From Gordonia asplenii (GTDB lineage: Bacteria > Actinomycetota > Actinomycetes > Mycobacteriales > Mycobacteriaceae), in NCBI RefSeq assembly GCF_012933505.1, contig NZ_JABBNB010000001.1, positions 434,001-498,000 of the forward strand: a stretch of DNA of 64,000 bases, in the 5' to 3' direction. Positions 1 through 64,000 of this stretch are shown here, one piece after another. Every line of letters begins with the position of its first letter. Position 1 is the stretch's first letter. Both the position numbers and the translations under genes were made by a program. Below the pieces are notes generated by a model, which saw only the letters and a list, made by a program, of their open reading frames with translations, had not been told where the DNA came from and ran no database searches.

Positions 1-13
1 CGTACAGCAGGTA

Positions 14-502
14 ATGCGGTCAGGTTATCTCTATGGTAAAGCTCCCCTCGAAACGGAGAAAGAAAAGCGTTCCCGGCTTATTCGCAACTTCAAAGACAGG
101 CTTTCAGTGGTGATACCTGGAATGCTCTTGACTCTTGGAATCCTGTGGATAGCAAGCGTGATCGGCCATCCCACGAAAAGTGCACACGAAGACGTCCAGA
201 CCTATATACCTGACTTCAGCAATTTGTACCTGGCTACGATATTGTCCTCTGTTGTTGCGTTGGCGCTCACAAGCTTGATTGAAGTCATTCATGAGGGTAA
301 GAGCTTCTGGTTCTACGTCGGGTTCCTGATGGGCGTACTGATCTTCTTCATCCATCTACCCTGGAGCAAGCTGGATCAGTTCGGCGGCTTGATGTTCTCG
401 GTTGCATCGTGGTGGATCGCACCTATGCTCGCTGTAGCCGGATATGGGTTGTCGGCCATCTTGGCCGTGATGAGACCGCCGCTTGATGCGCGGAGGACGT
501 AA
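14..502 (+). CDS. Hypothetical integral membrane protein
   Basis: The 162-residue product is not one I recognise. Hydrophobic stretches at about residues 33-53, 73-93, 97-117 and 124-150 suggest four membrane segments after a short basic amino terminus. The reading frame stays open to the left window edge, so the true start may lie upstream of the ATG used here. Base composition looks clearly lower in G+C than the following genes, with many A/T third positions, which hints at recent acquisition. No domain motif or catalytic residue is visible, and the neighbours give no functional clue. Confidence 0.6.
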   Translation: MRSGYLYGKAPLETEKEKRSRLIRNFKDRLSVVIPGMLLTLGILWIASVIGHPTKSAHEDVQTYIPDFSNLYLATILSSVVALALTSLIEVIHEGKSFWFYVGFLMGVLIFFIHLPWSKLDQFGGLMFSVASWWIAPMLAVAGYGLSAILAVMRPPLDARRT

Positions 503-606
503 CTGCATTCTGCGGGTACCGAACTTGCACCTGCCCCCTTTCGTTGGGGAGGTCAGAACTCGGCTCAGGCCGCTCGTTGAGCGAAAGCCCAATTGTGAGT
601 GGCTCG

Positions 607-1164
607 TCACCCCAACCCCAACCCCAACCCCAACACGAAGTCCTGCTCGATCACCCCACCCAGATCAAAGGTCTTCGTCCCGACCTCGACGAAGCCCATC
701 TTGGCGTAGAACCGTTGCGCCCGAACGTTTTCCTGGTTGACGCCCAACCATACGACGGCGCTACCACGCGCCCGTGAGATGGCGATCGCCTCGGCCATCA
801 ACGCGTGCGACGTTCCCGACCCGTGATGGTCGGGCAGGACGTAGATCTTGCTCACCTCCGACGCCGGTCGATCCGTGACCACCGCCGCGACGTCGGGATC
901 CGCCGGATCTCGGTGCAGCACAAGCGAATAGCCGATGATCGCGCCGTCACCGCCGGATGCGATCAGCACATCCGCGTCGGCGCTGTCGATGTACTCCCGG
1001 AACTTCGACGCCGACAGGTGTGTAGCGATGAACTCGGCGATCGCGGGCGCGGGCGAGTGCGGGGGACAGGCGAGCGGAAAGGTCACCGCCGCGACGTCGG
1101 CGATCTGGTCGGCCAGCGCGACGTCGACGGCGAGTGACGCCGACACGGTACGGTTCTCGGTCAC
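607..1164 (-). CDS. GNAT family N-acetyltransferase
   Basis: This 185-residue protein has the GNAT fold signature: a beta-4 strand and pyrophosphate-binding loop (IYVLPDHHGSGTSHALMAEA, about residues 107-126), followed by the GVNQENVRAQRFYAKMGF segment near residues 141-158 that packs on acetyl-CoA. It should transfer an acetyl group to an unknown small molecule or protein amine. The GTG at 1162-1164 is chosen because conserved sequence begins just after it; an in-frame GTG at 1200 is an alternative. The frame remains open far upstream, but that part is antisense to other genes. The last residues (LGLGLGLG) are encoded by a hexanucleotide repeat. Confidence 0.8.
   Translation of the reverse strand: MTENRTVSASLAVDVALADQIADVAAVTFPLACPPHSPAPAIAEFIATHLSASKFREYIDSADADVLIASGGDGAIIGYSLVLHRDPADPDVAAVVTDRPASEVSKIYVLPDHHGSGTSHALMAEAIAISRARGSAVVWLGVNQENVRAQRFYAKMGFVEVGTKTFDLGGVIEQDFVLGLGLGLG
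610..634. repeat. CCCCAA hexanucleotide microsatellite at the GNAT 3' end
   Basis: Four head-to-tail copies of CCCCAA (GGTTGG/GGGGTT on the coding strand) form the last codons of the acetyltransferase gene and encode alternating Leu-Gly. Because the unit is six bases, slippage would change the tail length by two residues without shifting the frame. The G-rich coding strand could form a quadruplex. Confidence 0.85.
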
Positions 1165-1248
1165 CGGGCAACCGTAGCGAATCGCCTCAACACGTTTCAC
1201 TACCGGACAGAAACTGACCTCATTGGGCGTCAGACTGGTTCTCGTAAG

Positions 1249-1275
1249 CACGACGGACCACTCACGACGGACCAC
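1249..1275 (+). repeat. 13-bp tandem direct repeat upstream of dinB
   Basis: CACGACGGACCAC occurs twice with one base between, directly before the AAGGGAG ribosome-binding site of the DinB gene. It may be a regulator site or a simple duplication. Confidence 0.6.
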
Positions 1276-1287
1276 AAGGGAGCGACC

Positions 1288-1881
1288 ATGTACCTGCCGC
1301 AGCGCGACGACGAGGCAACCGGCATCGCCAACTACATCGACCAGCAGCTCGCCGCCATCCGCGCGGCGGCCTTCGGCCTCACCGCCGATCAACTGCGCGA
1401 AACACCTTGCCGCAGTGCTCTTTCCATCGGCGGCCTGATCAAGCACTCCCTGCACGGTCTCCGCGGGACCGTCCAACGACTGTCCGGGGAGGACATGACG
1501 CCGGAGGTATCGGAGGCCGGCATCGCCGACTACCTCGCCCAGTTCGCCGTCGGACCCGACGAATCCGTCGATCAGCTCCTCACCGACTTCGACGCCGCGC
1601 AGGCGGAGGTACGCGCACTGATCCTCGCGGCGGACCCCGACGCCGAGGTCGTCGCTCCGCCCGCTCCCTGGAATGGTGTCTTCTACTCCCGCCCCATCCG
1701 GCTGCGCTACTACCTCAATCACCTCGTCGAGGAGTTCGCGCGGCACGCCGGCCACGCGGACATCATTCGCGAACAGATCGACGGAATGTCGGTGCCCGCC
1801 TTGGTGATGACCCTCGAAGGCGCCCCCGCCAATCAATTCTTCACGCCCTACGTTGCCGCCTCCGGAACCATCGGCGCGTAG
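1288..1881 (+). CDS. DinB/DUF664-family protein
   Basis: The 197-residue product begins MYLPQRDDEATGIANYIDQQL and has the four-helix DinB layout. A His in the GGLIKHSLHG helix (residue about 54) and the HLVEEFARHAGHADI segment (about residues 147-161) supply the three His positions that bind metal in this superfamily. Members include mycothiol-dependent S-transferases and uncharacterised metalloenzymes; the substrate cannot be predicted. The ATG is preceded by AAGGGAG at a five-base distance. It is divergent from the acetyltransferase and is followed by an amidase whose start lies 44 bases downstream. Confidence 0.75.
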   Translation: MYLPQRDDEATGIANYIDQQLAAIRAAAFGLTADQLRETPCRSALSIGGLIKHSLHGLRGTVQRLSGEDMTPEVSEAGIADYLAQFAVGPDESVDQLLTDFDAAQAEVRALILAADPDAEVVAPPAPWNGVFYSRPIRLRYYLNHLVEEFARHAGHADIIREQIDGMSVPALVMTLEGAPANQFFTPYVAASGTIGA

Positions 1882-1924
1882 CTTTCCTGCCGACTTGTCA
1901 CCCCCGGTCGGTACGGTCGACCAC

Positions 1925-3379
1925 GTGGACACCGCATTCAGCTCTGCCGCCGACCAGCTCGCCGCGATGCGCCGTGGCGAGATCACCTCGATCGAACTCA
2001 CCGACGCCGCGATCGCCCGCATCGAAGCGCTCGACGGCAAGATCAACGCCGTCTGCGTACCCGACTTCGAGCGGGCGCGCGCGGCGGCCCGACGCTCCGA
2101 CGCAGCCCGCGCGGCCGGCGACGACCGTCCGCTGCTGGGGCTGCCGGTCACCGTCAAGGAATCGTTCAACATCGCCGGGCTGCCCACCACCTGGGGCATC
2201 CCGGCGTCGCGCGACTTCATCGCCGACGCCGACGCCGTGCAGGTCACCCGGCTCACCGACGCCGGTGCGGTCATCCTCGGCAAGACCAATGTGCCGCTAT
2301 TCCTCGGCGACCTGCAGAGTTACAACGACATCTACGGCACCACCAACAACCCGTGGGATCTCACTCGCACACCGGGCGGATCGTCGGGCGGTTCCGCGGC
2401 GGCGCTCGCCGCGGGATACGGCGCGTTGTCCATCGGCTCCGACATCGGCGGCTCCCTGCGCACACCGGCTCACTTCTCCGGAGTCTATGCACACAAACCG
2501 ACTTTCGACCTATTGGCATCGCGCGGTCATACACCTCCCGGCGCGCCCGCGTTGCCGTCGAGCGTCGATATGGCCGTCGTGGGCCCGATGGCCCGCACGG
2601 CGCCGGATCTGACGCTGCTGTTCGACGTCATGGCTGGACCCGATCCACTGACGGAGGGCATCGCTTATCGGACGCAGGTGCCGGCGCCGCGCCATGACCG
2701 CATCGCCGACTTCCGGGCACTCGTGCTGACCGACCATCCGCTGGTGCCGACGGGCTCAGCGGTCCGCGCAGCCGTCGAATGGATCGCGTCGACGATGGAA
2801 AGCCAAGGCGCACAGGTCATTCGTTCGTGTGAAGCGCTACCCGACCTCGGCGTTGTCGCCGCCCTCTACAGCGAGATGCTGATGGCCGAGCTCGCGGCCG
2901 CGTTCCCGCCGGAGGTCTACCGGACGCTGGCCGCGCAGGCCGACGGCCTCGCGCCCGACGACACCAGCCTCGACGCGGCTCGCCTGCGGGGCGCGGCGTC
3001 GACCCATCGCGCCTGGATCGAGTCGGCCCGACGCCGGGAGGTCATCCGCCACCGGTGGCGTCAGGTGTTCGACGAGGTCGACGTGGTGATCGCCCCGATC
3101 ACGCCGACCCCGGCCTTCCCACACGACCACACCCCCAATCCCCATGCGCGGCGACTCGACGTCGACGGCGTCGAAATCTCGTTCAACGACCAGCTGCTGT
3201 GGGCGGGTGTCGCGACGCTGCCCGGTCTGCCCGCGACCGCGATTCCCACCGGACTGTCCGAGCAGGGTCTGCCGGTCGGCGTGCAACTGATCGGCCCGAT
3301 GTTCGAGGATCGGACACCGTTGCGCCTGGCCGAACTGCTCGCCGACGAGATCGGCGGATTCGTCGCACCGGAACTATGA
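1925..3379 (+). CDS. Amidase signature family amidohydrolase
   Basis: This 484-residue enzyme belongs to the amidase signature family, which hydrolyses amides by a Ser-cisSer-Lys triad. Counting from the GTG start, the catalytic Lys is K78 in VTVKESF, the Gly/Ser-rich loop TPGGSSGGS gives cis-Ser at about S153-S154, and the nucleophile is S177 in GSDIGGSLR. The substrate is unknown. An upstream ATG at 1853 would overlap the DinB gene and add 24 poorly conserved residues, so the GTG at 1925, just before the VDTAFSSAADQL segment, is preferred. It may be cotranscribed with the DinB gene. Confidence 0.85.
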   Translation: MDTAFSSAADQLAAMRRGEITSIELTDAAIARIEALDGKINAVCVPDFERARAAARRSDAARAAGDDRPLLGLPVTVKESFNIAGLPTTWGIPASRDFIADADAVQVTRLTDAGAVILGKTNVPLFLGDLQSYNDIYGTTNNPWDLTRTPGGSSGGSAAALAAGYGALSIGSDIGGSLRTPAHFSGVYAHKPTFDLLASRGHTPPGAPALPSSVDMAVVGPMARTAPDLTLLFDVMAGPDPLTEGIAYRTQVPAPRHDRIADFRALVLTDHPLVPTGSAVRAAVEWIASTMESQGAQVIRSCEALPDLGVVAALYSEMLMAELAAAFPPEVYRTLAAQADGLAPDDTSLDAARLRGAASTHRAWIESARRREVIRHRWRQVFDEVDVVIAPITPTPAFPHDHTPNPHARRLDVDGVEISFNDQLLWAGVATLPGLPATAIPTGLSEQGLPVGVQLIGPMFEDRTPLRLAELLADEIGGFVAPEL

Positions 3380-3407
3380 CGATCGAGCCACAAGGATGGG
3401 CTTCTCG

Positions 3408-3854
3408 ATGAACCGTGAGCGCCTGATCCGAATCGCCGGCCAACTCGGCGTCGATGCCGAGGAAGCAGGTCGGGCCGCCGACGCGGACGAACCGGTCATC
3501 GCCCGCGCTCTGGTGCTGCGCCGGATCTGGAACGAGATCGACGCGCTCAGCGCCAGCACCGGCCTTCTTCAGGCGGTGCCTGCCGGACGCCGGCTCGTCG
3601 AGGCCGGAGCCGACGTCGACGACCTACAAGCGCTCACCGCCCACGCGGCCTATGAGATGGCCTTCAGCGTGTTGTTCGGATTGTCCGAAGGCATGGCCGC
3701 GGATATGCCGATCGATGCCGCAGACCTTCCCGGCGTCGCGCTGATGGAAATCGACAGTGACGGCGATCTCACCGATCGAAACCTCGTGGGTATACACGAG
3801 TCGTTGTTGTCGGCGGATCCGTCCGGGATGCAAGGACACCGGTTTCTGCGCTGA
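3408..3854 (+). CDS. Hypothetical protein
   Basis: The 148-residue soluble, helical and acidic product is not one I recognise. The start at 3408 is chosen because AAGGATGGG at 3392-3400 makes a good ribosome-binding site eight bases before it; the in-frame ATG at 3396 would have the same element abutting it. The gene begins 28 bases after the amidase stop and may be the end of that operon. No metal-binding or catalytic motif is evident. Confidence 0.6.
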   Translation: MNRERLIRIAGQLGVDAEEAGRAADADEPVIARALVLRRIWNEIDALSASTGLLQAVPAGRRLVEAGADVDDLQALTAHAAYEMAFSVLFGLSEGMAADMPIDAADLPGVALMEIDSDGDLTDRNLVGIHESLLSADPSGMQGHRFLR

Positions 3855-3954
3855 CCGCAGGAGAACGTCAAGCCTTGCTGACGTGAGAGCAACATCACAT
3901 GACGTCACCCGTAGCGCCGGAGGTCTCGAGCATGCGGAGGCGAAGTTGGCAGGC

Positions 3955-3984
3955 AAACAGAAAGGCACCCCAGAAAGGGTGCCT
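3955..3984 (-). terminator. Rho-independent terminator of the Gly-Cys-Val tRNA operon
   Basis: Read on the minus strand, an eight-base-pair stem (AGGCACCC with GGGTGCCT, six-base loop TTTCTG) is followed by TTCTGTTT. It lies 16 bases past the tRNA-Val CCA end. Confidence 0.85.
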
Positions 3985-3999
3985 GAACTGCGATAACGA

Positions 4000-4074
4000 T
4001 GGTGCGCGATACAGGGATTGAACCTGTGACCTCTTCCGTGTCAGGGAAGCGCTCTCCCGCTGAGCTAATCGCGC
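4000..4074 (-). tRNA. tRNA-Val (GAC)
   Basis: A cloverleaf can be drawn with acceptor stem GCGCGAT/ATCGCGC, D-arm, anticodon arm CTTCC-CTGACAC-GGAAG (anticodon GAC), T-arm with GGTTCAATCC and discriminator A. The CCA end is encoded. It is last in a minus-strand cluster with tRNA-Cys and tRNA-Gly. Confidence 0.97.
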
Positions 4075-4100
4075 GAGATTATGAAAGTTTATGTCACCGG

Positions 4101-4174
4101 TGGAGGTGGCGACGGGAATCGAACCCGTGTGCACGGCTTTGCAGGCCGTTGCCTCACCACTCGGCCACACCACC
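4101..4174 (-). tRNA. tRNA-Cys (GCA)
   Basis: The anticodon arm ACGGC-CTGCAAA-GCCGT gives anticodon GCA. The acceptor stem is GGTGGTG/CGCCACC, the discriminator is U as usual for Cys, and CCA is encoded. It is the middle gene of the Gly-Cys-Val cluster. Confidence 0.97.
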
Positions 4175-4219
4175 AGTTGCGAGTGGAACTCGCGTGCGAG
4201 TCCCGAGGGACCCACTCCG

Positions 4220-4292
4220 AGCGGATGACGGGATTCGAACCCGCGACCCTCACCTTGGCAAGGTGATGCGCTACCAACTGCGCTACATCCGC
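4220..4292 (-). tRNA. tRNA-Gly (GCC)
   Basis: The acceptor stem GCGGATG/CATCCGC and anticodon arm TCACC-TTGCCAA-GGTGA (anticodon GCC) are clear, and the discriminator is U. CCA is not encoded, unlike in the two downstream tRNAs. It is first in the minus-strand cluster. Confidence 0.97.
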
Positions 4293-4356
4293 ATTCCCGC
4301 ACCTCCCGGGCCGTGTTGGCCTCCTTGGCGGTGCGAGATGAAACATTATCGGATGC

Positions 4357-4385
4357 GATCTAACTTCGCCAAATCGGCTGGTCAA
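4357..4385 (-). promoter_or_regulatory. Predicted promoter of the tRNA cluster
   Basis: On the minus strand, TTGACC (4380-4385) and TAGATC (4357-4362) are separated by 17 bases and lie about 65 bases upstream of tRNA-Gly. This matches a housekeeping sigma promoter. Confidence 0.6.
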
Positions 4386-4470
4386 ACCGTGTTTTCGCGT
4401 TGAATTGCCTGTCTGTCGGTGACCATCGGATGACTTTTCAACGACATCGCGGGGCGGACGGAGTTGATTT

Positions 4471-4499
4471 GGTTAATCAGGGGGGACACGTGCTAGTGT
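4471..4499 (+). promoter_or_regulatory. Predicted promoter of tRNA-Val (CAC)
   Basis: TAGTGT at 4494-4499, preceded by TGC as an extended -10, lies 31 bases before the tRNA. The -35 region (GGTTAA at 4471-4476, 17-base spacing) is weak. Confidence 0.45.
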
Positions 4500-4530
4500 T
4501 CTGGCTCGTGCACGGGAGTAGTTCCCGTCC

Positions 4531-4602
4531 GGTCCCATAGCTCAGTGGAAGAGCGCTCGCTTCACACGCGAGAGGTCGCTGGTTCGAACCCAGCTGGGAC
4601 CA
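4531..4602 (+). tRNA. tRNA-Val (CAC)
   Basis: The cloverleaf has acceptor stem GGTCCCA/TGGGACC, anticodon arm CTCGC-TTCACAC-GCGAG (anticodon CAC) and T-arm GGTTCGAACC. CCA is not encoded. It decodes GUG and complements the GAC-reading Val tRNA 500 bases away. Confidence 0.97.
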
Positions 4603-4607
4603 CTTTC

Positions 4608-4633
4608 GAAACCACCTGGTGACAGGTGGTTTC
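4608..4633. terminator. Bidirectional terminator between tRNA-Val and tetR
   Basis: An 11-base-pair perfect stem (GAAACCACCTG with CAGGTGGTTTC) closes a four-base GTGA loop and has T-rich flanks. It sits six bases after tRNA-Val and 21 bases past the tetR stop, so it can serve both convergent units. Confidence 0.85.
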
Positions 4634-4653
4634 TTCCGTTTCGGGGGAATCGA

Positions 4654-5265
4654 TCATCGTCGACCGGGGAACGCCTCTGCCGTGCCGAGTCCGTGGAAAG
4701 TGATCTCGCAGATGATGCGCGCGGTCGCGTCGACGTCGAGTTCGATGCCGCGGAAGTGTGCGTCCATGGCGGCTCCCCAGCACATCCCGACGAACATCGG
4801 CGTGGTGATCGCCGGATCGAACGGACGGTGCTCCCACGCGGCGAGATTGCTGCCTACGGTTGCCGCCGTCGCGTCGATGAACGGAACGATCCGCTCGGTG
4901 TAGAACGTCCGCCCGGTTTCACGGTCACCGAACAGCATGGTGCCGAACAACTCGATTGTCTCGGAGAACACGCGGAGCACCGATTGGTAGTACGCGTACG
5001 TGTACTCGGTCACTCCGACGTCACCGATCGCAAGTCCGGTGGCCTCGGCGAGCAGGCGAGAGGCCAGTTCGTCGAGAGGTTCGACGATCGCCGCCTCGAA
5101 GAGTTCCTCCTTGGAATCGAAATGGCGGTAGATCAGCGCCACGTTGACGCCGGCCCGGTCGGCGATGTCGCGGATTCTGGTTCCGTCCGCACCGGACCGC
5201 AGGAACTCTTCGCGCGCCACCGCGAGCAACTGCGCGCGTCGATCTGCGGCTGACAGCCGTGCCAT
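4654..5265 (-). CDS. TetR/AcrR family transcriptional regulator
   Basis: The 203-residue protein has an N-terminal TetR DNA-binding domain (about residues 8-55, with helix-turn-helix TRIRDIADRAGVNVALIYRH) and a helical ligand-binding domain. An AGGAG site lies five bases before the ATG. It is transcribed away from an esterase and a Baeyer-Villiger monooxygenase gene, and the 113-base gap contains a near-palindrome, so it probably represses these two genes and itself. A hydrophobic ketone, ester or related compound is the likely inducer, by inference from the neighbours. Confidence 0.88.
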   Translation of the reverse strand: MARLSAADRRAQLLAVAREEFLRSGADGTRIRDIADRAGVNVALIYRHFDSKEELFEAAIVEPLDELASRLLAEATGLAIGDVGVTEYTYAYYQSVLRVFSETIELFGTMLFGDRETGRTFYTERIVPFIDATAATVGSNLAAWEHRPFDPAITTPMFVGMCWGAAMDAHFRGIELDVDATARIICEITFHGLGTAEAFPGRR

Positions 5266-5316
5266 GACTTCTCCTCTCGAGTGACCCCAGCCTAGGCATG
5301 AGCTCCAGTGTGATTC

Positions 5317-5358
5317 TTGACACGGGGCGCAAACTAAGTCAACGTTTACTTACTTAGT
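5317..5358. promoter_or_regulatory. TetR operator and divergent promoter region
   Basis: TTGACA at 5317-5322 is a good -35 for the esterase gene. At 5336-5351 the near-palindrome AAGTCAACGTTTACTT (14 of 16 positions symmetric) is centred on AACGTT. A wider inverted repeat, ACTAAGT (5333-5339) and ACTTAGT (5352-5358), overlaps it. AGTCAA read on the minus strand (TTGACT) could be the tetR -35, so bound repressor would block both directions. Confidence 0.6.
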
Positions 5359-5378
5359 GCATCACGTTTGGGAGCCTT

Positions 5379-6854
5379 ATGAACATCAGCACCACCCACG
5401 GAGTTGTGACCGGTCGTATCGAGAACGCCGTGTCGAGGTATCTGGGGATCCCCTATGCCGCACCGCTGTCCGCGGCGAACCGCCTTCGTCCACCTCGACC
5501 GGTGGCTTCGTGGAGCGGAGCGAGGAATGCCCTCGAGTTCGGCCCGACGGTGCCGCAGAACGGGTACGCGCCGCCGTACTCGGGGTTTTTCGTCGAGCCC
5601 GACATCCCCGGCGAGGAATCCCTGAACCTGAACGTCTGGGCCCCGGAGTCCGCTCGCGGAGCTCCAGTCCTGGTGTGGATCCACGGCGGCGCCTTTGCTC
5701 ACGGCTCGGGCGCCGTGCCGCAGTACGACGGGACCGCCTTCGCGAAGTCCGGGATCGTATGCGTCACCATCAACTATCGACTGGGCGTCGAGGGCTTCCT
5801 CGACCTCGGCGACGGTGACGTCGCCAACGTCGGCCTGCTCGATCAGCTCGCCGCCCTGCGCTGGGTTCGCGACAACATCGCCGCGTTCGGCGGAGACCCG
5901 GCGCGGGTGACGGTGGCCGGAGAATCGGCCGGGGCGATGAGCATCGGCTGTCTGCTGGCCAGCCCGCTCGCCGTCGGCCTGTTCCAGGCGGCGATCCTTC
6001 AGAGCGGCGCCGCACATCACGCAATCGGCCAGGACACGGCGCGGGCGGTGGCGGCGCACGTCTGCGACGAACTCGGGATCGAGCTGACTCGTGAGGCTGT
6101 CGCGACGGTGCCTACCGCGCGGCTCCTCGAGGTGCTGGGCGCGGTGGAGCAGCAGGTGCAGACGCAGCCCGACTTCACCCGCTGGGGCGAGGTTGCGGCG
6201 ACACTGATGCCGTTCATGCCCACGATCGACGGAACGGTCGTTCCCCAGCGGCCGCTGGCAGCGATCGCCGGGGGTTCGGCCGCGGGTATTCCGTTGCTGA
6301 TCGGCACGAACACCCATGAGAACCGGCTTTTCATGGCGCCCACCGGTGTTGTCGATCTCATCGACGAGGCCACCCTCACCGGGGTTGTCGCCGCTTACGG
6401 ATTCACCGATGCCGGTGCGATCGCCGAGCTGTACCTCGACCCGACCGATCCCTCACCCGGCGCGACCCTCGCGGCCCTGTCGACCGATTGGATGTTCCGA
6501 ATCCCCGCCATTCGACTGGCCGAAGCGCAGGGCGCCATCGGTGCCCCGACCTGGATGTACGAGTTCGCCTGGGAATCGCCGGTCCAGCGACTTCGGGCCT
6601 GTCATGCGTTGGAGCTGCCGTTCGTCTTCAACTCCCTCGACCGCGACGGCTCCGACCTGATGACCGGCCCGGATGCGCCGCAGGCCCTCGCCGGGAGAAC
6701 CCATGCGGCGTGGGCGCGGTTCATCACCAACCACGACCCCGGCTGGGACCGCTACACCTCCGAGCACCGAGCCGTGCATACCTTCGACCTAGACGACCAC
6801 ACCGCACTCGACCCCGCCCGCGACCAGCGGAAGTCCTGGGACGGACTTCGCTAG
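5379..6854 (+). CDS. Type B carboxylesterase
   Basis: This 491-residue alpha/beta hydrolase is a type B carboxylesterase. The oxyanion hole is H102-G103-G104-A105, the nucleophile is S183 in GESAG, the acid is probably E314 in NTHENR and the base H409 in RACHALELP. It cleaves carboxylic esters in the cytoplasm; no signal peptide is visible. The gene is 20 bases upstream of the Baeyer-Villiger monooxygenase and divergent from tetR. The pair suggests that the esterase hydrolyses the ester or lactone made by the monooxygenase. Substrate length or shape cannot be read from the sequence. Confidence 0.88.
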   Translation: MNISTTHGVVTGRIENAVSRYLGIPYAAPLSAANRLRPPRPVASWSGARNALEFGPTVPQNGYAPPYSGFFVEPDIPGEESLNLNVWAPESARGAPVLVWIHGGAFAHGSGAVPQYDGTAFAKSGIVCVTINYRLGVEGFLDLGDGDVANVGLLDQLAALRWVRDNIAAFGGDPARVTVAGESAGAMSIGCLLASPLAVGLFQAAILQSGAAHHAIGQDTARAVAAHVCDELGIELTREAVATVPTARLLEVLGAVEQQVQTQPDFTRWGEVAATLMPFMPTIDGTVVPQRPLAAIAGGSAAGIPLLIGTNTHENRLFMAPTGVVDLIDEATLTGVVAAYGFTDAGAIAELYLDPTDPSPGATLAALSTDWMFRIPAIRLAEAQGAIGAPTWMYEFAWESPVQRLRACHALELPFVFNSLDRDGSDLMTGPDAPQALAGRTHAAWARFITNHDPGWDRYTSEHRAVHTFDLDDHTALDPARDQRKSWDGLR

Positions 6855-6874
6855 AACCCTGAAACGAGACGACG

Positions 6875-8689
6875 ATGACAAACGCCACTCACGACGTGTC
6901 AGACATCTACCTTAAGTACGCCGCCGAGCGCGACAAGCGTCTTCGACACGACGGCCTCGGCCAGTACGCCAGGGTCACGAAGGTACTCACCGGCTACGGC
7001 GTCGACCCTCACCAACCGGTGCAAGCGCGCGAACCCGTCACCGATCACGTCACCTTCGCCTTCATCGGGGGCGGCTTCGCGGGGCTCACCGTGGGTGCCC
7101 GGCTCCACGAGGCCGGTATCGACGACGTGCGATTGATCGACAAGGCCGGGGACTTCGGCGGTGTCTGGTACTGGAATCGGTATCCGGGCGCAATGTGCGA
7201 CACCAGTTCGCTCATTTACCTGCCGCTGCTCGAGGAAACCTCGTACATGCCGACCGAGAAGTACGCACACGGCCCGGAGATCTTCGAGCACGCCCGGCGA
7301 ATCGGCCGACACTACTACCTCTACGACAACGCGCTGTTCCACACCGAGGTGCTCTCCGTGGACTGGGAGCAGGATGCGTCGAGGTGGCGCATCACAACCA
7401 ACCGGGGCGACAGCTTCACCGCCCAATTCGTCGGCGTCGGATTGGGCCCACTGCACGTGGCCAAGGTGCCCGACGTTCCCGGCATCGACTCCTTCGCTGG
7501 CGTCTCCTTCCACACCACGCAGTGGGACTACGGGTACACCGGCGGCGACGCCGACGGGGCACCGATGGACAAGCTCGCCGACAAGCGGGTCGGTGTGATC
7601 GGGACCGGCGCCACCGCACTACAGGCCGTTCCCGAACTCGCCAAGACCTGCGGCGACCTCTTCGTCGTCCAGCGGACACCCACCTCGGTTGACATCCGCA
7701 ACAACGCCCCGATCGACCCCGAATGGTTCGAGCAGATCTCGGCGGAACCGGGCTGGCAGCAGGCCTGGCTGGACAACTTCACCGCGAACTGGGAGGCCTA
7801 CCTGGGCAATGCCGCCGACCACGCCGAACTCGAAGACCTGGTGGGCGACGGCTGGACCGATTTGGGGCGGCGGCTGCGGGATGCCGTCGCCGAGATACCG
7901 GCCGGGGAACTGACCGAAGAGCGCTTCATCCAGGCGATGGCGGGCGCGGACCTGTCCAAGATGGAGGAGATCCGTGCTCGCGTGGACGACGTGGTCGCCG
8001 ATCCCCGAATCGCCGAAGGACTCAAGGCCTGGTACAGCCAGCTGTGCAAGCGCCCGGGGTTCCACGACGACTATCTGCGGGTCTTCAACCAGGACAACGT
8101 CCATCTGGTCGACACCGACGGCAAGGGCATCGAACGGATCACCGAGCGCGGGGTCGTGATCAATGGCGAGGAGTTGGAGCTCGACTGCATCATCTGGGCG
8201 ACCGGCTTCGAATACGCGACGGACTACGCGTCTCGCACCGGTTTCTCGCTGGCGGGCCGCGACGAGGCGACGCTGGCGAAGCATTGGGCCGACGGAATGC
8301 GCACAATGCACGGCATGCACATGCGCGGCTTTCCGAACCTGTTCCTGGTGCAGATGTTGCAGGCGGCGTTCCTCGGTTCGAACGTGCCGAGCAATTACGC
8401 CGACAACGCGCGGACCATCGCCCAGATCGTCGGGCATGCCCGCGGCGCCGACATCGCAACGATGGAAGTGACCGCCGAGGCGGAGCAGGCCTGGGTGGAC
8501 ATGCTCTACGAGCGCGGGCGTCCGTTCGGCTCACCGGAGTGCACTCCCGGCTACTACAACAACGAGGGATCTGCCGTCACCGATCGGGATCGCTACAACG
8601 TCGGCTACCCGGACGGCGCCGGCGCGTTCTTCGCACTGATGAAACAGTGGCGCGCTTGCGGTGATTTCGAGGGCCTGACCTTCTCCTGA
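6875..8689 (+). CDS. FAD-dependent Baeyer-Villiger monooxygenase
   Basis: The 604-residue flavoenzyme has an N-terminal extension of about 60 residues, an FAD Rossmann motif GGGFAG (residues 65-70), the type I Baeyer-Villiger fingerprint F207-x-G209-x3-H213-x3-W217-D218, and a second NADPH Rossmann motif GTGATA near residue 243. Such enzymes insert one oxygen from O2 next to a ketone carbonyl, giving an ester or lactone, with NADPH as reductant. Length and N-terminal extension fit the phenylacetone/steroid-type branch, but the substrate is not determinable. It follows the esterase with 20 bases between and is probably in one TetR-controlled operon. Confidence 0.9.
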   Translation: MTNATHDVSDIYLKYAAERDKRLRHDGLGQYARVTKVLTGYGVDPHQPVQAREPVTDHVTFAFIGGGFAGLTVGARLHEAGIDDVRLIDKAGDFGGVWYWNRYPGAMCDTSSLIYLPLLEETSYMPTEKYAHGPEIFEHARRIGRHYYLYDNALFHTEVLSVDWEQDASRWRITTNRGDSFTAQFVGVGLGPLHVAKVPDVPGIDSFAGVSFHTTQWDYGYTGGDADGAPMDKLADKRVGVIGTGATALQAVPELAKTCGDLFVVQRTPTSVDIRNNAPIDPEWFEQISAEPGWQQAWLDNFTANWEAYLGNAADHAELEDLVGDGWTDLGRRLRDAVAEIPAGELTEERFIQAMAGADLSKMEEIRARVDDVVADPRIAEGLKAWYSQLCKRPGFHDDYLRVFNQDNVHLVDTDGKGIERITERGVVINGEELELDCIIWATGFEYATDYASRTGFSLAGRDEATLAKHWADGMRTMHGMHMRGFPNLFLVQMLQAAFLGSNVPSNYADNARTIAQIVGHARGADIATMEVTAEAEQAWVDMLYERGRPFGSPECTPGYYNNEGSAVTDRDRYNVGYPDGAGAFFALMKQWRACGDFEGLTFS

Positions 8690-8783
8690 CACGGGGCGGC
8701 GCAAGTGCGGCTCTTGGGCCCCTCGACGAGTCGCTCGCGTTGCTGCACCGCCGTCGCAGACTTGCGGCGTAGGGTGTCAAGGC

Positions 8784-10175
8784 GTGTCCAGTGACTCGTC
8801 AGAGGGCTCGGCCCGGGGTACCGAGCCGATAACGCTGACCTGGTGGATCGTTGCCGGATTTGGAGTTCTTGCCGGTCTGGTCGTGATCTGGCACGCTACC
8901 GCCATACCGCTGGACAACCCGTTGTACGGACTGTTCGCGAACTACACCGATCTGCGCGTGTACCAGGCGGGGGGTCGCGCGGTTCTCCACGGTGCGCCCG
9001 TCTATGGCGGTCCGTTGCTGTGGCAGCTGGAGTTCACCTATCCACCGATGTCGGCACTGGTCTTCGTGCCGCTCGCGCTCGTGAGCGCGCCGACCGTCGC
9101 GGTCGTCTGGTGGTCGGCCACCTATGCGGCGCTCGTTGCCATCATCGTCTTGTCGTTTCGCAGTCTCGGCTACCGTGTCGACGTCAAATTGTGTTGTGCC
9201 GCAGCCTTTCTCGGGATCGCGGTGACCGCGCTGGAGCCGGTGCGCTCGACGATCTGGCTGGGTCAGATCAACGTGTTCCTCGTCTTGATGGTCGTTGCGG
9301 ACCTGGTTGGCCGACGCCCCGGTGCGTCGTCGGGACGATGGCGGGGCGTCGGTACCGGACTGGCCGCCGGACTGAAACTGACGCCCGGATTCTTCCTCGT
9401 GTACTTCGCGGTGACCCGCCAATGGCGCACGTGCGCCACCGCCGCGGCGACGCTGGCCGCCACGATCGCGGTCGGATTCGCGGTGATCCCGCACGACGCC
9501 TGGCAGTACTGGACGCATGATCTCGCCGGGTCCCAGCGGGTCGGCCGCGCCGATTCACCGGCCAATCAATCCATCCACGGATTTCTTTCCCAGTTGCTCG
9601 CGTACTTCGACATTCGACGATTCCTCGTACGTCAGGAATTCGGTCCGCCGGCGTTCGACGCACCCAAATGGATGTGGATGAGTGCGGCGCTGGTCGTCGC
9701 GGTGCTGGCGCTGTGGGCTGCGGCCGTCGCACACCGCTCGGGCCGCGAACTCCTCGCGGTGACCATTGTCGGTATGACGTCGTGTGCCGTCTCTCCGTTC
9801 GCCTGGGGACATCACTGGGTGTGGTTCGTGCCGCTACTGGTGGTGGCGTTCGACGTCGTCTACCGCAGCCGGCTTGCGCGCGACCGCAACTGGTGGTGGC
9901 GCCTGATCCTGCCGATCGGGGTCGTCGCGCTGAGTTTCACCTACGTGTACAACTGGTTCGATTCGGGCAGGCACCTCACCTCCGACCACATCATCGGATT
10001 GGGGTTGTTCATGATGCCGCGCAACCCGGCGTCGAACTGGTGGAACATCCCGCCGACCCTGTTGTACGCCGGCGGCTATCTGTTGGTGCTGGCGGCGACG
10101 GTCGTGCTCACGGTGCTCGACGCGCGACGCACCCGCGTCGCCGACGACGCCGAGCCCGCCGATTCGACGCGCTAG
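8784..10175 (+). CDS. GT87-like polyprenol-phosphate mannosyltransferase (DUF2029)
   Basis: This 463-residue polytopic membrane protein has about ten hydrophobic segments. An acidic loop after the first segment (YTDLRVYQAGG, about residues 52-62) supplies the catalytic Asp typical of GT-C enzymes. Mycobacterial relatives of the DUF2029/GT87 family are alpha-mannosyltransferases that use polyprenyl-phospho-mannose outside the membrane to build PIM, LM or LAM. The gene starts with GTG at 8784 and lies 134 bases before thrS. Its position next to the PIM operon supports a cell-envelope mannan role, but the exact linkage is unknown. Confidence 0.75.
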   Translation: MSSDSSEGSARGTEPITLTWWIVAGFGVLAGLVVIWHATAIPLDNPLYGLFANYTDLRVYQAGGRAVLHGAPVYGGPLLWQLEFTYPPMSALVFVPLALVSAPTVAVVWWSATYAALVAIIVLSFRSLGYRVDVKLCCAAAFLGIAVTALEPVRSTIWLGQINVFLVLMVVADLVGRRPGASSGRWRGVGTGLAAGLKLTPGFFLVYFAVTRQWRTCATAAATLAATIAVGFAVIPHDAWQYWTHDLAGSQRVGRADSPANQSIHGFLSQLLAYFDIRRFLVRQEFGPPAFDAPKWMWMSAALVVAVLALWAAAVAHRSGRELLAVTIVGMTSCAVSPFAWGHHWVWFVPLLVVAFDVVYRSRLARDRNWWWRLILPIGVVALSFTYVYNWFDSGRHLTSDHIIGLGLFMMPRNPASNWWNIPPTLLYAGGYLLVLAATVVLTVLDARRTRVADDAEPADSTR

Positions 10176-10309
10176 AGCGCCCACTCGCGCCGGAGGGCGG
10201 CGCACGTCGTGTCGGTGTGCGCGGATAACATACTTGCCAGGCATCGTCGTCGGCGATGTGAATTCCGCCGCGCTCTCCGCGCGGCCGTCGTGTGCAAGGA
10301 GTGTTACCA

Positions 10310-12370
10310 GTGCCCGAGGACCAACTAGTCACCAGCGCAGCCACGATCCGTGTGCCGGCCGGGACTACCGCGGGCACCGCGCTGCGCGAACTCGACCTGC
10401 CCAACAAGGGGCCGCAGGCGATCGTCGTCGTGCGCGACGCCGACGGGAAGCTGCGCGATCTGTCGTGGGCGCCCGACGCCGATACCGACGTCGAGCCGGT
10501 CGCCGCCGACACCGAAGACGGTCGCAGCGTCATCCGGCATTCGGCCGCACATGTCCTCGCGCAGGCCGTGCAGGACCTCAACCCCGACGCCAAGCTCGGC
10601 ATCGGCCCGCCGATCCGCGACGGCTTCTACTACGACTTCGACGTCGCCGAGCCCTTCACCCCCGAGGACCTGACGGCACTCGAGAAGAAGATGAAGCAGA
10701 TCATCAAGTCGGGCCAGCGCTTCTCGCGGCGCGTCTACGGCTCACTCGAGGAGGCCAAGGCCGAACTCGCCGGCGAGCCGTACAAGCTCGAACTCGTCGA
10801 CGACAAGGGTGCGGGCGACGACCCCGAGGTGATGGAAGTCGGCGGGGGAGAACTCACCGCCTACGACAACCTCAATCCCCGCACCGGGGAACGCATCTGG
10901 GGCGATCTGTGTCGCGGCCCGCATGTGCCGACCACCAAGTACATTCCGGCAGTCAAGCTGACCCGGTCGTCGGCGGCGTACTGGCGCGGCGATCAGAACA
11001 ACGCCGATCTGCAACGCATCTACGGCACCGCGTGGGAATCGCCGGAGGCGATGGAGCACTACTTGGCGATGCTCGCCGAGGCCGAGAAGCGTGATCATCG
11101 AAAGCTGGGGCTCGAACTCGACCTGTTCTCCTTTCCCGACGAGCTCGGCTCGGGGTTGCCGGTGTTCCATCCCAAGGGCGGCATCATCAAGCGTGAGATG
11201 GAGGATTACGTCCGCGCCAAGCACATCGAGAACGGCTTCCAGTACGTCGGGACGCCGCATATCTCCAAGGAACATCTGTTCCACCTGTCCGGGCATCTCC
11301 CGTACTACTCCGAGGGCATGTTCCCGCCCTTGCGCGTGGACGAGGAGCGCAACGAGGCGGGGGAGATCACCCGCCAGGGCCAGGACTATTACCTCAAGGC
11401 GATGAACTGCCCGATGCACAACCTGATCTTCCGGTCCCGCGGGCGGTCGTATCGGGAACTGCCGCTGCGACTGTTCGAGTTCGGTCACGTGTACCGATAC
11501 GAGAAGTCCGGTGTGGTGCATGGGCTGACCCGCGTTCGCGGGTTCGCTCAAGACGACTCGCACAGCTATGTGACGCCCGAACAGGCCGCCGACGAGATCC
11601 GTCACCTGCTCGACTTCATTCTCGGGCTGCTGCGTGACTTCGGTCTCGACGAGTTCTACCTGGAACTGTCCACCCGCGACGACTCGCCGAAGTTCGTCGG
11701 CTCCGACGACCAGTGGGCGCAAGCGACCGAGGTACTCGCGCGCGTCGCGCAGGAGTCGGGCCTGGATCTGGTCCCGGATCCAGGAGGCGCGGCCTACTAC
11801 GGACCGAAGATCTCCATCCAGGCCAAGGATGCGATCGGCCGTACCTGGCAGATGTCGACCATCCAGTACGACTTCAACCAGCCCGCCGGCTTCGACCTCG
11901 AATACACTGCGTCCGACGGCACCAAGCAGCAGCCGGTGATGATCCATTCTGCCAAGTTCGGCTCCATCGAACGCTTCTTCGGTGTGCTGACCGAGCATTA
12001 CGCGGGAGCGTTCCCGGCCTGGTTGGCGCCGGTGCAGGTAGTGGGCATCCCGGTGGCCGAGGCTTTCGGCGACCATTTGCAGGAGGTGGCCGAACTGTTG
12101 CAGCGTAAGGGGATTCGCGCCGAAGTGGATCATTCCGACGATCGCATGCAGAAGAAGATCCGCAACCACACCACGCAGAAGGTGCCGTTCATGCTGCTGG
12201 CCGGTGAGCGCGACGTCGAGGCGGGTGCGGTGAGCTTCCGCTTCCGCGACGGTACCCAGGTCAACGGGGTACCGGTCGCCGACGCAGTCGAGCAGATCGC
12301 CGACTGGGTGGCCGCACGACGCAACGAATCCCCGACGGCGGAACTGCTGGCCGGACAGGCGCAACCGTGA
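10310..12370 (+). CDS. thrS: Threonine-tRNA ligase
   Basis: The 686-residue class II synthetase attaches threonine to tRNA-Thr. Visible parts are a TGS domain (residues about 10-70), the editing domain with [11 protein letters not shown] (about 76-86), the catalytic core with motif 2 ([18 protein letters not shown]) and the zinc ligands in MNCPMHN and [13 protein letters not shown], then the anticodon-binding domain. The GTG at 10310 is chosen because AAGGAG at 10296-10301 is eight bases before it; a GTG at 10292 lies before that site. Its stop overlaps the next start by four bases (GTGA). It heads the PIM synthesis operon as in mycobacteria. Confidence 0.96.
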
Positions 12371-12921
12371 CCGGCGTCGACGACGAGATACGCGACAGCG
12401 GGCCCGGGTCGCCCGACCACCTGCAGCGGTTGTGGTCGCCTCATCGGCTGACCTACATCACCTCCGAGCCGGCGGCCGCGAAGTCGACTGGGCACCCGTT
12501 CCTCGATATCCCCACGATGTCGGACGAGGACGGACTGATCATCGCGCGCGGCGAGACCGTGTACGCGGTGCTCAACCTCTACCCGTACAACCCCGGCCAT
12601 TCGATGATCGTGCCGTATCGGCAGGTCGCGGATCTGGAAGCGCTGACGCCTGCCGAATCGTCGGAGTTGATGGCGTTCACGCAGCGGATCATCGCGGTGA
12701 TCAAGCAGGTGTCCAATCCGGACGCGTTCAACGTCGGGCTGAACCTGGGCCGCTCGGCGGGCGGCTCGTTGTCCGAGCACCTGCACCAGCACGTGGTGCC
12801 GAGGTGGGCCGGTGACGCCAATTTCATCACCGTCGTCGGCGAGACCAAGGTCATGCCGCAGCTGCTGCGCGACACCCGCGCGCTGCTCGCGCAGGCATGG
12901 CAGGATCAGACTTCGTGCTGA
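12367..12921 (+). CDS. HIT-family hydrolase/phosphorylase (Ap4A phosphorylase-like)
   Basis: The 184-residue protein carries the histidine-triad motif HLHQHVVP (H138, H140, H142), with the middle His as the likely nucleophile. The equivalent gene between thrS and pgsA in Mycobacterium tuberculosis (Rv2613c) encodes a diadenosine tetraphosphate phosphorylase, so nucleotide phosphorolysis or hydrolysis is likely here. It begins with GTG inside the thrS stop (GTGA overlap), and its 3' end overlaps the next gene, showing tight translational coupling within the operon. Confidence 0.88.
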
Positions 12922-13601
12922 GTATTCTCGGGCGAGCGTCGGTGTCGAAGGTGACATTGCCGATGGGGCGGGCGTTGCTGCGCACCGGGCTGACCCCGGA
13001 TGCGGTGACCGTGATCGGAACCGTCGCGTCCATCGCGGCAGCGCTGACCCTGTTCCCGACGGGTCACCTGTTCTGGGGAACGATGGTCATCTGGCTGTTC
13101 GTCATGTTCGACATGCTCGACGGCGCCATGGCCCGCGCGCGTGGCGGCGGTACCCGGTTCGGGGCGGTCCTCGACGCCACCTGCGACCGCATCGCCGACG
13201 GCGCGATCTTCGCGGGTCTGGCGTGGTGGTGCATCGTGACCCAGCCGCACCAACTGCTGTTCGTCGCGACGCTGATCTGTCTGGTCACCTCCCAGGTGAT
13301 CTCCTACGCCAAGGCCCGCGCCGAGGCGAGTGGGCTCAACGGCGACGGCGGCCTCATCGAACGACCCGATCGCCTGATCATCGTGCTCGTCGGCGCGGGT
13401 GTCACCGGCTTGGGACTGTGGTGGGCGATCCACGTGGCCATGTGGCTGCTCGCCGCGGGCAGTGTGATCACCGTCGGGCAGCGGATGTACTCGATCGCGC
13501 AGTCACCGGGCGCGCGAGACCTAATCCCGACGGCTGCTCCGGCGAGCGACTCCACCGACGACCCCGCGACCGGTCCGCCCCATGAAGCGGGAGCCCAGTG
13601 A
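12897..13601 (+). CDS. pgsA: Phosphatidylinositol phosphate synthase
   Basis: This membrane protein of up to 234 residues is a CDP-alcohol phosphatidyltransferase. The metal-binding motif D72-x2-D75-G-x2-A-R80-x8-G89-x3-D93-x3-D97 is intact. In mycobacteria the enzyme at this locus joins CDP-diacylglycerol and inositol 1-phosphate to make PI phosphate, the PIM precursor. Several hydrophobic helices follow the motif. The ATG at 12897 overlaps the HIT gene by 25 bases. A GTG at 12915 has AGGA nine bases before it and would match the shorter mycobacterial amino terminus, so either start is possible. Confidence 0.9.
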   Translation: MAGSDFVLSILGRASVSKVTLPMGRALLRTGLTPDAVTVIGTVASIAAALTLFPTGHLFWGTMVIWLFVMFDMLDGAMARARGGGTRFGAVLDATCDRIADGAIFAGLAWWCIVTQPHQLLFVATLICLVTSQVISYAKARAEASGLNGDGGLIERPDRLIIVLVGAGVTGLGLWWAIHVAMWLLAAGSVITVGQRMYSIAQSPGARDLIPTAAPASDSTDDPATGPPHEAGAQ

Positions 13602-14536
13602 GGATCCCGGGAGTGGGGGCGGTGTCGGAGACCCTCACTGATGTCGGCTATCGCGCCGGGTGGGCGGCCGTACGCTATGCGCCGGACTCGTTCGCACGCA
13701 AGGCGTTCGGCGCCGCGGGCGGCTACTTCGGCAGGCGCGACGGCGGTCCGGATCAGTTGCGGCGTAACCTCGCCCGCGTCCTCGGCGTCGTACCGGAGGC
13801 GGTTCCCGACGACCTGATGGCGCAGGCGATGGCGTCCTACGCTCGGTACTGGTACGAGGCCTTCCGGTTGCCGTCGATGAATTTCGCCGAAGCTGCTGCG
13901 AACGTCCACATCACCGACGAGGACGTCGCGCGATTCACCGCGGAACTCGACAAGGGCAAGGGCCTGATCTTCGCCCTCCCGCACAGCGGCAACTACGACA
14001 TGGCCGGGGTGTGGCTGGTTCAGCACTTCGGCAGTTTCTCCACGGTCGCCGAGCGGCTCAAACCGGAGTCGTTGTTCCGGCGATTCCTCGAGTATCGGGA
14101 GAGTCTGGGCTTCGAGATCTTCCCGCTGACCGGTGGCGAGCAGCCGCCGTTCGGGCAACTCGCCGACCGGCTGCGCGACGGCAAGATCATCTGTCTGATG
14201 GGGGAGCGCGACCTCACGCACAAGGGTGTGCCGGTGACGATGTTCGGCGAACGGACCCGGATGCCGGCCGGTGCGGCGAAACTCGCCATCGACACCGGCG
14301 CGGCGTTGATGCCGGTCCACCACTGGTTCACCGACGGCCCGACGTCGCGGCTGCAAGTCGGCGACGCGCTGGACACCTCCGGCGGCGTCGAGGCCACCAC
14401 CGCGCGGCTGGCCGCCGAATTCGCGAAGAACATCGCGGCTCACCCGGCGGATTGGCATATGCTGCAACCCTTCTGGGAGGCGGACTGGTCGGCGGAACGG
14501 CGTCGCCGACTCGCCGTCGCCGAGGGCGGATCCTGA
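13598..14536 (+). CDS. patA: Phosphatidylinositol mannoside acyltransferase
   Basis: The 312-residue protein belongs to the LpxL/HtrB-like lysophospholipid acyltransferases. H129 in LPHSGNYDMA with D134 and E203 in MGERDLTHKG form the expected active site. In mycobacteria PatA acylates the mannose at position 2 of PIM on the cytoplasmic face of the membrane. It starts with GTG in a four-base overlap with pgsA and its TGA overlaps the pimA ATG by one base. Gene order and motif together make the assignment strong. Confidence 0.92.
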   Translation: MRIPGVGAVSETLTDVGYRAGWAAVRYAPDSFARKAFGAAGGYFGRRDGGPDQLRRNLARVLGVVPEAVPDDLMAQAMASYARYWYEAFRLPSMNFAEAAANVHITDEDVARFTAELDKGKGLIFALPHSGNYDMAGVWLVQHFGSFSTVAERLKPESLFRRFLEYRESLGFEIFPLTGGEQPPFGQLADRLRDGKIICLMGERDLTHKGVPVTMFGERTRMPAGAAKLAIDTGAALMPVHHWFTDGPTSRLQVGDALDTSGGVEATTARLAAEFAKNIAAHPADWHMLQPFWEADWSAERRRRLAVAEGGS

Positions 14537-15660
14537 TGAAGATCGGGATGGTCTGCCCGTATTCCTTCGACGTTCCCGGCGGCGTGCAGGCGCACGTCGT
14601 TGAGTTGGCCCAGGTCTTCATCGAACGCGGCCACCAGGTCAGCGTGCTCGCGCCCGCGGGCGTGCAGACGGTCCTGCCCGACTACGTCGTCTCCGCCGGT
14701 CCCGCCCTGGCGATCCCCTACAACGGGTCGGTGGCGCGAGTGAACTTCAGCCCCACCGGCTACCGCCGCCTGCGACGCTGGATCGACGAGAACCAGTTCG
14801 ACGTCATGCACGTCCACGAGCCCAACTCGCCGTCGATTTCGATGCTCTCGCTCATGGTGGCCGACGGCCCGATCGTCACCACCTTCCACACCGCGACCAC
14901 GAAGTCGTTGTGGCTCAGCACTTTTCAGAGCATTCTGCGCCCGTATCACGAGCGCATCTCCGGCAAGATCGCAGTCAGCGAGCTGGCCCGACGCTGGCAG
15001 ATGGAATCGCTAGGCTCCGACGCGGTGGAGATTCCCAACGGAATCAATGTGCCGATGTTCGCCGACGCCGCACCCCTCGACGGTTACCCGCGGGCCGGGG
15101 GCACGGTGTTGTTCCTCGGCCGCTACGACGAACCCCGCAAGGGCATCGACATCCTGATGCGCGCGTTGCCGCGCGTCGTCGAACAATTTCCCGATCTGCA
15201 GGTGATCGTCGTCGGCGGCGGCACCGAGAAGGCGCTGCGACGCCGTGCCGGCGAACTGTCGAAACATCTGGTGTTCCTCGGTCAAGTCGACGACGAGACC
15301 AAGGCGCGCGCGCTCGCGTCGACCGACGTCTACGTCGCTCCGAATCTCGGCGGTGAGAGTTTCGGCATCGTGTTGGTCGAGGCGATGGCCGCGCGCGCGG
15401 CGGTGATCGCCAGTGACCTCAATGCGTTCGCACGCGTCCTCGACGGTGGGCGAGCCGGGAAACTGGTCACCACCGGATCCGGTGAGGCACTCGGCAGTGC
15501 GCTGATCGAGTTGCTCTCCGACGACGCGGCGCGTGGCGAACTCGTCGAGTCGGCGTTCGCGCACGCCTGGCGCTACGACTGGTCGCGGGTCGCCGATCAG
15601 ATCATGCGCGTCTACGAGACGGTCACGCTCGGTGCGGGGCCAGTCGAGGTCGTCGCCTGA
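14536..15660 (+). CDS. pimA: Phosphatidylinositol alpha-mannosyltransferase
   Basis: The 374-residue GT4 glycosyltransferase transfers mannose from GDP-mannose to the 2-position of inositol in PI, the first step of PIM synthesis. All reference residues fall at the mycobacterial numbering: the G16 loop (DVPGGVQ), H118 (TTFHTA), R196 and K202 (GRYDEPRKGID) and E274 (GGESFGIVL). The protein is peripheral, with a basic amphipathic surface. It is coupled to patA by TGATG and to the next gene by another one-base overlap. Confidence 0.95.
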   Translation: MKIGMVCPYSFDVPGGVQAHVVELAQVFIERGHQVSVLAPAGVQTVLPDYVVSAGPALAIPYNGSVARVNFSPTGYRRLRRWIDENQFDVMHVHEPNSPSISMLSLMVADGPIVTTFHTATTKSLWLSTFQSILRPYHERISGKIAVSELARRWQMESLGSDAVEIPNGINVPMFADAAPLDGYPRAGGTVLFLGRYDEPRKGIDILMRALPRVVEQFPDLQVIVVGGGTEKALRRRAGELSKHLVFLGQVDDETKARALASTDVYVAPNLGGESFGIVLVEAMAARAAVIASDLNAFARVLDGGRAGKLVTTGSGEALGSALIELLSDDAARGELVESAFAHAWRYDWSRVADQIMRVYETVTLGAGPVEVVA

Positions 15661-16175
15661 TGGGCATCGTCGTGGTGCTGATCTGCCTCGGCGTCGTCGT
15701 CGTGGCCGCGCTCGGCTGGGCCTACCGAACAGCGCATCGTCTCGATCGGCTCAACGTCCGCGTCGATCTGGCCAGACAATCACTGCTCGCGGCACTGGAT
15801 CGGCGGGCCGTCGTGGCGCGAACCATCGGTGCGGCGCTTCGCGACGGGTCCGACGCCGCGCGAGCCGAGATCGGTCGCGAGCTGATGGTGGCGGCCGACC
15901 TGGTGGAGAGCGTCGACGAGGCCGACCGCGAAACCGCCGAGAACCAGCTGTCGTCGCTGCTCGGGCAGATCGGGGTGGGTGCACGGCCGGTCGCTCTCGC
16001 GACCGAACTCGCCGACGCCGAGACCCGCGTGATGATCGCCCGGCGGTTCTACAACGACGCTGTCCGCGACACGCGCAACCTGGCGTTGCGGCGTCCGGTT
16101 CGGTGGCTGCGGCTGGCCGGACGGGCCGCGCCGCCCCGCTACTTTGAGATCATCGAGCGTGTAACTCCCCGGTAG
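15660..16175 (+). CDS. LemA-like membrane-anchored protein of the PIM operon
   Basis: The 171-residue product starts with one membrane helix (residues 3-22) followed by a helical cytoplasmic or periplasmic domain. The segment from about residue 109 (ATELADAETRVMIARRFYNDAVRD) resembles the conserved LemA helix. A conserved membrane protein of unknown role occupies the same place in mycobacteria (Rv2609c). The start overlaps the pimA stop by one base, so it is in the operon. A scaffold or regulatory role in PIM synthesis is only a guess. Confidence 0.7.
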   Translation: MGIVVVLICLGVVVVAALGWAYRTAHRLDRLNVRVDLARQSLLAALDRRAVVARTIGAALRDGSDAARAEIGRELMVAADLVESVDEADRETAENQLSSLLGQIGVGARPVALATELADAETRVMIARRFYNDAVRDTRNLALRRPVRWLRLAGRAAPPRYFEIIERVTPR

Positions 16176-16258
16176 CCACGTCCGCTGGTGAACGGCGCGC
16201 GACGCTGGCCTAAACTGGTCGGGTACCGAGCTGTCTTTATTGATTCAGGAGTTTCACA

Positions 16259-17212
16259 GTGAGCGATATCCAGTCAGGCGCCCAGCCCGGACCGGACACC
16301 CCGACCATCCTCGGCGCCGACGGCGGCACCGGCGGCGCGGGAACGGCCCGAGTCAAGCGCGGAATGGCTGAAATGCTCAAGGGCGGTGTCATCATGGACG
16401 TCGTCACTCCCGAGCAGGCGAAGATCGCCGAGGATGCCGGCGCCGTCGCGGTGATGGCGCTCGAGCGGGTGCCCGCCGACATCCGAGCGCAGGGCGGCGT
16501 CTCGCGGATGAGCGACCCGGACATGATCGACGGGATCATCAACACAGTCTCCATCCCGGTGATGGCGAAGGCACGCATCGGCCACTTCGTCGAGGCGCAG
16601 ATCCTGCAGAGCCTCGGCGTCGACTACATCGACGAATCCGAAGTTCTCACCCCGGCCGACTACGCCAACCACATCGACAAGTGGCAGTTCACCGTGCCTT
16701 TCGTCTGTGGCGCAACGAATCTCGGTGAGGCGCTGCGTCGTATCACCGAGGGCGCCGCGATGATCCGCTCGAAGGGTGAGGCGGGCACCGGCGATGTGTC
16801 CAACGCGACGACGCACATGCGTAAGATCCGCGACGAGGTCCGCCGCCTGACGTCGCTTCCCGAAGACGAATTGTATGTTGCCGCAAAGGAATTGCAGGCA
16901 CCCTACGACCTCGTTGTCGAGGTCGCCAAGGCGGGCAAGCTGCCCGTCACGCTGTTCACCGCCGGTGGCATCGCGACCCCGGCCGACGCCGCGATGATGA
17001 TGCAGCTCGGCGCCGAGGGTGTCTTCGTCGGATCGGGAATCTTCAAGTCCGGCAACCCCGAACAGCGCGCGGCGGCCATCGTTCAGGCGACCACCTTCTA
17101 CGACGATCCCGATGTGCTGGCCAAGGTGTCGCGCGGTCTGGGTGAAGCGATGGTCGGCATCAACGTCGACGAGATCCCGCAGCCGCACCGGCTGGCCGAG
17201 CGCGGCTGGTAA
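16259..17212 (+). CDS. pdxS: Pyridoxal 5'-phosphate synthase subunit PdxS
   Basis: The 317-residue TIM-barrel enzyme makes PLP from ribose 5-phosphate, glyceraldehyde 3-phosphate and ammonia supplied by PdxT. K104 (VMAKARIGH) and K172 ([10 protein letters not shown]) correspond to the two catalytic lysines of Bacillus PdxS (K81 and K149), and D47 is conserved. AGGAG lies seven bases before the GTG start. No pdxT gene is adjacent; the downstream sequence is an accessory segment, and the last 51 bases covering the stop are repeated at 20143-20193. Confidence 0.96.
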
Positions 17213-17213
17213 T
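17156..17213 (+). repeat. Left copy of the pdxS-terminus direct repeat
   Basis: Bases 17163-17213 (51 bp, ending just after the pdxS stop) are identical to 20143-20193. Extending to 17156-17213 versus 20136-20193 adds one mismatch. The two copies bracket a 3-kb accessory segment. Confidence 0.95.
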
Positions 17214-17234
17214 CGCCATTTGACCAGGTGAACA

Positions 17235-17266
17235 GGCCCACGCTGCGGAGTTTCGTAGCGTGGGCC
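17235..17266 (+). terminator. Hairpin downstream of pdxS
   Basis: A ten-base-pair stem (GGCCCACGCT with AGCGTGGGCC) and a 12-base loop lie 22 bases past the pdxS stop, followed by AGATTCTTT. It lies inside the duplicated-end segment. Confidence 0.7.
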
Positions 17267-17299
17267 AGATTCTTTCGGAGATGCCGCTGTGGTGAAGGG

Positions 17300-17316
17300 C
17301 CGTGGTCCAAAGTGGG
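17300..17316 (+). repeat. Left arm of a 17-bp inverted repeat
   Basis: CCGTGGTCCAAAGTGGG is matched in reverse complement at 20121-20137 with one mismatch; the inner 13 bases are exact. The two arms lie just inside the pdxS-terminus repeats. Confidence 0.85.
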
Positions 17317-17775
17317 ATCGCCGCGTACAGGTCGACCCGGGAACGCGGCTGCGTCATCGGTGGCACTACTGACGTAGCACGCCGTGGGCTCGACTTTCGG
17401 CACCGGGCCACCGCCTGGGAATGGTGATCGCATGCGAACACAGTCCGGAATCAGTGGCCCTACCGAGGTGCCTGGTCATGTGCTGCGCAGGCTTCGGTGG
17501 GCGGTGCTGGGGCGGCCCGGAGTGCGGGGTATGACCGCCGACGGAGCCGATGAGCAGCGAGTACGCCAGGTCGAGTCCCACTGAAGCCCAGGTCAGTACG
17601 ACGGCCCGACCTTGCGTGGTGACGAAGATGTTGGTGACGAGCATGCCAGGATCAGGTCTGTGATGCCGTCGACGACATCAACCTCGACACTACCTGTCCG
17701 CCCCGTGTCCCTGGCGCGACGAAGATCTGCTTGCGCGGTGCCTAATCGGTCTTCCCGCAACACCTCGCGGGCCCC

Positions 17776-18609
17776 TTAGTGTTCGCTGCTGAAGAACCGT
17801 AGCAACAGCGGGCCGACGATCTGTGGGTCGACGACGTGATCCGGCCCCTTGAGGGTCTTCCGTTGAGCGTGGGGTAGGAGGTCTGCAAGTTCGTCGGCAG
17901 CGCGATCGAAGAAGTCCGGGGGCAGGCCTGCCATGTAGGGGACCGTGATCGGTCCTCCGGTAGTGACCAGGACCGGTTGGGTGACCGTTGCCAGTCGATC
18001 GGCCGGCACCTGGTAGTGGTTGAGGAAGAGGCTGTCGTGGACCAGTGTGGGCGCGAGGGCGACCGAATCCGCCCAATGCGCCGTCTGCTTGCCTGCCGCT
18101 TTCCTGGCCGCGATGTTGTCGTCGGAGGCGCCGGTCATGCGCATGAACAGTTCGAGAACCTCCTCGTCTCGCCCGGCGTCGAAGGCGTGTCGGGTGTCTG
18201 CTACGTACTCCTCGAATCGCGGGCGGATGTCGTCCCCGACCGCGTACGGCACCTCCCACACGGCGATCGTGTCGATGGCTGACCCGGCCGCGGCGGCTTC
18301 CAGCGCCAGAGCGCCACCAGAGGACGCCCCGAACAGGTGTGCCGAGCCGCCCGCCTCCGCGATCAATGCGTCCAGGTCCTCGATCTCCCTTTCCACGGCG
18401 TAGGGCTCGGTGAAGCCGCTCGCGCCGCGTCCCCGACGGGCATAGTTGTAAACCGTGAAGTGCTCGGCGAGAGCAGGTATCAAGGGAGCGTTCTCGGCTC
18501 CGGCGTCCTGTGCGCCGCCTACCAGGACGACAGCCGAGCCGCTTCCCTTCCGGTCGTAGGCGATGGTGGTGCCATCGTTTGACGTCACGCGAAAGGCCAT
18601 CTCGTTCAT
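17776..18609 (-). CDS. Alpha/beta hydrolase
   Basis: The 277-residue protein has an alpha/beta-hydrolase fold with nucleophile S96 in GASSGG, an acidic residue probably in the C-terminal third and the catalytic His in KGPDHVV near residue 257. No signal peptide is present. GGAG lies about nine bases before the ATG at 18609. It is 27 bases downstream of the broken DoxX gene and presumably shares its PadR-controlled promoter. The reaction is unknown; esterase or C-C hydrolase activity is possible. Confidence 0.82.
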   Translation of the reverse strand: MNEMAFRVTSNDGTTIAYDRKGSGSAVVLVGGAQDAGAENAPLIPALAEHFTVYNYARRGRGASGFTEPYAVEREIEDLDALIAEAGGSAHLFGASSGGALALEAAAAGSAIDTIAVWEVPYAVGDDIRPRFEEYVADTRHAFDAGRDEEVLELFMRMTGASDDNIAARKAAGKQTAHWADSVALAPTLVHDSLFLNHYQVPADRLATVTQPVLVTTGGPITVPYMAGLPPDFFDRAADELADLLPHAQRKTLKGPDHVVDPQIVGPLLLRFFSSEH

Positions 18610-18636
18610 CTCACATCTCCGTTCGAGAGGTTTGTC

Positions 18637-19057
18637 TCAGCGCCTGAGCAGCGTGCCGACGACGGCCTCGGTGCGCGACCACCGCGCCCTTGCGATCACG
18701 GCCGCCACGACGAGAAGGGGGAGCGGCAGCCAAGAGCTCTGCTCGAACACGAACTGATCGGTGATGACAGCACAGGTCAGCAATGCCGCCAACCCGAGAC
18801 TGGCCAGGCCCGCCAGAGACGGGATCAGAGTCCAACCCCTCCCGCGACCTCCAGCGCTCCGACCAGGTACCCGAGCCACTGGCCAGCCCCGATGTCGGCG
18901 AACATGTCCACCATGACCGGGTCGCCGGCGAGCTTCGAGATTTCCGCCGCCGGCGATTATCGCCGCCAGCACGACTTGCAGAATCCAGACCCCGATGCTG
19001 CTCGCCCGCCCGGGTGTGCGCAACGGTTTCCGAGCTGTTCTTGGGGATGACGCTCAT
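18637..19057 (-). pseudogene. Frameshifted DoxX-family membrane protein
   Basis: A DoxX-like protein can be followed only by changing frame three times. The start ATG at 19057 has a perfect AAGGAG site and reads MSVIPKNSSETV; the next frame reads RTPGRASSIGVWILQVVLAA; a third frame reads KLAGDPVMVDMFADIGAGQW; and the last part (IPSLAGLASLGLAALLTC) returns to the second frame. Apparent insertions are a T near 19024, an A near 18941 and CT near 18827, and the last one creates an in-frame TGA. DoxX proteins are small four-helix membrane proteins. The gene is either decayed or affected by sequencing errors. Confidence 0.75.
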
Positions 19058-19090
19058 TGAGCTCTCCTTGCCGCGTCCGGACGTAGCTGG

Positions 19091-19152
19091 CTAGTCAACT
19101 TTGATTACTCGCCTAAAGTACACAAGGATGAGCGTCTAGTCAAGGTTGATTA
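19091..19152. promoter_or_regulatory. Double operator and promoter for the DoxX-hydrolase unit
   Basis: Two near-palindromes 45 bases apart, CTAGTCAACTTTGATTA (19091-19107) and CTAGTCAAGGTTGATTA (19136-19152), flank a promoter read on the minus strand: TTGACT (19138-19143), 17 bases, TACTTT (19115-19120). The upstream site overlaps the padR stop and contains the -35, so the PadR protein is the obvious candidate repressor. Confidence 0.7.
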
Positions 19153-19722
19153 GGGGACCGTTCGCCACGAACCCGGATCATCGGCCATGGTGTAGGCGCC
19201 CTCAGCCAGTCGTTTGCTCAGGCTCTTCGCCCACTCCAGTTCGGTGCGTGCGTGTCCCGCCCACAGTTCGGCCTGATCGCGGACGTGTTCGGGAATGTCG
19301 GGGTTCGGGTGCTCCCGCCACTTGGTCTGCTCTGCGAGCTCCGCTTCTAGGCGCGCGACCCGCTCGTTAACGTGCGCGATGGCATCTGTCCTGGTCAGCA
19401 TGGGCAACATGGCGATGGACGCGTCGAGCATGGTGGGGTCATGGGTGCGCCGCAGACCGTCGCGGACCAGTTCGACTATCTCGTCACGTCCCCGAGCTGT
19501 CGCGCGATACAGAACGCGATCCGGCCCGGAGCTGCCCGGCTCGGCGTGCTCGGTGAGGAGGCCATCCGCCGCCGCCTTCTTCAGCGCGTGATAAATCGAG
19601 CCGGGCTTGATATTCGCCCAAATGTCCGCACGCCAGGTCTGCAGTTCGGACCGCACCTGGTAGCCATGCGCGCCGCCGGAGAGATGCACGATACCGAGTA
19701 CCAGGAGCTTCGTCGCCGACAT
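19150..19722 (-). CDS. PadR family transcriptional regulator
   Basis: The 190-residue protein has the PadR winged helix (about residues 5-85, with GYQVRSELQTW, KPGSIYHALKKAAADGLL and a wing before RVLYRATARG) and a C-terminal helical dimerisation domain typical of the Vir_act_alpha_C type. The ATG at 19722 is preceded by GGAGG at six bases; an upstream in-frame TTG at 19740 is less likely. It lies directly upstream of the DoxX and hydrolase genes in the same direction, and paired operator-like repeats sit between them, so local repression is likely. Confidence 0.88.
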   Translation of the reverse strand: MSATKLLVLGIVHLSGGAHGYQVRSELQTWRADIWANIKPGSIYHALKKAAADGLLTEHAEPGSSGPDRVLYRATARGRDEIVELVRDGLRRTHDPTMLDASIAMLPMLTRTDAIAHVNERVARLEAELAEQTKWREHPNPDIPEHVRDQAELWAGHARTELEWAKSLSKRLAEGAYTMADDPGSWRTVP

Positions 19723-19740
19723 ACGCCCACCTCCGCTCAA

Positions 19741-20135
19741 TCTGCTCGGACTCGCTCCGCTTGCGCGCCCGCCAGGGTCGTGTCAACTCCCGCCAACACT
19801 AGGGTGCCCTCCTGGTCCGGGTGGTGTCAGCACTGACCTACAAGACGGTGCTGGTGAAGACCTCCAATTCCACACGCTCGACGAGCGAGGGCAGCGTCCG
19901 GCTCGTGTCACTGGCTGCTCAACTCGTGATTGGAGTAACGACGTCATGCCCTCACGCGCTTAGTTCGTGATGTCCGTATCGCGGCACAGGGTCGCGATGT
20001 TCCCTATCGGGACCGGGTCTTGATTGCGCACCATGCCCGATGCCCGCGCCGAGTGTGCGCCGAGATACCCTTGTCGGCATGCGTGTAACTTCGCCAAACG
20101 CGGTTCAGCTTGGAGTTTCGCCCACTTTGGACCAT
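19741..20135. other. Right arm of the accessory segment, no gene recognised
   Basis: I see no supported coding sequence between the padR start region and the right pdxS-terminus repeat. The padR promoter must lie near 19750-19800; a minus-strand TTGACA occurs there but no good -10 follows it. The far end carries the right arm of the 17-bp inverted repeat. Confidence 0.45.
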
Positions 20136-20137
20136 GG
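20121..20137 (-). repeat. Right arm of the 17-bp inverted repeat
   Basis: CCCACTTTGGACCATGG is the reverse complement of 17300-17316 with one mismatch and runs directly into the right pdxS-terminus repeat. Confidence 0.85.
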
Positions 20138-20193
20138 CATCGACGTCGACGAGATCCCGCAGCCGCACCGGCTGGCCGAGCGCGGCTGGTAAT
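20136..20193 (+). repeat. Right copy of the pdxS-terminus direct repeat
   Basis: This copy encodes the last 16 codons of PdxS and its TAA stop but has no upstream gene. It is identical to 17163-17213 over 51 bases. The arrangement is that expected of attL/attR sites or of a duplication made during insertion. Confidence 0.95.
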
Positions 20194-20260
20194 TCATTCG
20201 TGCTAGTTCACCGTGGTAATACGCCGGTGTCGACCCTCGGATGAGTAGGATCTGCTGATC

Positions 20261-21211
20261 ATGACAGCGGCACAAATCGTGCGAGACGACACTGCAACCG
20301 GATCCGATGTCGTGGGGGGGCTGCGACTGGACTGGTCGGTGTCGTGCAACGTCGGACGGGTACGCGAGGCAAATGAGGATGCCGCCCTGGTTCTGCCGGG
20401 GCGGTATCTGCTCGCCGACGGCATGGGCGGCCACGAGAGCGGCGAATTGGCCAGTGAAGCAGCGCTGCTCGCGCTGTCCGAGGCTCCCGTCTACGACGAG
20501 CAGGACGCCACCCGCGACAAGCTCGACGAGCTGCTCCGCTCGGCGCAGCGGGCCATCAGCGACATCGATTCGGAGAGCACCCGCCGCGCGGGCACCACCG
20601 CCACGGGTGCCGTGCTGGTGACCTACTCCGACGCACCGCACTGGCTGGTGTTCAACATCGGCGACTCGCGCACCTACTGCTCGCGCGGCGGCCTGCTCGA
20701 ACAGGTCACCATCGACCATTCGCAGGTTCAAGAATTCGTCGACGCCGGGTTCATGACGGCGGACCAGGCCCGCATCGATCCACGACGCAATGTCATCACC
20801 CGGGCCCTCGGCGCCGGGATGTCGGAGCCGCAAGCCGACTTCTTCGCCTTCGAAACCGAACCCGGCGACAAACTGCTGATCTGTTCCGACGGCCTCACCG
20901 GCGAGCTGCCCGACGAGGAACTCAGCGAACTCCTCAACGCTGCGGCCACCCCCGAGGCGGCCACCACCGCATTGGTCGACGCCGCGCTCGCGCTCGGCGC
21001 GCACGACAATGTCACGGTGATCGTGGTGTCGGTCGCCGACGACGCCGACGATGTCTCGAGCACCGTCGTCGACGAGGCGGCGACACTGAATTTCGAAGCG
21101 GTCGACGACACCACCGTCACGGACGCCTCGGCGGTCGATGACACCGACGTCGACGACGGAAATGGCAATCAAGGAGAATCTGCGGCCTCCGACGGCACGC
21201 GGGAGGGATGA
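20261..21211 (+). CDS. PP2C-type serine/threonine phosphatase
   Basis: The 316-residue protein is a PPM/PP2C metal-dependent phosphatase. Motifs appear in order: VREANEDAA (about residues 34-42), LADGMGGH (51-58), NIGDSRTY (about 130), CSDGLTGEL (about 207-215) and HDNVTVIVV (about 248-256); their Asp residues bind two Mn/Mg ions. The C-terminal 50 residues are very acidic and probably disordered. It should dephosphorylate Ser/Thr phosphoproteins in the cytoplasm. A -10-like TAGGAT lies nine bases before the ATG, so the mRNA may be leaderless or nearly so. The FHA gene follows in the same operon; no kinase gene is in the window. Confidence 0.9.
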   Translation: MTAAQIVRDDTATGSDVVGGLRLDWSVSCNVGRVREANEDAALVLPGRYLLADGMGGHESGELASEAALLALSEAPVYDEQDATRDKLDELLRSAQRAISDIDSESTRRAGTTATGAVLVTYSDAPHWLVFNIGDSRTYCSRGGLLEQVTIDHSQVQEFVDAGFMTADQARIDPRRNVITRALGAGMSEPQADFFAFETEPGDKLLICSDGLTGELPDEELSELLNAAATPEAATTALVDAALALGAHDNVTVIVVSVADDADDVSSTVVDEAATLNFEAVDDTTVTDASAVDDTDVDDGNGNQGESAASDGTREG

Positions 21212-21220
21212 GTCGACCTG

Positions 21221-21949
21221 ATGGTGCCGGACGGGATAGATGTCGAGACCTACGTCGAGTACTGCGGTGAGAGGTTTCCGCTGTCGCCGCAACAGCGGTT
21301 CTTCATCGGCCGCGAAGCCGACCTCTCGGTAGACAACAACCCGTACCTTCATCGACGTTTCCTCGTTCTGCACTTCGAGGGCGGCATGTGGTGGCTGTCC
21401 AACCTGGGCTCGCACCTGTCGGCCAGCATCTCCGCGGGCGACGTCGGATTCTCCGGCGTCGTCGGGCCGGGTGCCCGGATGCCGCTGGTGTTCGGCAAGA
21501 CGACGGTGGTGTTCACCGCCGGGCCCACGACCTACGAGCTCGACGTCTACGCGGGCGCTCCCGGTGTCGACGAAGTGACTCAGCCGTACATCAACATCGG
21601 TCAGACGACGGTGGGGGTGCCGAAGCTGACCGAGTCGCAGAAAGTGCTGATCGTCGTGCTGGCAGAACAGATTCTGCGTCGCGACGGCACCGGATCGAGT
21701 GCGATTCCGTCGTCGGCGCAGGCCGCCGCACGGTTGGGGTGGTCGCTGACCAAGTTCAATCGCAAACTCGACAACGTCTGCGACAAACTCGATCAGCTGG
21801 GTGTGTCCGGCATGCGCGGCGGCGGAGGCAAGCTCGCCAGCAACCGTCGCACGAAGCTCGTCGAGTATGCGATCGCGTCGCGGGTGGTCACCCGTGACGA
21901 CCTGCCGCTCATCGACGAAGAGGCACAGCGCAACGCACAGGGTATGTAA
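21221..21949 (+). CDS. FHA-domain protein with C-terminal winged-helix-like domain
   Basis: The 242-residue protein begins with an FHA-like beta-sandwich (residues about 8-105) with the phosphothreonine-binding pattern IGR...LSVDNNPYLHR...LSNLGS. The C-terminal half (about 130-235) is helical, with SSAQAAARLGWSLTKFNRKLDNVCDKL resembling a DNA-binding helix-turn-helix. It follows the PP2C phosphatase by nine bases, suggesting that phosphorylation controls the FHA protein. The partner and DNA target are unknown. The ATG at 21221 follows GGGAGGG at a rather long distance. Confidence 0.75.
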   Translation: MVPDGIDVETYVEYCGERFPLSPQQRFFIGREADLSVDNNPYLHRRFLVLHFEGGMWWLSNLGSHLSASISAGDVGFSGVVGPGARMPLVFGKTTVVFTAGPTTYELDVYAGAPGVDEVTQPYINIGQTTVGVPKLTESQKVLIVVLAEQILRRDGTGSSAIPSSAQAAARLGWSLTKFNRKLDNVCDKLDQLGVSGMRGGGGKLASNRRTKLVEYAIASRVVTRDDLPLIDEEAQRNAQGM

Positions 21950-21966
21950 ACGCCTGCGCCGCCGGC

Positions 21967-22386
21967 CTATTCGCCGCGTAACCCCGCTGAGCCCAGTACC
22001 CGGGACACCGTCACCTCGATGACGACCCGACGGGGATTGGGCTTGGGGCGGCGGTAGCGCGCCGCGTACCGGTCCTCGGCGTCGCGCACCCGATCGGGCT
22101 CCCGGCTGACCCGTGCGGGCCCCTCCAGCGTGAGCCAACGCGCGCCGTCGACGTGCGTGAGCGACGCGTACCCGCCGCGTTCGACGTTGCGAACCTTCTG
22201 GCTGCCATCGAATGTGATGACCCGGGCGAGGGCCGTGGCGGGATCGTAGGTGAAGCCGACGGCGACGACATGCGGGGTACCGTCGGCCCGGACGGTACCC
22301 AGGGTTCCCAGGTGGCGTTCGGTGAGGAAGTCGAGGGCCTCGGGGGTGAGGTCGGCCGTGTTTCGGTGCCGTGGGGTTCGAGTCAC
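21967..22386 (-). CDS. PPOX-class split-barrel F420- or FMN-dependent protein
   Basis: This 139-residue protein has the split beta-barrel of the pyridoxamine-phosphate-oxidase superfamily ([28 protein letters not shown] at the start, [17 protein letters not shown] in the middle). Small actinobacterial members of this size often bind F420 and reduce unknown quinone-like substrates. The start is GTG at 22386 without a clear ribosome-binding site. It is convergent with the FHA gene and divergent from the SDR gene 66 bases away. Confidence 0.78.
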
Positions 22387-22452
22387 CGCTTCACGTTAGT
22401 GCCCGGATACCCGGGCGCGTCAGCGGCATCGGCCGGGTGGGATGATCGAGGA

Positions 22453-23220
22453 ATGTCACAACCCGACGCGGGCACCATCATTCTGTTCGGCGGCCGCAGC
22501 GAGATCGGCGTCGCGCTGGCAGCTCGACTGGCAGCGGGCCGTCGAGTGGTGCTGGCGGCCCGACGTCCCGACGACTTGGCCGCCGAGCGCGCGATCGTCC
22601 TCGCCGCGGGCGCGCGCGACGTGACGGCCGTCGCCTTCGACGCCGACGACACCGCATCGCATCCCGCGCTCGTCGAACAACTGACCGCCGACTACGGCCC
22701 GGTCGAGGCCGCGATCGTCGCCTTCGGCATTCTCGGCGACGCGGCGAAGTCGGAGACCGACGTCGCACACGCGCTGCAGATCGCGCAGACCGATTACGTG
22801 GCACAGGTCAGCATTCTCACGCTGCTGGCCAACAGTCTGCGCAAACAGACCATGCGCTCGACGCTGATCGTCTTCTCGTCGATCGCCGGCGCGCGCGTCC
22901 GGCGAGCCAACTACGTCTACGGCTCCACCAAGGCCGGCCTCGACGGCTTCGCCAGCGGATTGTCGGATGCGTTGCACCACACCAAGGTTCGCGTGCTGCT
23001 CGCGCGGCCCGGGTTCGTCATCGGCGCGATGACCGCCGACCTGATGGCCACCGGCGTGAAGCCGGCCCCGATGAGCGTCACCGCCGACGCCGTCGCCGAC
23101 GCCGTGGCGCGCGCCTACCGCAGTGGTCGGCGAGAAGTGTGGGTGCCGTGGGCGATACGCCCGACGATCTTCGTGTTCCGCCTGCTGCCACGCGCGATCT
23201 GGCGCCGGCTGCCGAGGTGA
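22453..23220 (+). CDS. SDR oxidoreductase (DprE2-like)
   Basis: The 255-residue short-chain dehydrogenase has an atypical glycine motif (FGGRSEIG, about residues 12-19) and catalytic FSSIAG...YVYGSTKAGLDGF with Tyr and Lys in YxxxK spacing. Sequence style, the C-terminal hydrophobic tail (IRPTIFVFRLLPRAIWRRLPR region) and the modified glycine motif resemble DprE2, the decaprenylphosphoryl-2-keto-ribose reductase of arabinan synthesis. Its partner DprE1 is not nearby, so it may be a paralogue. Its stop overlaps the cobL start (GTGA). Confidence 0.72.
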   Translation: MSQPDAGTIILFGGRSEIGVALAARLAAGRRVVLAARRPDDLAAERAIVLAAGARDVTAVAFDADDTASHPALVEQLTADYGPVEAAIVAFGILGDAAKSETDVAHALQIAQTDYVAQVSILTLLANSLRKQTMRSTLIVFSSIAGARVRRANYVYGSTKAGLDGFASGLSDALHHTKVRVLLARPGFVIGAMTADLMATGVKPAPMSVTADAVADAVARAYRSGRREVWVPWAIRPTIFVFRLLPRAIWRRLPR

Positions 23221-24668
23221 GCGCGGTCCGCTTCGTCGTCGTCGGCATCGGAGCCGACGGCTGGGAAGGCCTGACGCGCGCCGCGCAGAACGAATTGGCC
23301 GGCGCGACCACGATCCTCGGTTCGCCCCGGCAACTGGCGATGCTCGACGGCCACGTATCGGCGACAATCGTGCCGTGGCGCTCACCGATGAACGAGCACC
23401 TGGACGAGCTGGCCCCGCGCTCGTCGGGCGAGGAAGGCAGCTCGGAAGTTCGGGCCCTGCGCTCCCCGGGCGAGGAAGTTACCGGCTCCCCGAGTGCCGA
23501 AGCGAGCGTGCGAGTTCGGGACCTCCGCACCCCGAGTGCCGAAGCGAGCTCGCGTGTTCCGGACCTCCGCTCCCCGAGTGCCGAAGCGAGCGTGCGAGTT
23601 CGGGCCCTCCGCTCCCCGAGTGCCGAAGCGAGCTTGCGAGCTTCGGTGTATCGAGGGGCCGGCGACCCAACCCACCCCACGCACATCCTCGCCTCGGGCG
23701 ACCCGATGTTCCACGGTGTCGGGGCGTCGATCATCGCCCGCGTCGGCGCCGACGCGGTCCGGGTGATCCCGGCCGTCTCCAGCGCCAGCCTCGCCGCCGC
23801 CCGTCTCGGCTGGGATCTCGCACGGACCCAGGTGGTGTCCCTGGTGACCGCGTCGCCGTCGACGATCCTCGCGCACGCGTCCGGCGGCACCCGCCTGCTC
23901 GTCCTGTCGCGCGACGCACGCACGCCGTCGAATATTGCGGAACTACTGTGCGACAACCACTTCGGCGCGAGCTCGATGACCGTCCTGGAGCAGCTCGGCG
24001 GCCCGGCGGAACGGATCAGGTCCGACCGCGCCGACGTCTGGAAAGCCCCCGACGTCGACCCGCTGAACATCGTCGCCCTGCAATTGCGCGGACCCAAGCG
24101 GATCGCCACCCCCGGCCTCGACGACACCGCCTACGATCACGACGGCCAGCTGACCAAGAGGGTCGTCCGGGCGCTCACCGTGAGCGCGCTGGCGCCGAGC
24201 GACGGACAGCTGCTCTGGGACGTCGGCGCAGGCTCGGGCAGCGTCGGCATCGAGTGGCTGCGGGTCGAGCGATCAAGTCGCGCAATCGCTTTCGAGACGG
24301 TGACGACCCGGGCCGGGCGAATCACCGGCAATGCCGCGCGACACGGGGTGGCCGACCGCTTGACGATCGTCGGCGCGGCGCCGGCCGCCTTCTCGAAGGC
24401 GCCGGACCCCGACACGGTGTTCGTCGGCGGCGGACTCGACCGCACACTCTTCGACGCCGCGTGGGCGCGTCTGCGGCCGGGTGGACGACTCGTCGTCAAC
24501 GCGGTCACCGTCGAGAACCAGACCCTGCTCGCGACCCTGTTCGCCGAGTTCGGCGGAACGATGACCAGGCTCGGCATCGAACAAGCTGGGCCGCTGGGGA
24601 CGATGACGACGTGGCGGCCGTTGCTACCGATTGTGCAATGGGTGGTTGAGAAGGGGAGTGGCGAGTGA
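23217..24668 (+). CDS. cobL: Precorrin-6Y C5,15-methyltransferase with an internal repeat insertion
   Basis: The 483-residue protein combines a CobE-like SAM methyltransferase domain (VRFVVVGIGADGWEGL at the start, ASGDPMFHGVG near residue 160) with a C-terminal CbiT-type domain (DVGAGSGSVGIEW near residue 340). It methylates C5 and C15 and decarboxylates precorrin-6Y in aerobic corrin synthesis. Residues about 62-150 are an extra Arg/Ser/Glu-rich stretch with four 14-residue repeats (PSAEASVRVRALRS type), inserted in frame between two core strands. The start is GTG in a four-base overlap with the SDR gene. Confidence 0.93.
   Translation: MSAVRFVVVGIGADGWEGLTRAAQNELAGATTILGSPRQLAMLDGHVSATIVPWRSPMNEHLDELAPRSSGEEGSSEVRALRSPGEEVTGSPSAEASVRVRDLRTPSAEASSRVPDLRSPSAEASVRVRALRSPSAEASLRASVYRGAGDPTHPTHILASGDPMFHGVGASIIARVGADAVRVIPAVSSASLAAARLGWDLARTQVVSLVTASPSTILAHASGGTRLLVLSRDARTPSNIAELLCDNHFGASSMTVLEQLGGPAERIRSDRADVWKAPDVDPLNIVALQLRGPKRIATPGLDDTAYDHDGQLTKRVVRALTVSALAPSDGQLLWDVGAGSGSVGIEWLRVERSSRAIAFETVTTRAGRITGNAARHGVADRLTIVGAAPAAFSKAPDPDTVFVGGGLDRTLFDAAWARLRPGGRLVVNAVTVENQTLLATLFAEFGGTMTRLGIEQAGPLGTMTTWRPLLPIVQWVVEKGSGE
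23488..23668 (+). repeat. In-frame 42-bp tandem array ending in a palindromic REP unit inside cobL
   Basis: CCCCGAGTGCCGAAGCGAGC starts at 23488, and units recur exactly every 42 bases at 23530, 23572 and 23614, with variation between them. The last unit continues into GAGCTTCGGTGTATCGAGGGG, making a hairpin-capable element (23614-23668) that closely matches 46990-47044. Degenerate related units extend left to about 23415. The period is a multiple of three, so the cobL frame is kept. Confidence 0.93.
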
Positions 24669-25438
24669 CGGTCTACGTGATCGGCGCGGGGCCGGGAGCG
24701 CCCGATCTGCTGACGTTGCGGGGCGCCGAGCTCCTCGCTCGGTGCCAAACCTGTTTGTACGCGGGCTCATTGGTTCCGCGGGAGATGCTGGTGCACTGCC
24801 CACCGGATGCGACGCTGATCGACACGGCGCGAATGCCATTGCCCGACATCATCGAGCACATCGCCGCCGCCGATGCCCGCGGACATCATGTGGCTCGGCT
24901 GCATTCGGGCGATCCGTCGCTGTATTCCGCTGTGGCCGAACAGGTTCGACGCCTTGCGGAGTTGGGCATCGACTATCAGATCGTGCCCGGCGTACCCGCC
25001 TTCGCGGCAGCCGCGGCGGCGATGTCGACCGAGTTGACGGTGCCCGGCGTCGGGCAGAGTCTGCTCATCACGCGGGTGTCGACGCTGTCGACGGATATGC
25101 CCGACGGAGAGGATTTGGCGACGTTGGCCACGACTGGCGTCACCCTCGCTCTGCATCTGGCCGCGCATCAGGCACAGCAGATAGTGGATGCGGTGGCGCC
25201 GCATTACGGGGCCGACTGTCCCACGGCGACAGTCGCTTTCGCGAGTCGCGACGATCAGCGGATCGTTCGGTGCGCGCTCGCGGACCTGCCGGGAGTGCTC
25301 GACGCCGTAGGCGTCCGACGGACCGCCGTCATCTTCGTCGGGCGGGTGCTCGACGCCGCGGCGCATCCGGACGTCACCGACAGCTACCTGTACTCGCAGG
25401 CCCGAATGACCAAGTTGCGCAACGATGCCGGGCACTGA
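24665..25438 (+). CDS. cobM: Precorrin-4 C11-methyltransferase
   Basis: This 257-residue tetrapyrrole methylase uses SAM to methylate C11 of precorrin-4. The amino terminus VYVIGAGPGAPDLLTLRG and the SGDPSLY loop (about residues 80-86) are the family signatures, and the CobM-type QTCLYAGSLVP segment follows the first. It begins with GTG overlapping the cobL stop (GTGA), and its own end overlaps cobK by 14 bases, so the three genes are coupled. Confidence 0.94.
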   Translation: MTVYVIGAGPGAPDLLTLRGAELLARCQTCLYAGSLVPREMLVHCPPDATLIDTARMPLPDIIEHIAAADARGHHVARLHSGDPSLYSAVAEQVRRLAELGIDYQIVPGVPAFAAAAAAMSTELTVPGVGQSLLITRVSTLSTDMPDGEDLATLATTGVTLALHLAAHQAQQIVDAVAPHYGADCPTATVAFASRDDQRIVRCALADLPGVLDAVGVRRTAVIFVGRVLDAAAHPDVTDSYLYSQARMTKLRNDAGH

Positions 25439-26186
25439 ACGGGGCGGTCGCCTGTTGATTCTGGGTGGCACCGGGGAGGCGCGTGAGTTGGCGGCCGGTG
25501 CCGTCGATGACGGTATGGACGTCGTGTCGTCGCTGGCCGGCCGGGTGCAGCGGCCCCGACTTCCCGTCGGCGAGGTCCGTATCGGCGGCTTCGGCGGCGT
25601 CGACGGCCTGGCGGACTATGTTCGGGCCGAACGGATTTCGTGCGTCGTCGATGCGACGCACCCGTTCGCCGCGACGATGACGCGCCACGCGGTTGCCGCG
25701 TGCGCGGCATCGTCGACGCCGTTGCTGCGTCTGCGTCGCCCGCCGTGGTCGCCGAGTGCCGGGGACGATTGGTTTCGCCTACCCGACATGGCCGCCGCCG
25801 CCGACTACGTCGCGACGCGACGCGGCCGTGTATTTCTGACGACCGGACGCCAGGACGTCGGCGTATTCGCGGGCGTCACCGATGCATGGTTTCTGATCCG
25901 CGTCGTCGACCCACCGTCGGCGCTACTGCCACCGAACGCCGAAATCCTCTCCGCGCGTGGGCCATACCGTCACGACGACGAGGCCGCGCTTATGACGGCA
26001 CACCGGATCACGACACTGGTGACGAAGAACAGCGGGGGAGCGCTGACGCGGGCCAAACTCGACGCCGCGCGAGAGTTGGGCATCGAGGTCGTGATGGTCG
26101 AGCGCCCGGTCGAGCCGGCGGGACTGGTAGCGGTCGACGACGCTGCGTCGGCGCTGGCTTGGGTGCGGACGGTGATTCGGCGATAG
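25425..26186 (+). CDS. cobK: Precorrin-6A reductase
   Basis: The 253-residue NADPH-dependent enzyme reduces precorrin-6A to dihydro-precorrin-6A. LLILGGTGEARELA (residues 10-23) binds NADPH; VVDATHPFAATMT, LTTGRQDVGVF and VTKNSGGALTRAKLDAA are characteristic CobK/CbiJ segments. It ends 19 bases before the convergent cobIJ stop, with no obvious terminator between. Confidence 0.94.
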   Translation: MPGTERGGRLLILGGTGEARELAAGAVDDGMDVVSSLAGRVQRPRLPVGEVRIGGFGGVDGLADYVRAERISCVVDATHPFAATMTRHAVAACAASSTPLLRLRRPPWSPSAGDDWFRLPDMAAAADYVATRRGRVFLTTGRQDVGVFAGVTDAWFLIRVVDPPSALLPPNAEILSARGPYRHDDEAALMTAHRITTLVTKNSGGALTRAKLDAARELGIEVVMVERPVEPAGLVAVDDAASALAWVRTVIRR

Positions 26187-26205
26187 CCGTGGCGAAAGGT
26201 ACCCG

Positions 26206-27729
26206 TCAGCTGTAATGGCGGGGCGTGAACACCACGTCGCCCGCGGACCGCTCGACCACCCGAGTCGTCGACGACCCGACGATGATCAGCGTCCGCATGT
26301 CGACGACGGTCGGGTCCAGCTCATCGACGCTGGTCACCCGCGTCGACTGCGTCGGCCCGCCGACGTCGCGTCCCAGCAGGACGACGCGATCGCCCGGAAG
26401 ATGCTGTTGCAGAAGCGCTTTGAGTTCGCCGACCTGCCACGTCCGTTGCGACGACCCCGGGTTGTAGATCGCTACCACGAGGTCGGCCGTCACCGCGGCG
26501 CGAATGCGTTCGGCGATCACCTCCCACGGCTTGAGACGATCCGACAGCGACACGATCGCGAGGTCGTGGCCCAGCGGGGCGCCGAACGCGGCGGCCACCG
26601 CAGTCGCCGCGGTGACACCCGGCAACACCCGCACCGCGACGTCGTGCCAGCGTGGCTCCGCCGCGATCTCCGCAACCGCGGTTGCCATCGCGAAGATCCC
26701 CGGATCACCCGACGACACCACCGCGACCCGCGCACCACGCTCGGCGAGACTCAACGCGAACTCGGCGCGCTCGGACTCGACCTGATTGTCACTGGCGTGT
26801 ACGCGCTGCCCGGGCCGCGCGGTCAGCCGGGCCAGGTATGTCTTGTATCCGATCAGGTCGGTCGCCTCGGCCAGCGCCGCCGACACCTGCGGGGTGGTCT
26901 GCGCGTCGTCACCCGGCCCCAGGCCGACGACGGTCACGCAACCCGGCGTCGACGCGGCGTCGGGTACCTCCACTCGATCGCCGACCCAGTCCCGATTCAT
27001 CGGCGACGGGACGACTATCAACGAGAAGTACGGCACCGACGCGGGGTCGACGTCGACGACGCGCGCCACCCGCTGTTGGCTCGTCGATGCGCGTTCGACG
27101 TACCACGCCTCGTCGAGGCGTCCCGATTCCTCAAGTGCGGCAACGACAGTGGGGAAGGTCCGGCCCAACTTCATGATCGCCAGCGCATGTCCCGCCCGCA
27201 ACTTCGCGACGAGTTCGGCCTTCGGGGCGGTCCCCGGCAGTACCGTCAGATTCTCCTCGCCCTCGACGAGCGGGACGCCGATCGCCGCCGACGCCGCGGA
27301 CACCGACGTCACACCGGGAATGATCTCCGCGGGGAAGTGCGGCGCCAGCCGCTTGTGCATGTGCATGTACGAGCTGAAGAACAGCGGGTCGCCTTCGGCC
27401 AGGAGCACCACGTCGCGCCCCGCGGCCAGGTGAACCGCCAACCGCTGTGCGCTCTCGGTGTAGAAGTCGGCGAGCGCGCCGGCATAGCCGCCGGGATGAT
27501 CGGTGGTCTCGACCGTCACCGGGTACATCAACCGCTCCTCGATCTGTCCCGACGACAGATACGGCTGGGCGACACCGCGCGCGATGCTCCGACCGTGCCG
27601 GGCGCAGTGATACGCCACGACGTCGGCGTCCCCGATGACCCGAGCGGCCTTCACGGTGACGAGTTCGCTGTCACCGGGGCCGAGGCCGACGCCCCACAAC
27701 TTTCCGACCCGCACGGCTGCCTCGCTCAT
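26206..27729 (-). CDS. cobIJ: Fused precorrin-2 C20- and precorrin-3B C17-methyltransferase
   Basis: The 507-residue protein is two tetrapyrrole methylases in tandem. The N-terminal half (about 1-240) is CobI-like: LWGVGLGPGDSELVTVKA, then AEGDPLFFSSYMHMHKRL. The C-terminal half (about 248-507) is CobJ-like: VTVVGLGPGDDAQTTPQ, VSSGDPGIFAMA and LGRDVGGPTQSTRVT. The same fusion is known in mycobacteria. It catalyses C20 methylation of precorrin-2 and ring contraction with C17 methylation. The ATG overlaps the cobH stop (ATGA). Confidence 0.95.
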   Translation of the reverse strand: MSEAAVRVGKLWGVGLGPGDSELVTVKAARVIGDADVVAYHCARHGRSIARGVAQPYLSSGQIEERLMYPVTVETTDHPGGYAGALADFYTESAQRLAVHLAAGRDVVLLAEGDPLFFSSYMHMHKRLAPHFPAEIIPGVTSVSAASAAIGVPLVEGEENLTVLPGTAPKAELVAKLRAGHALAIMKLGRTFPTVVAALEESGRLDEAWYVERASTSQQRVARVVDVDPASVPYFSLIVVPSPMNRDWVGDRVEVPDAASTPGCVTVVGLGPGDDAQTTPQVSAALAEATDLIGYKTYLARLTARPGQRVHASDNQVESERAEFALSLAERGARVAVVSSGDPGIFAMATAVAEIAAEPRWHDVAVRVLPGVTAATAVAAAFGAPLGHDLAIVSLSDRLKPWEVIAERIRAAVTADLVVAIYNPGSSQRTWQVGELKALLQQHLPGDRVVLLGRDVGGPTQSTRVTSVDELDPTVVDMRTLIIVGSSTTRVVERSAGDVVFTPRHYS

Positions 27730-28358
27730 TCGACCGGACTCGCAAGCGCGTTGAGTGCCGCGGCGGTGATCGCCGAACCGCCCCGCCGGCCGAGCACCGT
27801 GAGGTAGTCGACGTCGGGCCGTGCGGCCAGGGCCGCGCACGATTCCGCAGCCCCGATGAACCCCACCGGCGCACCGATGACCGCCGCAGGCACGGGTCCG
27901 CCGGCGTCGATCAGCTCGAGCAGCGCGAACAGCGCGGTCGGAGCGTTGCCGATCGCGACGACGGCACCGGCCAGGTGCGGGCGCCACAACTCGACGGCCG
28001 CGGCGGTTCGGGTCGTACCCAGCTTCTCCGCCAGCTCGGCCAGTCCGGGCTCGCCGAGAAAGCACCGGACGTCGTTGTCGGCGGGCAGTCGCTTGCGAGT
28101 CACGCCCGACGCGACCATGGTGGCGTCGCACAGAATCGGCGCGCCGGCGTTCAGCGCGGTGCGCGCGGCGTCGACGAGTCCGGTGCTGGCCCGCACGTCG
28201 GTGGTCAGGTCGGTCTGCCCGCTCGCGTGAATCATGCGAACGACGACCGTCGCGAGGTCGTCGTCGAAGGCCGACAGGTCGGATTCGGCACGGATGGTGG
28301 CGAAGGACCGACGATAGATCTCCGCGCCGTCGCGGACATAGGAGTAGTGCTCACTCAT
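27726..28358 (-). CDS. cobH: Precorrin-8X methylmutase
   Basis: The 210-residue enzyme moves the C11 methyl group to C12, producing hydrogenobyrinate. The catalytic His is H44 in VRMIHASGQTDL; CDATMVASGVTRKRLP and AVIGAPVGFIGAAESC are family segments. It lies between cobG (13-base gap) and cobIJ (four-base overlap) in one minus-strand operon. The ATG has no strong ribosome-binding site. Confidence 0.95.
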   Translation of the reverse strand: MSEHYSYVRDGAEIYRRSFATIRAESDLSAFDDDLATVVVRMIHASGQTDLTTDVRASTGLVDAARTALNAGAPILCDATMVASGVTRKRLPADNDVRCFLGEPGLAELAEKLGTTRTAAAVELWRPHLAGAVVAIGNAPTALFALLELIDAGGPVPAAVIGAPVGFIGAAESCAALAARPDVDYLTVLGRRGGSAITAAALNALASPVE

Positions 28359-28371
28359 GATGAAAGTCAGC

Positions 28372-29562
28372 CTATGACATGGGCGTACGACGATATTCGG
28401 TCGCCCCGGAGGCGTCGGAGATCGCCTCGACCCGCACATGCGCGTGGGTGGGCGTTCCGCAGCCCCGACTGCAGCCGACCCAGTGTTGCGCCGTACCGAT
28501 CTCACCGGGAGCCACGGTGGCGACGTAGGCGACGAGGTCGTCGCGCACCGGTGCGAGCGCCTTGGCGCATCCCGGCATCCCCGCGCATGACGACACCGAC
28601 GTCCACGGCGACGCCGCGTCGAAGATCAGCCCCATCGGTGCGAGGACGCGCACGACGGTCTCGGCGACCCCTTCGGTGAGGTCGCAGATCAGGATTTCGC
28701 GGTGCGGTGTGATCACCAGCGGCGCGCCGATCGCCGCCAGGAACTCGGCGGTCCGCGCGGGGAGCCGTCCGAGCGCGACGGTGGCACCCAACAAGACCCG
28801 GCCGTCGTCCTGATCGAACCACCCGACCACCGGGGTACGCGGTGCGGGAGCCGGCGCAGCGGTGTGAAATGCCGGGGCCAGGGACGTTCCGAGGTGTGCG
28901 CGCATCGCCGCGACGAGGCGCGCGTCCACCTCGCTCACCCGCCAGGCATCAGGCGCGGCGGACACGAAATGCGTTGCGACACCCAGCAATACGTCGACGG
29001 CACCGGCCGCGTCGGTCGATCCCACGTGCTCATCGCCGAACACGACGTCGAACCGTTGCTCGCCGGTTGCCACCAACGTCACGTCCGGCCGCTGCGCGAT
29101 CACGTCGCCCCGACCGTCGTCGACGCCGAACCAGAACCGCCGGGACAGCCCGCCGGGCGCCGCGCCCCCACGCAGCGCATCGTCGAGTCGTCTGGCCACC
29201 TCACGCACGTCGTCGACGCCTCCGACCCGCCCCGACAACGCCGAGACCACGACGTTGCGCTGCCGATCGGTCGCCGCATCGGCCACCAGCCCGGCGTCGG
29301 CGATCAACGCGGCCACCGCCCCGACGTCGCGGATCGCGCGCAACTGGACATTCGCCCGTCCGGTCAATTCGAGGTGACCGTCGCCGTGGTCGGCGGCGGC
29401 GCGCGCCAATGCCTGCAACTGCTCGGCGGTCAGTGCGCCGCCGGGCAGCCGGATTCGGGCCAGCGGACCATCGGCAGCGGCGTGGGTCGCGAAGACGCCG
29501 GGGCAGTGGTCATCGCCCGTGCGGGGTGCCGTCTGGGCCGCGGATCGGGGACTGAGGGTCAC
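28372..29562 (-). CDS. cobG: Precorrin-3B synthase
   Basis: The 396-residue protein resembles sulfite/nitrite reductases and is the oxygen-dependent monooxygenase of the aerobic cobalamin route. The 4Fe-4S/siroheme-type cysteines are in SSCAGMPGCAKAL (near residues 335-345) and VGCSRGCGTP (near 370). LPGGALTAEQLQALARAA and HLELTGRANVQLR mark the N-terminal ferredoxin-like half-repeat. It starts with GTG at 29562 and is divergent from cobN across only 40 bases. Its presence, without CbiG-type genes, indicates the aerobic pathway. Confidence 0.93.
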   Translation of the reverse strand: MTLSPRSAAQTAPRTGDDHCPGVFATHAAADGPLARIRLPGGALTAEQLQALARAAADHGDGHLELTGRANVQLRAIRDVGAVAALIADAGLVADAATDRQRNVVVSALSGRVGGVDDVREVARRLDDALRGGAAPGGLSRRFWFGVDDGRGDVIAQRPDVTLVATGEQRFDVVFGDEHVGSTDAAGAVDVLLGVATHFVSAAPDAWRVSEVDARLVAAMRAHLGTSLAPAFHTAAPAPAPRTPVVGWFDQDDGRVLLGATVALGRLPARTAEFLAAIGAPLVITPHREILICDLTEGVAETVVRVLAPMGLIFDAASPWTSVSSCAGMPGCAKALAPVRDDLVAYVATVAPGEIGTAQHWVGCSRGCGTPTHAHVRVEAISDASGATEYRRTPMS

Positions 29563-29587
29563 CTGACCAGGGTAGCCACGTCGCCAT

Positions 29588-29593
29588 TAGGCT
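29588..29593 (+). promoter_or_regulatory. Candidate -10 box of cobN
   Basis: TAGGCT is nine bases before the cobN ATG, which would give a leaderless or very short 5' end. The region before it is weak as a -35. No room exists in this 40-base gap for a cobalamin riboswitch. Confidence 0.4.
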
Positions 29594-29602
29594 GGCAGCA
29601 CC

Positions 29603-32600
29603 ATGACTGCTGACGCCGCTGACACCGACACCGCCCAGATCCTGTTGCTGTCCACTTCGGACACCGACCTCATCACCGCGGCCGCGGCCACCGACCGGCG
29701 CGATCACGCCAGATTCGCCGGCGCCAACCCGTCGCGGCTGCTCATCGACGACATTCCCGACCTCGCCGCCGACGCCGACCTGATCGTCGTGCGCATCCTG
29801 GGCGGCCGTCGGGCCTGGGAGGAGGGCCTCGACGCGGTGCTCGCCGTCGGCAAACCCGTCGTCGTGCTGTCCGGCGAGACGTCGCCCGATCCCGATCTGA
29901 TGGCGCTGTCCACCGTCGCGGCCGGCGTCGTCGCGCAGGCGCACAACTACTTCGCCGCGGGCGGCGTCGACAACTTCGCCAATGCCTACAACTTCCTCTC
30001 CGACACCGTGCTGTTCACCGGACTCGGCTTCGTCGAGCCGGTGCAGACGCCGTCGTGGGGAATCCTCGACCGTGCGACGAGTGACGCGACGTCGGAGACC
30101 GCCGCGGACGAAGCGGCGTCGCAGGTCACCGTCGGCGTGCTCTACTATCGCGCCCAGCATCTGGCCGGCAACACCCGCTACGTCGACGCATTGTGTGCCG
30201 CAATCGAATCCGCGGGCGCGCGGGCGCTGCCGGTGTTCTGCGCCTCCCTGCGTTCGGCGCCCGACGAACTCATCGAGTTGCTCGGTACCACCGACGCACT
30301 CGTCGTCACCGTCCTCGCGGCGGGCGGAACCACTCCGGCGACCGCGTCCGCGGGCGGCGACGACGAGGCCTGGAACATCGAACGCCTCGCCGCGTTGGAC
30401 ATCCCGATCCTGCAGGGCTTGTGCCTGACCGGCTCGCGCGAGGACTGGGCCGCCAGCGACGACGGCATGTCGCCGCTCGACGTCGCCAGTCAGGTGGCCG
30501 TCCCCGAATTCGACGGCCGCATCATCACCGTGCCCTTCTCGTTCAAGGAGTTCGACGAGAACGGTCTGCCCTGGTATCAGCCCGACCCCGAGCGGTGCGC
30601 GCGCGTCGCGGGCATCGCCGTGCGCCACGCGCGTCTGCGGCGCATCCCCGCCGCCCAGCGTCGCGTCGCCTTGCTGCTCTCGGCATACCCGACCAAACAT
30701 GCGCGCATCGGCAACGCGGTGGGCCTCGACACCCCCAAGAGCCTACTGCGACTGTTCGACGCCCTGCGCGCCGCGGACTACGACATCGGGCCCGCGGCCG
30801 GCGACGATGCGATTCCCGGCCTGGCACAGGACGATTCCGATGCGCTGATGCACGCACTGATCGCCGCGGGCGGTCAGGATCCCGACTGGCTCACCGAAGA
30901 AGCGTTGGCCGCCAACCCGATTCGTGTCTCCGCCGCCGACTACCGAGCCTGGTTCGCCACCCTCCCGCGGGGGCTGCGCACCGCTGTCGAGGAGCATTGG
31001 GGACCAGCGCCGGGCGACCTCTTCGTCGACCGCTCGGCCAACCCGGACGGCGACATCGTCGTCGCCGCACTGACATTCGGCAACATCGTGCTGATGGTGC
31101 AGCCGCCGCGTGGGTTCGGGGAGAAGCCGGTCGCCATCTACCACGACCCCGACCTCCCGCCGAGCCACCACTACCTCGCCTGCTATCGCTGGTTGGCCGA
31201 CCAGCAGTGGGGCTTCGGCGCCGACGCCGTGGTGCACGTCGGCAAACACGGCAACCTCGAATGGCTGCCCGGCAAGACGCTGGGCATGTCGGCCGACTGC
31301 GGCACCGACGCCGCGCTCGGCGACCTGCCGCTGATCTATCCGTTCCTCGTCAACGATCCCGGCGAAGGCACGCAGGCCAAGCGTCGTGCACACGCCGTCC
31401 TCGTCGACCATCTGATTCCGCCGATGGCGCGTGCCGAGTCATACGGCGACATCGCTCGACTGGAGCAGTTACTCGACGAGCACGCGAACATCTCCGCGCT
31501 CGATCCCGCCAAGCTGCCCGCGATCCGTCAGCAGATCTGGACGCTGTTGACGGCGGCCAAGATGGACCACGACCTCGGACTCGCACAGCGCCCCGACGAG
31601 GAAGTCTTCGACGACATGCTGCTGCACGTCGACGGCTGGCTGTGCGAGATCAAAGACGTGCAGATCCGCGACGGTCTGCACATTCTGGGCGCACCGCCCA
31701 GCGGTGAGTCGGAGACCGACCTCGTCCTCGCGATGCTGCGGGCTCGGCAGCTCTGGGGTGGCACCGCCGCGCTGCCCGGGCTGCGTGAGGCGCTGGGCAT
31801 GATCGAAGGCGACAGCATCCAACGGCGCCGGGAGCGCAGCGAGCGGGCCGAAATGATCCGCGCCGACGTCGACGCCACCGAAGCCGTTGCACGCGAATTG
31901 GTTTCGCAGTGTGCGGCGGGGGACTGGTCGACGCAGGCGGTCGCCGCGGCGTCGGCGGGACGCCCACGGGCCGTCGCCGACGTGCTGACGTTCGCCGCCA
32001 CCGAGGTGGTACCCCGCCTGCGCCAGACCACCGCCGAGATCGACCGCATCCTGCATGCGCTCGACGGCGGGTTCATCCCCGCGGGACCTAGCGGTTCACC
32101 GCTGCGGGGACTGATCAACGTGCTGCCCACCGGACGCAACTTCTACTCGGTCGATCCCAAAGCGGTGCCGAGCCGGTTGGCCTGGGAGACCGGCCGGGCC
32201 ATGGCGGACTCGCTCGTCGAGCGCTATCTCGCCGATCACGGCGAGTACCCGACGTCGGTCGGCCTGTCGGTGTGGGGCACCTCGGCGATGCGCACCTCCG
32301 GCGACGACATCGCCGAAGTGCTTGCGCTGCTTGGCGTCTCACCGATCTGGGACGAGGCGTCGCGGCGCGTCGTCGATCTCGAACTCATCGACCTCGCCGA
32401 ACTCGGCCGGCCTCGCATCGATGTGACGATCCGCATCTCGGGCTTCTTCCGCGATGCGTTCCCCCACGTCGTCGCGATGCTCGACGACGCCGTCGCGCTC
32501 GCCGCGGGTGCCGACGAACCGGCCGAGCAGAACTTCGTCGCGGCACATGTCACGGAATCGCTCGCCGAGCACGGGGACCGTCGTCGAGCCACCACCCGCG

Positions 32601-33319
32601 TCTTCGGCTCCAAACCCGGAACCTATGGCGCCGGGTTGCTGGAGCTGATCGACTCGCAACAGTGGCGTACCGACGCCGATCTCGCGCAGGTCTACACCGA
32701 GTGGGGCGGCTATGCCTACGGTCGTGGGCTCGACGGGGTGGCCGCCGTCGACGACATGCGCAGCGCGTACCGCCGGATCGCGGTCGCGGCGAAGAACACC
32801 GACACCCGCGAACACGACATCGCCGACTCCGACGACTACTTCCAGTACCACGGCGGCATGGTCGCCACGGTGCGCGCGCTGACCGGGTCCGCGCCGGAGG
32901 CCTACATCGGTGACTCGACCCGGCCGGACGCGGTGCGCACTCGTACGCTGTCGGAGGAGACCAGCCGGGTCTTTCGCGCCCGAGTCGTGAATCCGCGCTG
33001 GATCGCCGCGATGCAACGCCACGGTTACAAGGGCGCTTTCGAGATGGCCGCGACCGTCGACTATCTGTTCGGCTACGACGCGACCACCGACGTCGTGGCG
33101 GACTGGATGTACGAGAAGCTCACCGAGTCCTACGTCCTCGACGAGACCAATCAGAAGTTCATGAACCAGTCGAATCCGTGGGCGCTGCACGGTATCGCCG
33201 AACGACTCCTCGAAGCCGTCGAACGCAAGATGTGGCAGGCACCGCCGGACCAGATGCTCGACGACCTACGTCAGGTGTATCTGCAGACCGAGGGCGACAT
33301 CGAGGGGCGAGGAGAGTAG
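29603..33319 (+). CDS. cobN: Cobaltochelatase subunit CobN
   Basis: The 1,238-residue product is the large subunit of the ATP-dependent cobaltochelatase, which inserts cobalt into hydrogenobyrinic acid a,c-diamide. The amino terminus (ILLLSTSDTDLITAAAA) and long conserved blocks such as HVGKHGNLEWLPGKTLGMS (about residue 547), INVLPTGRNFYSVDPKAVPS (about 840) and DYLFGYDATTDVVADWMYEK (about 1155) match CobN/ChlH proteins in order and length. The CobS and CobT partners are not in the window; in actinobacteria a ChlI/ChlD-type pair may serve. Confidence 0.95.
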   Translation: MTADAADTDTAQILLLSTSDTDLITAAAATDRRDHARFAGANPSRLLIDDIPDLAADADLIVVRILGGRRAWEEGLDAVLAVGKPVVVLSGETSPDPDLMALSTVAAGVVAQAHNYFAAGGVDNFANAYNFLSDTVLFTGLGFVEPVQTPSWGILDRATSDATSETAADEAASQVTVGVLYYRAQHLAGNTRYVDALCAAIESAGARALPVFCASLRSAPDELIELLGTTDALVVTVLAAGGTTPATASAGGDDEAWNIERLAALDIPILQGLCLTGSREDWAASDDGMSPLDVASQVAVPEFDGRIITVPFSFKEFDENGLPWYQPDPERCARVAGIAVRHARLRRIPAAQRRVALLLSAYPTKHARIGNAVGLDTPKSLLRLFDALRAADYDIGPAAGDDAIPGLAQDDSDALMHALIAAGGQDPDWLTEEALAANPIRVSAADYRAWFATLPRGLRTAVEEHWGPAPGDLFVDRSANPDGDIVVAALTFGNIVLMVQPPRGFGEKPVAIYHDPDLPPSHHYLACYRWLADQQWGFGADAVVHVGKHGNLEWLPGKTLGMSADCGTDAALGDLPLIYPFLVNDPGEGTQAKRRAHAVLVDHLIPPMARAESYGDIARLEQLLDEHANISALDPAKLPAIRQQIWTLLTAAKMDHDLGLAQRPDEEVFDDMLLHVDGWLCEIKDVQIRDGLHILGAPPSGESETDLVLAMLRARQLWGGTAALPGLREALGMIEGDSIQRRRERSERAEMIRADVDATEAVARELVSQCAAGDWSTQAVAAASAGRPRAVADVLTFAATEVVPRLRQTTAEIDRILHALDGGFIPAGPSGSPLRGLINVLPTGRNFYSVDPKAVPSRLAWETGRAMADSLVERYLADHGEYPTSVGLSVWGTSAMRTSGDDIAEVLALLGVSPIWDEASRRVVDLELIDLAELGRPRIDVTIRISGFFRDAFPHVVAMLDDAVALAAGADEPAEQNFVAAHVTESLAEHGDRRRATTRVFGSKPGTYGAGLLELIDSQQWRTDADLAQVYTEWGGYAYGRGLDGVAAVDDMRSAYRRIAVAAKNTDTREHDIADSDDYFQYHGGMVATVRALTGSAPEAYIGDSTRPDAVRTRTLSEETSRVFRARVVNPRWIAAMQRHGYKGAFEMAATVDYLFGYDATTDVVADWMYEKLTESYVLDETNQKFMNQSNPWALHGIAERLLEAVERKMWQAPPDQMLDDLRQVYLQTEGDIEGRGE

Positions 33320-33345
33320 GCGCCGGGAGCAAAATCGTCTCCTCG
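33308..33345 (+). terminator. Possible hairpin at the cobN end
   Basis: CGAGGAGA and TCTCCTCG form an eight-base-pair stem around a 22-base loop that includes the cobN stop codon. There is no U-tract, so termination efficiency is uncertain. Confidence 0.35.
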
Positions 33346-33412
33346 TTCGTTGTACTCGACGTGCGGCTTGTTCACACCGGCCGCGGAAGTCTGCGAAGGG
33401 ACGGAACCTGTC

Positions 33413-33916
33413 ATGAAACGCCTCATCTTTCTGGCCTACCTCGTCGTCGAGATCGGGGTGTTCGTCGGGCTGTCGATATGGCTCGGCTTCGGCTGGGCAC
33501 TGCTGATCGCCGTCGCCGCCGGCGGAGCGGGACTGATCCTGCTCGCCCGGCGCGGCCGAGCGGTCTTCGGCGACCTGGCCATGGCCGCGCGCAACGAGAT
33601 CGCACCGGCGAAGGCGCTCACCGATACCGCGCTGCTGGCGGTGTCGACGATGCTGCTGATCGTGCCGGGGATCGTCACCTCGGTGCTCGGGTTGGCGCTG
33701 CTCGCCAAGCCCGTGCGGCGGGCTCTCGCGCCCGCGGTGAGCGCCTACGGTGAACGCAAATTCGCCGGCGCCGTCGACCGTGCCACCCTCTACGCCACCG
33801 GTGCGATGCCGGGAACCGTCGTCGACGGCACGGTGTTCGTCGAGAGCACCGTCGTCGCCCCGACTACCGCCTACCCGCACGTCATCACCCAGCCGCAACT
33901 CGAGCGGGGGCACTGA
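33413..33916 (+). CDS. fxsA: FxsA family membrane protein
   Basis: The 167-residue protein has membrane segments at about residues 4-22, 25-43 and 75-100 and the FxsA pattern MKRLIFLAYLVVEIGVFVGL followed by a Gly/Leu-rich second helix. FxsA proteins reduce phage F exclusion in E. coli; their role elsewhere is unknown. The ATG at 33413 is chosen because membrane sequence starts there. It is 37 bases upstream of the amidohydrolase gene. Confidence 0.82.
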   Translation: MKRLIFLAYLVVEIGVFVGLSIWLGFGWALLIAVAAGGAGLILLARRGRAVFGDLAMAARNEIAPAKALTDTALLAVSTMLLIVPGIVTSVLGLALLAKPVRRALAPAVSAYGERKFAGAVDRATLYATGAMPGTVVDGTVFVESTVVAPTTAYPHVITQPQLERGH

Positions 33917-33953
33917 CCGCGGGCGTGCCCGGGCACGGCACACTAGAAGCCCT

Positions 33954-35576
33954 ATGGCTACCCAACTTCTGGTCTCCGGTCACGTCTATACCCCGGCCTC
34001 GCCGGACGCCACCGCGATGGCGGTCACCGACGGTGTCGTCGTGTGGGTCGGCTCCGACGCCGTCGGCGCGGCACTTCACCCCGACGCCGAGGTCATCGAC
34101 CTCGGCGGGCGGTTCGTAGCACCGGCATTCGTCGACTCACACGTCCACCTGACCCCACTCGGGCTTGCGCTGAGCGGGCGCACCGCCGCAGACGCCGTGT
34201 CAGCGGCGGATCTTCTCGATCGACTGCGCGTGTTGGTCGGCGGTCTGAGCCGCGACGCCGTTGTCATCCAGGGCGGGTGGGACGAATCCACGTGGACCGA
34301 CCGCCGGATCCCGACGACCGAAGAGATCGACGCCGTCGTCGGGGACCGGTTGGTGTATCTGTCCCGGGTGGACGAACATTCGGCGCTCGCGTCGTCGGCG
34401 CTGCGTGCGGCGGTTCCGGAGCTTGCCGGCATGACGGGTGTCGGCGTCGACGGCCCGCTGACCGGGGACGCCCACCACGCGGTCCGAGCCGCCGCCCGCG
34501 CGTCGCTGTCCGCGGGGCAACGCGCGACCGCTCAGCGGCGTGCCCTCGACCACTGCGCGGCCGCGGGCATCGTCGCCGTGCACGAGAACGGCGGCCCGGA
34601 GATCGCCGGCCTCGACGATTTCCGCGCGGTCGGCGACCTCGATCACCCGGTCGCCGTCCGTCGACTCTGGGGCGCACCGGTCGCCAGCGCAGCGCAGGCC
34701 ACGGCGGTCCTCGCCGAAACGGGCGCCGACGGCCTCGCCGGCGACCTCTTCGTCGACGGTTCCCTCGGCTCGCGCACGGCCCTGTTGTCCGAGCCGTACG
34801 CCGACGATCTGGGCACCAGCGGCGTCGAATTCCTCGACGCCGAGCAGATCTACACCCACCTGCGCGCCTGCACCGATGCCGGTGTGCAGGCCGGATTCCA
34901 CGTCATCGGCGACCGCGCGATGGCCGGCGTCGTCGATGCGCTGGACCGCCTCGCCGCGCAACTTCCGACGGCGTCGATCGCGAAATGCGCGCACCGCGTC
35001 GAGCACGCCGAAATGGTCACGGCCGCACAGGCGGCGACACTGGCGCGCTGCGGCGTCATCGCGAGCATGCAGCCCGCCTTCGACGCCGCATGGGGCGGAC
35101 CCGGCGCGCTGTACCGTACTCGCCTCGGCGATCGCGCCGACGGTCTGAACGACTTCGCGATGCTCGCGAAAACCGGTGTGGCACTGTCATTCTCGTCAGA
35201 TGCTCCAGTCACCCAGGTCGACCCGTGGGCAACGGTGCGGGCGGCGGTACATCACCACACGTCGACCAGCGCGGTGTCGGCGCGAGCAGCGTTCGCCGCC
35301 TGCACCCGCGGCGGGTGGCGCGCGGCGGGCATCAACGACGGGATGACCGGAACGCTGGTTCCGGGGGCGCCCGCGCACTACGCGGTCTGGGAGGTCGAAG
35401 ACTTCGTCGTCGCCGGCTCCGACGAGAAAGTGCAGCGCTGGTCCACCGACCCGCGTTCGCGAGTTCCGTCGCTGCCCGACGTCGCTCCCGGCGCCACGTT
35501 GCCGACCTGCGTCGCGACCGTGTCGGCCGGTCGGGCGATCTTCGGCGACATCGGCGTCGGAGCCGACGCCCGGTGA
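33954..35576 (+). CDS. Amidohydrolase (YtcJ-like)
   Basis: The 540-residue metal-dependent hydrolase belongs to the amidohydrolase-3 group. FVDSHVHLTPLG (about residue 59) gives the HxH metal ligands, CAHRVEHAEMV and FHVIGDRAM contribute His ligands, and SFSSDAPVTQVDPW (about 417) the terminal Asp. These enzymes hydrolyse N-acyl or formamide-like bonds of unknown substrates. The ATG is preceded by CACACTAGAAGCC, almost the same as upstream of the gene at 60649. Its TGA overlaps the lnt GTG. Confidence 0.82.
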   Translation: MATQLLVSGHVYTPASPDATAMAVTDGVVVWVGSDAVGAALHPDAEVIDLGGRFVAPAFVDSHVHLTPLGLALSGRTAADAVSAADLLDRLRVLVGGLSRDAVVIQGGWDESTWTDRRIPTTEEIDAVVGDRLVYLSRVDEHSALASSALRAAVPELAGMTGVGVDGPLTGDAHHAVRAAARASLSAGQRATAQRRALDHCAAAGIVAVHENGGPEIAGLDDFRAVGDLDHPVAVRRLWGAPVASAAQATAVLAETGADGLAGDLFVDGSLGSRTALLSEPYADDLGTSGVEFLDAEQIYTHLRACTDAGVQAGFHVIGDRAMAGVVDALDRLAAQLPTASIAKCAHRVEHAEMVTAAQAATLARCGVIASMQPAFDAAWGGPGALYRTRLGDRADGLNDFAMLAKTGVALSFSSDAPVTQVDPWATVRAAVHHHTSTSAVSARAAFAACTRGGWRAAGINDGMTGTLVPGAPAHYAVWEVEDFVVAGSDEKVQRWSTDPRSRVPSLPDVAPGATLPTCVATVSAGRAIFGDIGVGADAR

Positions 35577-37273
35577 TCAGCGTCGAGCCGGGACGGCTGT
35601 TGCGCGACGAGCGCGCCCGCGACTGGGGGTGGCGCACCGCCGTCGGCGCCGTGGCGGGCGGTTTGATGTGGGCGGCCTTCCCGCCGCGCAATCTGTGGTT
35701 CCTGGCCGTCGTCGCACTCGGTCTGCTCGCCGTCGCATTGCGCCTGGGCCGGCCGCGCGTACGTCTGGGCGCCTGGGTGGGCTTCGTCTTCGGGCTGGCC
35801 TTCTTCATTCCGCTGCTGCCCTGGATCGGGGTGTACGTCGGGCCGTTGCCCTGGCTGGCGCTGGCGACGGTGTTGGCGGTGTTCCTCGCGGCCTTCGGGG
35901 TGATGGCCACGGTGAGTATGCGTCTGCCGGTGCCGCCGCTGTGGTTCGCGTTGAGCTGGGTCGCCGTCGAAGCGGCCCGCTCGACCTTTCCGTTCGGTGG
36001 ATTCCCCTGGGGCAGAGCAGCTTTCAGTCAAACAGATGGTCCGCTGCTGCCATTGGCCTCGGCGGTCGGCGTCACCGGGTTATCGTTCGGCGTCGCGCTG
36101 TTCGGGTCGTCGGTGGCGTGGTTGCTGGTGATGCTCGGGCAGTCGTATCGGCGCTCGGCGTCCGACGACGCGCTCAGCCCCGACGACCGCCATCCATTAC
36201 GCTCGGCGCGGCTGCGGACGGCGATGGTCCTCGTCGTGCTGGCGTTGGTGGCGCCGGTCGCAGCGATCGCGCTGACTCCCGGGTCGCAAGACAAGAATCT
36301 ATCGCCGACGACGGCGTCGGTCGCGGTCATCCAGGGCAATGTCCCGCGGCTCGGTCTCGACTTCAACGCACAGCGTCGCGCGGTGCTCGACAATCACGTC
36401 GCGCAGACACAACGACTGGCCGCAGCCGTCCACGCCGGAACGACACCCCGGCCGGATTTCGTCGTGTGGCCGGAGAACGCCTCCGATATCTCCCCGCTGA
36501 CCAACTCCGATGCGGCCGACGAGATCACCGCGGCGTCGGTCGCCGTCGGCGCACCCATCCTCGTCGGCACGCTGGTGAGCAATCCCGACGGCCGATACAC
36601 CAACACGGTGCTGCTGTGGGAGGGGACGCACGGCCCGGTAGGGCGCTACGACAAGCACATCGTGCAGCCGTTCGGCGAGTACCTGCCGTGGCGGCCGTTC
36701 TTCCGGCTGTTCTCGTCCTACGCCGACATGGCGGGGGACTTCGAAGCCGGCACCGGTCCGTCGGTGCTCGACGTCGCGGGCACGTCGGGGCCGGTGCGCG
36801 TCGGTGTGTCGACGTGCTGGGAGGTCGCCTTCGACCGATCCGCCCAAGCAGCCGTCGATCAGGGCGCGCAGATCCTCTACGTACCGACCAACAACGCGAC
36901 CTTCGGCCGCACCGAGATGACCTATCAGCAGCTGGCGATGTCGCAGGTGCGCGCCGTCGAACACGGTCGCACGGTGCTTGTCGCGGCGACGTCGGGAATC
37001 AGCGCGATCGTCGCACCGGACGGATCGATCACCGCCCAGAGCGAGTTCTTCACCCCCGACACCCTGACCGGACGAGTGGTGTTGCACACGTCGAAGACGC
37101 TGGCCACGCGGCTGGGCGGCTGGCCGACGCGGGTTCTCGTGCTCTTTGCCATCTGCGGTTTTTTGTTTGCGATCGCCACGCACACTAGATTGAGTAGTCG
37201 ATTCAACCGACTGCCGGGTGCCCCGAGGGGAGACGGCACAACTACGAAGGAGCCCGATGGCAGCCGGGACTGA
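35573..37273 (+). CDS. lnt: Apolipoprotein N-acyltransferase
   Basis: The 566-residue protein has an N-terminal membrane domain (about six segments in residues 20-235) and a nitrilase-type catalytic domain. The triad is E301 (WPENAS), K361 ([12 protein letters not shown]) and C415 (STCWEVAF). It N-acylates the lipid-modified Cys of lipoproteins on the outer face of the plasma membrane. In Mycobacterium tuberculosis the domain is fused to Ppm1; here the two genes are separate and overlap by 17 bases, as in Mycobacterium smegmatis. Confidence 0.94.
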
Positions 37274-38045
37274 CGGTGCGCAACACCCGACCGAGCAGGT
37301 CGGCCCCCATGGCGAAGGCGCACTGGTCGTCATTCCGACCTTCAATGAGCGGGACAATCTGCCGATCATCATCGACCGGCTGCACAAGGCGTTGACGGGT
37401 ATTCACGTGCTCGTCGTCGACGATTCGAGTCCGGACGGAACCGGGGAGGTCGCCGACAAGCTGGCAGCTGCCGACACCGACGGCCGGATCCACGTGCTGC
37501 ACCGCGTCGAGAAGGACGGACTCGGCAAGGCCTATCTCGCCGGCTTCGCGTGGGGCCTCGACCGCGACTATCACGTCATCATCGAGATGGACGCCGACGG
37601 TTCGCACGCGCCCGAACAGTTGTCGCGGCTGCTCGACGCCGTGAACGCGGGTGCCGACCTCGCGATCGGCTCGCGCTACGTCCCGGGCGGGCAGCTCGTG
37701 AACTGGCCCAAGCGCCGCGAGTTCCTGTCCAAGGGTGCCAACACCTACGCCCGACTCGCGCTGGGGTCGTCGATCCGCGACATCACCGCGGGGTTCCGCG
37801 CCTATCGGCGCAGCGTGCTGCAGACGATAGGCCTCGACGAGGTCGATTCGGCCGGGTACTGCTTCCAGATCGACCTGGCCTGGCGGACGCTGCAGGCCGG
37901 GTTCATCGTGCGCGAAGTCCCGATCACCTTCACCGAGCGGGCCATCGGCGAGTCGAAGATGAGCGGCGGCGTGATGACCGAGGCGTTCCTGCAGGTCGCC
38001 AAGTGGGGCATCGAAAGTCGGCGCAAGAAGTTCGCCCGCACGTAG
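37257..38045 (+). CDS. ppm1: Polyprenol-phosphate mannose synthase
   Basis: The 262-residue GT2 enzyme makes polyprenyl-phosphate-mannose from GDP-mannose, the donor for periplasmic mannosyltransferases and protein O-mannosylation. [12 protein letters not shown] (about residue 24), [11 protein letters not shown] and [13 protein letters not shown] (the DxD-type metal site near residue 118) are diagnostic; the C-terminal [19 protein letters not shown] is the usual dolichyl-phosphate mannose synthase tail. It lacks a membrane domain and probably binds Lnt. AAGGAG is four bases before the ATG. It feeds the GT87-like enzyme and LM/LAM synthesis. Confidence 0.95.
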
Positions 38046-38073
38046 CCGCGGGCGAGGCCTGCACCGAGACGAG

Positions 38074-38108
38074 GCCGCCCCCGACCGGAGGTACCGGTCG
38101 GGGGCGGC
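38074..38108. terminator. Strong bidirectional hairpin between ppm1 and rbpA
   Basis: A 15-base-pair perfect GC-rich stem (arms 38074-38088 and 38094-38108) closes the five-base loop AGGTA. It lies between two convergent genes and lacks a long T-run on either side. Confidence 0.8.
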
Positions 38109-38124
38109 TGTCGTCGGTTGGGGC

Positions 38125-38460
38125 CTATCCGCGGCGACGCGCCTTGAGGATGTCGAGGCGCTCATTGAGCAGCACTTCGAGTTCCTCTTCGGAACGACGC
38201 TCGAGCAGCATGTCCCAGTGGGTACGCGGCGGCTTGACCTTCTTCTCCTCCATCACGCCACCTTCGAGGATGGTGCCTTCCATGCCGTTCTTGCACGGCC
38301 ATTTCGAGGGCACTTCGGCGTCGTCGGCGAACGGGACGTCGAAGATCTCGCCGTTGTCGGTCTTGTACTGAACGATGCGCCGAGGCGCGAGATCGTGATC
38401 TCGATCGGTCTCGTAGCTCACCGCGCCGAGACGGCTACCCCGAAGAACTCGATCTGCCAT
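38125..38460 (-). CDS. rbpA: RNA polymerase-binding protein RbpA
   Basis: The 111-residue protein is the actinobacterial RbpA, which binds the principal sigma factor and stabilises the open promoter complex. MADRVLRGSRLGAVSYETD is the N-terminal tail; RRIVQYKTDNGEIFDVPFADDAEVP with WPCKNGMEGTILEG is the core; and the C-terminal sigma-interaction helix is THWDMLLERRSEEELEVLL. AAGGA lies six bases before the ATG. A -10-like TAGAAT is at 38498-38503 on the minus strand. Confidence 0.97.
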   Translation of the reverse strand: MADRVLRGSRLGAVSYETDRDHDLAPRRIVQYKTDNGEIFDVPFADDAEVPSKWPCKNGMEGTILEGGVMEEKKVKPPRTHWDMLLERRSEEELEVLLNERLDILKARRRG

Positions 38461-38497
38461 GAAAATTCCTTCCAAATCGCTTGCGCGTAACCCGGCC

Positions 38498-38517
38498 ATT
38501 CTACGCGCTTGTATTCT
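38498..38517. promoter_or_regulatory. Divergent -10 elements of rbpA and the zinc-ribbon gene
   Basis: TAGAAT (38498-38503, minus strand) lies 37 bases upstream of rbpA. TATTCT (38512-38517, plus strand) ends seven bases before the GTG at 38525, the spacing expected for a leaderless transcript. Both -35 regions are weak. Confidence 0.5.
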
Positions 38518-38524
38518 CGACCGT

Positions 38525-38866
38525 GTGACCAGTGTTGTTGCCGGGCGCCGGCGCCCGTATGCCTGCGCGTGGTGCGGCGCTACCATCGTCGATTCGGAGC
38601 GGGGCAGGCGGCGCAAGTACTGTAAGCAGTCGTGCAGGCAGCGTGCCTACGAACAGAGAACGCTCACCGAGGGTACGTCCATTCCCGCTGACGCGATGAT
38701 TCTCGCTCCCGACGAGCTCGAATCGTTCCGGGATCGGCTCTTCGAGCTGCGCTGCGCCGCCGAAGATCTTGCGACGGCGGTCGCCGAGGGAGCGGGGAGT
38801 GACGAAGTGACACGACTGTGCGACGACGTAGTGACCAGGGCGACACAAGCCGAGAGGTTCCGCTGA
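38525..38866 (+). CDS. Small zinc-ribbon-like protein
   Basis: The 113-residue protein starts with GTG and has a four-Cys motif CAWCG...KYCKQSCRQRAYEQR (residues about 12-42) expected to bind zinc, followed by an acidic helical tail. Similar cysteine patterns occur in short actinobacterial proteins of unknown role. No ribosome-binding site is seen, and the -10 spacing suggests leaderless translation. Its stop overlaps the cyclase ATG by one base (TGATG), so the two are coupled. Confidence 0.7.
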   Translation: MTSVVAGRRRPYACAWCGATIVDSERGRRRKYCKQSCRQRAYEQRTLTEGTSIPADAMILAPDELESFRDRLFELRCAAEDLATAVAEGAGSDEVTRLCDDVVTRATQAERFR

Positions 38867-39693
38867 TGACCGAGGATCTTGAACCGGATCCTGATGCAGT
38901 GCCGCAGACACAGCCGCGACGGTCGGCGCGCCGGCGCGCCGTCGAGTTGATCGAACGGGCCGATTCCAGCGAATCCGCCGTCCGGATGGCTCGTACCGCG
39001 CGCAGCATGGTGGCGGGCTCCCCGATCACGGTCAATCCGGCTGAGCGGACGTCGGATCGTCTCGCCCGGCTGATCGATGAGGCCAATCGTGAACAGCCAA
39101 GTGCGGTAAGAGAATTGGGTCTGGCGACAGTTCAGGTATGGCAGAATCTCACCCGTCGTCGGGCGAACAGCGATGAGCCGGTGCCCACCACGATCCTGTT
39201 CACCGACCTCGTCGCGTTCTCCACCTGGGCCCTGGCCGCCGGCGACGACCAGGTTCTCAAACTCCTCTCCGCGGTAAACACCGCGACGTCCGACGTCGTG
39301 CGTCAGCACGGCGGACAGGTCGTCAAGGGACTGGGCGACGGCACGATGGCGGTCTTCGCCGACGCCGGTGAGGCGATCATCGCCGCCCACGAGACGATCC
39401 AGGCGGTGAACGCCATCACCATCGACGACTATCGGCCCCAACTGCGGGCGGGGGTGCACACCGGAGCGCCGCGGGCCGTCGGCGACGACTTCCTCGGCGT
39501 CGACGTCAACATCGCCGCCCGGGTTGCCGCCGCCGCCGGAGCGGGGGAGGTCTTCGCCAGCGACCGTGCGCTCGCGGAATGCGACCCGGAGGCATTCTCC
39601 GTGCGCCGCAAACGGTTCAAGGCCAAAGGCGTGCCGAAGGAGCTGAAAGTGTTCTCCGTGGTACCGAGGTACTCGGGACCACCGGTCGATTGA
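38866..39693 (+). CDS. Class III adenylate/guanylate cyclase
   Basis: The 275-residue protein has a variable N-terminal region (1-100) and one class III catalytic domain (about 105-270). Metal-binding Asp residues are D114 (LFTDLVAFS) and D158 (GLGDG); the transition-state residues are N215 and R219 (DVNIAARV); K154 sits near the base-binding position. No membrane helix is visible, so it is cytosolic. It likely makes cAMP as a homodimer. It is coupled to the upstream zinc-ribbon gene. Confidence 0.88.
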   Translation: MTEDLEPDPDAVPQTQPRRSARRRAVELIERADSSESAVRMARTARSMVAGSPITVNPAERTSDRLARLIDEANREQPSAVRELGLATVQVWQNLTRRRANSDEPVPTTILFTDLVAFSTWALAAGDDQVLKLLSAVNTATSDVVRQHGGQVVKGLGDGTMAVFADAGEAIIAAHETIQAVNAITIDDYRPQLRAGVHTGAPRAVGDDFLGVDVNIAARVAAAAGAGEVFASDRALAECDPEAFSVRRKRFKAKGVPKELKVFSVVPRYSGPPVD

Positions 39694-40016
39694 GTGGGCG
39701 CGAGAATGGCTGTGTTCGCTCGACCGGGGTCCACGGTGGTAGGTCTCCTGGGCTGGTTGAGCCTGGTTTCACCGGCCGAAGCGTCCCTCTGCTGGTTGAG
39801 CCTGGTCGAGCGCCGTGCTGAGCGAGGCGCTAGCCGAGTCGAAGTAGCGCTACCCGAGGCCGTGTCGAAACCATGTCGGCGCAACCGATTTCGTCGGGGG
39901 TCGGGTTCGCTGAGGTGGTTGCGTGGTTTCGACTCGCTGCGCTCGCTCAACCAGCGGGAATAGCTCGCTCAACCAGCGGGAATAGCTCGCTCAACCAGCG
40001 AGAGTAGTTGGCAGTG
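39694..40016. repeat. Intergenic repeat cluster with a 22-bp tandem array
   Basis: No gene is seen. Three 22-bp units of the form GCTCGCTCAACCAGCGGGAA plus two bases run at 39941-40006, the last one diverged. Oppositely oriented partial copies (CTGGTTGAGC) occur near 39753 and 39790, and GTTTCGAC/GTCGAAAC motifs flank them, so the segment can fold into hairpins. It is a REP-like mosaic between two convergent genes. Confidence 0.85.
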
Positions 40017-40721
40017 TTACTTCGGATCGCGCAGCTCGGCGTTGGCGGCCCGCTCCTTCGCGAGGGCCCGGCCGCGGCGGCGGAACCGCCAGATGTAATA
40101 GCAGACGAGCGCGCCGACGACGGCGGCGATGATCGCTCCCCACGCGCCGGCGCCGCGGAAACCGGGACCGTTGACGTCGAGGATGAACTGTCCTCGGTAC
40201 GCACCGCTGGTGCGCCCCAACACGATCGACAGTGTCAGCAGGTTGGGGACCGCGGCGACGACGGCGAGCACGGTGAATGCGATCGTCGGGACGTACTTCA
40301 GTTTCGCCCGGTTGACGAAGGCGAGGCACAGGAACACAATCGGCAGCAGGGTGCAGAAGAAGGCGAGCGTGAAGCCTACCCAGATGCCGGTGCTGAATCG
40401 CCCGCTGACGCGTTCGGCGATCCGTTGCGCCCACCACTGCGGTAGCAGATTGGCCAGCACGAAGTAGGTGATCACCGCGAGGCCGATGAACACCAGCCAG
40501 ACGACCCCCTTCTTCGCGAGGCGATTGACCTTGTCGCCCAACGCTTCCGGCTTCGCCGGTGCCGGCTGGTCGACGTCGAGTCGCGGCTTGTCGAAGGCGG
40601 TCGGATCCAGGCCGGGCTGGGTGTGATGGTCGGCCGGGTGCCGACCCGTGGAGTGATTCGCGGAGGGATCGTACGACGACGGGTCGTACGCGGGCGGGTC
40701 GCCGTGCTGATTCGGGCTCAT
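40017..40721 (-). CDS. Hypothetical membrane protein
   Basis: The 234-residue product has a hydrophilic Pro/Asp/His-rich N-terminal 60 residues, then four hydrophobic segments at about 75-95, 110-135, 143-165 and 190-212, ending in a basic tail (RRRGRALAKERAANAELRDPK). Conserved relatives seem to exist in mycolata, but I know no function. The stop abuts the repeat cluster. It is divergent from nothing and lies 71 bases upstream of the CPBP gene's stop. Confidence 0.7.
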   Translation of the reverse strand: MSPNQHGDPPAYDPSSYDPSANHSTGRHPADHHTQPGLDPTAFDKPRLDVDQPAPAKPEALGDKVNRLAKKGVVWLVFIGLAVITYFVLANLLPQWWAQRIAERVSGRFSTGIWVGFTLAFFCTLLPIVFLCLAFVNRAKLKYVPTIAFTVLAVVAAVPNLLTLSIVLGRTSGAYRGQFILDVNGPGFRGAGAWGAIIAAVVGALVCYYIWRFRRRGRALAKERAANAELRDPK

Positions 40722-40792
40722 GTCAGCGAGTCTAGGACGCAGCTGAGGTCTGTTCTATGTGTGCCACGCCGGGTTTCGCACTATTGGGCGAG

Positions 40793-41542
40793 TCAACTCG
40801 ACAGATGCCACACTGCGGCGACCGCGAGCGCTCCGGTGGCGTTGAGGGCCCAATGTGCGGCGATCGACGCGAGCAGCGTACTGCTGCGGTAACGCAGCCA
40901 GCCGAACACGATGCCGGCGAATGTCGTGGCGATCACGGCACCGACGATTCCGGCGATCTCCCCGAATGTGCCGTCACCGAGGATGCCGCTCAATCCCCGG
41001 TTGCCGCCGGTGAGGCCGAAAGACGAAGCGATGTGCCAGGTTCCGAAGAGCAGTGCGCCGATGGTGATCCCGATGCGCAGCGGAAACACCTTCAGCATCG
41101 CGGCCTGCAACACACCGCGAAACGCGATCTCCTCCGGCAGAACGGTCAGCAGGGGGATCGTGACGAAGGCAGCGTAGAGCGCATCGCCCGACGACCCGTA
41201 GCGGTCCGAGGTGAAGAACTGTCGAAACCATGGGATGGCCACGGCGATCGCGACGATCACCGCGACGACGCCGATCGCACCGCCAGCCCAGGGCAGCCCG
41301 ACGCGCAGTTGCCGGGGCGTCAATCCCAAGTCGTACCAATTCAATCCGGCGAGCGCGCCACCGGCGAGCAGCAGCGCCGCCGCGATCGGAACCACGATCA
41401 CCGAGGCGAGCGGCGTCGTGAAGTGCGCGAGCAGGTTTGCGGCGACGAGGACGGAGATCACCGTGAGTACCAGCGCCAGTCCGCGCCGGTGCTCGGCGAA
41501 CAACGACAGCGCACGCGACATGCGCGACCCGATACCCGACAC
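40793..41542 (-). CDS. CPBP family intramembrane metalloprotease
   Basis: The 249-residue integral membrane protein has seven to eight hydrophobic segments and the Abi/CAAX-protease motifs: E137-E138-x3-R142 (PEEIAFRG), H170 (FGTWH) and H230-x3-N234 (AAHWALN). Such proteins cleave membrane peptides or act in bacteriocin immunity; the substrate is not known. The GTG at 41542 or an ATG at 41521 may be the start. It is divergent from an aminotransferase across only 38 bases. Confidence 0.85.
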   Translation of the reverse strand: MSGIGSRMSRALSLFAEHRRGLALVLTVISVLVAANLLAHFTTPLASVIVVPIAAALLLAGGALAGLNWYDLGLTPRQLRVGLPWAGGAIGVVAVIVAIAVAIPWFRQFFTSDRYGSSGDALYAAFVTIPLLTVLPEEIAFRGVLQAAMLKVFPLRIGITIGALLFGTWHIASSFGLTGGNRGLSGILGDGTFGEIAGIVGAVIATTFAGIVFGWLRYRSSTLLASIAAHWALNATGALAVAAVWHLSS

Positions 41543-41580
41543 CGTGCAAGCGTACGCGTCCGACGCCGCGGCGTAAGTTG

Positions 41581-42786
41581 ATGTCGGTGAGCAGCAAGCA
41601 GTTTCAGATCTCGCAGCGCGCGCAGCGGGTCGCGCCGTTTCAGGCGATGGAGTTCGCCAAGCATGCCGACGCCATGGAAGCCACCGGCCGCCACGTCACC
41701 CGCCTGAACATCGGCGAGCCCGATTTCGGTGCGCCGCCGGAATTCCTGCGCACCGTCCGCGAACTCGCCGATGGGCGTCCTACGCCGTACACGCCGTCGG
41801 TGGGAATCGGGGAACTGCGGTCGGCGATCGCCGAGCACTACCGCGCCGTCGACGGCCTCGACGTCGATCCGCGGCGCGTCTGCGTCACCGCCGGGGCGTC
41901 GGCAGCGTTGCTGTTGTGTGCCGCCGCGCTGATCGACCCGGGCGACCGCGTGCTCGTCGCCGATCCCTCCTATCCGTGCAACCGGCAGTTCGCGGAGAGT
42001 TTCGGCGCCGACGTCGCATTGCTGGCGACGTCAGCGGCGACCAGATTTCAGCTCGACGCGGCCTCGGTGATCGCGGCATGGGACTCCGATACTCGCGGGG
42101 TGATGCTCGCGTCACCGTCGAATCCGACCGGAACATCGCTCGCCGCAACGGAATTGACGAAGATCTGCGCGGCGGTGGCCGAGCGCGGCGGCTGGCGCAT
42201 CGTCGACGAGATCTACCTCGGCCTCACCCACGACGCCGGGGCGCGCAGCGTGCTCACCGTCGACGACGACGCGATCGTGGTGAACAGCTTCTCCAAGGTG
42301 TTCGGCCTGACCGGTTGGCGTCTCGGCTGGTGCGTCGTGCCCGACGTCATGGTCCCGGTGATCGAGAAGTTGGCTCAGAACTACTACATCTGCCCGTCGA
42401 CGCCCGCGCAGTACGCGGCGGTCACCTGTTTCGAGCCGGCGACACTCCAGCTGGCACAGGATCGGCGACGCCGGATCGTCGAGCGCAAAGAAATTGTGCT
42501 GCAAGCGCTTTCGGAGATGGGACTACCGGTTCCGGTTGCGCCCGACGGCGCCTTCTACGTGTACGTCGATGTGAGCGGCACCGGGCTCACGTCGTGGGAG
42601 TTCTGCGAGCAGGCACTTGAGCGAGCCAGGGTCTCGTTGACGCCCGGCCACGACTTCGGAGTCACCGGGGCCGAGCGGTTCGTCCGGCTGTCCTACGCGA
42701 TCGCCCCCGACGATCTTCGCGCCGGTCTGCGGCGGCTAGCCGACTTCGTCGCCGATCAGCCGACGAAGCCCGCGCCGACGTCGTAA
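41581..42786 (+). CDS. PLP-dependent class I/II aminotransferase
   Basis: The 401-residue fold-type I enzyme has the PLP lysine K239 in VNSFSKVFGLTGWRLGW, the ring-stacking TAGASAAL loop, SNPTGT and VDEIYLGL with its Asp for N1 of PLP. It resembles aspartate/aromatic aminotransferases, but substrate choice is unclear. The ATG at 41581 is used; a TTG directly before and a GTG at 41587 are alternatives, none with a clear ribosome-binding site. Its 3' end overlaps the convergent mntH by 31 bases. Confidence 0.85.
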   Translation: MSVSSKQFQISQRAQRVAPFQAMEFAKHADAMEATGRHVTRLNIGEPDFGAPPEFLRTVRELADGRPTPYTPSVGIGELRSAIAEHYRAVDGLDVDPRRVCVTAGASAALLLCAAALIDPGDRVLVADPSYPCNRQFAESFGADVALLATSAATRFQLDAASVIAAWDSDTRGVMLASPSNPTGTSLAATELTKICAAVAERGGWRIVDEIYLGLTHDAGARSVLTVDDDAIVVNSFSKVFGLTGWRLGWCVVPDVMVPVIEKLAQNYYICPSTPAQYAAVTCFEPATLQLAQDRRRRIVERKEIVLQALSEMGLPVPVAPDGAFYVYVDVSGTGLTSWEFCEQALERARVSLTPGHDFGVTGAERFVRLSYAIAPDDLRAGLRRLADFVADQPTKPAPTS

Positions 42787-44051
42787 AGCAGATACAGGTT
42801 CAGCCCGGTGATCACGACGGTGATCACCAGCATCGCGATCGTCGTGCCGAGCCGATTGACCATGTCGCCCATGATCGATCGGCGCCGCGTCAACAACAGC
42901 AGCGGTACCAGCGCGAACGGTATGCCGAACGACAGCACGATCTGCGAGACCACCAGTGCCTCACTGGGATTGACACCGATGGCGAGGATGACGAGCGCGG
43001 GTGCCATCGTGATGGCGCGCCGCAGCAGCAGCGGCATCCGCCAGTTCATGAACCCGGCCATCACGATCTGCCCGGCGTGGGTGCCGACACTCGCCGACGA
43101 CAGGCCCGAGGCCATCAGGGCGATCGCGAAAGCCAGTGCCGCACCGCCGCCGACCATTGCGCCCAGTTGGGCGTGGACCTCGTTGAGATCGCTGACATCG
43201 GTCATCCCAGCCGAGTGGAACAGTCCGGCGGCGATGCACAGCATCGCGAGATTCACGACTCCGGCCAGGCCGAGACCGATGATGCAGTCCCATTTGTTGT
43301 AGCGGAGCAGGACCTGGCGGTCGGCGGAGCTGTCGGCGCGAATTCGATTGCGCTGCAATGCCGAATGCAGATATACGACGTGCGGCATAACGGTCGCTCC
43401 GACGATGCCGACGGTCAGCGCGGCGGCTCCGTGGCCGCCGAGGTCGGGGACCAGCCCGGCGATCAGCGCACGATAGTCCTGATGCCCGGCGGCGAAGAAC
43501 ACATACACGAAACCGGCTCCGACGAACGCGAGCATCGCGATGATCGCCAGTTCGAATTTCCGGTAACCACGCTGTTCGAGCGCGAGGATCGCGAATGCGA
43601 CGACCGCGGTGATGATCCCGGCGGGCAGCAGTGGAATCCCGAAGATCAGGTAGAGCCCGACGGCGGCGCCGATGAACTCGGCGAGGTCGGTGGCCATCGC
43701 GACGACCTCGGCCTGCAGCCACAACACCGCGTTCGTCTTGCGCGGGAAGTGGTCTCGGCACAGCTCCGGAAGCGATCGTCCGGTCGCCAGACCGATCTTC
43801 GAGGACAGATACTGCACGACGATGGCCATCACATTGGCCATCACGATGACCCACACCAGTTGGTAGCCGTGCCCCGAGCCCGCGGCGAAGTTGGTGGCGA
43901 AGTTGCCCGGGTCGATGTAGGCGACGGACGCGACGAACGCCGGACCGAAGAGTGCGACGACGACCCGCCAGCGCCCCTTGGTCTGCAGTTCACTGACCGA
44001 CACGTGAGGACCGTCGACCTGCTCGCGCCGTCCATCGTCGACCGCCGTCAC
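42756..44051 (-). CDS. mntH: Nramp divalent metal transporter
   Basis: The 431-residue protein has about eleven membrane segments and the Nramp metal site: D47-P48-G49-N50 in helix 1 and M222-P223-H224 in helix 6. It imports Mn2+ or Fe2+ with protons. The start is GTG at 44051. A DtxR-like inverted repeat lies 67-79 bases upstream, suggesting Mn/Fe repression. It shares a 31-base antisense overlap with the aminotransferase end. Confidence 0.92.
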   Translation of the reverse strand: MTAVDDGRREQVDGPHVSVSELQTKGRWRVVVALFGPAFVASVAYIDPGNFATNFAAGSGHGYQLVWVIVMANVMAIVVQYLSSKIGLATGRSLPELCRDHFPRKTNAVLWLQAEVVAMATDLAEFIGAAVGLYLIFGIPLLPAGIITAVVAFAILALEQRGYRKFELAIIAMLAFVGAGFVYVFFAAGHQDYRALIAGLVPDLGGHGAAALTVGIVGATVMPHVVYLHSALQRNRIRADSSADRQVLLRYNKWDCIIGLGLAGVVNLAMLCIAAGLFHSAGMTDVSDLNEVHAQLGAMVGGGAALAFAIALMASGLSSASVGTHAGQIVMAGFMNWRMPLLLRRAITMAPALVILAIGVNPSEALVVSQIVLSFGIPFALVPLLLLTRRRSIMGDMVNRLGTTIAMLVITVVITGLNLYLLYDVGAGFVG

Positions 44052-44117
44052 TGGCGTCCACCACCTTTCGCCTCGGCTCGCCGCACCCGTTCGATGGGCC
44101 GCCGTGAATCAGATGGT

Positions 44118-44130
44118 GGTCATCCTAACC
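44118..44130. promoter_or_regulatory. DtxR/MntR-like box upstream of mntH
   Basis: Read on the minus strand, GGTTAGGATGACC matches 11 of 13 positions of the DtxR-family core GGTTAGGCTAACC. It overlaps the end of the neighbouring MFS gene. Confidence 0.45.
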
Positions 44131-45387
44131 CAAAAGTTCGGGTACCCGAAACATTTCCCGTCGGGGAATTGTCACACAGAGTCCGGCGGCGAGGGCGCAC
44201 AGCAGGGCGGCGACCACGAACGTCGAGGTGTAGGAGCCGGTGACATCGCGCATGACGCCCGCGCCAAACGCGGCGACAGCCGCACCGACCTGGTGCGATG
44301 CGAAGATCCAGCCGAAGACCACCGGCGTCGAGTTGCCGAAGACCTCGCGGCAGAGCGCGATCGTCGGCGGTACCGTCGCCACCCAGTCGAGCCCGTAGAA
44401 GACGATGAACACAGCCGTGCCCGCGGACGCATGCGGCGACAGCAACGACGGCAACACCGCCAGCGAAGCACCGCGGCCCACGTAGTAGACCACCAACAGC
44501 ACGCGGGGGTCGTAACGGTCGGTGAGCCAGCCGGACACGACGGTCCCGCCGACGTCGAAGATCCCGACGAGCGCCAGCAGGCTAGCCGCGGTGGTCGCAG
44601 GCATTCCGTGATCGCCCGCCGCCGGGATGAAATGGGTCTGCAACAGGCCGTTGGTGGTGGCGCCGCAGATCGCGAAACTCCCCGCGAGCAGCCAGAACAC
44701 GCGCGAACGCACGCCGAGTCGTAGTCCCGCGAGCGCGTCGGGCACGACGCCGTCGCGTTCGGTGGGATCGACCTCGGTGGCACCGAATGGGGCGACCCCG
44801 ACGTCGGACGGCCAGCTGCGCAGTCCCGCGACCGCGACCGGAATGACGATCAGGGTGGCACCGGTGATGACCAGCGATGCCACTCGCCAGCCGTGCGCGG
44901 AGGTGACCGCCGCGACCAGCGGAAGGAAGATCAACTGGCCGGTCGCGCTCGCAGCCGTCAGGACGCCGGTGACCAGTCCGCGGCGAGTGACGAACCATCG
45001 GGTGGCGACGGTCGCGACGAAGGCGCTGGACAGGCATCCCGCGCCCGCGCCGACGAGGATGCCCCACAGTAGGACGAGCTGCCACGAGGCGGTCATCATC
45101 GTCGACAGTGCCGTGCCGACGGCGATCGACGCTAGCGCCGCACCGACGACGGGCCGCACGCCCCAGCGGTCCATCAACGCCGCCGCGAACGGCGACACCA
45201 GGCCGAACAGCATCATGTTGACCGACATCGCGAGCCCGATGATGCCGTGTGACCAGCCGAATTCCCGGTTGAGGGGGTCCATCATCACGCCGGGGGCGGA
45301 GCGGAAGGCCGCCGCGGCCAGGAGCGCGACGAAAGCTGCGCCGAAGACGATCCAGGCGCGATGTAAACGAAGCATGGGTACGAGCAT
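44125..45387 (-). CDS. MFS transporter
   Basis: The 420-residue protein has about twelve membrane segments with the MFS pattern (MDRWGVRPVVGAAL after segment 2 and DRYDPRVLLVVYY after segment 8) and resembles oxalate/formate-type or monocarboxylate MFS carriers. The substrate is unknown. It is divergent from a GlxA-type regulator with a perfect palindrome between them, so that regulator probably controls it. The C-terminal codons contain the 14-bp palindrome TTCGGGTACCCGAA (44137-44150). ATGs at 45387 and 45375 are both possible starts. Confidence 0.85.
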   Translation of the reverse strand: MLVPMLRLHRAWIVFGAAFVALLAAAAFRSAPGVMMDPLNREFGWSHGIIGLAMSVNMMLFGLVSPFAAALMDRWGVRPVVGAALASIAVGTALSTMMTASWQLVLLWGILVGAGAGCLSSAFVATVATRWFVTRRGLVTGVLTAASATGQLIFLPLVAAVTSAHGWRVASLVITGATLIVIPVAVAGLRSWPSDVGVAPFGATEVDPTERDGVVPDALAGLRLGVRSRVFWLLAGSFAICGATTNGLLQTHFIPAAGDHGMPATTAASLLALVGIFDVGGTVVSGWLTDRYDPRVLLVVYYVGRGASLAVLPSLLSPHASAGTAVFIVFYGLDWVATVPPTIALCREVFGNSTPVVFGWIFASHQVGAAVAAFGAGVMRDVTGSYTSTFVVAALLCALAAGLCVTIPRREMFRVPELLG

Positions 45388-45410
45388 GGCAGTTCGCGAC
45401 GGAGCCGACC

Positions 45411-45428
45411 ATTGGCATAAGTGCCAAT
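45411..45428. promoter_or_regulatory. Perfect palindrome between MFS and glxA-type genes
   Basis: ATTGGCA-TAAG-TGCCAAT has seven-base perfect arms and lies 23 bases before the MFS start and 18 before the regulator start. It is a strong operator candidate for the adjacent GlxA-type protein. Confidence 0.7.
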
Positions 45429-45446
45429 ATATGAAAGGATTCTGCC

Positions 45447-46424
45447 ATGAGTCAGTCGCCGCACCGGATCGTCGTACTGATCCTCGCGCCGGTCATCGGC
45501 TTCGATGCGACCATCGTTCCGATGGCGTTCGGCGCGGCCGTCGACGACGCCGGGGAGCGGCTCTACGATGTTCGCCTGTGTTCGATCGACGGTGAACCGG
45601 TCGAGTCGACGCACGGTTACGCGCTGGGTGTGCACGGCGACCTGGCGCTGCTCGACGACGCCGACACGGTGATCGTCCCGGGTACCCGCAATCCGTCGGT
45701 CCGCGACACGGGCACATTGCCCCGCGAGGTCGCTGAAGCGTTCCAACGGCGCTCTCCGACAACGCGTTTCGCATCGATCTGCACGGGCGCGTTCGTGTTG
45801 GCGGCCGCCGGGATCTTCGACGGCCGCCCGGCGACCACCCACTGGCAGTCGGCGGCCGACCTCGCCGCGATGTTCCCGACGGTCGTCGTCGATGAGAAGG
45901 TGCTGTTCATCGACGACGGCGATGTTCTGTCGTCGGCCGGCCTGTCCGCGGGAATCGACTTGTGCCTGCACATGATTCGCCGTGACCATGGCACTCGGGT
46001 CGCCAATCGGGTCGCGCGCTATGCGGTGGTGCCACCGTGGCGGGACGGCGGCCAGGCCCAGTTCATCGAGCGACCGGTCCCCGACGATGCCGGACAGTCG
46101 ACGACCGACGTGCGACAGTGGTTGTCGCGCAACCTGTCCGAATCGGTGACCGTCGCGCAGATGGCCCGCCGCGCGCACATGAGCGAGCGGACCTTCGCCC
46201 GCAGATTCCGGGCCGAGACCGGCGAGTCGCCCGGTGACTGGCTCGCCGCGCAGCGGATCAACGCGGCCCGCGGACTGCTCGAGTCCACCGATCTGCCGGT
46301 CGACGACATCGCGGCGCAGGTGGGATTGGGCAGCGGCACCAACCTACGGGCGCATCTGCGTCGAGCCGTCGACGTCGCACCGTTGCAGTATCGGCGACGT
46401 TTTCGCGGTGCGGCGTCGGGCTAG
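45447..46424 (+). CDS. GlxA family AraC-type regulator with DJ-1/PfpI domain
   Basis: The 325-residue protein joins an N-terminal DJ-1/PfpI-like domain (about 6-190, with the Cys elbow ASICTGAFVLAAAG near residue 110) to two AraC helix-turn-helix motifs (about 225-325: VTVAQMARRAHMSERTFARRFRAETG and PVDDIAAQVGLGSGTNLRAHLRR). Such regulators sense small nitrogen or amide compounds. It is divergent from the MFS gene and probably binds the palindrome between them. Confidence 0.9.
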   Translation: MSQSPHRIVVLILAPVIGFDATIVPMAFGAAVDDAGERLYDVRLCSIDGEPVESTHGYALGVHGDLALLDDADTVIVPGTRNPSVRDTGTLPREVAEAFQRRSPTTRFASICTGAFVLAAAGIFDGRPATTHWQSAADLAAMFPTVVVDEKVLFIDDGDVLSSAGLSAGIDLCLHMIRRDHGTRVANRVARYAVVPPWRDGGQAQFIERPVPDDAGQSTTDVRQWLSRNLSESVTVAQMARRAHMSERTFARRFRAETGESPGDWLAAQRINAARGLLESTDLPVDDIAAQVGLGSGTNLRAHLRRAVDVAPLQYRRRFRGAASG

Positions 46425-46437
46425 GGTATGTCTCCCA

Positions 46438-46468
46438 AGGTTAACCGGACAACCTAATCCGATAGGCT
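46438..46468 (+). promoter_or_regulatory. marR promoter with inverted-repeat operator
   Basis: TTAACC (46441-46446), 16 bases, TAGGCT (46463-46468) is followed by only six bases before the ATG, implying a leaderless mRNA. AGGTTAACCGGACAACCT (46438-46455), with AGGTT/AACCT arms, overlaps the -35 and could be an autoregulatory operator. Confidence 0.55.
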
Positions 46469-46474
46469 CGGATC

Positions 46475-46936
46475 ATGAGCGAGTGGCTCGATGAAGCAAG
46501 CATGCAGGCCTGGATGGCCTATGTCCGGATGCGGATGAAGGTCGAAGGCGAGATCGCCTTCGGGCTCGAGCAAGACGGACTGTCGGGCGCTGATTATGAG
46601 GTGCTGACCACGTTGTCGGATCAGCCGGGCGTCAGCATGCGCGCCAAAGACCTTGCGCGCGTCATGAATTGGCACAAGGCACGGCTGTCGCGGCAGCTCG
46701 CGCGAATGGACAAGCGAGGCCTGCTGACTCGCTGTCAGGCGCCCGACGACGCACGCGGAATCGTGGTGACGCTCTCCGAACAGGGCCGCACGATCCTTGA
46801 ACAGGCGGCGCCCAAACACGCCGCCCTGATTCAGCGGATCTTCGCCGACCAACTCACCGAACCGGAGATCGAAGCGCTGATCTCGTTGTCCGCCAAGGTG
46901 ATCGCCGCGGCAGACAAGGAGAGCGACAGCCTCTAG
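46475..46936 (+). CDS. MarR family transcriptional regulator
   Basis: The 153-residue protein has the MarR winged helix: SGADYEVLTTLSDQPGVSMRAKDLARVMNWHKARLSRQLARMDKRGLL (about residues 37-84, read as separate helices) and the wing APDDARGIVVTLSEQGR. It is monocistronic, between a GlxA gene and repeat-rich DNA. Its target may be itself through the AGGTT/AACCT repeat; no transporter gene is immediately divergent. The ligand is unknown. Confidence 0.88.
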   Translation: MSEWLDEASMQAWMAYVRMRMKVEGEIAFGLEQDGLSGADYEVLTTLSDQPGVSMRAKDLARVMNWHKARLSRQLARMDKRGLLTRCQAPDDARGIVVTLSEQGRTILEQAAPKHAALIQRIFADQLTEPEIEALISLSAKVIAAADKESDSL

Positions 46937-46988
46937 TGCAGCGCAGCCTGCGGCGCAGCGAGGGGAGGTTTCGTCGCTACCACCTCGG

Positions 46989-47040
46989 TCCCCGAGTGCC
47001 GAAGCGAGGAACGAGCTTCGGTGTAACGAGGGGCTGGTGA
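46989..47040 (+). repeat. REP-like palindromic element, copy A
   Basis: The 52-base unit begins TCCCCGAGTGCCGAAGCGAG and contains CCGAAGC/GCTTCGG and CCCC/GGGG complementary pairs, so each copy folds into a hairpin. It matches the last repeat unit in cobL and is the exact reverse complement of copy B. Confidence 0.93.
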
Positions 47041-47251
47041 CCCGACGACGCCGCCCTCCGACGGCGGTAGTCGATTCGCTACTGCGGTAACCATTTCCCG
47101 CGACGGTGGTTACCCAAGTGTTGGGGGTTGCCGCAGTGGCCGGTCAAATAGCGCGGTGCCGACGGGTTACCGCAGTGCACGCTGGGGCCACGACTAGCGA
47201 TGCTTCGATATGGCCGCGGGGCGCGTCGGGGGTCGGGTTGGGTTCTTCGTC

Positions 47252-47303
47252 TCACCAGCCCCTCGTTACACCGAAGCTCGTTCCTCGCTTCGGCACTCGG
47301 GGA
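47252..47303 (-). repeat. REP-like palindromic element, copy B
   Basis: This is the exact reverse complement of 46989-47040. It ends nine bases before the stop of the DHA2 exporter gene and could act as its terminator or mRNA 3' stabiliser. Confidence 0.93.
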
Positions 47304-47312
47304 GCGGGGTCG

Positions 47313-48797
47313 TTAACCGACTGCGATCGCGTCGTCGTCGGTGGCGGTGGCCGGCACTGCCTGCGCGGACCGCTTCTTCGCCACCGGGATGAACAGGGTG
47401 ATCGCGGCGCCGACGAATGCGGCGACGGCGCCGATCAGGAAGCACAGATGGAAGGTCGACTCGGCGGGCAGGGTATGTCCGCCCAGATCGATCGTCGACG
47501 ACGTGAGCACCATCGTCATGACCGCGGCGGCCGTCGTGGTGCCGATCGAACGCATCAGACCGTTGAGACCGACGGCCGCACCGGCCTCCGACAGCGGAGT
47601 CGCGTCCATGATCAGCGTCGGCATCGCCGCATAGCCGATGCCGACACCGGCCGAACCGATGACCGAGGCGACCAGCAACTGCCACGGCGCGTTCATCAGC
47701 AACAACGCGGCCAGGTAGCCGATGCCGAGCACCGTCGCCCCGAGGGCGAGGGTCGGTTTGGCGCCGAACCGATTGATCATTCCGCCGGAGATCGGCGCGA
47801 AGACCAGCATCATCAGACCGCCGGGAGCCATCCACAGACCGGCGGCCAGCAGACTCTGGCCCATGCCGTAACCGGTGGCCTCGGGCAGTTCGAGCAGCTG
47901 CGGGATGACGATCGACTGCGCCATCATGCCGAATCCGATGGCGATCGCGGCGAGGTTGGTCAGCAGCACGGCGGGACGGGCCGTCGTGCGCAGATCGACG
48001 AGGGGATCGCTGTGGCGCAGCTCGTACACGCCGAAGCCGATCAGCACGACGACGCCGCCGACGAGCAGAACCAGCGTGGCGGGCTCGCCCCAGCCCCAAT
48101 CGTTGCCTTTGCTGATCGCGATCAGCGCGGCGACCAGACCGACGGCTAGCAGCAGGGCGCCGACGGCGTCGAAGTGTCCGCCGACGGCGTCGTCGACACG
48201 CGGGACCACAATCGCCACGAGCGCGGTGACGATGGCGGCGAGGATGGCCGACATCCAGAACAACGCATGCCAATTCCACTGCTGCGCAACCCAAGCCGAG
48301 AGCGGCAGGCCGATCGCGCCGCCGACGCCGAGCGTCGCGCTCATCGCGGCCACCGACATCGACGTCAGGCGCGGCGGTGTGACCTCACGCATGAGGCTGA
48401 TGCCCAGCGGGATGAAACCCATCGCCAAACCCTGCACGGCGCGACCGATCACCATCGGAACCAGTCCCGAGCCGAGCGCGCAGACGAGTGATCCGACGAC
48501 CAACAGCACCGCGCTGATCAGAATGACGCGGCGCTTGCCGAACATGTCGCCGAGTCGACCGGCGACCGGCATCGCAACGGCGGCCGCGAGCAGGGTCGCG
48601 GTGATGACCCACGACGCGTTCGAGCTGCTCGTACCGAGCAGTCGAGGCAGTTCGGGCTGAATCGGAATGATCAGCGTCTGCATGAGCGACGCGACGAGGC
48701 CGCCGCCGCACAGGGTCGCGACGATCCAGATCGCTTTCGCGGTCGATTCGTCGGCGGGGTCGGCGGATTGTGCGGTCGTTGACGGTTCGGCACTCAC
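47313..48797 (-). CDS. DHA2-type MFS multidrug exporter
   Basis: The 494-residue protein has about fourteen membrane segments, motif A (GRLGDMFGKRRVI, about residues 80-92) and motif C-like glycine-rich segment 5 (MSATLGVGGAIGLPLSAWV), typical of EmrB/QacA proton antiporters. GGAGG lies six bases before the GTG at 48797. It is divergent from a MarR-type gene, with overlapping palindromes between them, which indicates drug- or metabolite-induced derepression. Confidence 0.9.
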   Translation of the reverse strand: MSAEPSTTAQSADPADESTAKAIWIVATLCGGGLVASLMQTLIIPIQPELPRLLGTSSSNASWVITATLLAAAVAMPVAGRLGDMFGKRRVILISAVLLVVGSLVCALGSGLVPMVIGRAVQGLAMGFIPLGISLMREVTPPRLTSMSVAAMSATLGVGGAIGLPLSAWVAQQWNWHALFWMSAILAAIVTALVAIVVPRVDDAVGGHFDAVGALLLAVGLVAALIAISKGNDWGWGEPATLVLLVGGVVVLIGFGVYELRHSDPLVDLRTTARPAVLLTNLAAIAIGFGMMAQSIVIPQLLELPEATGYGMGQSLLAAGLWMAPGGLMMLVFAPISGGMINRFGAKPTLALGATVLGIGYLAALLLMNAPWQLLVASVIGSAGVGIGYAAMPTLIMDATPLSEAGAAVGLNGLMRSIGTTTAAAVMTMVLTSSTIDLGGHTLPAESTFHLCFLIGAVAAFVGAAITLFIPVAKKRSAQAVPATATDDDAIAVG

Positions 48798-48852
48798 CGG
48801 GCACCTCCTACAAGGGTGGGAACTGAAGTGTGGAACTGGAATCGAGCAGTGG

Positions 48853-48883
48853 ATATGTATAGTACATATGTAATCTACATATG
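48853..48883. promoter_or_regulatory. Two overlapping palindromes in the exporter/marR gap
   Basis: ATATGTA-TAG-TACATAT (48853-48869) and CATATGTAATCTACATATG (48865-48883) are both perfect palindromes with three-base centres and share their middle half-site. Centres are 13 bases apart. This is an A/T-rich island in GC-rich DNA and the probable MarR operator. Confidence 0.8.
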
Positions 48884-48953
48884 CAAACCCGACGATTCTG
48901 CGGGCGCTAGGGTAGTCAGCGGAGCGGCTGACGGCACGGAGGATGAGTCACGG

Positions 48954-49412
48954 GTGAACGATGATGAACGCGCTATCTGGCCTTCGCCGTTGTATGCGGA
49001 CCTGGTCGACGAGATCCGCAGGTTGGGGCGGCGCAAGGCCACTCATTACGCGGGTGCTCAGCTCGACGGCTCGGCGTTCTCCATCCTGCTGGTGCTTTCC
49101 GACGGTCGCTCGCGGACGCTGCGCGAGTTGTCGCTCGAACTGGAACTCGAGCAGTCGACGATCAATCGCCAGGTCAACGCCGCCATCAAGCGCGGGTACC
49201 TGGAACGTTACGACGTTCCCGGGCAGGTCAGTCGACTGATCCGCCCGACCGTACTGGGTGCGCAGGCATTTCACGACGACGGCATGCTCCGGGTCGACCG
49301 ATTCAACCGGATCTTCGACGACCTCAGTCCGGGTACGCCCGAAGCGCTGCTGCGCGAGTTGCGCGCATACAACGACGCTTACGATCGGGCGGTCGATCAC
49401 GAGGCGCGATAG
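48954..49412 (+). CDS. MarR-type winged-helix regulator
   Basis: The 152-residue protein has a winged helix with TLRELSLELELEQSTINRQVNAAIKRGYL (about residues 60-88, recognition helix STINRQVNAAI) and the wing DVPGQVSRLIRPTVLG. Dimerisation helices flank it. The GTG at 48954 follows GGAGG by about eleven bases. It is divergent from the exporter gene and likely represses it by the shared palindromes. The following WS/DGAT gene has its own KstR-type box, so it is probably separate. Confidence 0.82.
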   Translation: MNDDERAIWPSPLYADLVDEIRRLGRRKATHYAGAQLDGSAFSILLVLSDGRSRTLRELSLELELEQSTINRQVNAAIKRGYLERYDVPGQVSRLIRPTVLGAQAFHDDGMLRVDRFNRIFDDLSPGTPEALLRELRAYNDAYDRAVDHEAR

Positions 49413-49425
49413 AGGTACGAAAAAT

Positions 49426-49454
49426 TAGAACACGTTACAGTTCTGCTGTATCGT
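49426..49454 (+). promoter_or_regulatory. KstR-like box and -10 of the WS/DGAT gene
   Basis: TAGAACACGTTACA (49426-49439) fits the KstR consensus TnnAACnnGTTnnA exactly. A -10-like TATCGT at 49449-49454 ends eight bases before the ATG, so the box covers the -35 position and the mRNA would be leaderless. Confidence 0.65.
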
Positions 49455-49462
49455 GTCTGGTC

Positions 49463-50914
49463 ATGGAGCGGTTGAGTGGCCTCGATGCAAGCTTTCTGTA
49501 CCTGGAGACACCCGAGCAACTGATGCACGTCTGCGGTGTGCTCGTACTCGATACGTCGACGATGCCGGGTGGGTACTCATTCGCCACCGTTCGCGCCACG
49601 CTGGAGTCACGGGTGCGTAAAGTCGCTCAGTTCACCCGCAAGATCCGGCGCGTGCCGCTCGACCTCGGGCACCCGATCTGGGTGCACGACGATCACTTCG
49701 ACATCGACCACCACCTGCATCGGATGGCGTTGCCCGCGCCCGCCGGCCACGACGAACTCGTCGAGATCTGCGGACACCTGGCCGGACTGCCGATGGACCG
49801 CGGCCGTCCGCTGTGGGAGATGTTCGTCATCGAGGGCTATCGCGACGGCAGCGGCGGCGAGCAGGTCGTCGTGTTCTCCAAGATGCATCACGCGACGGTC
49901 GACGGGGCGTCGGGCGCCAACCTCATCTCGTATCTGTGCAGCCTGGAGCCCGACGCACCCGCGCTGGCACCCGACTCGCCACTAGATCGTTCGGCCCGCA
50001 ATCCGGGCAGTCTCGAACTCTTCGGCCGCGGTGTGATCAGCACCTTGGCGCGTCCGCTGGCCATTCCGGGGATGGTGGCGCCATCGGTCGGACTCATCGC
50101 CGACACCATCGGGCGTGCCCGGCAGGGCACCGCGATGGCGCCACCGTTCACCGCGCCCCGCACGTCGTTCAACGGCACCATCACCGGGCACCGGTCACTG
50201 GCGCTGGCCGACATGTCGCTGACCGACATCAAAGCGGTCCGTGCCGCGACCGGCGCCACCGTCAACGACATCGTCCTGTCGATCGCCGGCGGTGCGCTGC
50301 GTGCCTACCTCGATGACCGTGGCGAACTGCCCGACGCTCCGTTGCTCGCGTCGGTGCCGGTCTCGGTACGGGAGGATTCGCAGCGCGAAGGCGGTGCCAA
50401 CAAGGTCTCGGCGCTGTTCGCGCGACTGGGCACCGACATCGACGATCCACTCGAGCGCCTGCGCTCGATGACCGACGCCAACCGCAATGCCAAGGAGCAT
50501 CACAAGGCGATTTCGGCTGACACGCTTCAGGATTGGGCGGAATTCGCCGCGCCGCGCACCTTCGGTCTGGCAGTGCGCGCCTACGCCGGACTACGGCTCG
50601 CGGAGAAGCATCCGGTGGTGCACAACCTGGTCATCTCCAACGTCCCGGGCCCGCCGGTCCCGTTGTATTTCATGGGTGCCCAGATCACGGCGCTCTACCC
50701 GCTCGGTCCGGTGTTCCACGGCGCCGGGCTGAACATCACCGTGTTGTCCAACAACGGCGTCGTGCACGTCGGCATCATCGCCTGCAAGGAGAGCGTGCGG
50801 CACCCGGAGAAGATGGTTGCGCACTTCCCGGCCGAGCTGGCCCGGCTCACCGAGGCCGTCGCCGGACTCGCGCCCGCCGCGTCGCAATCGTCTAGTCGAC
50901 CACCGCGGCGCTGA
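49463..50914 (+). CDS. WS/DGAT wax ester synthase/diacylglycerol acyltransferase
   Basis: The 483-residue protein has the catalytic HHxxxDG motif (H142-H143-x3-D147-G148) and the usual C-terminal NVPGPP and FHGAGLNITVLSNNG segments of bacterial WS/DGAT enzymes. These transfer acyl-CoA to diacylglycerol or fatty alcohol, forming storage triacylglycerol or wax ester at the membrane. The KstR-like box upstream links it to sterol-regulated lipid metabolism. Its 3' end overlaps the convergent SDR gene by 23 bases. Confidence 0.92.
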   Translation: MERLSGLDASFLYLETPEQLMHVCGVLVLDTSTMPGGYSFATVRATLESRVRKVAQFTRKIRRVPLDLGHPIWVHDDHFDIDHHLHRMALPAPAGHDELVEICGHLAGLPMDRGRPLWEMFVIEGYRDGSGGEQVVVFSKMHHATVDGASGANLISYLCSLEPDAPALAPDSPLDRSARNPGSLELFGRGVISTLARPLAIPGMVAPSVGLIADTIGRARQGTAMAPPFTAPRTSFNGTITGHRSLALADMSLTDIKAVRAATGATVNDIVLSIAGGALRAYLDDRGELPDAPLLASVPVSVREDSQREGGANKVSALFARLGTDIDDPLERLRSMTDANRNAKEHHKAISADTLQDWAEFAAPRTFGLAVRAYAGLRLAEKHPVVHNLVISNVPGPPVPLYFMGAQITALYPLGPVFHGAGLNITVLSNNGVVHVGIIACKESVRHPEKMVAHFPAELARLTEAVAGLAPAASQSSSRPPRR

Positions 50915-51749
50915 ACGACGGTGGATCGCCCAAGAACGGACGGTGCGACGGGGGTTGGTGCCCGTCGGTGTCGACGACGCCGAGTTCGACGGCCACCTCG
51001 GCGCCGATCAGCACCTGCCCGCTGCGCCTCATCCGGTCCGGATCGTCGGCGAGCGCCGCGATGATCCGGCCGGGGAACTCGACGGACTCGGCTGCGGCGG
51101 CCATCCCCGCGTACATCGCGGGGTCGACCGCGAACGCCGCCAGCGTCCGTTCGGTTTTCAGCAGGCCCATCCACAACGACACCACCGCGACGTCGTACTC
51201 CTTGAAGTCGACCGCCATGTCGTGGGCCATCTTGTCGACGGCCGCCTTGCCCGCACCGTAGGCCGGACCGTGCATGTAGCAGGTACCGCCGAACGACGAC
51301 GTGTGGACCACCAGGCCCGAACCGTTGGCAACCAGCAGGGGAGCGGCGTAGTAGGTCGCGACATAGTTCGAGCGCATCCCGACGTCGAACAGGTCGGTCA
51401 GCGCCAGCGGTTTCGACCAGAACGGGCCCTTGCGGGTCAGTGCCCCGGGCAGCGTGATCGCGTTGTTGACGAGGATGTCGAGCCGTCCGTGGTCGGCGGC
51501 GACGCGCTCGAACAACTCGGCGACCGCCGCGTCGTCGGCGTGGTCGACGACCATCGGCACGCCGGTGCCGCCGCGTCGGGTGATTTCCTCGGCCGTCTCG
51601 AAAACCGTTCCCGGAAGCGGTGATTGGCCCTCGACGTTGGTGCGGCCGGTGACGTACACCGTCGCGCCCGTCGCGCCTAGAGCCAGCGCGATGCCCTTGC
51701 CCGCGCCGCGGCTGGCGCCGGTGACGACGGCGATGCGCCCGGCGGTCAC
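50892..51749 (-). CDS. SDR family oxidoreductase
   Basis: The 285-residue short-chain dehydrogenase has TGASRGAGKGIALALG (about residues 10-25), NNA (about 92), HTSSFGG and the catalytic YGAGKAAVDKM (YxxxK). The architecture resembles DHRS1-type enzymes. It uses NAD(P)H; the substrate is unknown. The GTG at 51749 overlaps the hydrolase stop (GTGA), so both form one operon read from the KstR-like box at 52717. Confidence 0.87.
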   Translation of the reverse strand: MTAGRIAVVTGASRGAGKGIALALGATGATVYVTGRTNVEGQSPLPGTVFETAEEITRRGGTGVPMVVDHADDAAVAELFERVAADHGRLDILVNNAITLPGALTRKGPFWSKPLALTDLFDVGMRSNYVATYYAAPLLVANGSGLVVHTSSFGGTCYMHGPAYGAGKAAVDKMAHDMAVDFKEYDVAVVSLWMGLLKTERTLAAFAVDPAMYAGMAAAAESVEFPGRIIAALADDPDRMRRSGQVLIGAEVAVELGVVDTDGHQPPSHRPFLGDPPSFSAAVVD

Positions 51750-52684
51750 GCGTGCCCCCCGACGACTGTGCCGACCGCGTCGACATCGTCGGCCCAGCGA
51801 GCGCGGACCGTGGCGCATGCCTGCATGAGTGAGGGCACGAAGGCCTGCGAGTTCAGCACGCAACTCGCGTGCCCGCCGTCGAACTCGTGGATGGTGGCAC
51901 CCGGGATCCGCCTGCCCATCGCGATCTGCCGTTGCGGCGGAATGGCCTTGTCGCGCAACGGAACGACGACGGCGGTAGGCGCCGTGATCCTACCGATCCA
52001 CGGCCGCGAATGATGCTTGCCGATGGCGGCGACGGCCTGCGCCACGGCCCGCGGACGCGTCGAGCGGAACTCGGCGAGCGCCCAGCGGTGAATGTCGTCG
52101 GTCGGGTCCACCGGCTCGGGCTGGTCGTTCGACGCCGCGCGTTCGCGTCGGGCGCCCGAGCCCTGTAGCGCGGCCATCGACGCCCCGACGCTGCGATGGA
52201 AGATGCGCTCGGTGATCGTCGACTGAAAGACATCGGTGCTCGCGCACAGCACCAGGCCGCCGACTCGATCCGGGTGCTGTCGCCAGACCCGCTGTGCCAC
52301 AAGCGAACCCATCGAATATCCGGCGATCATCGCTTGCTCTACGCCGAGCACGTCGAGCAGGGCGACGGCGTCGTCGGCGCAGTCGTGCAAGGTGAACTCC
52401 ACCGCGCCGATACCGCGGCCGTGCAATCGTTGATCCAGCGTGATCACCCGAAAGCGTTGTGCGAGTGCGGGAATGCTCGGGAACCAGGTGAGCAGCCCGG
52501 TGGTGGACAGTGCGTGCAACAGAAGGATCGCGGGTGCGTCGACGTCGGGTCCGGGAGTGTCGGTGACGTAGGTGGTCCCGCGGCCGGGCAACTCGACCAG
52601 CTCGCCCGTCGGGACGTCGACGTCGGGGATGGTCACCCCGGCGGGGAGCCGGGCGGCCAGGTCGGTGCGCCGTGCAGCGTTCAT
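51746..52684 (-). CDS. Alpha/beta hydrolase
   Basis: The 312-residue enzyme has the nucleophile elbow GYSMGS (about residue 131), the oxyanion segment LLLHALSTTG, a cap region near 170-210, an Asp in VPLRDKAIPP and the catalytic His in FDGGHASCV near residue 281. Ester, lactone or C-C bond hydrolysis is possible; relatives include MhpC/HsaD-like enzymes. The ATG at 52684 is preferred over an upstream TTG. A KstR-type box lies 33 bases upstream, which makes a role in sterol-side-chain or ring metabolism plausible. Confidence 0.85.
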   Translation of the reverse strand: MNAARRTDLAARLPAGVTIPDVDVPTGELVELPGRGTTYVTDTPGPDVDAPAILLLHALSTTGLLTWFPSIPALAQRFRVITLDQRLHGRGIGAVEFTLHDCADDAVALLDVLGVEQAMIAGYSMGSLVAQRVWRQHPDRVGGLVLCASTDVFQSTITERIFHRSVGASMAALQGSGARRERAASNDQPEPVDPTDDIHRWALAEFRSTRPRAVAQAVAAIGKHHSRPWIGRITAPTAVVVPLRDKAIPPQRQIAMGRRIPGATIHEFDGGHASCVLNSQAFVPSLMQACATVRARWADDVDAVGTVVGGHA

Positions 52685-52716
52685 TCGGGTCAGACCCCTA
52701 ATCCTTGTGGACAATC

Positions 52717-52730
52717 TAGAACGTGTTTCA
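52717..52730. promoter_or_regulatory. KstR-like box between the hydrolase and NTF2 genes
   Basis: TAGAACGTGTTTCA fits TnnAACnnGTTnnA at all fixed positions. It lies 33 bases before the hydrolase ATG and 106 before the NTF2-type gene, so it could govern either or both directions. Confidence 0.65.
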
Positions 52731-52835
52731 TTTCTGCGTAACTATGCCACACGTCACTTTCAGCGACCTATAGTCATAAAATTGAATAGGTGCTACGGTG
52801 CATATGCCGTCCCCGACACACGTGAGGAACCCCAC

Positions 52836-53243
52836 ATGAAAGCATTCCGCGACGCCGTGCTGGCAAACGACATCGACGCGGTTGGCGCATTGTTCGCCGA
52901 CGACATCGTCTTCACCAGCCCGGTGGCATTCGCGCCGTACCCGGGAAAGCCGATCGCCTACGCGATCATCGAAGCGGTCATGGGCGTCTTCGAGGGCTTC
53001 CACTACGTCCGCGAGATCGGCCACGACGGCGACGCCGACACCGCCCTCGTGTTCGAGGCGACGGTGGACGGCAAGTCCGTCAACGGGTGCGACTTCATCC
53101 ACGTCAACGACGAGGGGCTCATCGACAGCCTGACGGTGATGGTCCGTCCGCTGTCGGGGGCTAACGCGTTGTCGGCCGCGATGGGCGCCAGATTCGAATC
53201 CATCAAAGAACGCGCCGCGGCCATGGTAGCGATGCAGTCATGA
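52836..53243 (+). CDS. NTF2/SnoaL-like protein
   Basis: The 135-residue protein has the cone-shaped NTF2-like pattern: FRDAVLANDIDAVGALFADDIVF at the start, a central FHYVREIGHDGD strand pair and GCDFIHVNDEGLIDSLTVMVRP at the end. The family includes ketosteroid isomerases, polyketide cyclases and hydrolases; no definite catalytic Asp-Tyr pair can be assigned. GAGGAA precedes the ATG by seven bases. Its stop overlaps the LLM gene start (ATGA), so they are coupled. Confidence 0.78.
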   Translation: MKAFRDAVLANDIDAVGALFADDIVFTSPVAFAPYPGKPIAYAIIEAVMGVFEGFHYVREIGHDGDADTALVFEATVDGKSVNGCDFIHVNDEGLIDSLTVMVRPLSGANALSAAMGARFESIKERAAAMVAMQS

Positions 53244-54271
53244 AATTCGGTCTGCAACTTGGGTATTGGGGTGCACAGCCACCCGCGAATCATGCTGAAC
53301 TCGTCGCCGCGGCAGAGCGATCGGGCTTCGACGCCGTCTTCACCGCGGAGGCCTGGGGCTCCGACGCCTACACGCCGCTCGCCTGGTGGGGGTCGTCGAC
53401 GAGCAAGGTCCGCCTCGGCACGTCGGTGCTGCAGCTGTCGGCCCGCACTCCCACCGCATGCGCGATGGCGGCCTTGACACTCGATCACCTCTCCGGCGGT
53501 CGACACATCGTCGGCCTCGGGGTTTCGGGGCCGCAGGTCGTCGAAGGCTGGTACGGACAGCGTTTCCCCAAGCCGCTGGCGCGCACTCGCGAGTACATCG
53601 ACATCATGCGCCAGGTCTGGGCACGCGAGGCACCGGTCACCAGCGCCGGTCCGCACTACCCGTTGCCGTACAACGGCGACGGCGCCAGCGGCCTCGGCAA
53701 GGCGCTCAAGCCCATCGTGCATCCGCTGCGCCGCGACATCCCGGTGATGCTCGGCGCCGAAGGCCCCAAGAACGTCGCGCTGACCGCCGAGATCGCCGAC
53801 GGTTGGCTGCCGTTGTTCTACACACCGCGGATGGCCGACACCTACAATTCCTGGCTCGACGAGGGCTTCGCCCGGCCCGGGGCCCGGCGTACGCGCGCCG
53901 ACTTCGAGATCTGCGCGACCGCGCAGATCGTCATCACCGACGATCGCGACGCCGCGATGGCCGGGATCAAACCGTTCCTCGCGCTCTACATGGGCGGAAT
54001 GGGCTCGGAGGACACCAACTTCCACGCCGAGGTCTATCGGCGGATGGGCTACTCCGACGTCGTCGACGAAGTGACCGCACTGTTCCGCAGCGACCGCAAA
54101 GACGAAGCGGCACAGATCATTCCGGACGCACTGGTCGACGACTCGGCCATCGTCGGCGACGTCGATCACGTCCGCGAGCAGATCAAGGTGTGGGAGGCCG
54201 CGGGCGTCACGACGATGCTGGTGTCACCCGGCAGCGTCGACGAGATCGAGCGGCTCGCGGCGCTGGGCTGA
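53240..54271 (+). CDS. LLM-class F420-dependent oxidoreductase
   Basis: This 343-residue TIM-barrel protein belongs to the luciferase-like F420-dependent group: MKFGLQLGYWG at strand 1, GFDAVFTAEAWGSDAY, LGTSVLQLSARTP, and PVMLGAEGPKNVALTAEIADGWLP. It should move hydride between F420 and an unknown substrate. A similar protein (Rv3520c) lies in the KstR-controlled cholesterol region of Mycobacterium tuberculosis. The coupling to the NTF2 gene and the nearby KstR-like box support that context. Confidence 0.88.
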   Translation: MKFGLQLGYWGAQPPANHAELVAAAERSGFDAVFTAEAWGSDAYTPLAWWGSSTSKVRLGTSVLQLSARTPTACAMAALTLDHLSGGRHIVGLGVSGPQVVEGWYGQRFPKPLARTREYIDIMRQVWAREAPVTSAGPHYPLPYNGDGASGLGKALKPIVHPLRRDIPVMLGAEGPKNVALTAEIADGWLPLFYTPRMADTYNSWLDEGFARPGARRTRADFEICATAQIVITDDRDAAMAGIKPFLALYMGGMGSEDTNFHAEVYRRMGYSDVVDEVTALFRSDRKDEAAQIIPDALVDDSAIVGDVDHVREQIKVWEAAGVTTMLVSPGSVDEIERLAALG

Positions 54272-54301
54272 CCGGGTGACCGTGCGCGCCGACGGCGACG
54301 A

Positions 54302-55483
54302 TCAGATGAGGGTGACCGCCCGCAGGGCGACGTAGAGCTCGGCCGACTGCGCGGGGTCGGTGGTGTCACGGCCGGTCAATTCGCAGATCTTGCGCAGTCG
54401 ATAGCGCACGGTGTTGCGATGGCAGTACAGCATCTCGGCGGCGGTCGCGGCCGAACCGCCGCTTCGGAACCAGACGTCGAGTGCGGCGAGAAGATCGGAC
54501 CGTTCGGCGTCGGGCAGCGACAGGATCGGTCCGAGGATCGAAGTGGCTGCCACCCGACTGGCATCGGGCGCGGAGACCAGCAGATGCGCCAACGGATCCG
54601 CACCGAAGCGCACGAGGGTGCCGGGGCGAGCGCCGCGTGCGGCCAGGCGTGCCTGTGCGGTCGCCGCCGCGATCCCGTGGGCGGTGGCGAACACCGCGCT
54701 CACTCCGACTCGTCCGTCGACCGTTCGTCCGTCGAACACTGTCGTCAGCCGGTCGAAGGCACTCGCGGACTCGGCGGTCGGCGGCAGTACCAACAATCCG
54801 AGGGTCGTCTCCAATCCGGCATCCCACACCGATTGGATGCCGACGTCGGCGAGGATCGATGTCAGGCGCTGCCCGGTGGGGTGGTCGTCGCCCGCGGCGA
54901 CCACGACCGCGAACGTTCCCGATTCCGGCAGGCCGAGGGTGCGCAGCGCGTCGAGCAACCGTCCGGGGTTGGCGGAATGATCGTCGAACAGGGTGCGAAC
55001 CAACTGTCGATGTTTGTGCTCGTCGGCGCGGGCCAGGTCCAGTTCGGTGTCGTGATAGGCCTGGACCGCGGCGTCGGAGAAGGTGTCGACGATCTCCCAG
55101 AGATCGGCCGCCAGGTCGCCGAGATCTCGGTCGGCCGGCTCGACGGCGCGCTCGACCAGCGCCGACCAGACGTTGCGGCCGCCGAGTCGGAACGCATGCA
55201 GCAACGACGCGATCGGAATGCCGAGTTCGGCCTTGAGTCGCCCCGCCGCGCGGGCCGGTTCCAGGCGCAGGTCCGCGCGGTCGGCCAAGGCGTCGACCAT
55301 GGCGCCGAGGTTGTCGATGCAGGACTTGCGCAATTGCTCGGCGGTCAACAGCGTGGCGTCGGCGTAGTGCCGATCGGCGGCGACGATCTTCTCCACCAGG
55401 TCACCGACCAGCGCATCGCTGTTATAGCGCAATTCCATGGCCAGGCCGGCCGCCAGCGCCGAGGTCCGGTGTGCAGTCGTCAT
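54302..55483 (-). CDS. PucR/CdaR-type transcriptional regulator
   Basis: The 393-residue protein has an N-terminal helical region (1-160), a middle GGDEF-like sensory region (about 170-290) and the C-terminal PucR helix-turn-helix (about 325-385, with GSAATAAEMLYCHRNTVRYRLRK). The ATG at 55483 follows the pattern of related proteins; the frame extends 26 residues further upstream. It is divergent from the aldehyde dehydrogenase gene, and a 20-bp perfect palindrome in between is the likely binding site. Confidence 0.85.
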   Translation of the reverse strand: MTTAHRTSALAAGLAMELRYNSDALVGDLVEKIVAADRHYADATLLTAEQLRKSCIDNLGAMVDALADRADLRLEPARAAGRLKAELGIPIASLLHAFRLGGRNVWSALVERAVEPADRDLGDLAADLWEIVDTFSDAAVQAYHDTELDLARADEHKHRQLVRTLFDDHSANPGRLLDALRTLGLPESGTFAVVVAAGDDHPTGQRLTSILADVGIQSVWDAGLETTLGLLVLPPTAESASAFDRLTTVFDGRTVDGRVGVSAVFATAHGIAAATAQARLAARGARPGTLVRFGADPLAHLLVSAPDASRVAATSILGPILSLPDAERSDLLAALDVWFRSGGSAATAAEMLYCHRNTVRYRLRKICELTGRDTTDPAQSAELYVALRAVTLI

Positions 55484-55524
55484 CAGCCGACAGTAGCAGC
55501 CGGCCGTGATCTGTACCACCACAT

Positions 55525-55544
55525 CTTTGTGCTCACGCACAAAG
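55525..55544. promoter_or_regulatory. 20-bp palindrome between pucR-type and ALDH genes
   Basis: CTTTGTGC-TCAC-GCACAAAG has perfect eight-base arms. It lies 42 bases from the regulator start. A second small palindrome, CATTGACAATG, occurs near 55593-55603 closer to the ALDH gene. Confidence 0.7.
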
Positions 55545-55657
55545 GGAAGTTCCGATCTCATGGCGGATGTACATACCGTTAATGCTTGCGCACATTGACA
55601 ATGGATGTAGACACCTTCGGGCCGCGACCCGAACTTATCCGACCTAGGAGTATCGCC

Positions 55658-57373
55658 GTGGAAACAGCCACCGCATCATCACTGGCCGCCGTCGATCAGG
55701 CGATCACCGACCTCGCGCAGGGTGAGCGACGCTGGGCGGCGCTGTCGCTGCGTGACCGCGCCGATCTGCTGGATCGGGTCCGCGCGCTCACCGTCGAGCA
55801 TTCGCAGGAATGGGTGGACGCCGCCCTGGTCATCAAGGGGCTCGACCCGGCGTCGACGCTGGTCGGCGAGGAATGGATCTCGGGTCCCTACGCGCTGGCG
55901 ACGAGCCTGCACATCGTCGCGGAGTCGCTGCGAGCGCTGGCTCGCGGTGAGAGTCCTCTCGCCGACGTCACCTTCGGTAGCGCCGCCGGACAGACCACCG
56001 TCAAGGTGCTGCCCGCGAGCCTGTACGACTCGCTGTTGATGAGCGGTTTCAGCGCGCAGGTGTGGCTCGAACCAGGCGTCACGCGGGAGCAGGCGATCGC
56101 CGACGCCGGTCTGGCGCAACGCCATCCGGAACTGACCTACGGAATCGGCGTGGTGCTCGGCGCGGGCAATATCACCTCGATCACCCCGCTCGACACGCTC
56201 TACGAACTGATCGCCCACAACCGGGTGGTCGCGCTCAAGCTCAATCCGATCACCGATCCGCTGCTGCCCGTGCTGTCGAAGGTGCTGGCACCCTTCATCG
56301 AACTGGGTGCGGTGCGCATCCTGACCGGCGGGGCCGAGGTCGGCAAGTACCTCGTCGAACACGACGGCATCGCGCACGTCCACATGACCGGCAGCGCCAA
56401 CACCCACGACGTCATCGTGTGGGGCACCGGCGACGAGGCACTCGAGCGCAAGAAGGCGGGCACGCCGCTGCTGGCCAAGCCGGTGACCAGTGAACTGGGC
56501 GGAGTGTCGCCGACGATCATCATCCCGGGCAAGTGGAGCAAGGCCGACATCAAGTTTCAGGCGGCGCATGTCGCGACCCAGCGCCTGCACAACGGCGGCT
56601 ACAACTGCGTCGCCTCCCAGGGCATCATCCTGTCCTCCGACTGGCCGCAGCGCGACGAGTTCCTGGCCGCCCTGCGCGCGGCGATGAACGACGCACCGGC
56701 CCGCCGCGCCTATTACCCGGGCAGCGATTCGCGTGTCGCCGGGGCCCGCGAGTCCTACCCGGACGCCACCGGCCTCGGCCCCGACGGTGGGCGACTGCTG
56801 GTGGAGGGCGTCACCGCGTCGGCCGTCGAGCCGCTGCTGTCGGGCGAGTACTTCGCCCCGGTCCTCGGGGTCGTCGAGCTGCCCGGTACCGGAGCCGACT
56901 TCTTCCGCGCCGCCATCGCCACCGCGAACGACTCCTTCACCGGCACGCTGGGCGCCAACGTCGTCGCACATCCGAAGACCATCGCGTCGATCGGTGCGGC
57001 CGAGTTCGAGTCGCTCGTCGCGCAATTGCGTTACGGCACAATCGCAATCAACGCATGGACCGCGGTCGGCTACCTCACCCCGACGGCTACCTGGGGTGCC
57101 TTCCCCGGCCATACCCTCGACGACGTGCAGAGCGGAATCGGCGTCGTGCACAACGCGTGGCTCATCGCGCGTCCGCAACGGACCGTGGTGCGTGGGCCGT
57201 TCCGGCCGGCGCCGCGCTCGGTCGTGCACGCCGAGTGGTCGCTGTCGCCGAAGCCGCCGTGGTTCGTCAACAACAAGACCGCACCCAAGACCGGTCGACT
57301 GCTCGCCGAGTTCGCGGGCAAGCCGAGCCCGGCGAAACTGCCGGTGATCGTCGCTTCGGCGATGCGGGGGTAG
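55658..57373 (+). CDS. Aldehyde dehydrogenase family protein
   Basis: The 571-residue protein is longer than usual aldehyde dehydrogenases (about 480-500). It has the NAD-binding LKLNP with K194, MTGSANTHD, the general base E279 in TSELGG and the catalytic Cys C317 in GGYNCVASQ. It oxidises an aldehyde or acyl-thioester-type intermediate with NAD(P)+. The GTG at 55658 follows AGGAG at seven bases. It is divergent from the PucR-type regulator. The long C-terminal extension (after about residue 500) is Pro/Arg-rich. Confidence 0.85.
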   Translation: METATASSLAAVDQAITDLAQGERRWAALSLRDRADLLDRVRALTVEHSQEWVDAALVIKGLDPASTLVGEEWISGPYALATSLHIVAESLRALARGESPLADVTFGSAAGQTTVKVLPASLYDSLLMSGFSAQVWLEPGVTREQAIADAGLAQRHPELTYGIGVVLGAGNITSITPLDTLYELIAHNRVVALKLNPITDPLLPVLSKVLAPFIELGAVRILTGGAEVGKYLVEHDGIAHVHMTGSANTHDVIVWGTGDEALERKKAGTPLLAKPVTSELGGVSPTIIIPGKWSKADIKFQAAHVATQRLHNGGYNCVASQGIILSSDWPQRDEFLAALRAAMNDAPARRAYYPGSDSRVAGARESYPDATGLGPDGGRLLVEGVTASAVEPLLSGEYFAPVLGVVELPGTGADFFRAAIATANDSFTGTLGANVVAHPKTIASIGAAEFESLVAQLRYGTIAINAWTAVGYLTPTATWGAFPGHTLDDVQSGIGVVHNAWLIARPQRTVVRGPFRPAPRSVVHAEWSLSPKPPWFVNNKTAPKTGRLLAEFAGKPSPAKLPVIVASAMRG

Positions 57374-57550
57374 TCGCCTCGGGCGCCTTGGGCGAGTCAC
57401 CACCGGGCATCGTCGAGCGGCAGCAAGTCCGACCGAGGTCGTGCGGCCGACGCAGGTTTCCCATCGAGATGCGCGACGTTTCGTTTCGTTGCACAATCGG
57501 CGGTAGAAATCGGCGAGGCATGGCACCCTCGTGTCGGGAAGGTAGTCATC

Positions 57551-58555
57551 GTGAGATTTGTCTGGGACACCGCCCAACATCCGGTAACCGATCAGATGGC
57601 CTACTGGACAGACGTGGTATGCCAAGCGTTCACGCCGCTTGTTCCGGAGCGTCGCAGCGACCACCTGGCGAACAGTGCTCAGCAGACCGGGCTCTATGGA
57701 TATGTTCGCTCTGAGCGCCTTGCGGCGACCAATACAGCCGAAATCGCCTCGTGCACTCAGGAACTCAGCCACGGTAGGCGGGAAGTGAAGTGCGCCCCCA
57801 GCGAGGAGGTATTCGTCAATCTTCAGCTGGAGGGGACATGCCTCGGCGAACAGGATGGCGCCCAGTGTGTAGTCCCGGCCGGCGGTTTCGCGGTTTTCGA
57901 TACAACGCGTCCCTACAAGCTGGAGTTCATCGAATCCAGCGAAGGGCACCCATGGCGTGTGCTTTCCTTTCGCATCCCCCGCGACCAGTTGATGCCCTTG
58001 GTCCGGCTCGATGCGCAGATCACTGCCCGCACGGTGTCGGGTGGGAGCGGTGTCGGAGCCGTCGCAGCAACGATGATGCAGACTCTGTGGAAGGCACACG
58101 GTTCACTGGATGAGGTGTCCCGGCTGGCGCTGGATCACGCGTGTAGCCAGGTTGTTGCCTCGTCCCTCGGTAGCGGCGTGATCGACAGCGAGAACCCCGA
58201 TCGAGCGGCTATCGACGACGCGCTACGAACAGCTGTACGGCACTACATACTCGCCAACATCTCGCACGGCGTTGTGCAAGCAGCAGCCGCTGCCCGCCAC
58301 GTAGGCGTATCGGTTCGCAAGCTGCACCAGCTTTTCAACGGGGTGGGCACGAGCTTCGGAGCCGAGGTCCGCGAGTTACGACTGACTCACGCCGCGCGTG
58401 ACCTGGTCGACTCCGATCGATCGTCGTCGATTGCCGATATCGCTGCACGCTGGGGCTTTTGTGATGGTTCGCATCTGACACGTGCCTTCAAGCAGCGGTA
58501 TGGGTGTGCGCCTCGCGACTATCGCGCGCAGCATATCGAGCAGGTCGCTCGCTGA
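57551..58555 (+). CDS. AraC family transcriptional regulator
   Basis: The 334-residue protein has an N-terminal AraC-binding-like cupin domain (about 40-190, with SEEVFVNLQLEGTCLGEQDG and VPAGGFAVFDTTRPYKLEF) and two C-terminal helix-turn-helix motifs (VVQAAAAARHVGVSVRKLHQLF and IADIAARWGFCDGSHLTRAFKQRYG). GGAAGG lies before the GTG at 57551. It sits between the ALDH and acyl-CoA dehydrogenase genes and probably controls one or both. Confidence 0.9.
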   Translation: MRFVWDTAQHPVTDQMAYWTDVVCQAFTPLVPERRSDHLANSAQQTGLYGYVRSERLAATNTAEIASCTQELSHGRREVKCAPSEEVFVNLQLEGTCLGEQDGAQCVVPAGGFAVFDTTRPYKLEFIESSEGHPWRVLSFRIPRDQLMPLVRLDAQITARTVSGGSGVGAVAATMMQTLWKAHGSLDEVSRLALDHACSQVVASSLGSGVIDSENPDRAAIDDALRTAVRHYILANISHGVVQAAAAARHVGVSVRKLHQLFNGVGTSFGAEVRELRLTHAARDLVDSDRSSSIADIAARWGFCDGSHLTRAFKQRYGCAPRDYRAQHIEQVAR

Positions 58556-58719
58556 CGCCGAGTTGTCGTCGGGGCTTGTCGGTCTGTCTTCGGTGAGTGG
58601 GCGTGCACAGATATCCAACGGGGGTGTGCACATCTGTCCATGCGGCGGTGTGTTGCGACGGCCGACACTCGTGAGCACGCAACCGAGCGTGCACCCCTAC
58701 GAGTCCCGGGAGATCTTCC

Positions 58720-59976
58720 ATGGCTATCGATTTCACTCTGAGCAACGACCAATTGGCCCTACAGCAAGCGGCGCGGACTTTCGCGACGACCCGTCTGGTC
58801 GACGTCGAGAAGGCCATCGCCGACCTTGCCACGCCCGATCTGCGGTTCTATGCGCTCAAGCCCTTCTACCAGGAGATGGTCGATGCGGGATTTCTCAAGG
58901 CACTCATCCCGGTAGAGCAGGGTGGTGCCAAGATGGCGTCTCTCGACTTCGCATTGGCTGCCGAAGAGCTGACCAGCGTCGACATCAACGTGCCGACTGC
59001 ACTGTTGGCCACCGGCCTGGGGCTGCAGCCGATCATCCAGTACGGGTCGCCGGAGCAGAAGGACCGGTGGTTGCGGCCATTCACCGGGACCGAATCCACC
59101 ACTGCGGCGTTCGGTTTCACCGAAGCGGGGGGTGGCGCCAACTTCGACTCCGATGACCCGTCGGTGGGAGTGCGCACCCATGCATACCTCGACGGTGATG
59201 ACTGGGTGATCAACGGCGCTAAGCATTACACCACCAACGGCATCGGCTGGGATGGGCTCGGCCCGGACCTGATCACCCTGGTCTGTCGTACCGACCTGAC
59301 CAAGCCGCCACAGGAATCTCTGGCCGTCATCGTCATCCCTCGCGGCACCCCCGGCGTTGAGATCACCGGGCTGATCGACACCGTCGGTCACCGGGCGTGC
59401 ATCTCACCGAAACTCAAGTTCACCGATGTACGGGTACCAGCGGAGAACATTCTCGGCAAGCCCGGCGACGGGATGGACATCTGCCGCCTGGCTTTCAACT
59501 GGACAGCCTCGCTGATCGGCGCCGCCTGCGTCGGCCGCATGCGGGCCGCGTTCGATTTCGCCCTGACATGGGCCAAGACCGAACGCCGCAATGGTCCGGT
59601 GCCGGTCATCGACTACCAAAACGCCGGCTACATGCTCGTCGACATCAAGACCCGGATCGAAGCTGCCCGATACCTGACCTGGAAAGCGTGCCACCACTTC
59701 GACATCACCGACGGCCGAGACGAAGAACTCGGCCACATGGCCAAAGTCCACTGCTCGGAATTGTCGGTGCAGGCGGTCTACGACACCATGCGCCTTGTCG
59801 GCGTCGACGGATACGGCGACCAAACACCTATCGCCGCCATCATGAACGACGTACTCTGCTTCCCCGTCTACGACGGTGGGAACATGGGCGTGCGTCGCCG
59901 CCAACTCCACGCCCTATTACGTCGCGACACGTACAACGCCATGGCGTCGGCGGAAGGCCGACTCGCCGGAGTCTGA
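58720..59976 (+). CDS. Acyl-CoA dehydrogenase
   Basis: The 418-residue flavoprotein has the acyl-CoA dehydrogenase N-terminal helices (FTLSNDQLALQQAARTFA), the FAD/substrate signature AFGFTEAGGGANF (about residues 127-139), HYTTNG and the C-terminal helical domain with MRLVGVDGYGDQTPIA. It should introduce a trans-2 double bond in an acyl-CoA. The exact catalytic Glu cannot be assigned by eye. GGGAG precedes the ATG by eight bases. An inverted repeat ACAGAT/ATCTGT (58606-58639) upstream may be an AraC-type site. Confidence 0.88.
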   Translation: MAIDFTLSNDQLALQQAARTFATTRLVDVEKAIADLATPDLRFYALKPFYQEMVDAGFLKALIPVEQGGAKMASLDFALAAEELTSVDINVPTALLATGLGLQPIIQYGSPEQKDRWLRPFTGTESTTAAFGFTEAGGGANFDSDDPSVGVRTHAYLDGDDWVINGAKHYTTNGIGWDGLGPDLITLVCRTDLTKPPQESLAVIVIPRGTPGVEITGLIDTVGHRACISPKLKFTDVRVPAENILGKPGDGMDICRLAFNWTASLIGAACVGRMRAAFDFALTWAKTERRNGPVPVIDYQNAGYMLVDIKTRIEAARYLTWKACHHFDITDGRDEELGHMAKVHCSELSVQAVYDTMRLVGVDGYGDQTPIAAIMNDVLCFPVYDGGNMGVRRRQLHALLRRDTYNAMASAEGRLAGV

Positions 59977-60031
59977 CTATCCAGAGCTGGTACCGAGTGA
60001 AGTAGCGGGTGCTGCGGCTCAAGCTCGCCGG

Positions 60032-60610
60032 TCAGTGCGTCAACGCGACCTTCAGCGCGACTATCGCGGCGGCGAAAGCCGCCGCGAGCAGACCGGCGAG
60101 CAGCACCCGCGGCGTCAGCGGGACACCGCGGATTCGCTTGGCCACCATCTGCACGGTGGCGATGCGGAACACAACGATGCCGCCGGCGAGGGTGAACGCC
60201 CACGCCGTCGGGAGCAGTCCCAACCACCCGAGAACCAGCGCGAGCGTGGGAAATGTCGCCGACGTCGCGATCGGCGTCGCGTCCCGCAACTCGGCGAGCG
60301 CGTGTTCCCGCTCGCCGGCGGCGTCGGTGTCGTCGTCCGAACCCAGCCCGCCGTGTGCGACGAAGTCGGAGAATACGTGTGCCACAAAGGTTGTCGCGCC
60401 GGTGGCGGCCACGACGAGCGCCGCGTCGCCGTCGGCGATCGATTCCGGGGTCGCGATGACGACCGCGCCGAGCGCCAGAATGTTGCCGTAGACGTAGGCC
60501 GACAACCGTGCCGTCGCCCGTGCGGTGGTCAACGGTCCGTCGGTGCGCTCGGTGAGCTTGCGATAGCCGCGCGACAGTTTCGCCCGGCGGAGGAAGTCTG
60601 CGGCAGTCAT
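60032..60610 (-). CDS. Hypothetical VIT1-like membrane protein
   Basis: The 192-residue protein has four hydrophobic segments (about residues 38-58, 63-90, 118-142 and 160-185) separated by an acidic loop (GLGSDDDTDAAGEREHALAEL). The arrangement AYVYGNILALGAVV and VAHVFSDFVAHG resembles small VIT/CCC1-like or DUF-type actinobacterial membrane proteins, but I do not recognise it with confidence. The ATG at 60610 is 38 bases from the divergent gene start. Confidence 0.65.
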   Translation of the reverse strand: MTAADFLRRAKLSRGYRKLTERTDGPLTTARATARLSAYVYGNILALGAVVIATPESIADGDAALVVAATGATTFVAHVFSDFVAHGGLGSDDDTDAAGEREHALAELRDATPIATSATFPTLALVLGWLGLLPTAWAFTLAGGIVVFRIATVQMVAKRIRGVPLTPRVLLAGLLAAAFAAAIVALKVALTH

Positions 60611-60648
60611 ACGCAAGATGGTGCCAGAGGCCTGCCACACTAGAAGCC

Positions 60649-62328
60649 ATGACACAACCCAGCGCGCCCGCGATCGTGATCGTTTCCGCGGAACACGCCG
60701 ACGACCTGTATGTGCAGTTCGGTCGTTATCACGCCGAGTATCGCGTCGAGTGCGTGCATTCCGCGATCGAGGCGATCACCCTACTGAGCGCGCTGCGTAG
60801 CGACGGTGTGCCGGTGTCGCTGATCGTCGTCGAATCGCAGCTGCCGGATATGAGTCTGATGGAGGCGGTCGGGGCGTTCCGCAGCGTCGTGCCGACCGCG
60901 CGGCGCGTCGTCGCCATCCACTGGAGCCGCTTCTCCACCGATTCTCCCGCGTTGCGACCGGCATTGCAGAAGGGCAAGTTCGACGCGTCGCTGCTCATCC
61001 CGCGCGGTCAGCGCGACGAGGAATTCCATTACGCGATAACCGAATTGCTCTCGGACTGGGGAGCAACGGTGGGCGTCTCGGAAGTGGAGGTGCTGCGCAT
61101 CGTCTCCCCGACGCTCAATCCGCTGACGATGGCGATCCGGGACTTCCTGGACCGGATGGGCATGCCGAACCGGACCCACCTTCCAGAGAGTCCGCAAGGC
61201 CGCGACACCATCGCGGCGGTCGGTGGTGCGGCATCGTTTCCGCTCGTGCATCTATTGCGGGACGACGGGAAAGTGATTGCGCCGCAATCGGTTCGCGACG
61301 TGTCGACGATGGTCTACGGGCGCCCGTCGGACATCAAGGTCGACACGATCGCCGATCTGGTGATCGTCGGAGCCGGCCCGGCCGGATTGGCGGCCGCGGT
61401 CTACGCCGCGTCGGAGGGGCTCTCGACGGTCATCGTCGAGTCGGAAGCCGTTGGGGGACAGGCGGGTACGAGCTCGATGATCCGCAACTACCTCGGCTTC
61501 CCGCGTGGTATCTCCGGGATGCGGCTGGCACAGCGGGCCCGCAGCCAGGCCATTCGCTTCGGCGCCCAGATCACCACCGGATGGCCGGTGCTGCGGCTGG
61601 AACCGGCGAGTGTCGCCGACCCACATCGCATCGTGACCGAGGGCGGTGACGTGTGCGCCCGCACGGTGTTGATCGCCACCGGCGTCGCCTATCGTCGCCT
61701 CGGAATCGCTGCGCTGGAAGACTTGATCGGTGTCGGGGTGCACTACGGCGCCGCCATGACCGCGGCCCGAGAGATGGAGGGCCGCGATGTCTTCGTCGTG
61801 GGTGGCGGCAACTCGGCGGGCCAGGCCGCGGTCCACCTGGCGCGATATGCGCGGTCGGTGACCATCGTCGTGCGCCGCCCCGACCTTATCGCGACGATGT
61901 CGCGATACCTGATCAACGAGATCGACTTCAATCCGCGGATCACGGTGCGCGGATCCACCGACGTCGTCGACGGCGGCGGCGAAGGGTCACTGGAATGGCT
62001 CGAACTGCGTGACCGCACGTCGGGTACCACGCAGCGCTGCCCGGCGGGCGGTCTGTTCCTGCTGATCGGGGCGGCACCCAAATGCGAGTGGCTCCCACCC
62101 GACGTCGACCGCGACGACAACGGATTCGTCCTCACCGGGCGCGACGTCCACAAGTCGCGGTGGATGGGTGGTCTGCCGCCGGCCAGTCTGGCGACGAGCC
62201 TGCCCGGAGTGTTCGCGGCGGGCGACATCCGTGGCGGATCGATGAAGCGCGTCGCCGCGGCGACCGGGGAAGGCGCGAGCGTGGTGCCGCTGGTGCACGA
62301 CTTCCTCGCCGAGTCGTCGCGGCGTTGA
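60649..62328 (+). CDS. Thioredoxin-reductase-like flavoprotein with N-terminal receiver/thioredoxin-like domains, no CxxC
   Basis: The 559-residue protein has three parts: a receiver-like alpha/beta domain (about 8-125) without a clear phospho-Asp, a thioredoxin/glutaredoxin-like segment (about 143-225) without CxxC, and a thioredoxin-reductase-like part with FAD motif GAGPAG (241-246) and NADPH motif VGGGNSAGQ (384-392). Where thioredoxin reductases have CATC, this protein reads HYGAAMT (365-371), so it cannot perform the normal disulfide exchange. The final GDIRGGSMKRVAAATGEGA region is normal. Start ATG at 60649; function unknown. Confidence 0.85.
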   Translation: MTQPSAPAIVIVSAEHADDLYVQFGRYHAEYRVECVHSAIEAITLLSALRSDGVPVSLIVVESQLPDMSLMEAVGAFRSVVPTARRVVAIHWSRFSTDSPALRPALQKGKFDASLLIPRGQRDEEFHYAITELLSDWGATVGVSEVEVLRIVSPTLNPLTMAIRDFLDRMGMPNRTHLPESPQGRDTIAAVGGAASFPLVHLLRDDGKVIAPQSVRDVSTMVYGRPSDIKVDTIADLVIVGAGPAGLAAAVYAASEGLSTVIVESEAVGGQAGTSSMIRNYLGFPRGISGMRLAQRARSQAIRFGAQITTGWPVLRLEPASVADPHRIVTEGGDVCARTVLIATGVAYRRLGIAALEDLIGVGVHYGAAMTAAREMEGRDVFVVGGGNSAGQAAVHLARYARSVTIVVRRPDLIATMSRYLINEIDFNPRITVRGSTDVVDGGGEGSLEWLELRDRTSGTTQRCPAGGLFLLIGAAPKCEWLPPDVDRDDNGFVLTGRDVHKSRWMGGLPPASLATSLPGVFAAGDIRGGSMKRVAAATGEGASVVPLVHDFLAESSRR

Positions 62329-62350
62329 TCTCCGCGCCGCGCCGCGTCGT

Positions 62351-63463
62351 TCACACGAGCGCCGCGACCTCGCGGGCCAGTGCGAGACACGAGGTGAGCC
62401 CCGGCGATTCGATACCGAACATGCCGACCAACCCGGCGATTCCGTGGATGGCCGGGCCGACGATCGTGAAGTCGGCGGCAGGTCGGCCCGGTCCGCTGCA
62501 TTTCGGGCGGATACCGGCCATCGCCGGAACCAGCGCAGCGTCGGGCAGAGCGGGCCAATAACGTCGGATGGCGGCGTAAAAGCCGTCGGCGCGATGGGGA
62601 TTCACCGAGTAGTCGAGGGGTGCGTCGGCGTCGAGCCACTCGACGTCGGGGCCGAAGCGTGCCGACCCGGTCAGATCCAGCGTCAGATGCACGCCGAGCC
62701 CGCCGTCGACCGGTACCGGGTACACCAGGTGCTCGAACGGGGCGGTGCCGCCGGCCAGGCCGAAGTAGTTTCCCTTCGCGCAGTGCTGCTCGGGAATGTG
62801 CTGTGCGGGAAGACCTTTGGTTGCGCGTGCGACCGACCAGGCGCCGAGTCCGGCGCAGTTGATCACCGCCGAACAGGTGATCCGGTCGGCGTTGGTGGCG
62901 ACTGTGAACGCTCCCGGATCGTCGACGGTCACCGCGCTCACCGGTGAGCGCAGCACCACGTCGGCGCCGGCGTCGAGAGCGTCGCGCAGCAACGCACGCA
63001 TCAGCCCGTGCGAATCGACGATGCCGGTGGACGGGCAGAGTAATCCGGAGGTCGCCCGCAGCGCGGGCTCGACGGCCCCCACGTCTGCAGCCGAGAGTCG
63101 TCGCAGATCGTCGACGCCATTGCGCCGGGCACGCTCGGCGATGACGTCGAGTGCTCCGTGCTGATCATCCGACGTCGCCACGATCAGTTTGCCGGTGCGC
63201 CGATGTGCGATGCCGCGCTCGGCGCAGTAGCGGTAGAGCGAGTCGCGTCCGGCCACGCACGCTCGTGCCTTGAGTGAACCGGTGGGGTAGTAGATGCCGG
63301 AGTGAATCACCTCGGAGTTGCGTGAGCTCGTCTCGGTGCCGACGTCGTCGGCGGCCTCGAGGATCGCGACCGACCGGCCGCGGGTCGCCAACTCCCGTGC
63401 CACAGCGAGGCCCACCACGCCGGCTCCGACGACGACGACCTCGATGTCCGGCGAGTTGCTCAC
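62351..63463 (-). CDS. L-2-hydroxyglutarate oxidase-like FAD enzyme
   Basis: The 370-residue DAO-family flavoprotein has the FAD motif [17 protein letters not shown] (about 9-25) and [21 protein letters not shown] (about 47-66), the signature of L-2-hydroxyglutarate oxidase/Lhg[19 protein letters not shown] and [14 protein letters not shown] close the fold. It likely oxidises L-2-hydroxyglutarate or a related hydroxy acid. The GTG at 63463 is taken as start; the frame is open further but the conserved sequence begins here. Confidence 0.85.
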
Positions 63464-63512
63464 CTCACCGAGGTTAAGGCGTGTTCGGAAACACTCGGCA
63501 TCGGCCGCTAAC

Positions 63513-63526
63513 TTACGGTACCGTAA
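63513..63526. promoter_or_regulatory. Perfect 14-bp palindrome upstream of plsC
   Basis: TTACGGTACCGTAA lies four bases before the acyltransferase ATG and 49 bases before the divergent oxidase start. So close to the ATG, a bound protein would block transcription or initiation. Confidence 0.55.
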
Positions 63527-63530
63527 CTTC

Positions 63531-64000
63531 ATGGACGTGAAGATGGAACAGGCAAGCGAGGTCTACGACCACTACCTGGCACATCAGCAGCCGGTCGCGA
63601 AGGCTCGGATGATGTACGGCATCCTCGCCTGGCGGCACAAGCCCCAGGTCACCTACGCCGACGGCGCGAAACAGGCGCTGCGGGAGGCGATCCGCAGCGG
63701 AGCGCCGATCATGATCAGCGCCAATCACGTCCGCGAGACCGATCCGTTCATTCTGGCCGCTACCGGCTTCCTGTCGCCGTTGCGATCACATATCGGCCAC
63801 ATGCGGGTGCTCGCCAAAGACGAACTGTTCGAAGAGCCTGAGCAGCGGGCCAAAATCGACGCGCTCGGCGGCATTCCGGTGTTCCGCTCCAAAGATCACG
63901 GGGTACGCGCCGCGATGGCGGCCGGTCAGCGGATGATCGACATCTGCGCTCAGCGGATGTCCGACGGCGACTATATGGCGATCTTCCCGGAAGGCACCTG
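63531..64000 (+). CDS. PlsC-type 1-acylglycerol-3-phosphate acyltransferase (partial)
   Basis: Only the first 156 residues are in the window. The acyltransferase motif NHVRETD (H66, D71) and the FPEGT block near residue 152 are both present with correct spacing, so it is a PlsC/LPLAT-type enzyme acylating lysophospholipids or another glycerol-lipid acceptor. No membrane segment is obvious. The ATG at 63531 lies four bases after the palindrome, with no clear ribosome-binding site. The gene runs off the right edge. Confidence 0.85.

Follow-up and report, generated by a model that had tools for sequence, protein, structure and literature searches.

A dispersed hairpin repeat lies in frame within a variable loop of CobL in Gordonia asplenii

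In the cobL gene of Gordonia asplenii, we identified an in-frame insert made of tandem 42-bp units and ending with a full copy of a hairpin-forming repeat that is dispersed in the genome. The gene belongs to the window analysed here, a stretch of 64,000 nucleotides (contig NZ_JABBNB010000001.1, positions 434,001 to 498,000) whose own numbering is used below. Judged on sequence, our results establish a dispersed family, covariation within its hairpin, in-frame inserts in cobL and in two other genes, and the absence of such inserts from CobL and LysR-type homologues. We consider it very probable that a lineage-specific hairpin repeat, of REP or RPE type, entered a variable loop of CobL, that the array grew there in multiples of three, and that the enzyme tolerates it. 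The features in and around cobL are as follows.

23217..24668, + strand: cobL, predicted CbiE-CbiT fusion (precorrin-6Y C5,15-methyltransferase), from the ORF, CbiE and CbiT profiles above cut-off, TP_methylase and an alignment with 37 relatives
23413..23678, + strand: inserted region, edges approximate, frame open, about 81 extra residues relative to the commonest CobL loop, from the matches of relatives and from loop lengths
23415..23484, + strand: degenerate units, older and estimated by eye at about 42 and 24 bp (direct repeat family D1)
23485..23646, + strand: clear 42-bp tandem array, 3.8 copies (TRF; spacings 42, 42 and 42)
23613..23658, + strand: complete hairpin element at the end of the array, with CCCC/GGGG as outer arms and CCGAAGC/GCTTCGG as inner stem (RNA fold; pattern shared with the 207 matches in the genome)
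23649..23651, + strand: TAT codon in place of the canonical TAA, which would be a stop in the cobL frame (variant counts)
46990..47033, + strand: intergenic element copy (sequence match)
47259..47302, - strand: second intergenic copy, inverted, the pair lying between two convergent ORFs

First, the array is regular and open. TRF describes 23485-23646 as 3.8 copies of a 42-bp period with 89% matches and no indels, and a direct-repeat search gives 87-92% identity between units in this register. Family D1, which starts at 23411 and includes the degenerate units, has spacings of 66, 42 and 42 with 63-71% identity. With up to 3 mismatches, GAGTGCCGAAGCGAGC occurs at 7 sites in the window, 4 of them perfect and 42 bp apart, and none of 100 shuffles gave 7 sites. 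Read in the cobL frame, the array contains no stop through about 260 bp. A preliminary description of this DNA had counted four 42-bp units in frame; the frame holds, and the four are only the clear part, being preceded by degenerate units. Its identification of the last unit as a complete copy of the element at 46990-47033 and, inverted, at 47259-47302 is borne out. By contrast, its view of the whole array as palindromic applies to the last unit. Indeed, the RNA fold of 23610-23662 reaches -26.2 kcal/mol (z -2.51), whereas folding of the three internal units does not surpass that of shuffles (z +0.33, +0.94 and +0.65). The same is true of the whole array (z -0.53), and we therefore claim no large RNA structure for it. 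A scan of window positions 20000-50000 against Rfam (E up to 0.1) gave no match at the cobL array or at 46990-47302; its one match, elsewhere, was below the gathering score.

At the scale of the genome, perfect hairpins of the form GAGTG-stem-loop-stem-TGTA number 233, against 1 in a direct-repeat control. Their stem is mainly CCGAAGC (195), with a shortened form in 12 and a changed but still paired stem in 26 (e.g. ACCGC, CCGACGC). The outer arms are complementary in 181 of 205 hairpins and fall into five pair types: CCCC/GGGG (162), CATC/GATG (10), CGTC/GACG (4), CACC/GGTG (3) and CGCC/GGCG (2). They are not complementary in the other 24, ten of which are of one TGCT/AGTA type. Complementarity holds in 19 of the 43 non-canonical arm pairs; 2000 shuffles gave 4.3 on average and never more than 12. 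These counts are not independent events, since the copies are related by descent. By these pairing counts the hairpin bases covary, pairing being preserved while the sequence shifts. A second hairpin, with stem ACCGC and an identical loop, is present in 12 copies (e.g. C24:1513 and C24:1705); in the copies inspected, it lies within the tail of the first element, the two making a double hairpin.

The element is abundant in this genome and nearly absent elsewhere. Its core and tail are found in 200 exact copies (reversed control, 0), and a relaxed pattern gives 207 matches in the 6.64 Mb. Across a sample of 396 further genomes of the order, the relaxed pattern had no match, in an exact-core search that would miss diverged relatives of the element. 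Among the 58 further Gordonia genomes searched, a single one has core and tail together, in one copy, evidently that of G. effusa; likewise, a search of 36 named genomes gave one copy, in G. effusa and at almost the same position, and none in the other 35. This copy adjoins a short array (30 bp x 3.1), so that the layout of array plus hairpin is common to G. effusa, and it is flanked by CGTC/GACG. Since only one copy is present in the closest relative found, the burst of the element falls in this Gordonia lineage. The repeat had been described as mobile and RPE-like within an enzyme gene: a dispersed palindrome does lie there in frame, and its spread would follow from copy number, 207 against 1.

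Copies also accumulate where the assembly stops. We analysed 202 of the 207 copies, in 126 clusters, sampling degenerate copies without an intact core only near intact ones, and 37 of the 202 lie less than 1 kb from a contig end, against 8 expected if they were uniform. The repeats thus seem to break the draft assembly, and the genome probably contains more copies than were counted. At some contig ends (e.g. C24, C41, C47, C56), copies are found within larger arrays of about 145-190 bp. Separately, at 39941-40007 of the window, a 22-bp unit present three times contains GCTCAACCAGCGG, a 13-mer seen 37 times in the stretches examined; this unit possibly represents a second dispersed repeat family.

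Most copies are situated between genes. Among the 103 classified clusters outside called genes, 68 are between convergent genes, 29 between genes of the same direction and 6 between divergent ones, whereas the gene pairs of the window itself number 12, 31 and 12, respectively. These counts rely on our own codon-usage caller, trained on 26 window ORFs, and omit 39 of the 202 copies, which have no called gene on one side and lie within none. The element thus shows a preference for convergent and same-direction pairs and is a REP in the broad sense, a high-copy, short, imperfect and mostly intergenic palindrome. Between genes, if it acts at all, it would most likely do so as a two-way 3′-end hairpin, in termination or mRNA stabilisation. 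Its 80 arrays have locus-specific unit spacings of 24-74 bp; of 183 spacings in total, 69 are divisible by 3.

While the preliminary description gave cobL only, this gene is not the sole carrier. With coding-type codon use on both sides as a guide, three of the 126 clusters are clearly intragenic, those of cobL and of two further genes.

L069:1408-2511 (= G000:C43:56907-58010): LysR-type regulator, in-frame element within the substrate-binding domain, which is matched as two stretches
L203 / G000:C24, about 145530-145820: NRPS, six in-frame units of 48 bp, placed between the carrier and the condensation domain

The LysR-type regulator has 59-62 extra residues relative to 10 aligned homologues (10 of 11 loci, L251 being outside the motif filter), and its two halves adjoin, 0-18 bp apart, in at least 16 of 24 relatives searched within the genus. 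In the NRPS, the carrier motif and the condensation motif lie 161 residues apart, compared with 70 for the other pair of this kind found in the same frame. An in-frame palindrome in several unrelated genes, a trait of RPEs, is thus seen in cobL, the LysR-type regulator and the NRPS. Three other loci with open frames (C59:28935-29021, C58:61173 and C63:47029) appear intergenic or upstream and were not counted; nor was C64:28778, at the extreme N-end of an ORF that is MutS-like by eye; this copy probably precedes the true start.

In each of the three intragenic arrays, the period is a multiple of 3 (42 in cobL, 48 in the NRPS, 42 in the LysR-type gene). Spacings that are all multiples of three characterise 3/3 of them against 16/77 other arrays (Fisher p 0.012; post hoc, n=3, the 16/77 being counted by eye). 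Moreover, the canonical element in its CTTGC-loop form leaves five of six frames open, the closed one being the cobL frame, where TAA is read. The tail is TGTAA in 170 of 202 copies and TGTAT in 23, and the copy in cobL has TGTAT. That its TAT avoids the stop fits the survival of frame-compatible insertions only, in a single instance whose prior probability was about 11%. Both tests were chosen after the loci were seen. The selection for frame put forward in the preliminary description is consistent with these post hoc patterns, to the extent that three genes allow.

We can propose the following course of events. A hairpin-forming, mostly intergenic repeat, often with an array on its 5′ side, would be copied to new sites by some machinery and would have inserted in the loop that precedes the ASGDPM motif, in the CbiE domain. 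Local duplication would have extended the cobL array in multiples of three, and only frame-compatible, stop-free insertions would survive. The insert would be translated, the array being read as a polar loop rich in Ser, Ala, Arg and Glu that CobL tolerates, and the enzyme would still work. Growth of the arrays by slippage or recombination is likely given their homogeneous local periods. No empty site with a target-site duplication was found, the relatives being too distant (the closest CobL proteins found are 68-70% identical, with G. effusa at 70% over the C-terminal part), so that we infer, rather than observe, insertion as opposed to growth from a small seed. As regards MITEs, the outer arms are inverted here, and no relative is near enough to reveal a target-site duplication.

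The array could instead have reached cobL by gene conversion or recombination between repeats, without transposition. This reading, which we find doubtful, is compatible with most of our preferred explanation and differs from it only in the mode of arrival. Similar 42-bp arrays exist elsewhere (e.g. C43:61541 and C49:112707), and the translated cobL insert matches them at 61-64%. Furthermore, the Y1 transposase profile PF01797, found in 5 of 14 control genomes, has no match in this draft genome; such a gene may have been missed by the draft, or lost. Recombination nonetheless requires prior homology in cobL, and no intact element was found in the genomes of the relatives searched, save for the single copy of G. 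effusa.

The site itself is a variable loop. Counting from the W that precedes SPM to the M of SGDPM, we obtained 111 residues for the present CobL loop, compared with 27-67 at 96 other loci. Across the 97 loci, which include our own and some species twice, 83 loops have 27-32 residues, 13 have 35-67, and 30 is the commonest length. An insert of this size is thus absent from the homologues, as an alignment was expected to reveal if the repeat was not a standing domain of the enzyme; the 85-90 added residues first announced come down to a still large net gain of about 81 over the commonest loop. Accordingly placed, the matches of CobL relatives mostly stop at query residues ~87-100 (119 in the Gordonia species G030) and restart at ~167-183. 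The insert contains 18 Ser, 13 Ala and 13 Arg among 89 residues, with a mean hydropathy of -0.7, a composition that suggests a disordered loop.

Other Gordonia species have expanded the same loop on their own. In G030 (locus L039) it carries a separate tandem growth of three 36-bp units, and in another species DPDST-like repeats. The 26-base core of the G030 unit, with up to 3 mismatches, has no match elsewhere in that genome; a second palindromic repeat targeting this loop was thus considered for G030 and rejected, the core being confined to it. As the loop varies naturally and undergoes local tandem growth in other Gordonia, it can be seen as a permissive site that need not be critical for the structure, and tolerance is the best reading of the cobL insert. 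These same observations, with 13 of 97 loops at 35-67 residues and units in G030 that lack genomic counterparts, would suit a loop expanded by slippage of its own sequence that merely resembles the dispersed repeat. We regard this as improbable: the last cobL unit is a full element with hairpin and tail, one of 207 matches, and hence not a product of slippage, and two more genes contain the element. Slippage is largely refuted for the terminal unit; after insertion, it is likely to have contributed to the growth of the internal units.

The gene that received the insert appears to be real and intact, as far as a draft assembly of 131 contigs shows. Its likely start is the GTG at 23217, which overlaps the TGA stop of the preceding ORF, itself short-chain-dehydrogenase-like from our reading of the sequence. 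The 483 codons include neither stop nor frameshift, cobM and cobK follow downstream with profile matches above cut-off, and no second full cobL match was found in the genome among the 25 of 94 candidates scored. The protein keeps 66/66 columns that are invariant in 37 relatives (counted against the relatives alone) and 112 of the 115 that are conserved in at least 90% of them. By eye, most differences between the cobL units change amino acids, so that the units bear no sign of selection on residues; in the NRPS units, 4 of 6 variable sites look silent. The non-silent differences in cobL could point to a decaying pseudogene with a neutral insert, which the open frame, the profile matches, the downstream cobM and cobK and the fully retained invariant columns make very improbable. 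Least probable of all is a misjoin of the repeat within cobL: the draft does break at these repeats, but the units are imperfect and distinguishable in a frame open over ~260 bp with coding-type codon use on both sides, a misjoin would seldom preserve the frame and bring a stop-free variant, and the LysR-type regulator and the NRPS show the same feature.

How does this element relate to known repeats? REPIN/RAYT systems consist of high-copy hairpins, some with inverted neighbours. High copy and inverted neighbours are also seen here, but the latter stand at varied distances (~107-270 bp in the pairs inspected) and our search yielded no RAYT candidate. MIRU of Mycobacterium and BOX of Streptococcus are modular intergenic repeats with variable tandem units, which the present element resembles in this description. 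Closer in behaviour are the RPEs, dispersed palindromes lying in frame in unrelated protein genes to which they add residues; they measure about 150 bp, and nearly half of them are in ORFs (PMC10969869). The likeness lies in a dispersed palindrome found in frame in unrelated genes. The present hairpin differs by its size of ~46 bp, the tandem array that is often beside it, its actinobacterial host, and its clear presence in genes in only 3 of 126 clusters.

REPs within ORFs have also been reported in several species, including Thauera, O. terrae and R. conorii, and intragenic REP clusters encode 43-82 residues in Thauera and R. conorii (PMC3733652, main text). Like these GTAG/CGTC REPs, as that text presents them, our elements are short hairpins situated mostly between convergent or same-direction genes, with some in frame within genes. 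In contrast to them, most stems here have no tag and the Y1 transposase was not found. Indeed, a search for GTAG or CGTC within 10 nt of the stem in 202 copies yielded 10 matches (CGTC left 7, GTAG right 2, CGTC right 1). A RAYT-driven REP is thus unsupported, with PF01797 absent from the genome and tags mostly absent. A remote link to tagged REPs may nevertheless exist, given the CGTC/GACG arms of 4 of 205 hairpins and the flanks of the G. effusa copy.

The kind of phenomenon is therefore already known, as REPs in frame have been published for bacteria other than Rickettsia (PMC3733652, main text), and the novelty claimed at first for actinobacteria has to be narrowed to three aspects, namely an actinobacterium as host, a hairpin without tags and the arrangement in arrays, which look new within the literature searched. 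That main text makes no mention of Gordonia, Actinobacteria, Rhodococcus or Mycobacterium, and in the available part of an actinobacterial paper (PMC3848588), REPs are named only in the reference list. Among the papers listed in searches of open-licence literature, no title or opening of an abstract described such elements in Gordonia or other actinobacteria.

Palindromes that double as protein sequence have been described for Rickettsia and some other bacteria (PMC10969869, PMC3733652), and they raise the question of how proteins absorb them. In Gordonia, the many insert-free homologues of cobL, that of G. effusa included, and of the LysR-type gene, together with a naturally variable loop, would allow tolerance, selection for frame and the growth of arrays to be tested simply. 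On a more speculative and tentative note, an untagged, non-RAYT actinobacterial class of protein-coding palindromes might have multiplied explosively in one Gordonia lineage, where enzymes and regulators would be gaining loops built of repeats by frame-compatible insertion and growth in codon multiples. If this were true, such repeat-built loops may serve as tunable linkers.
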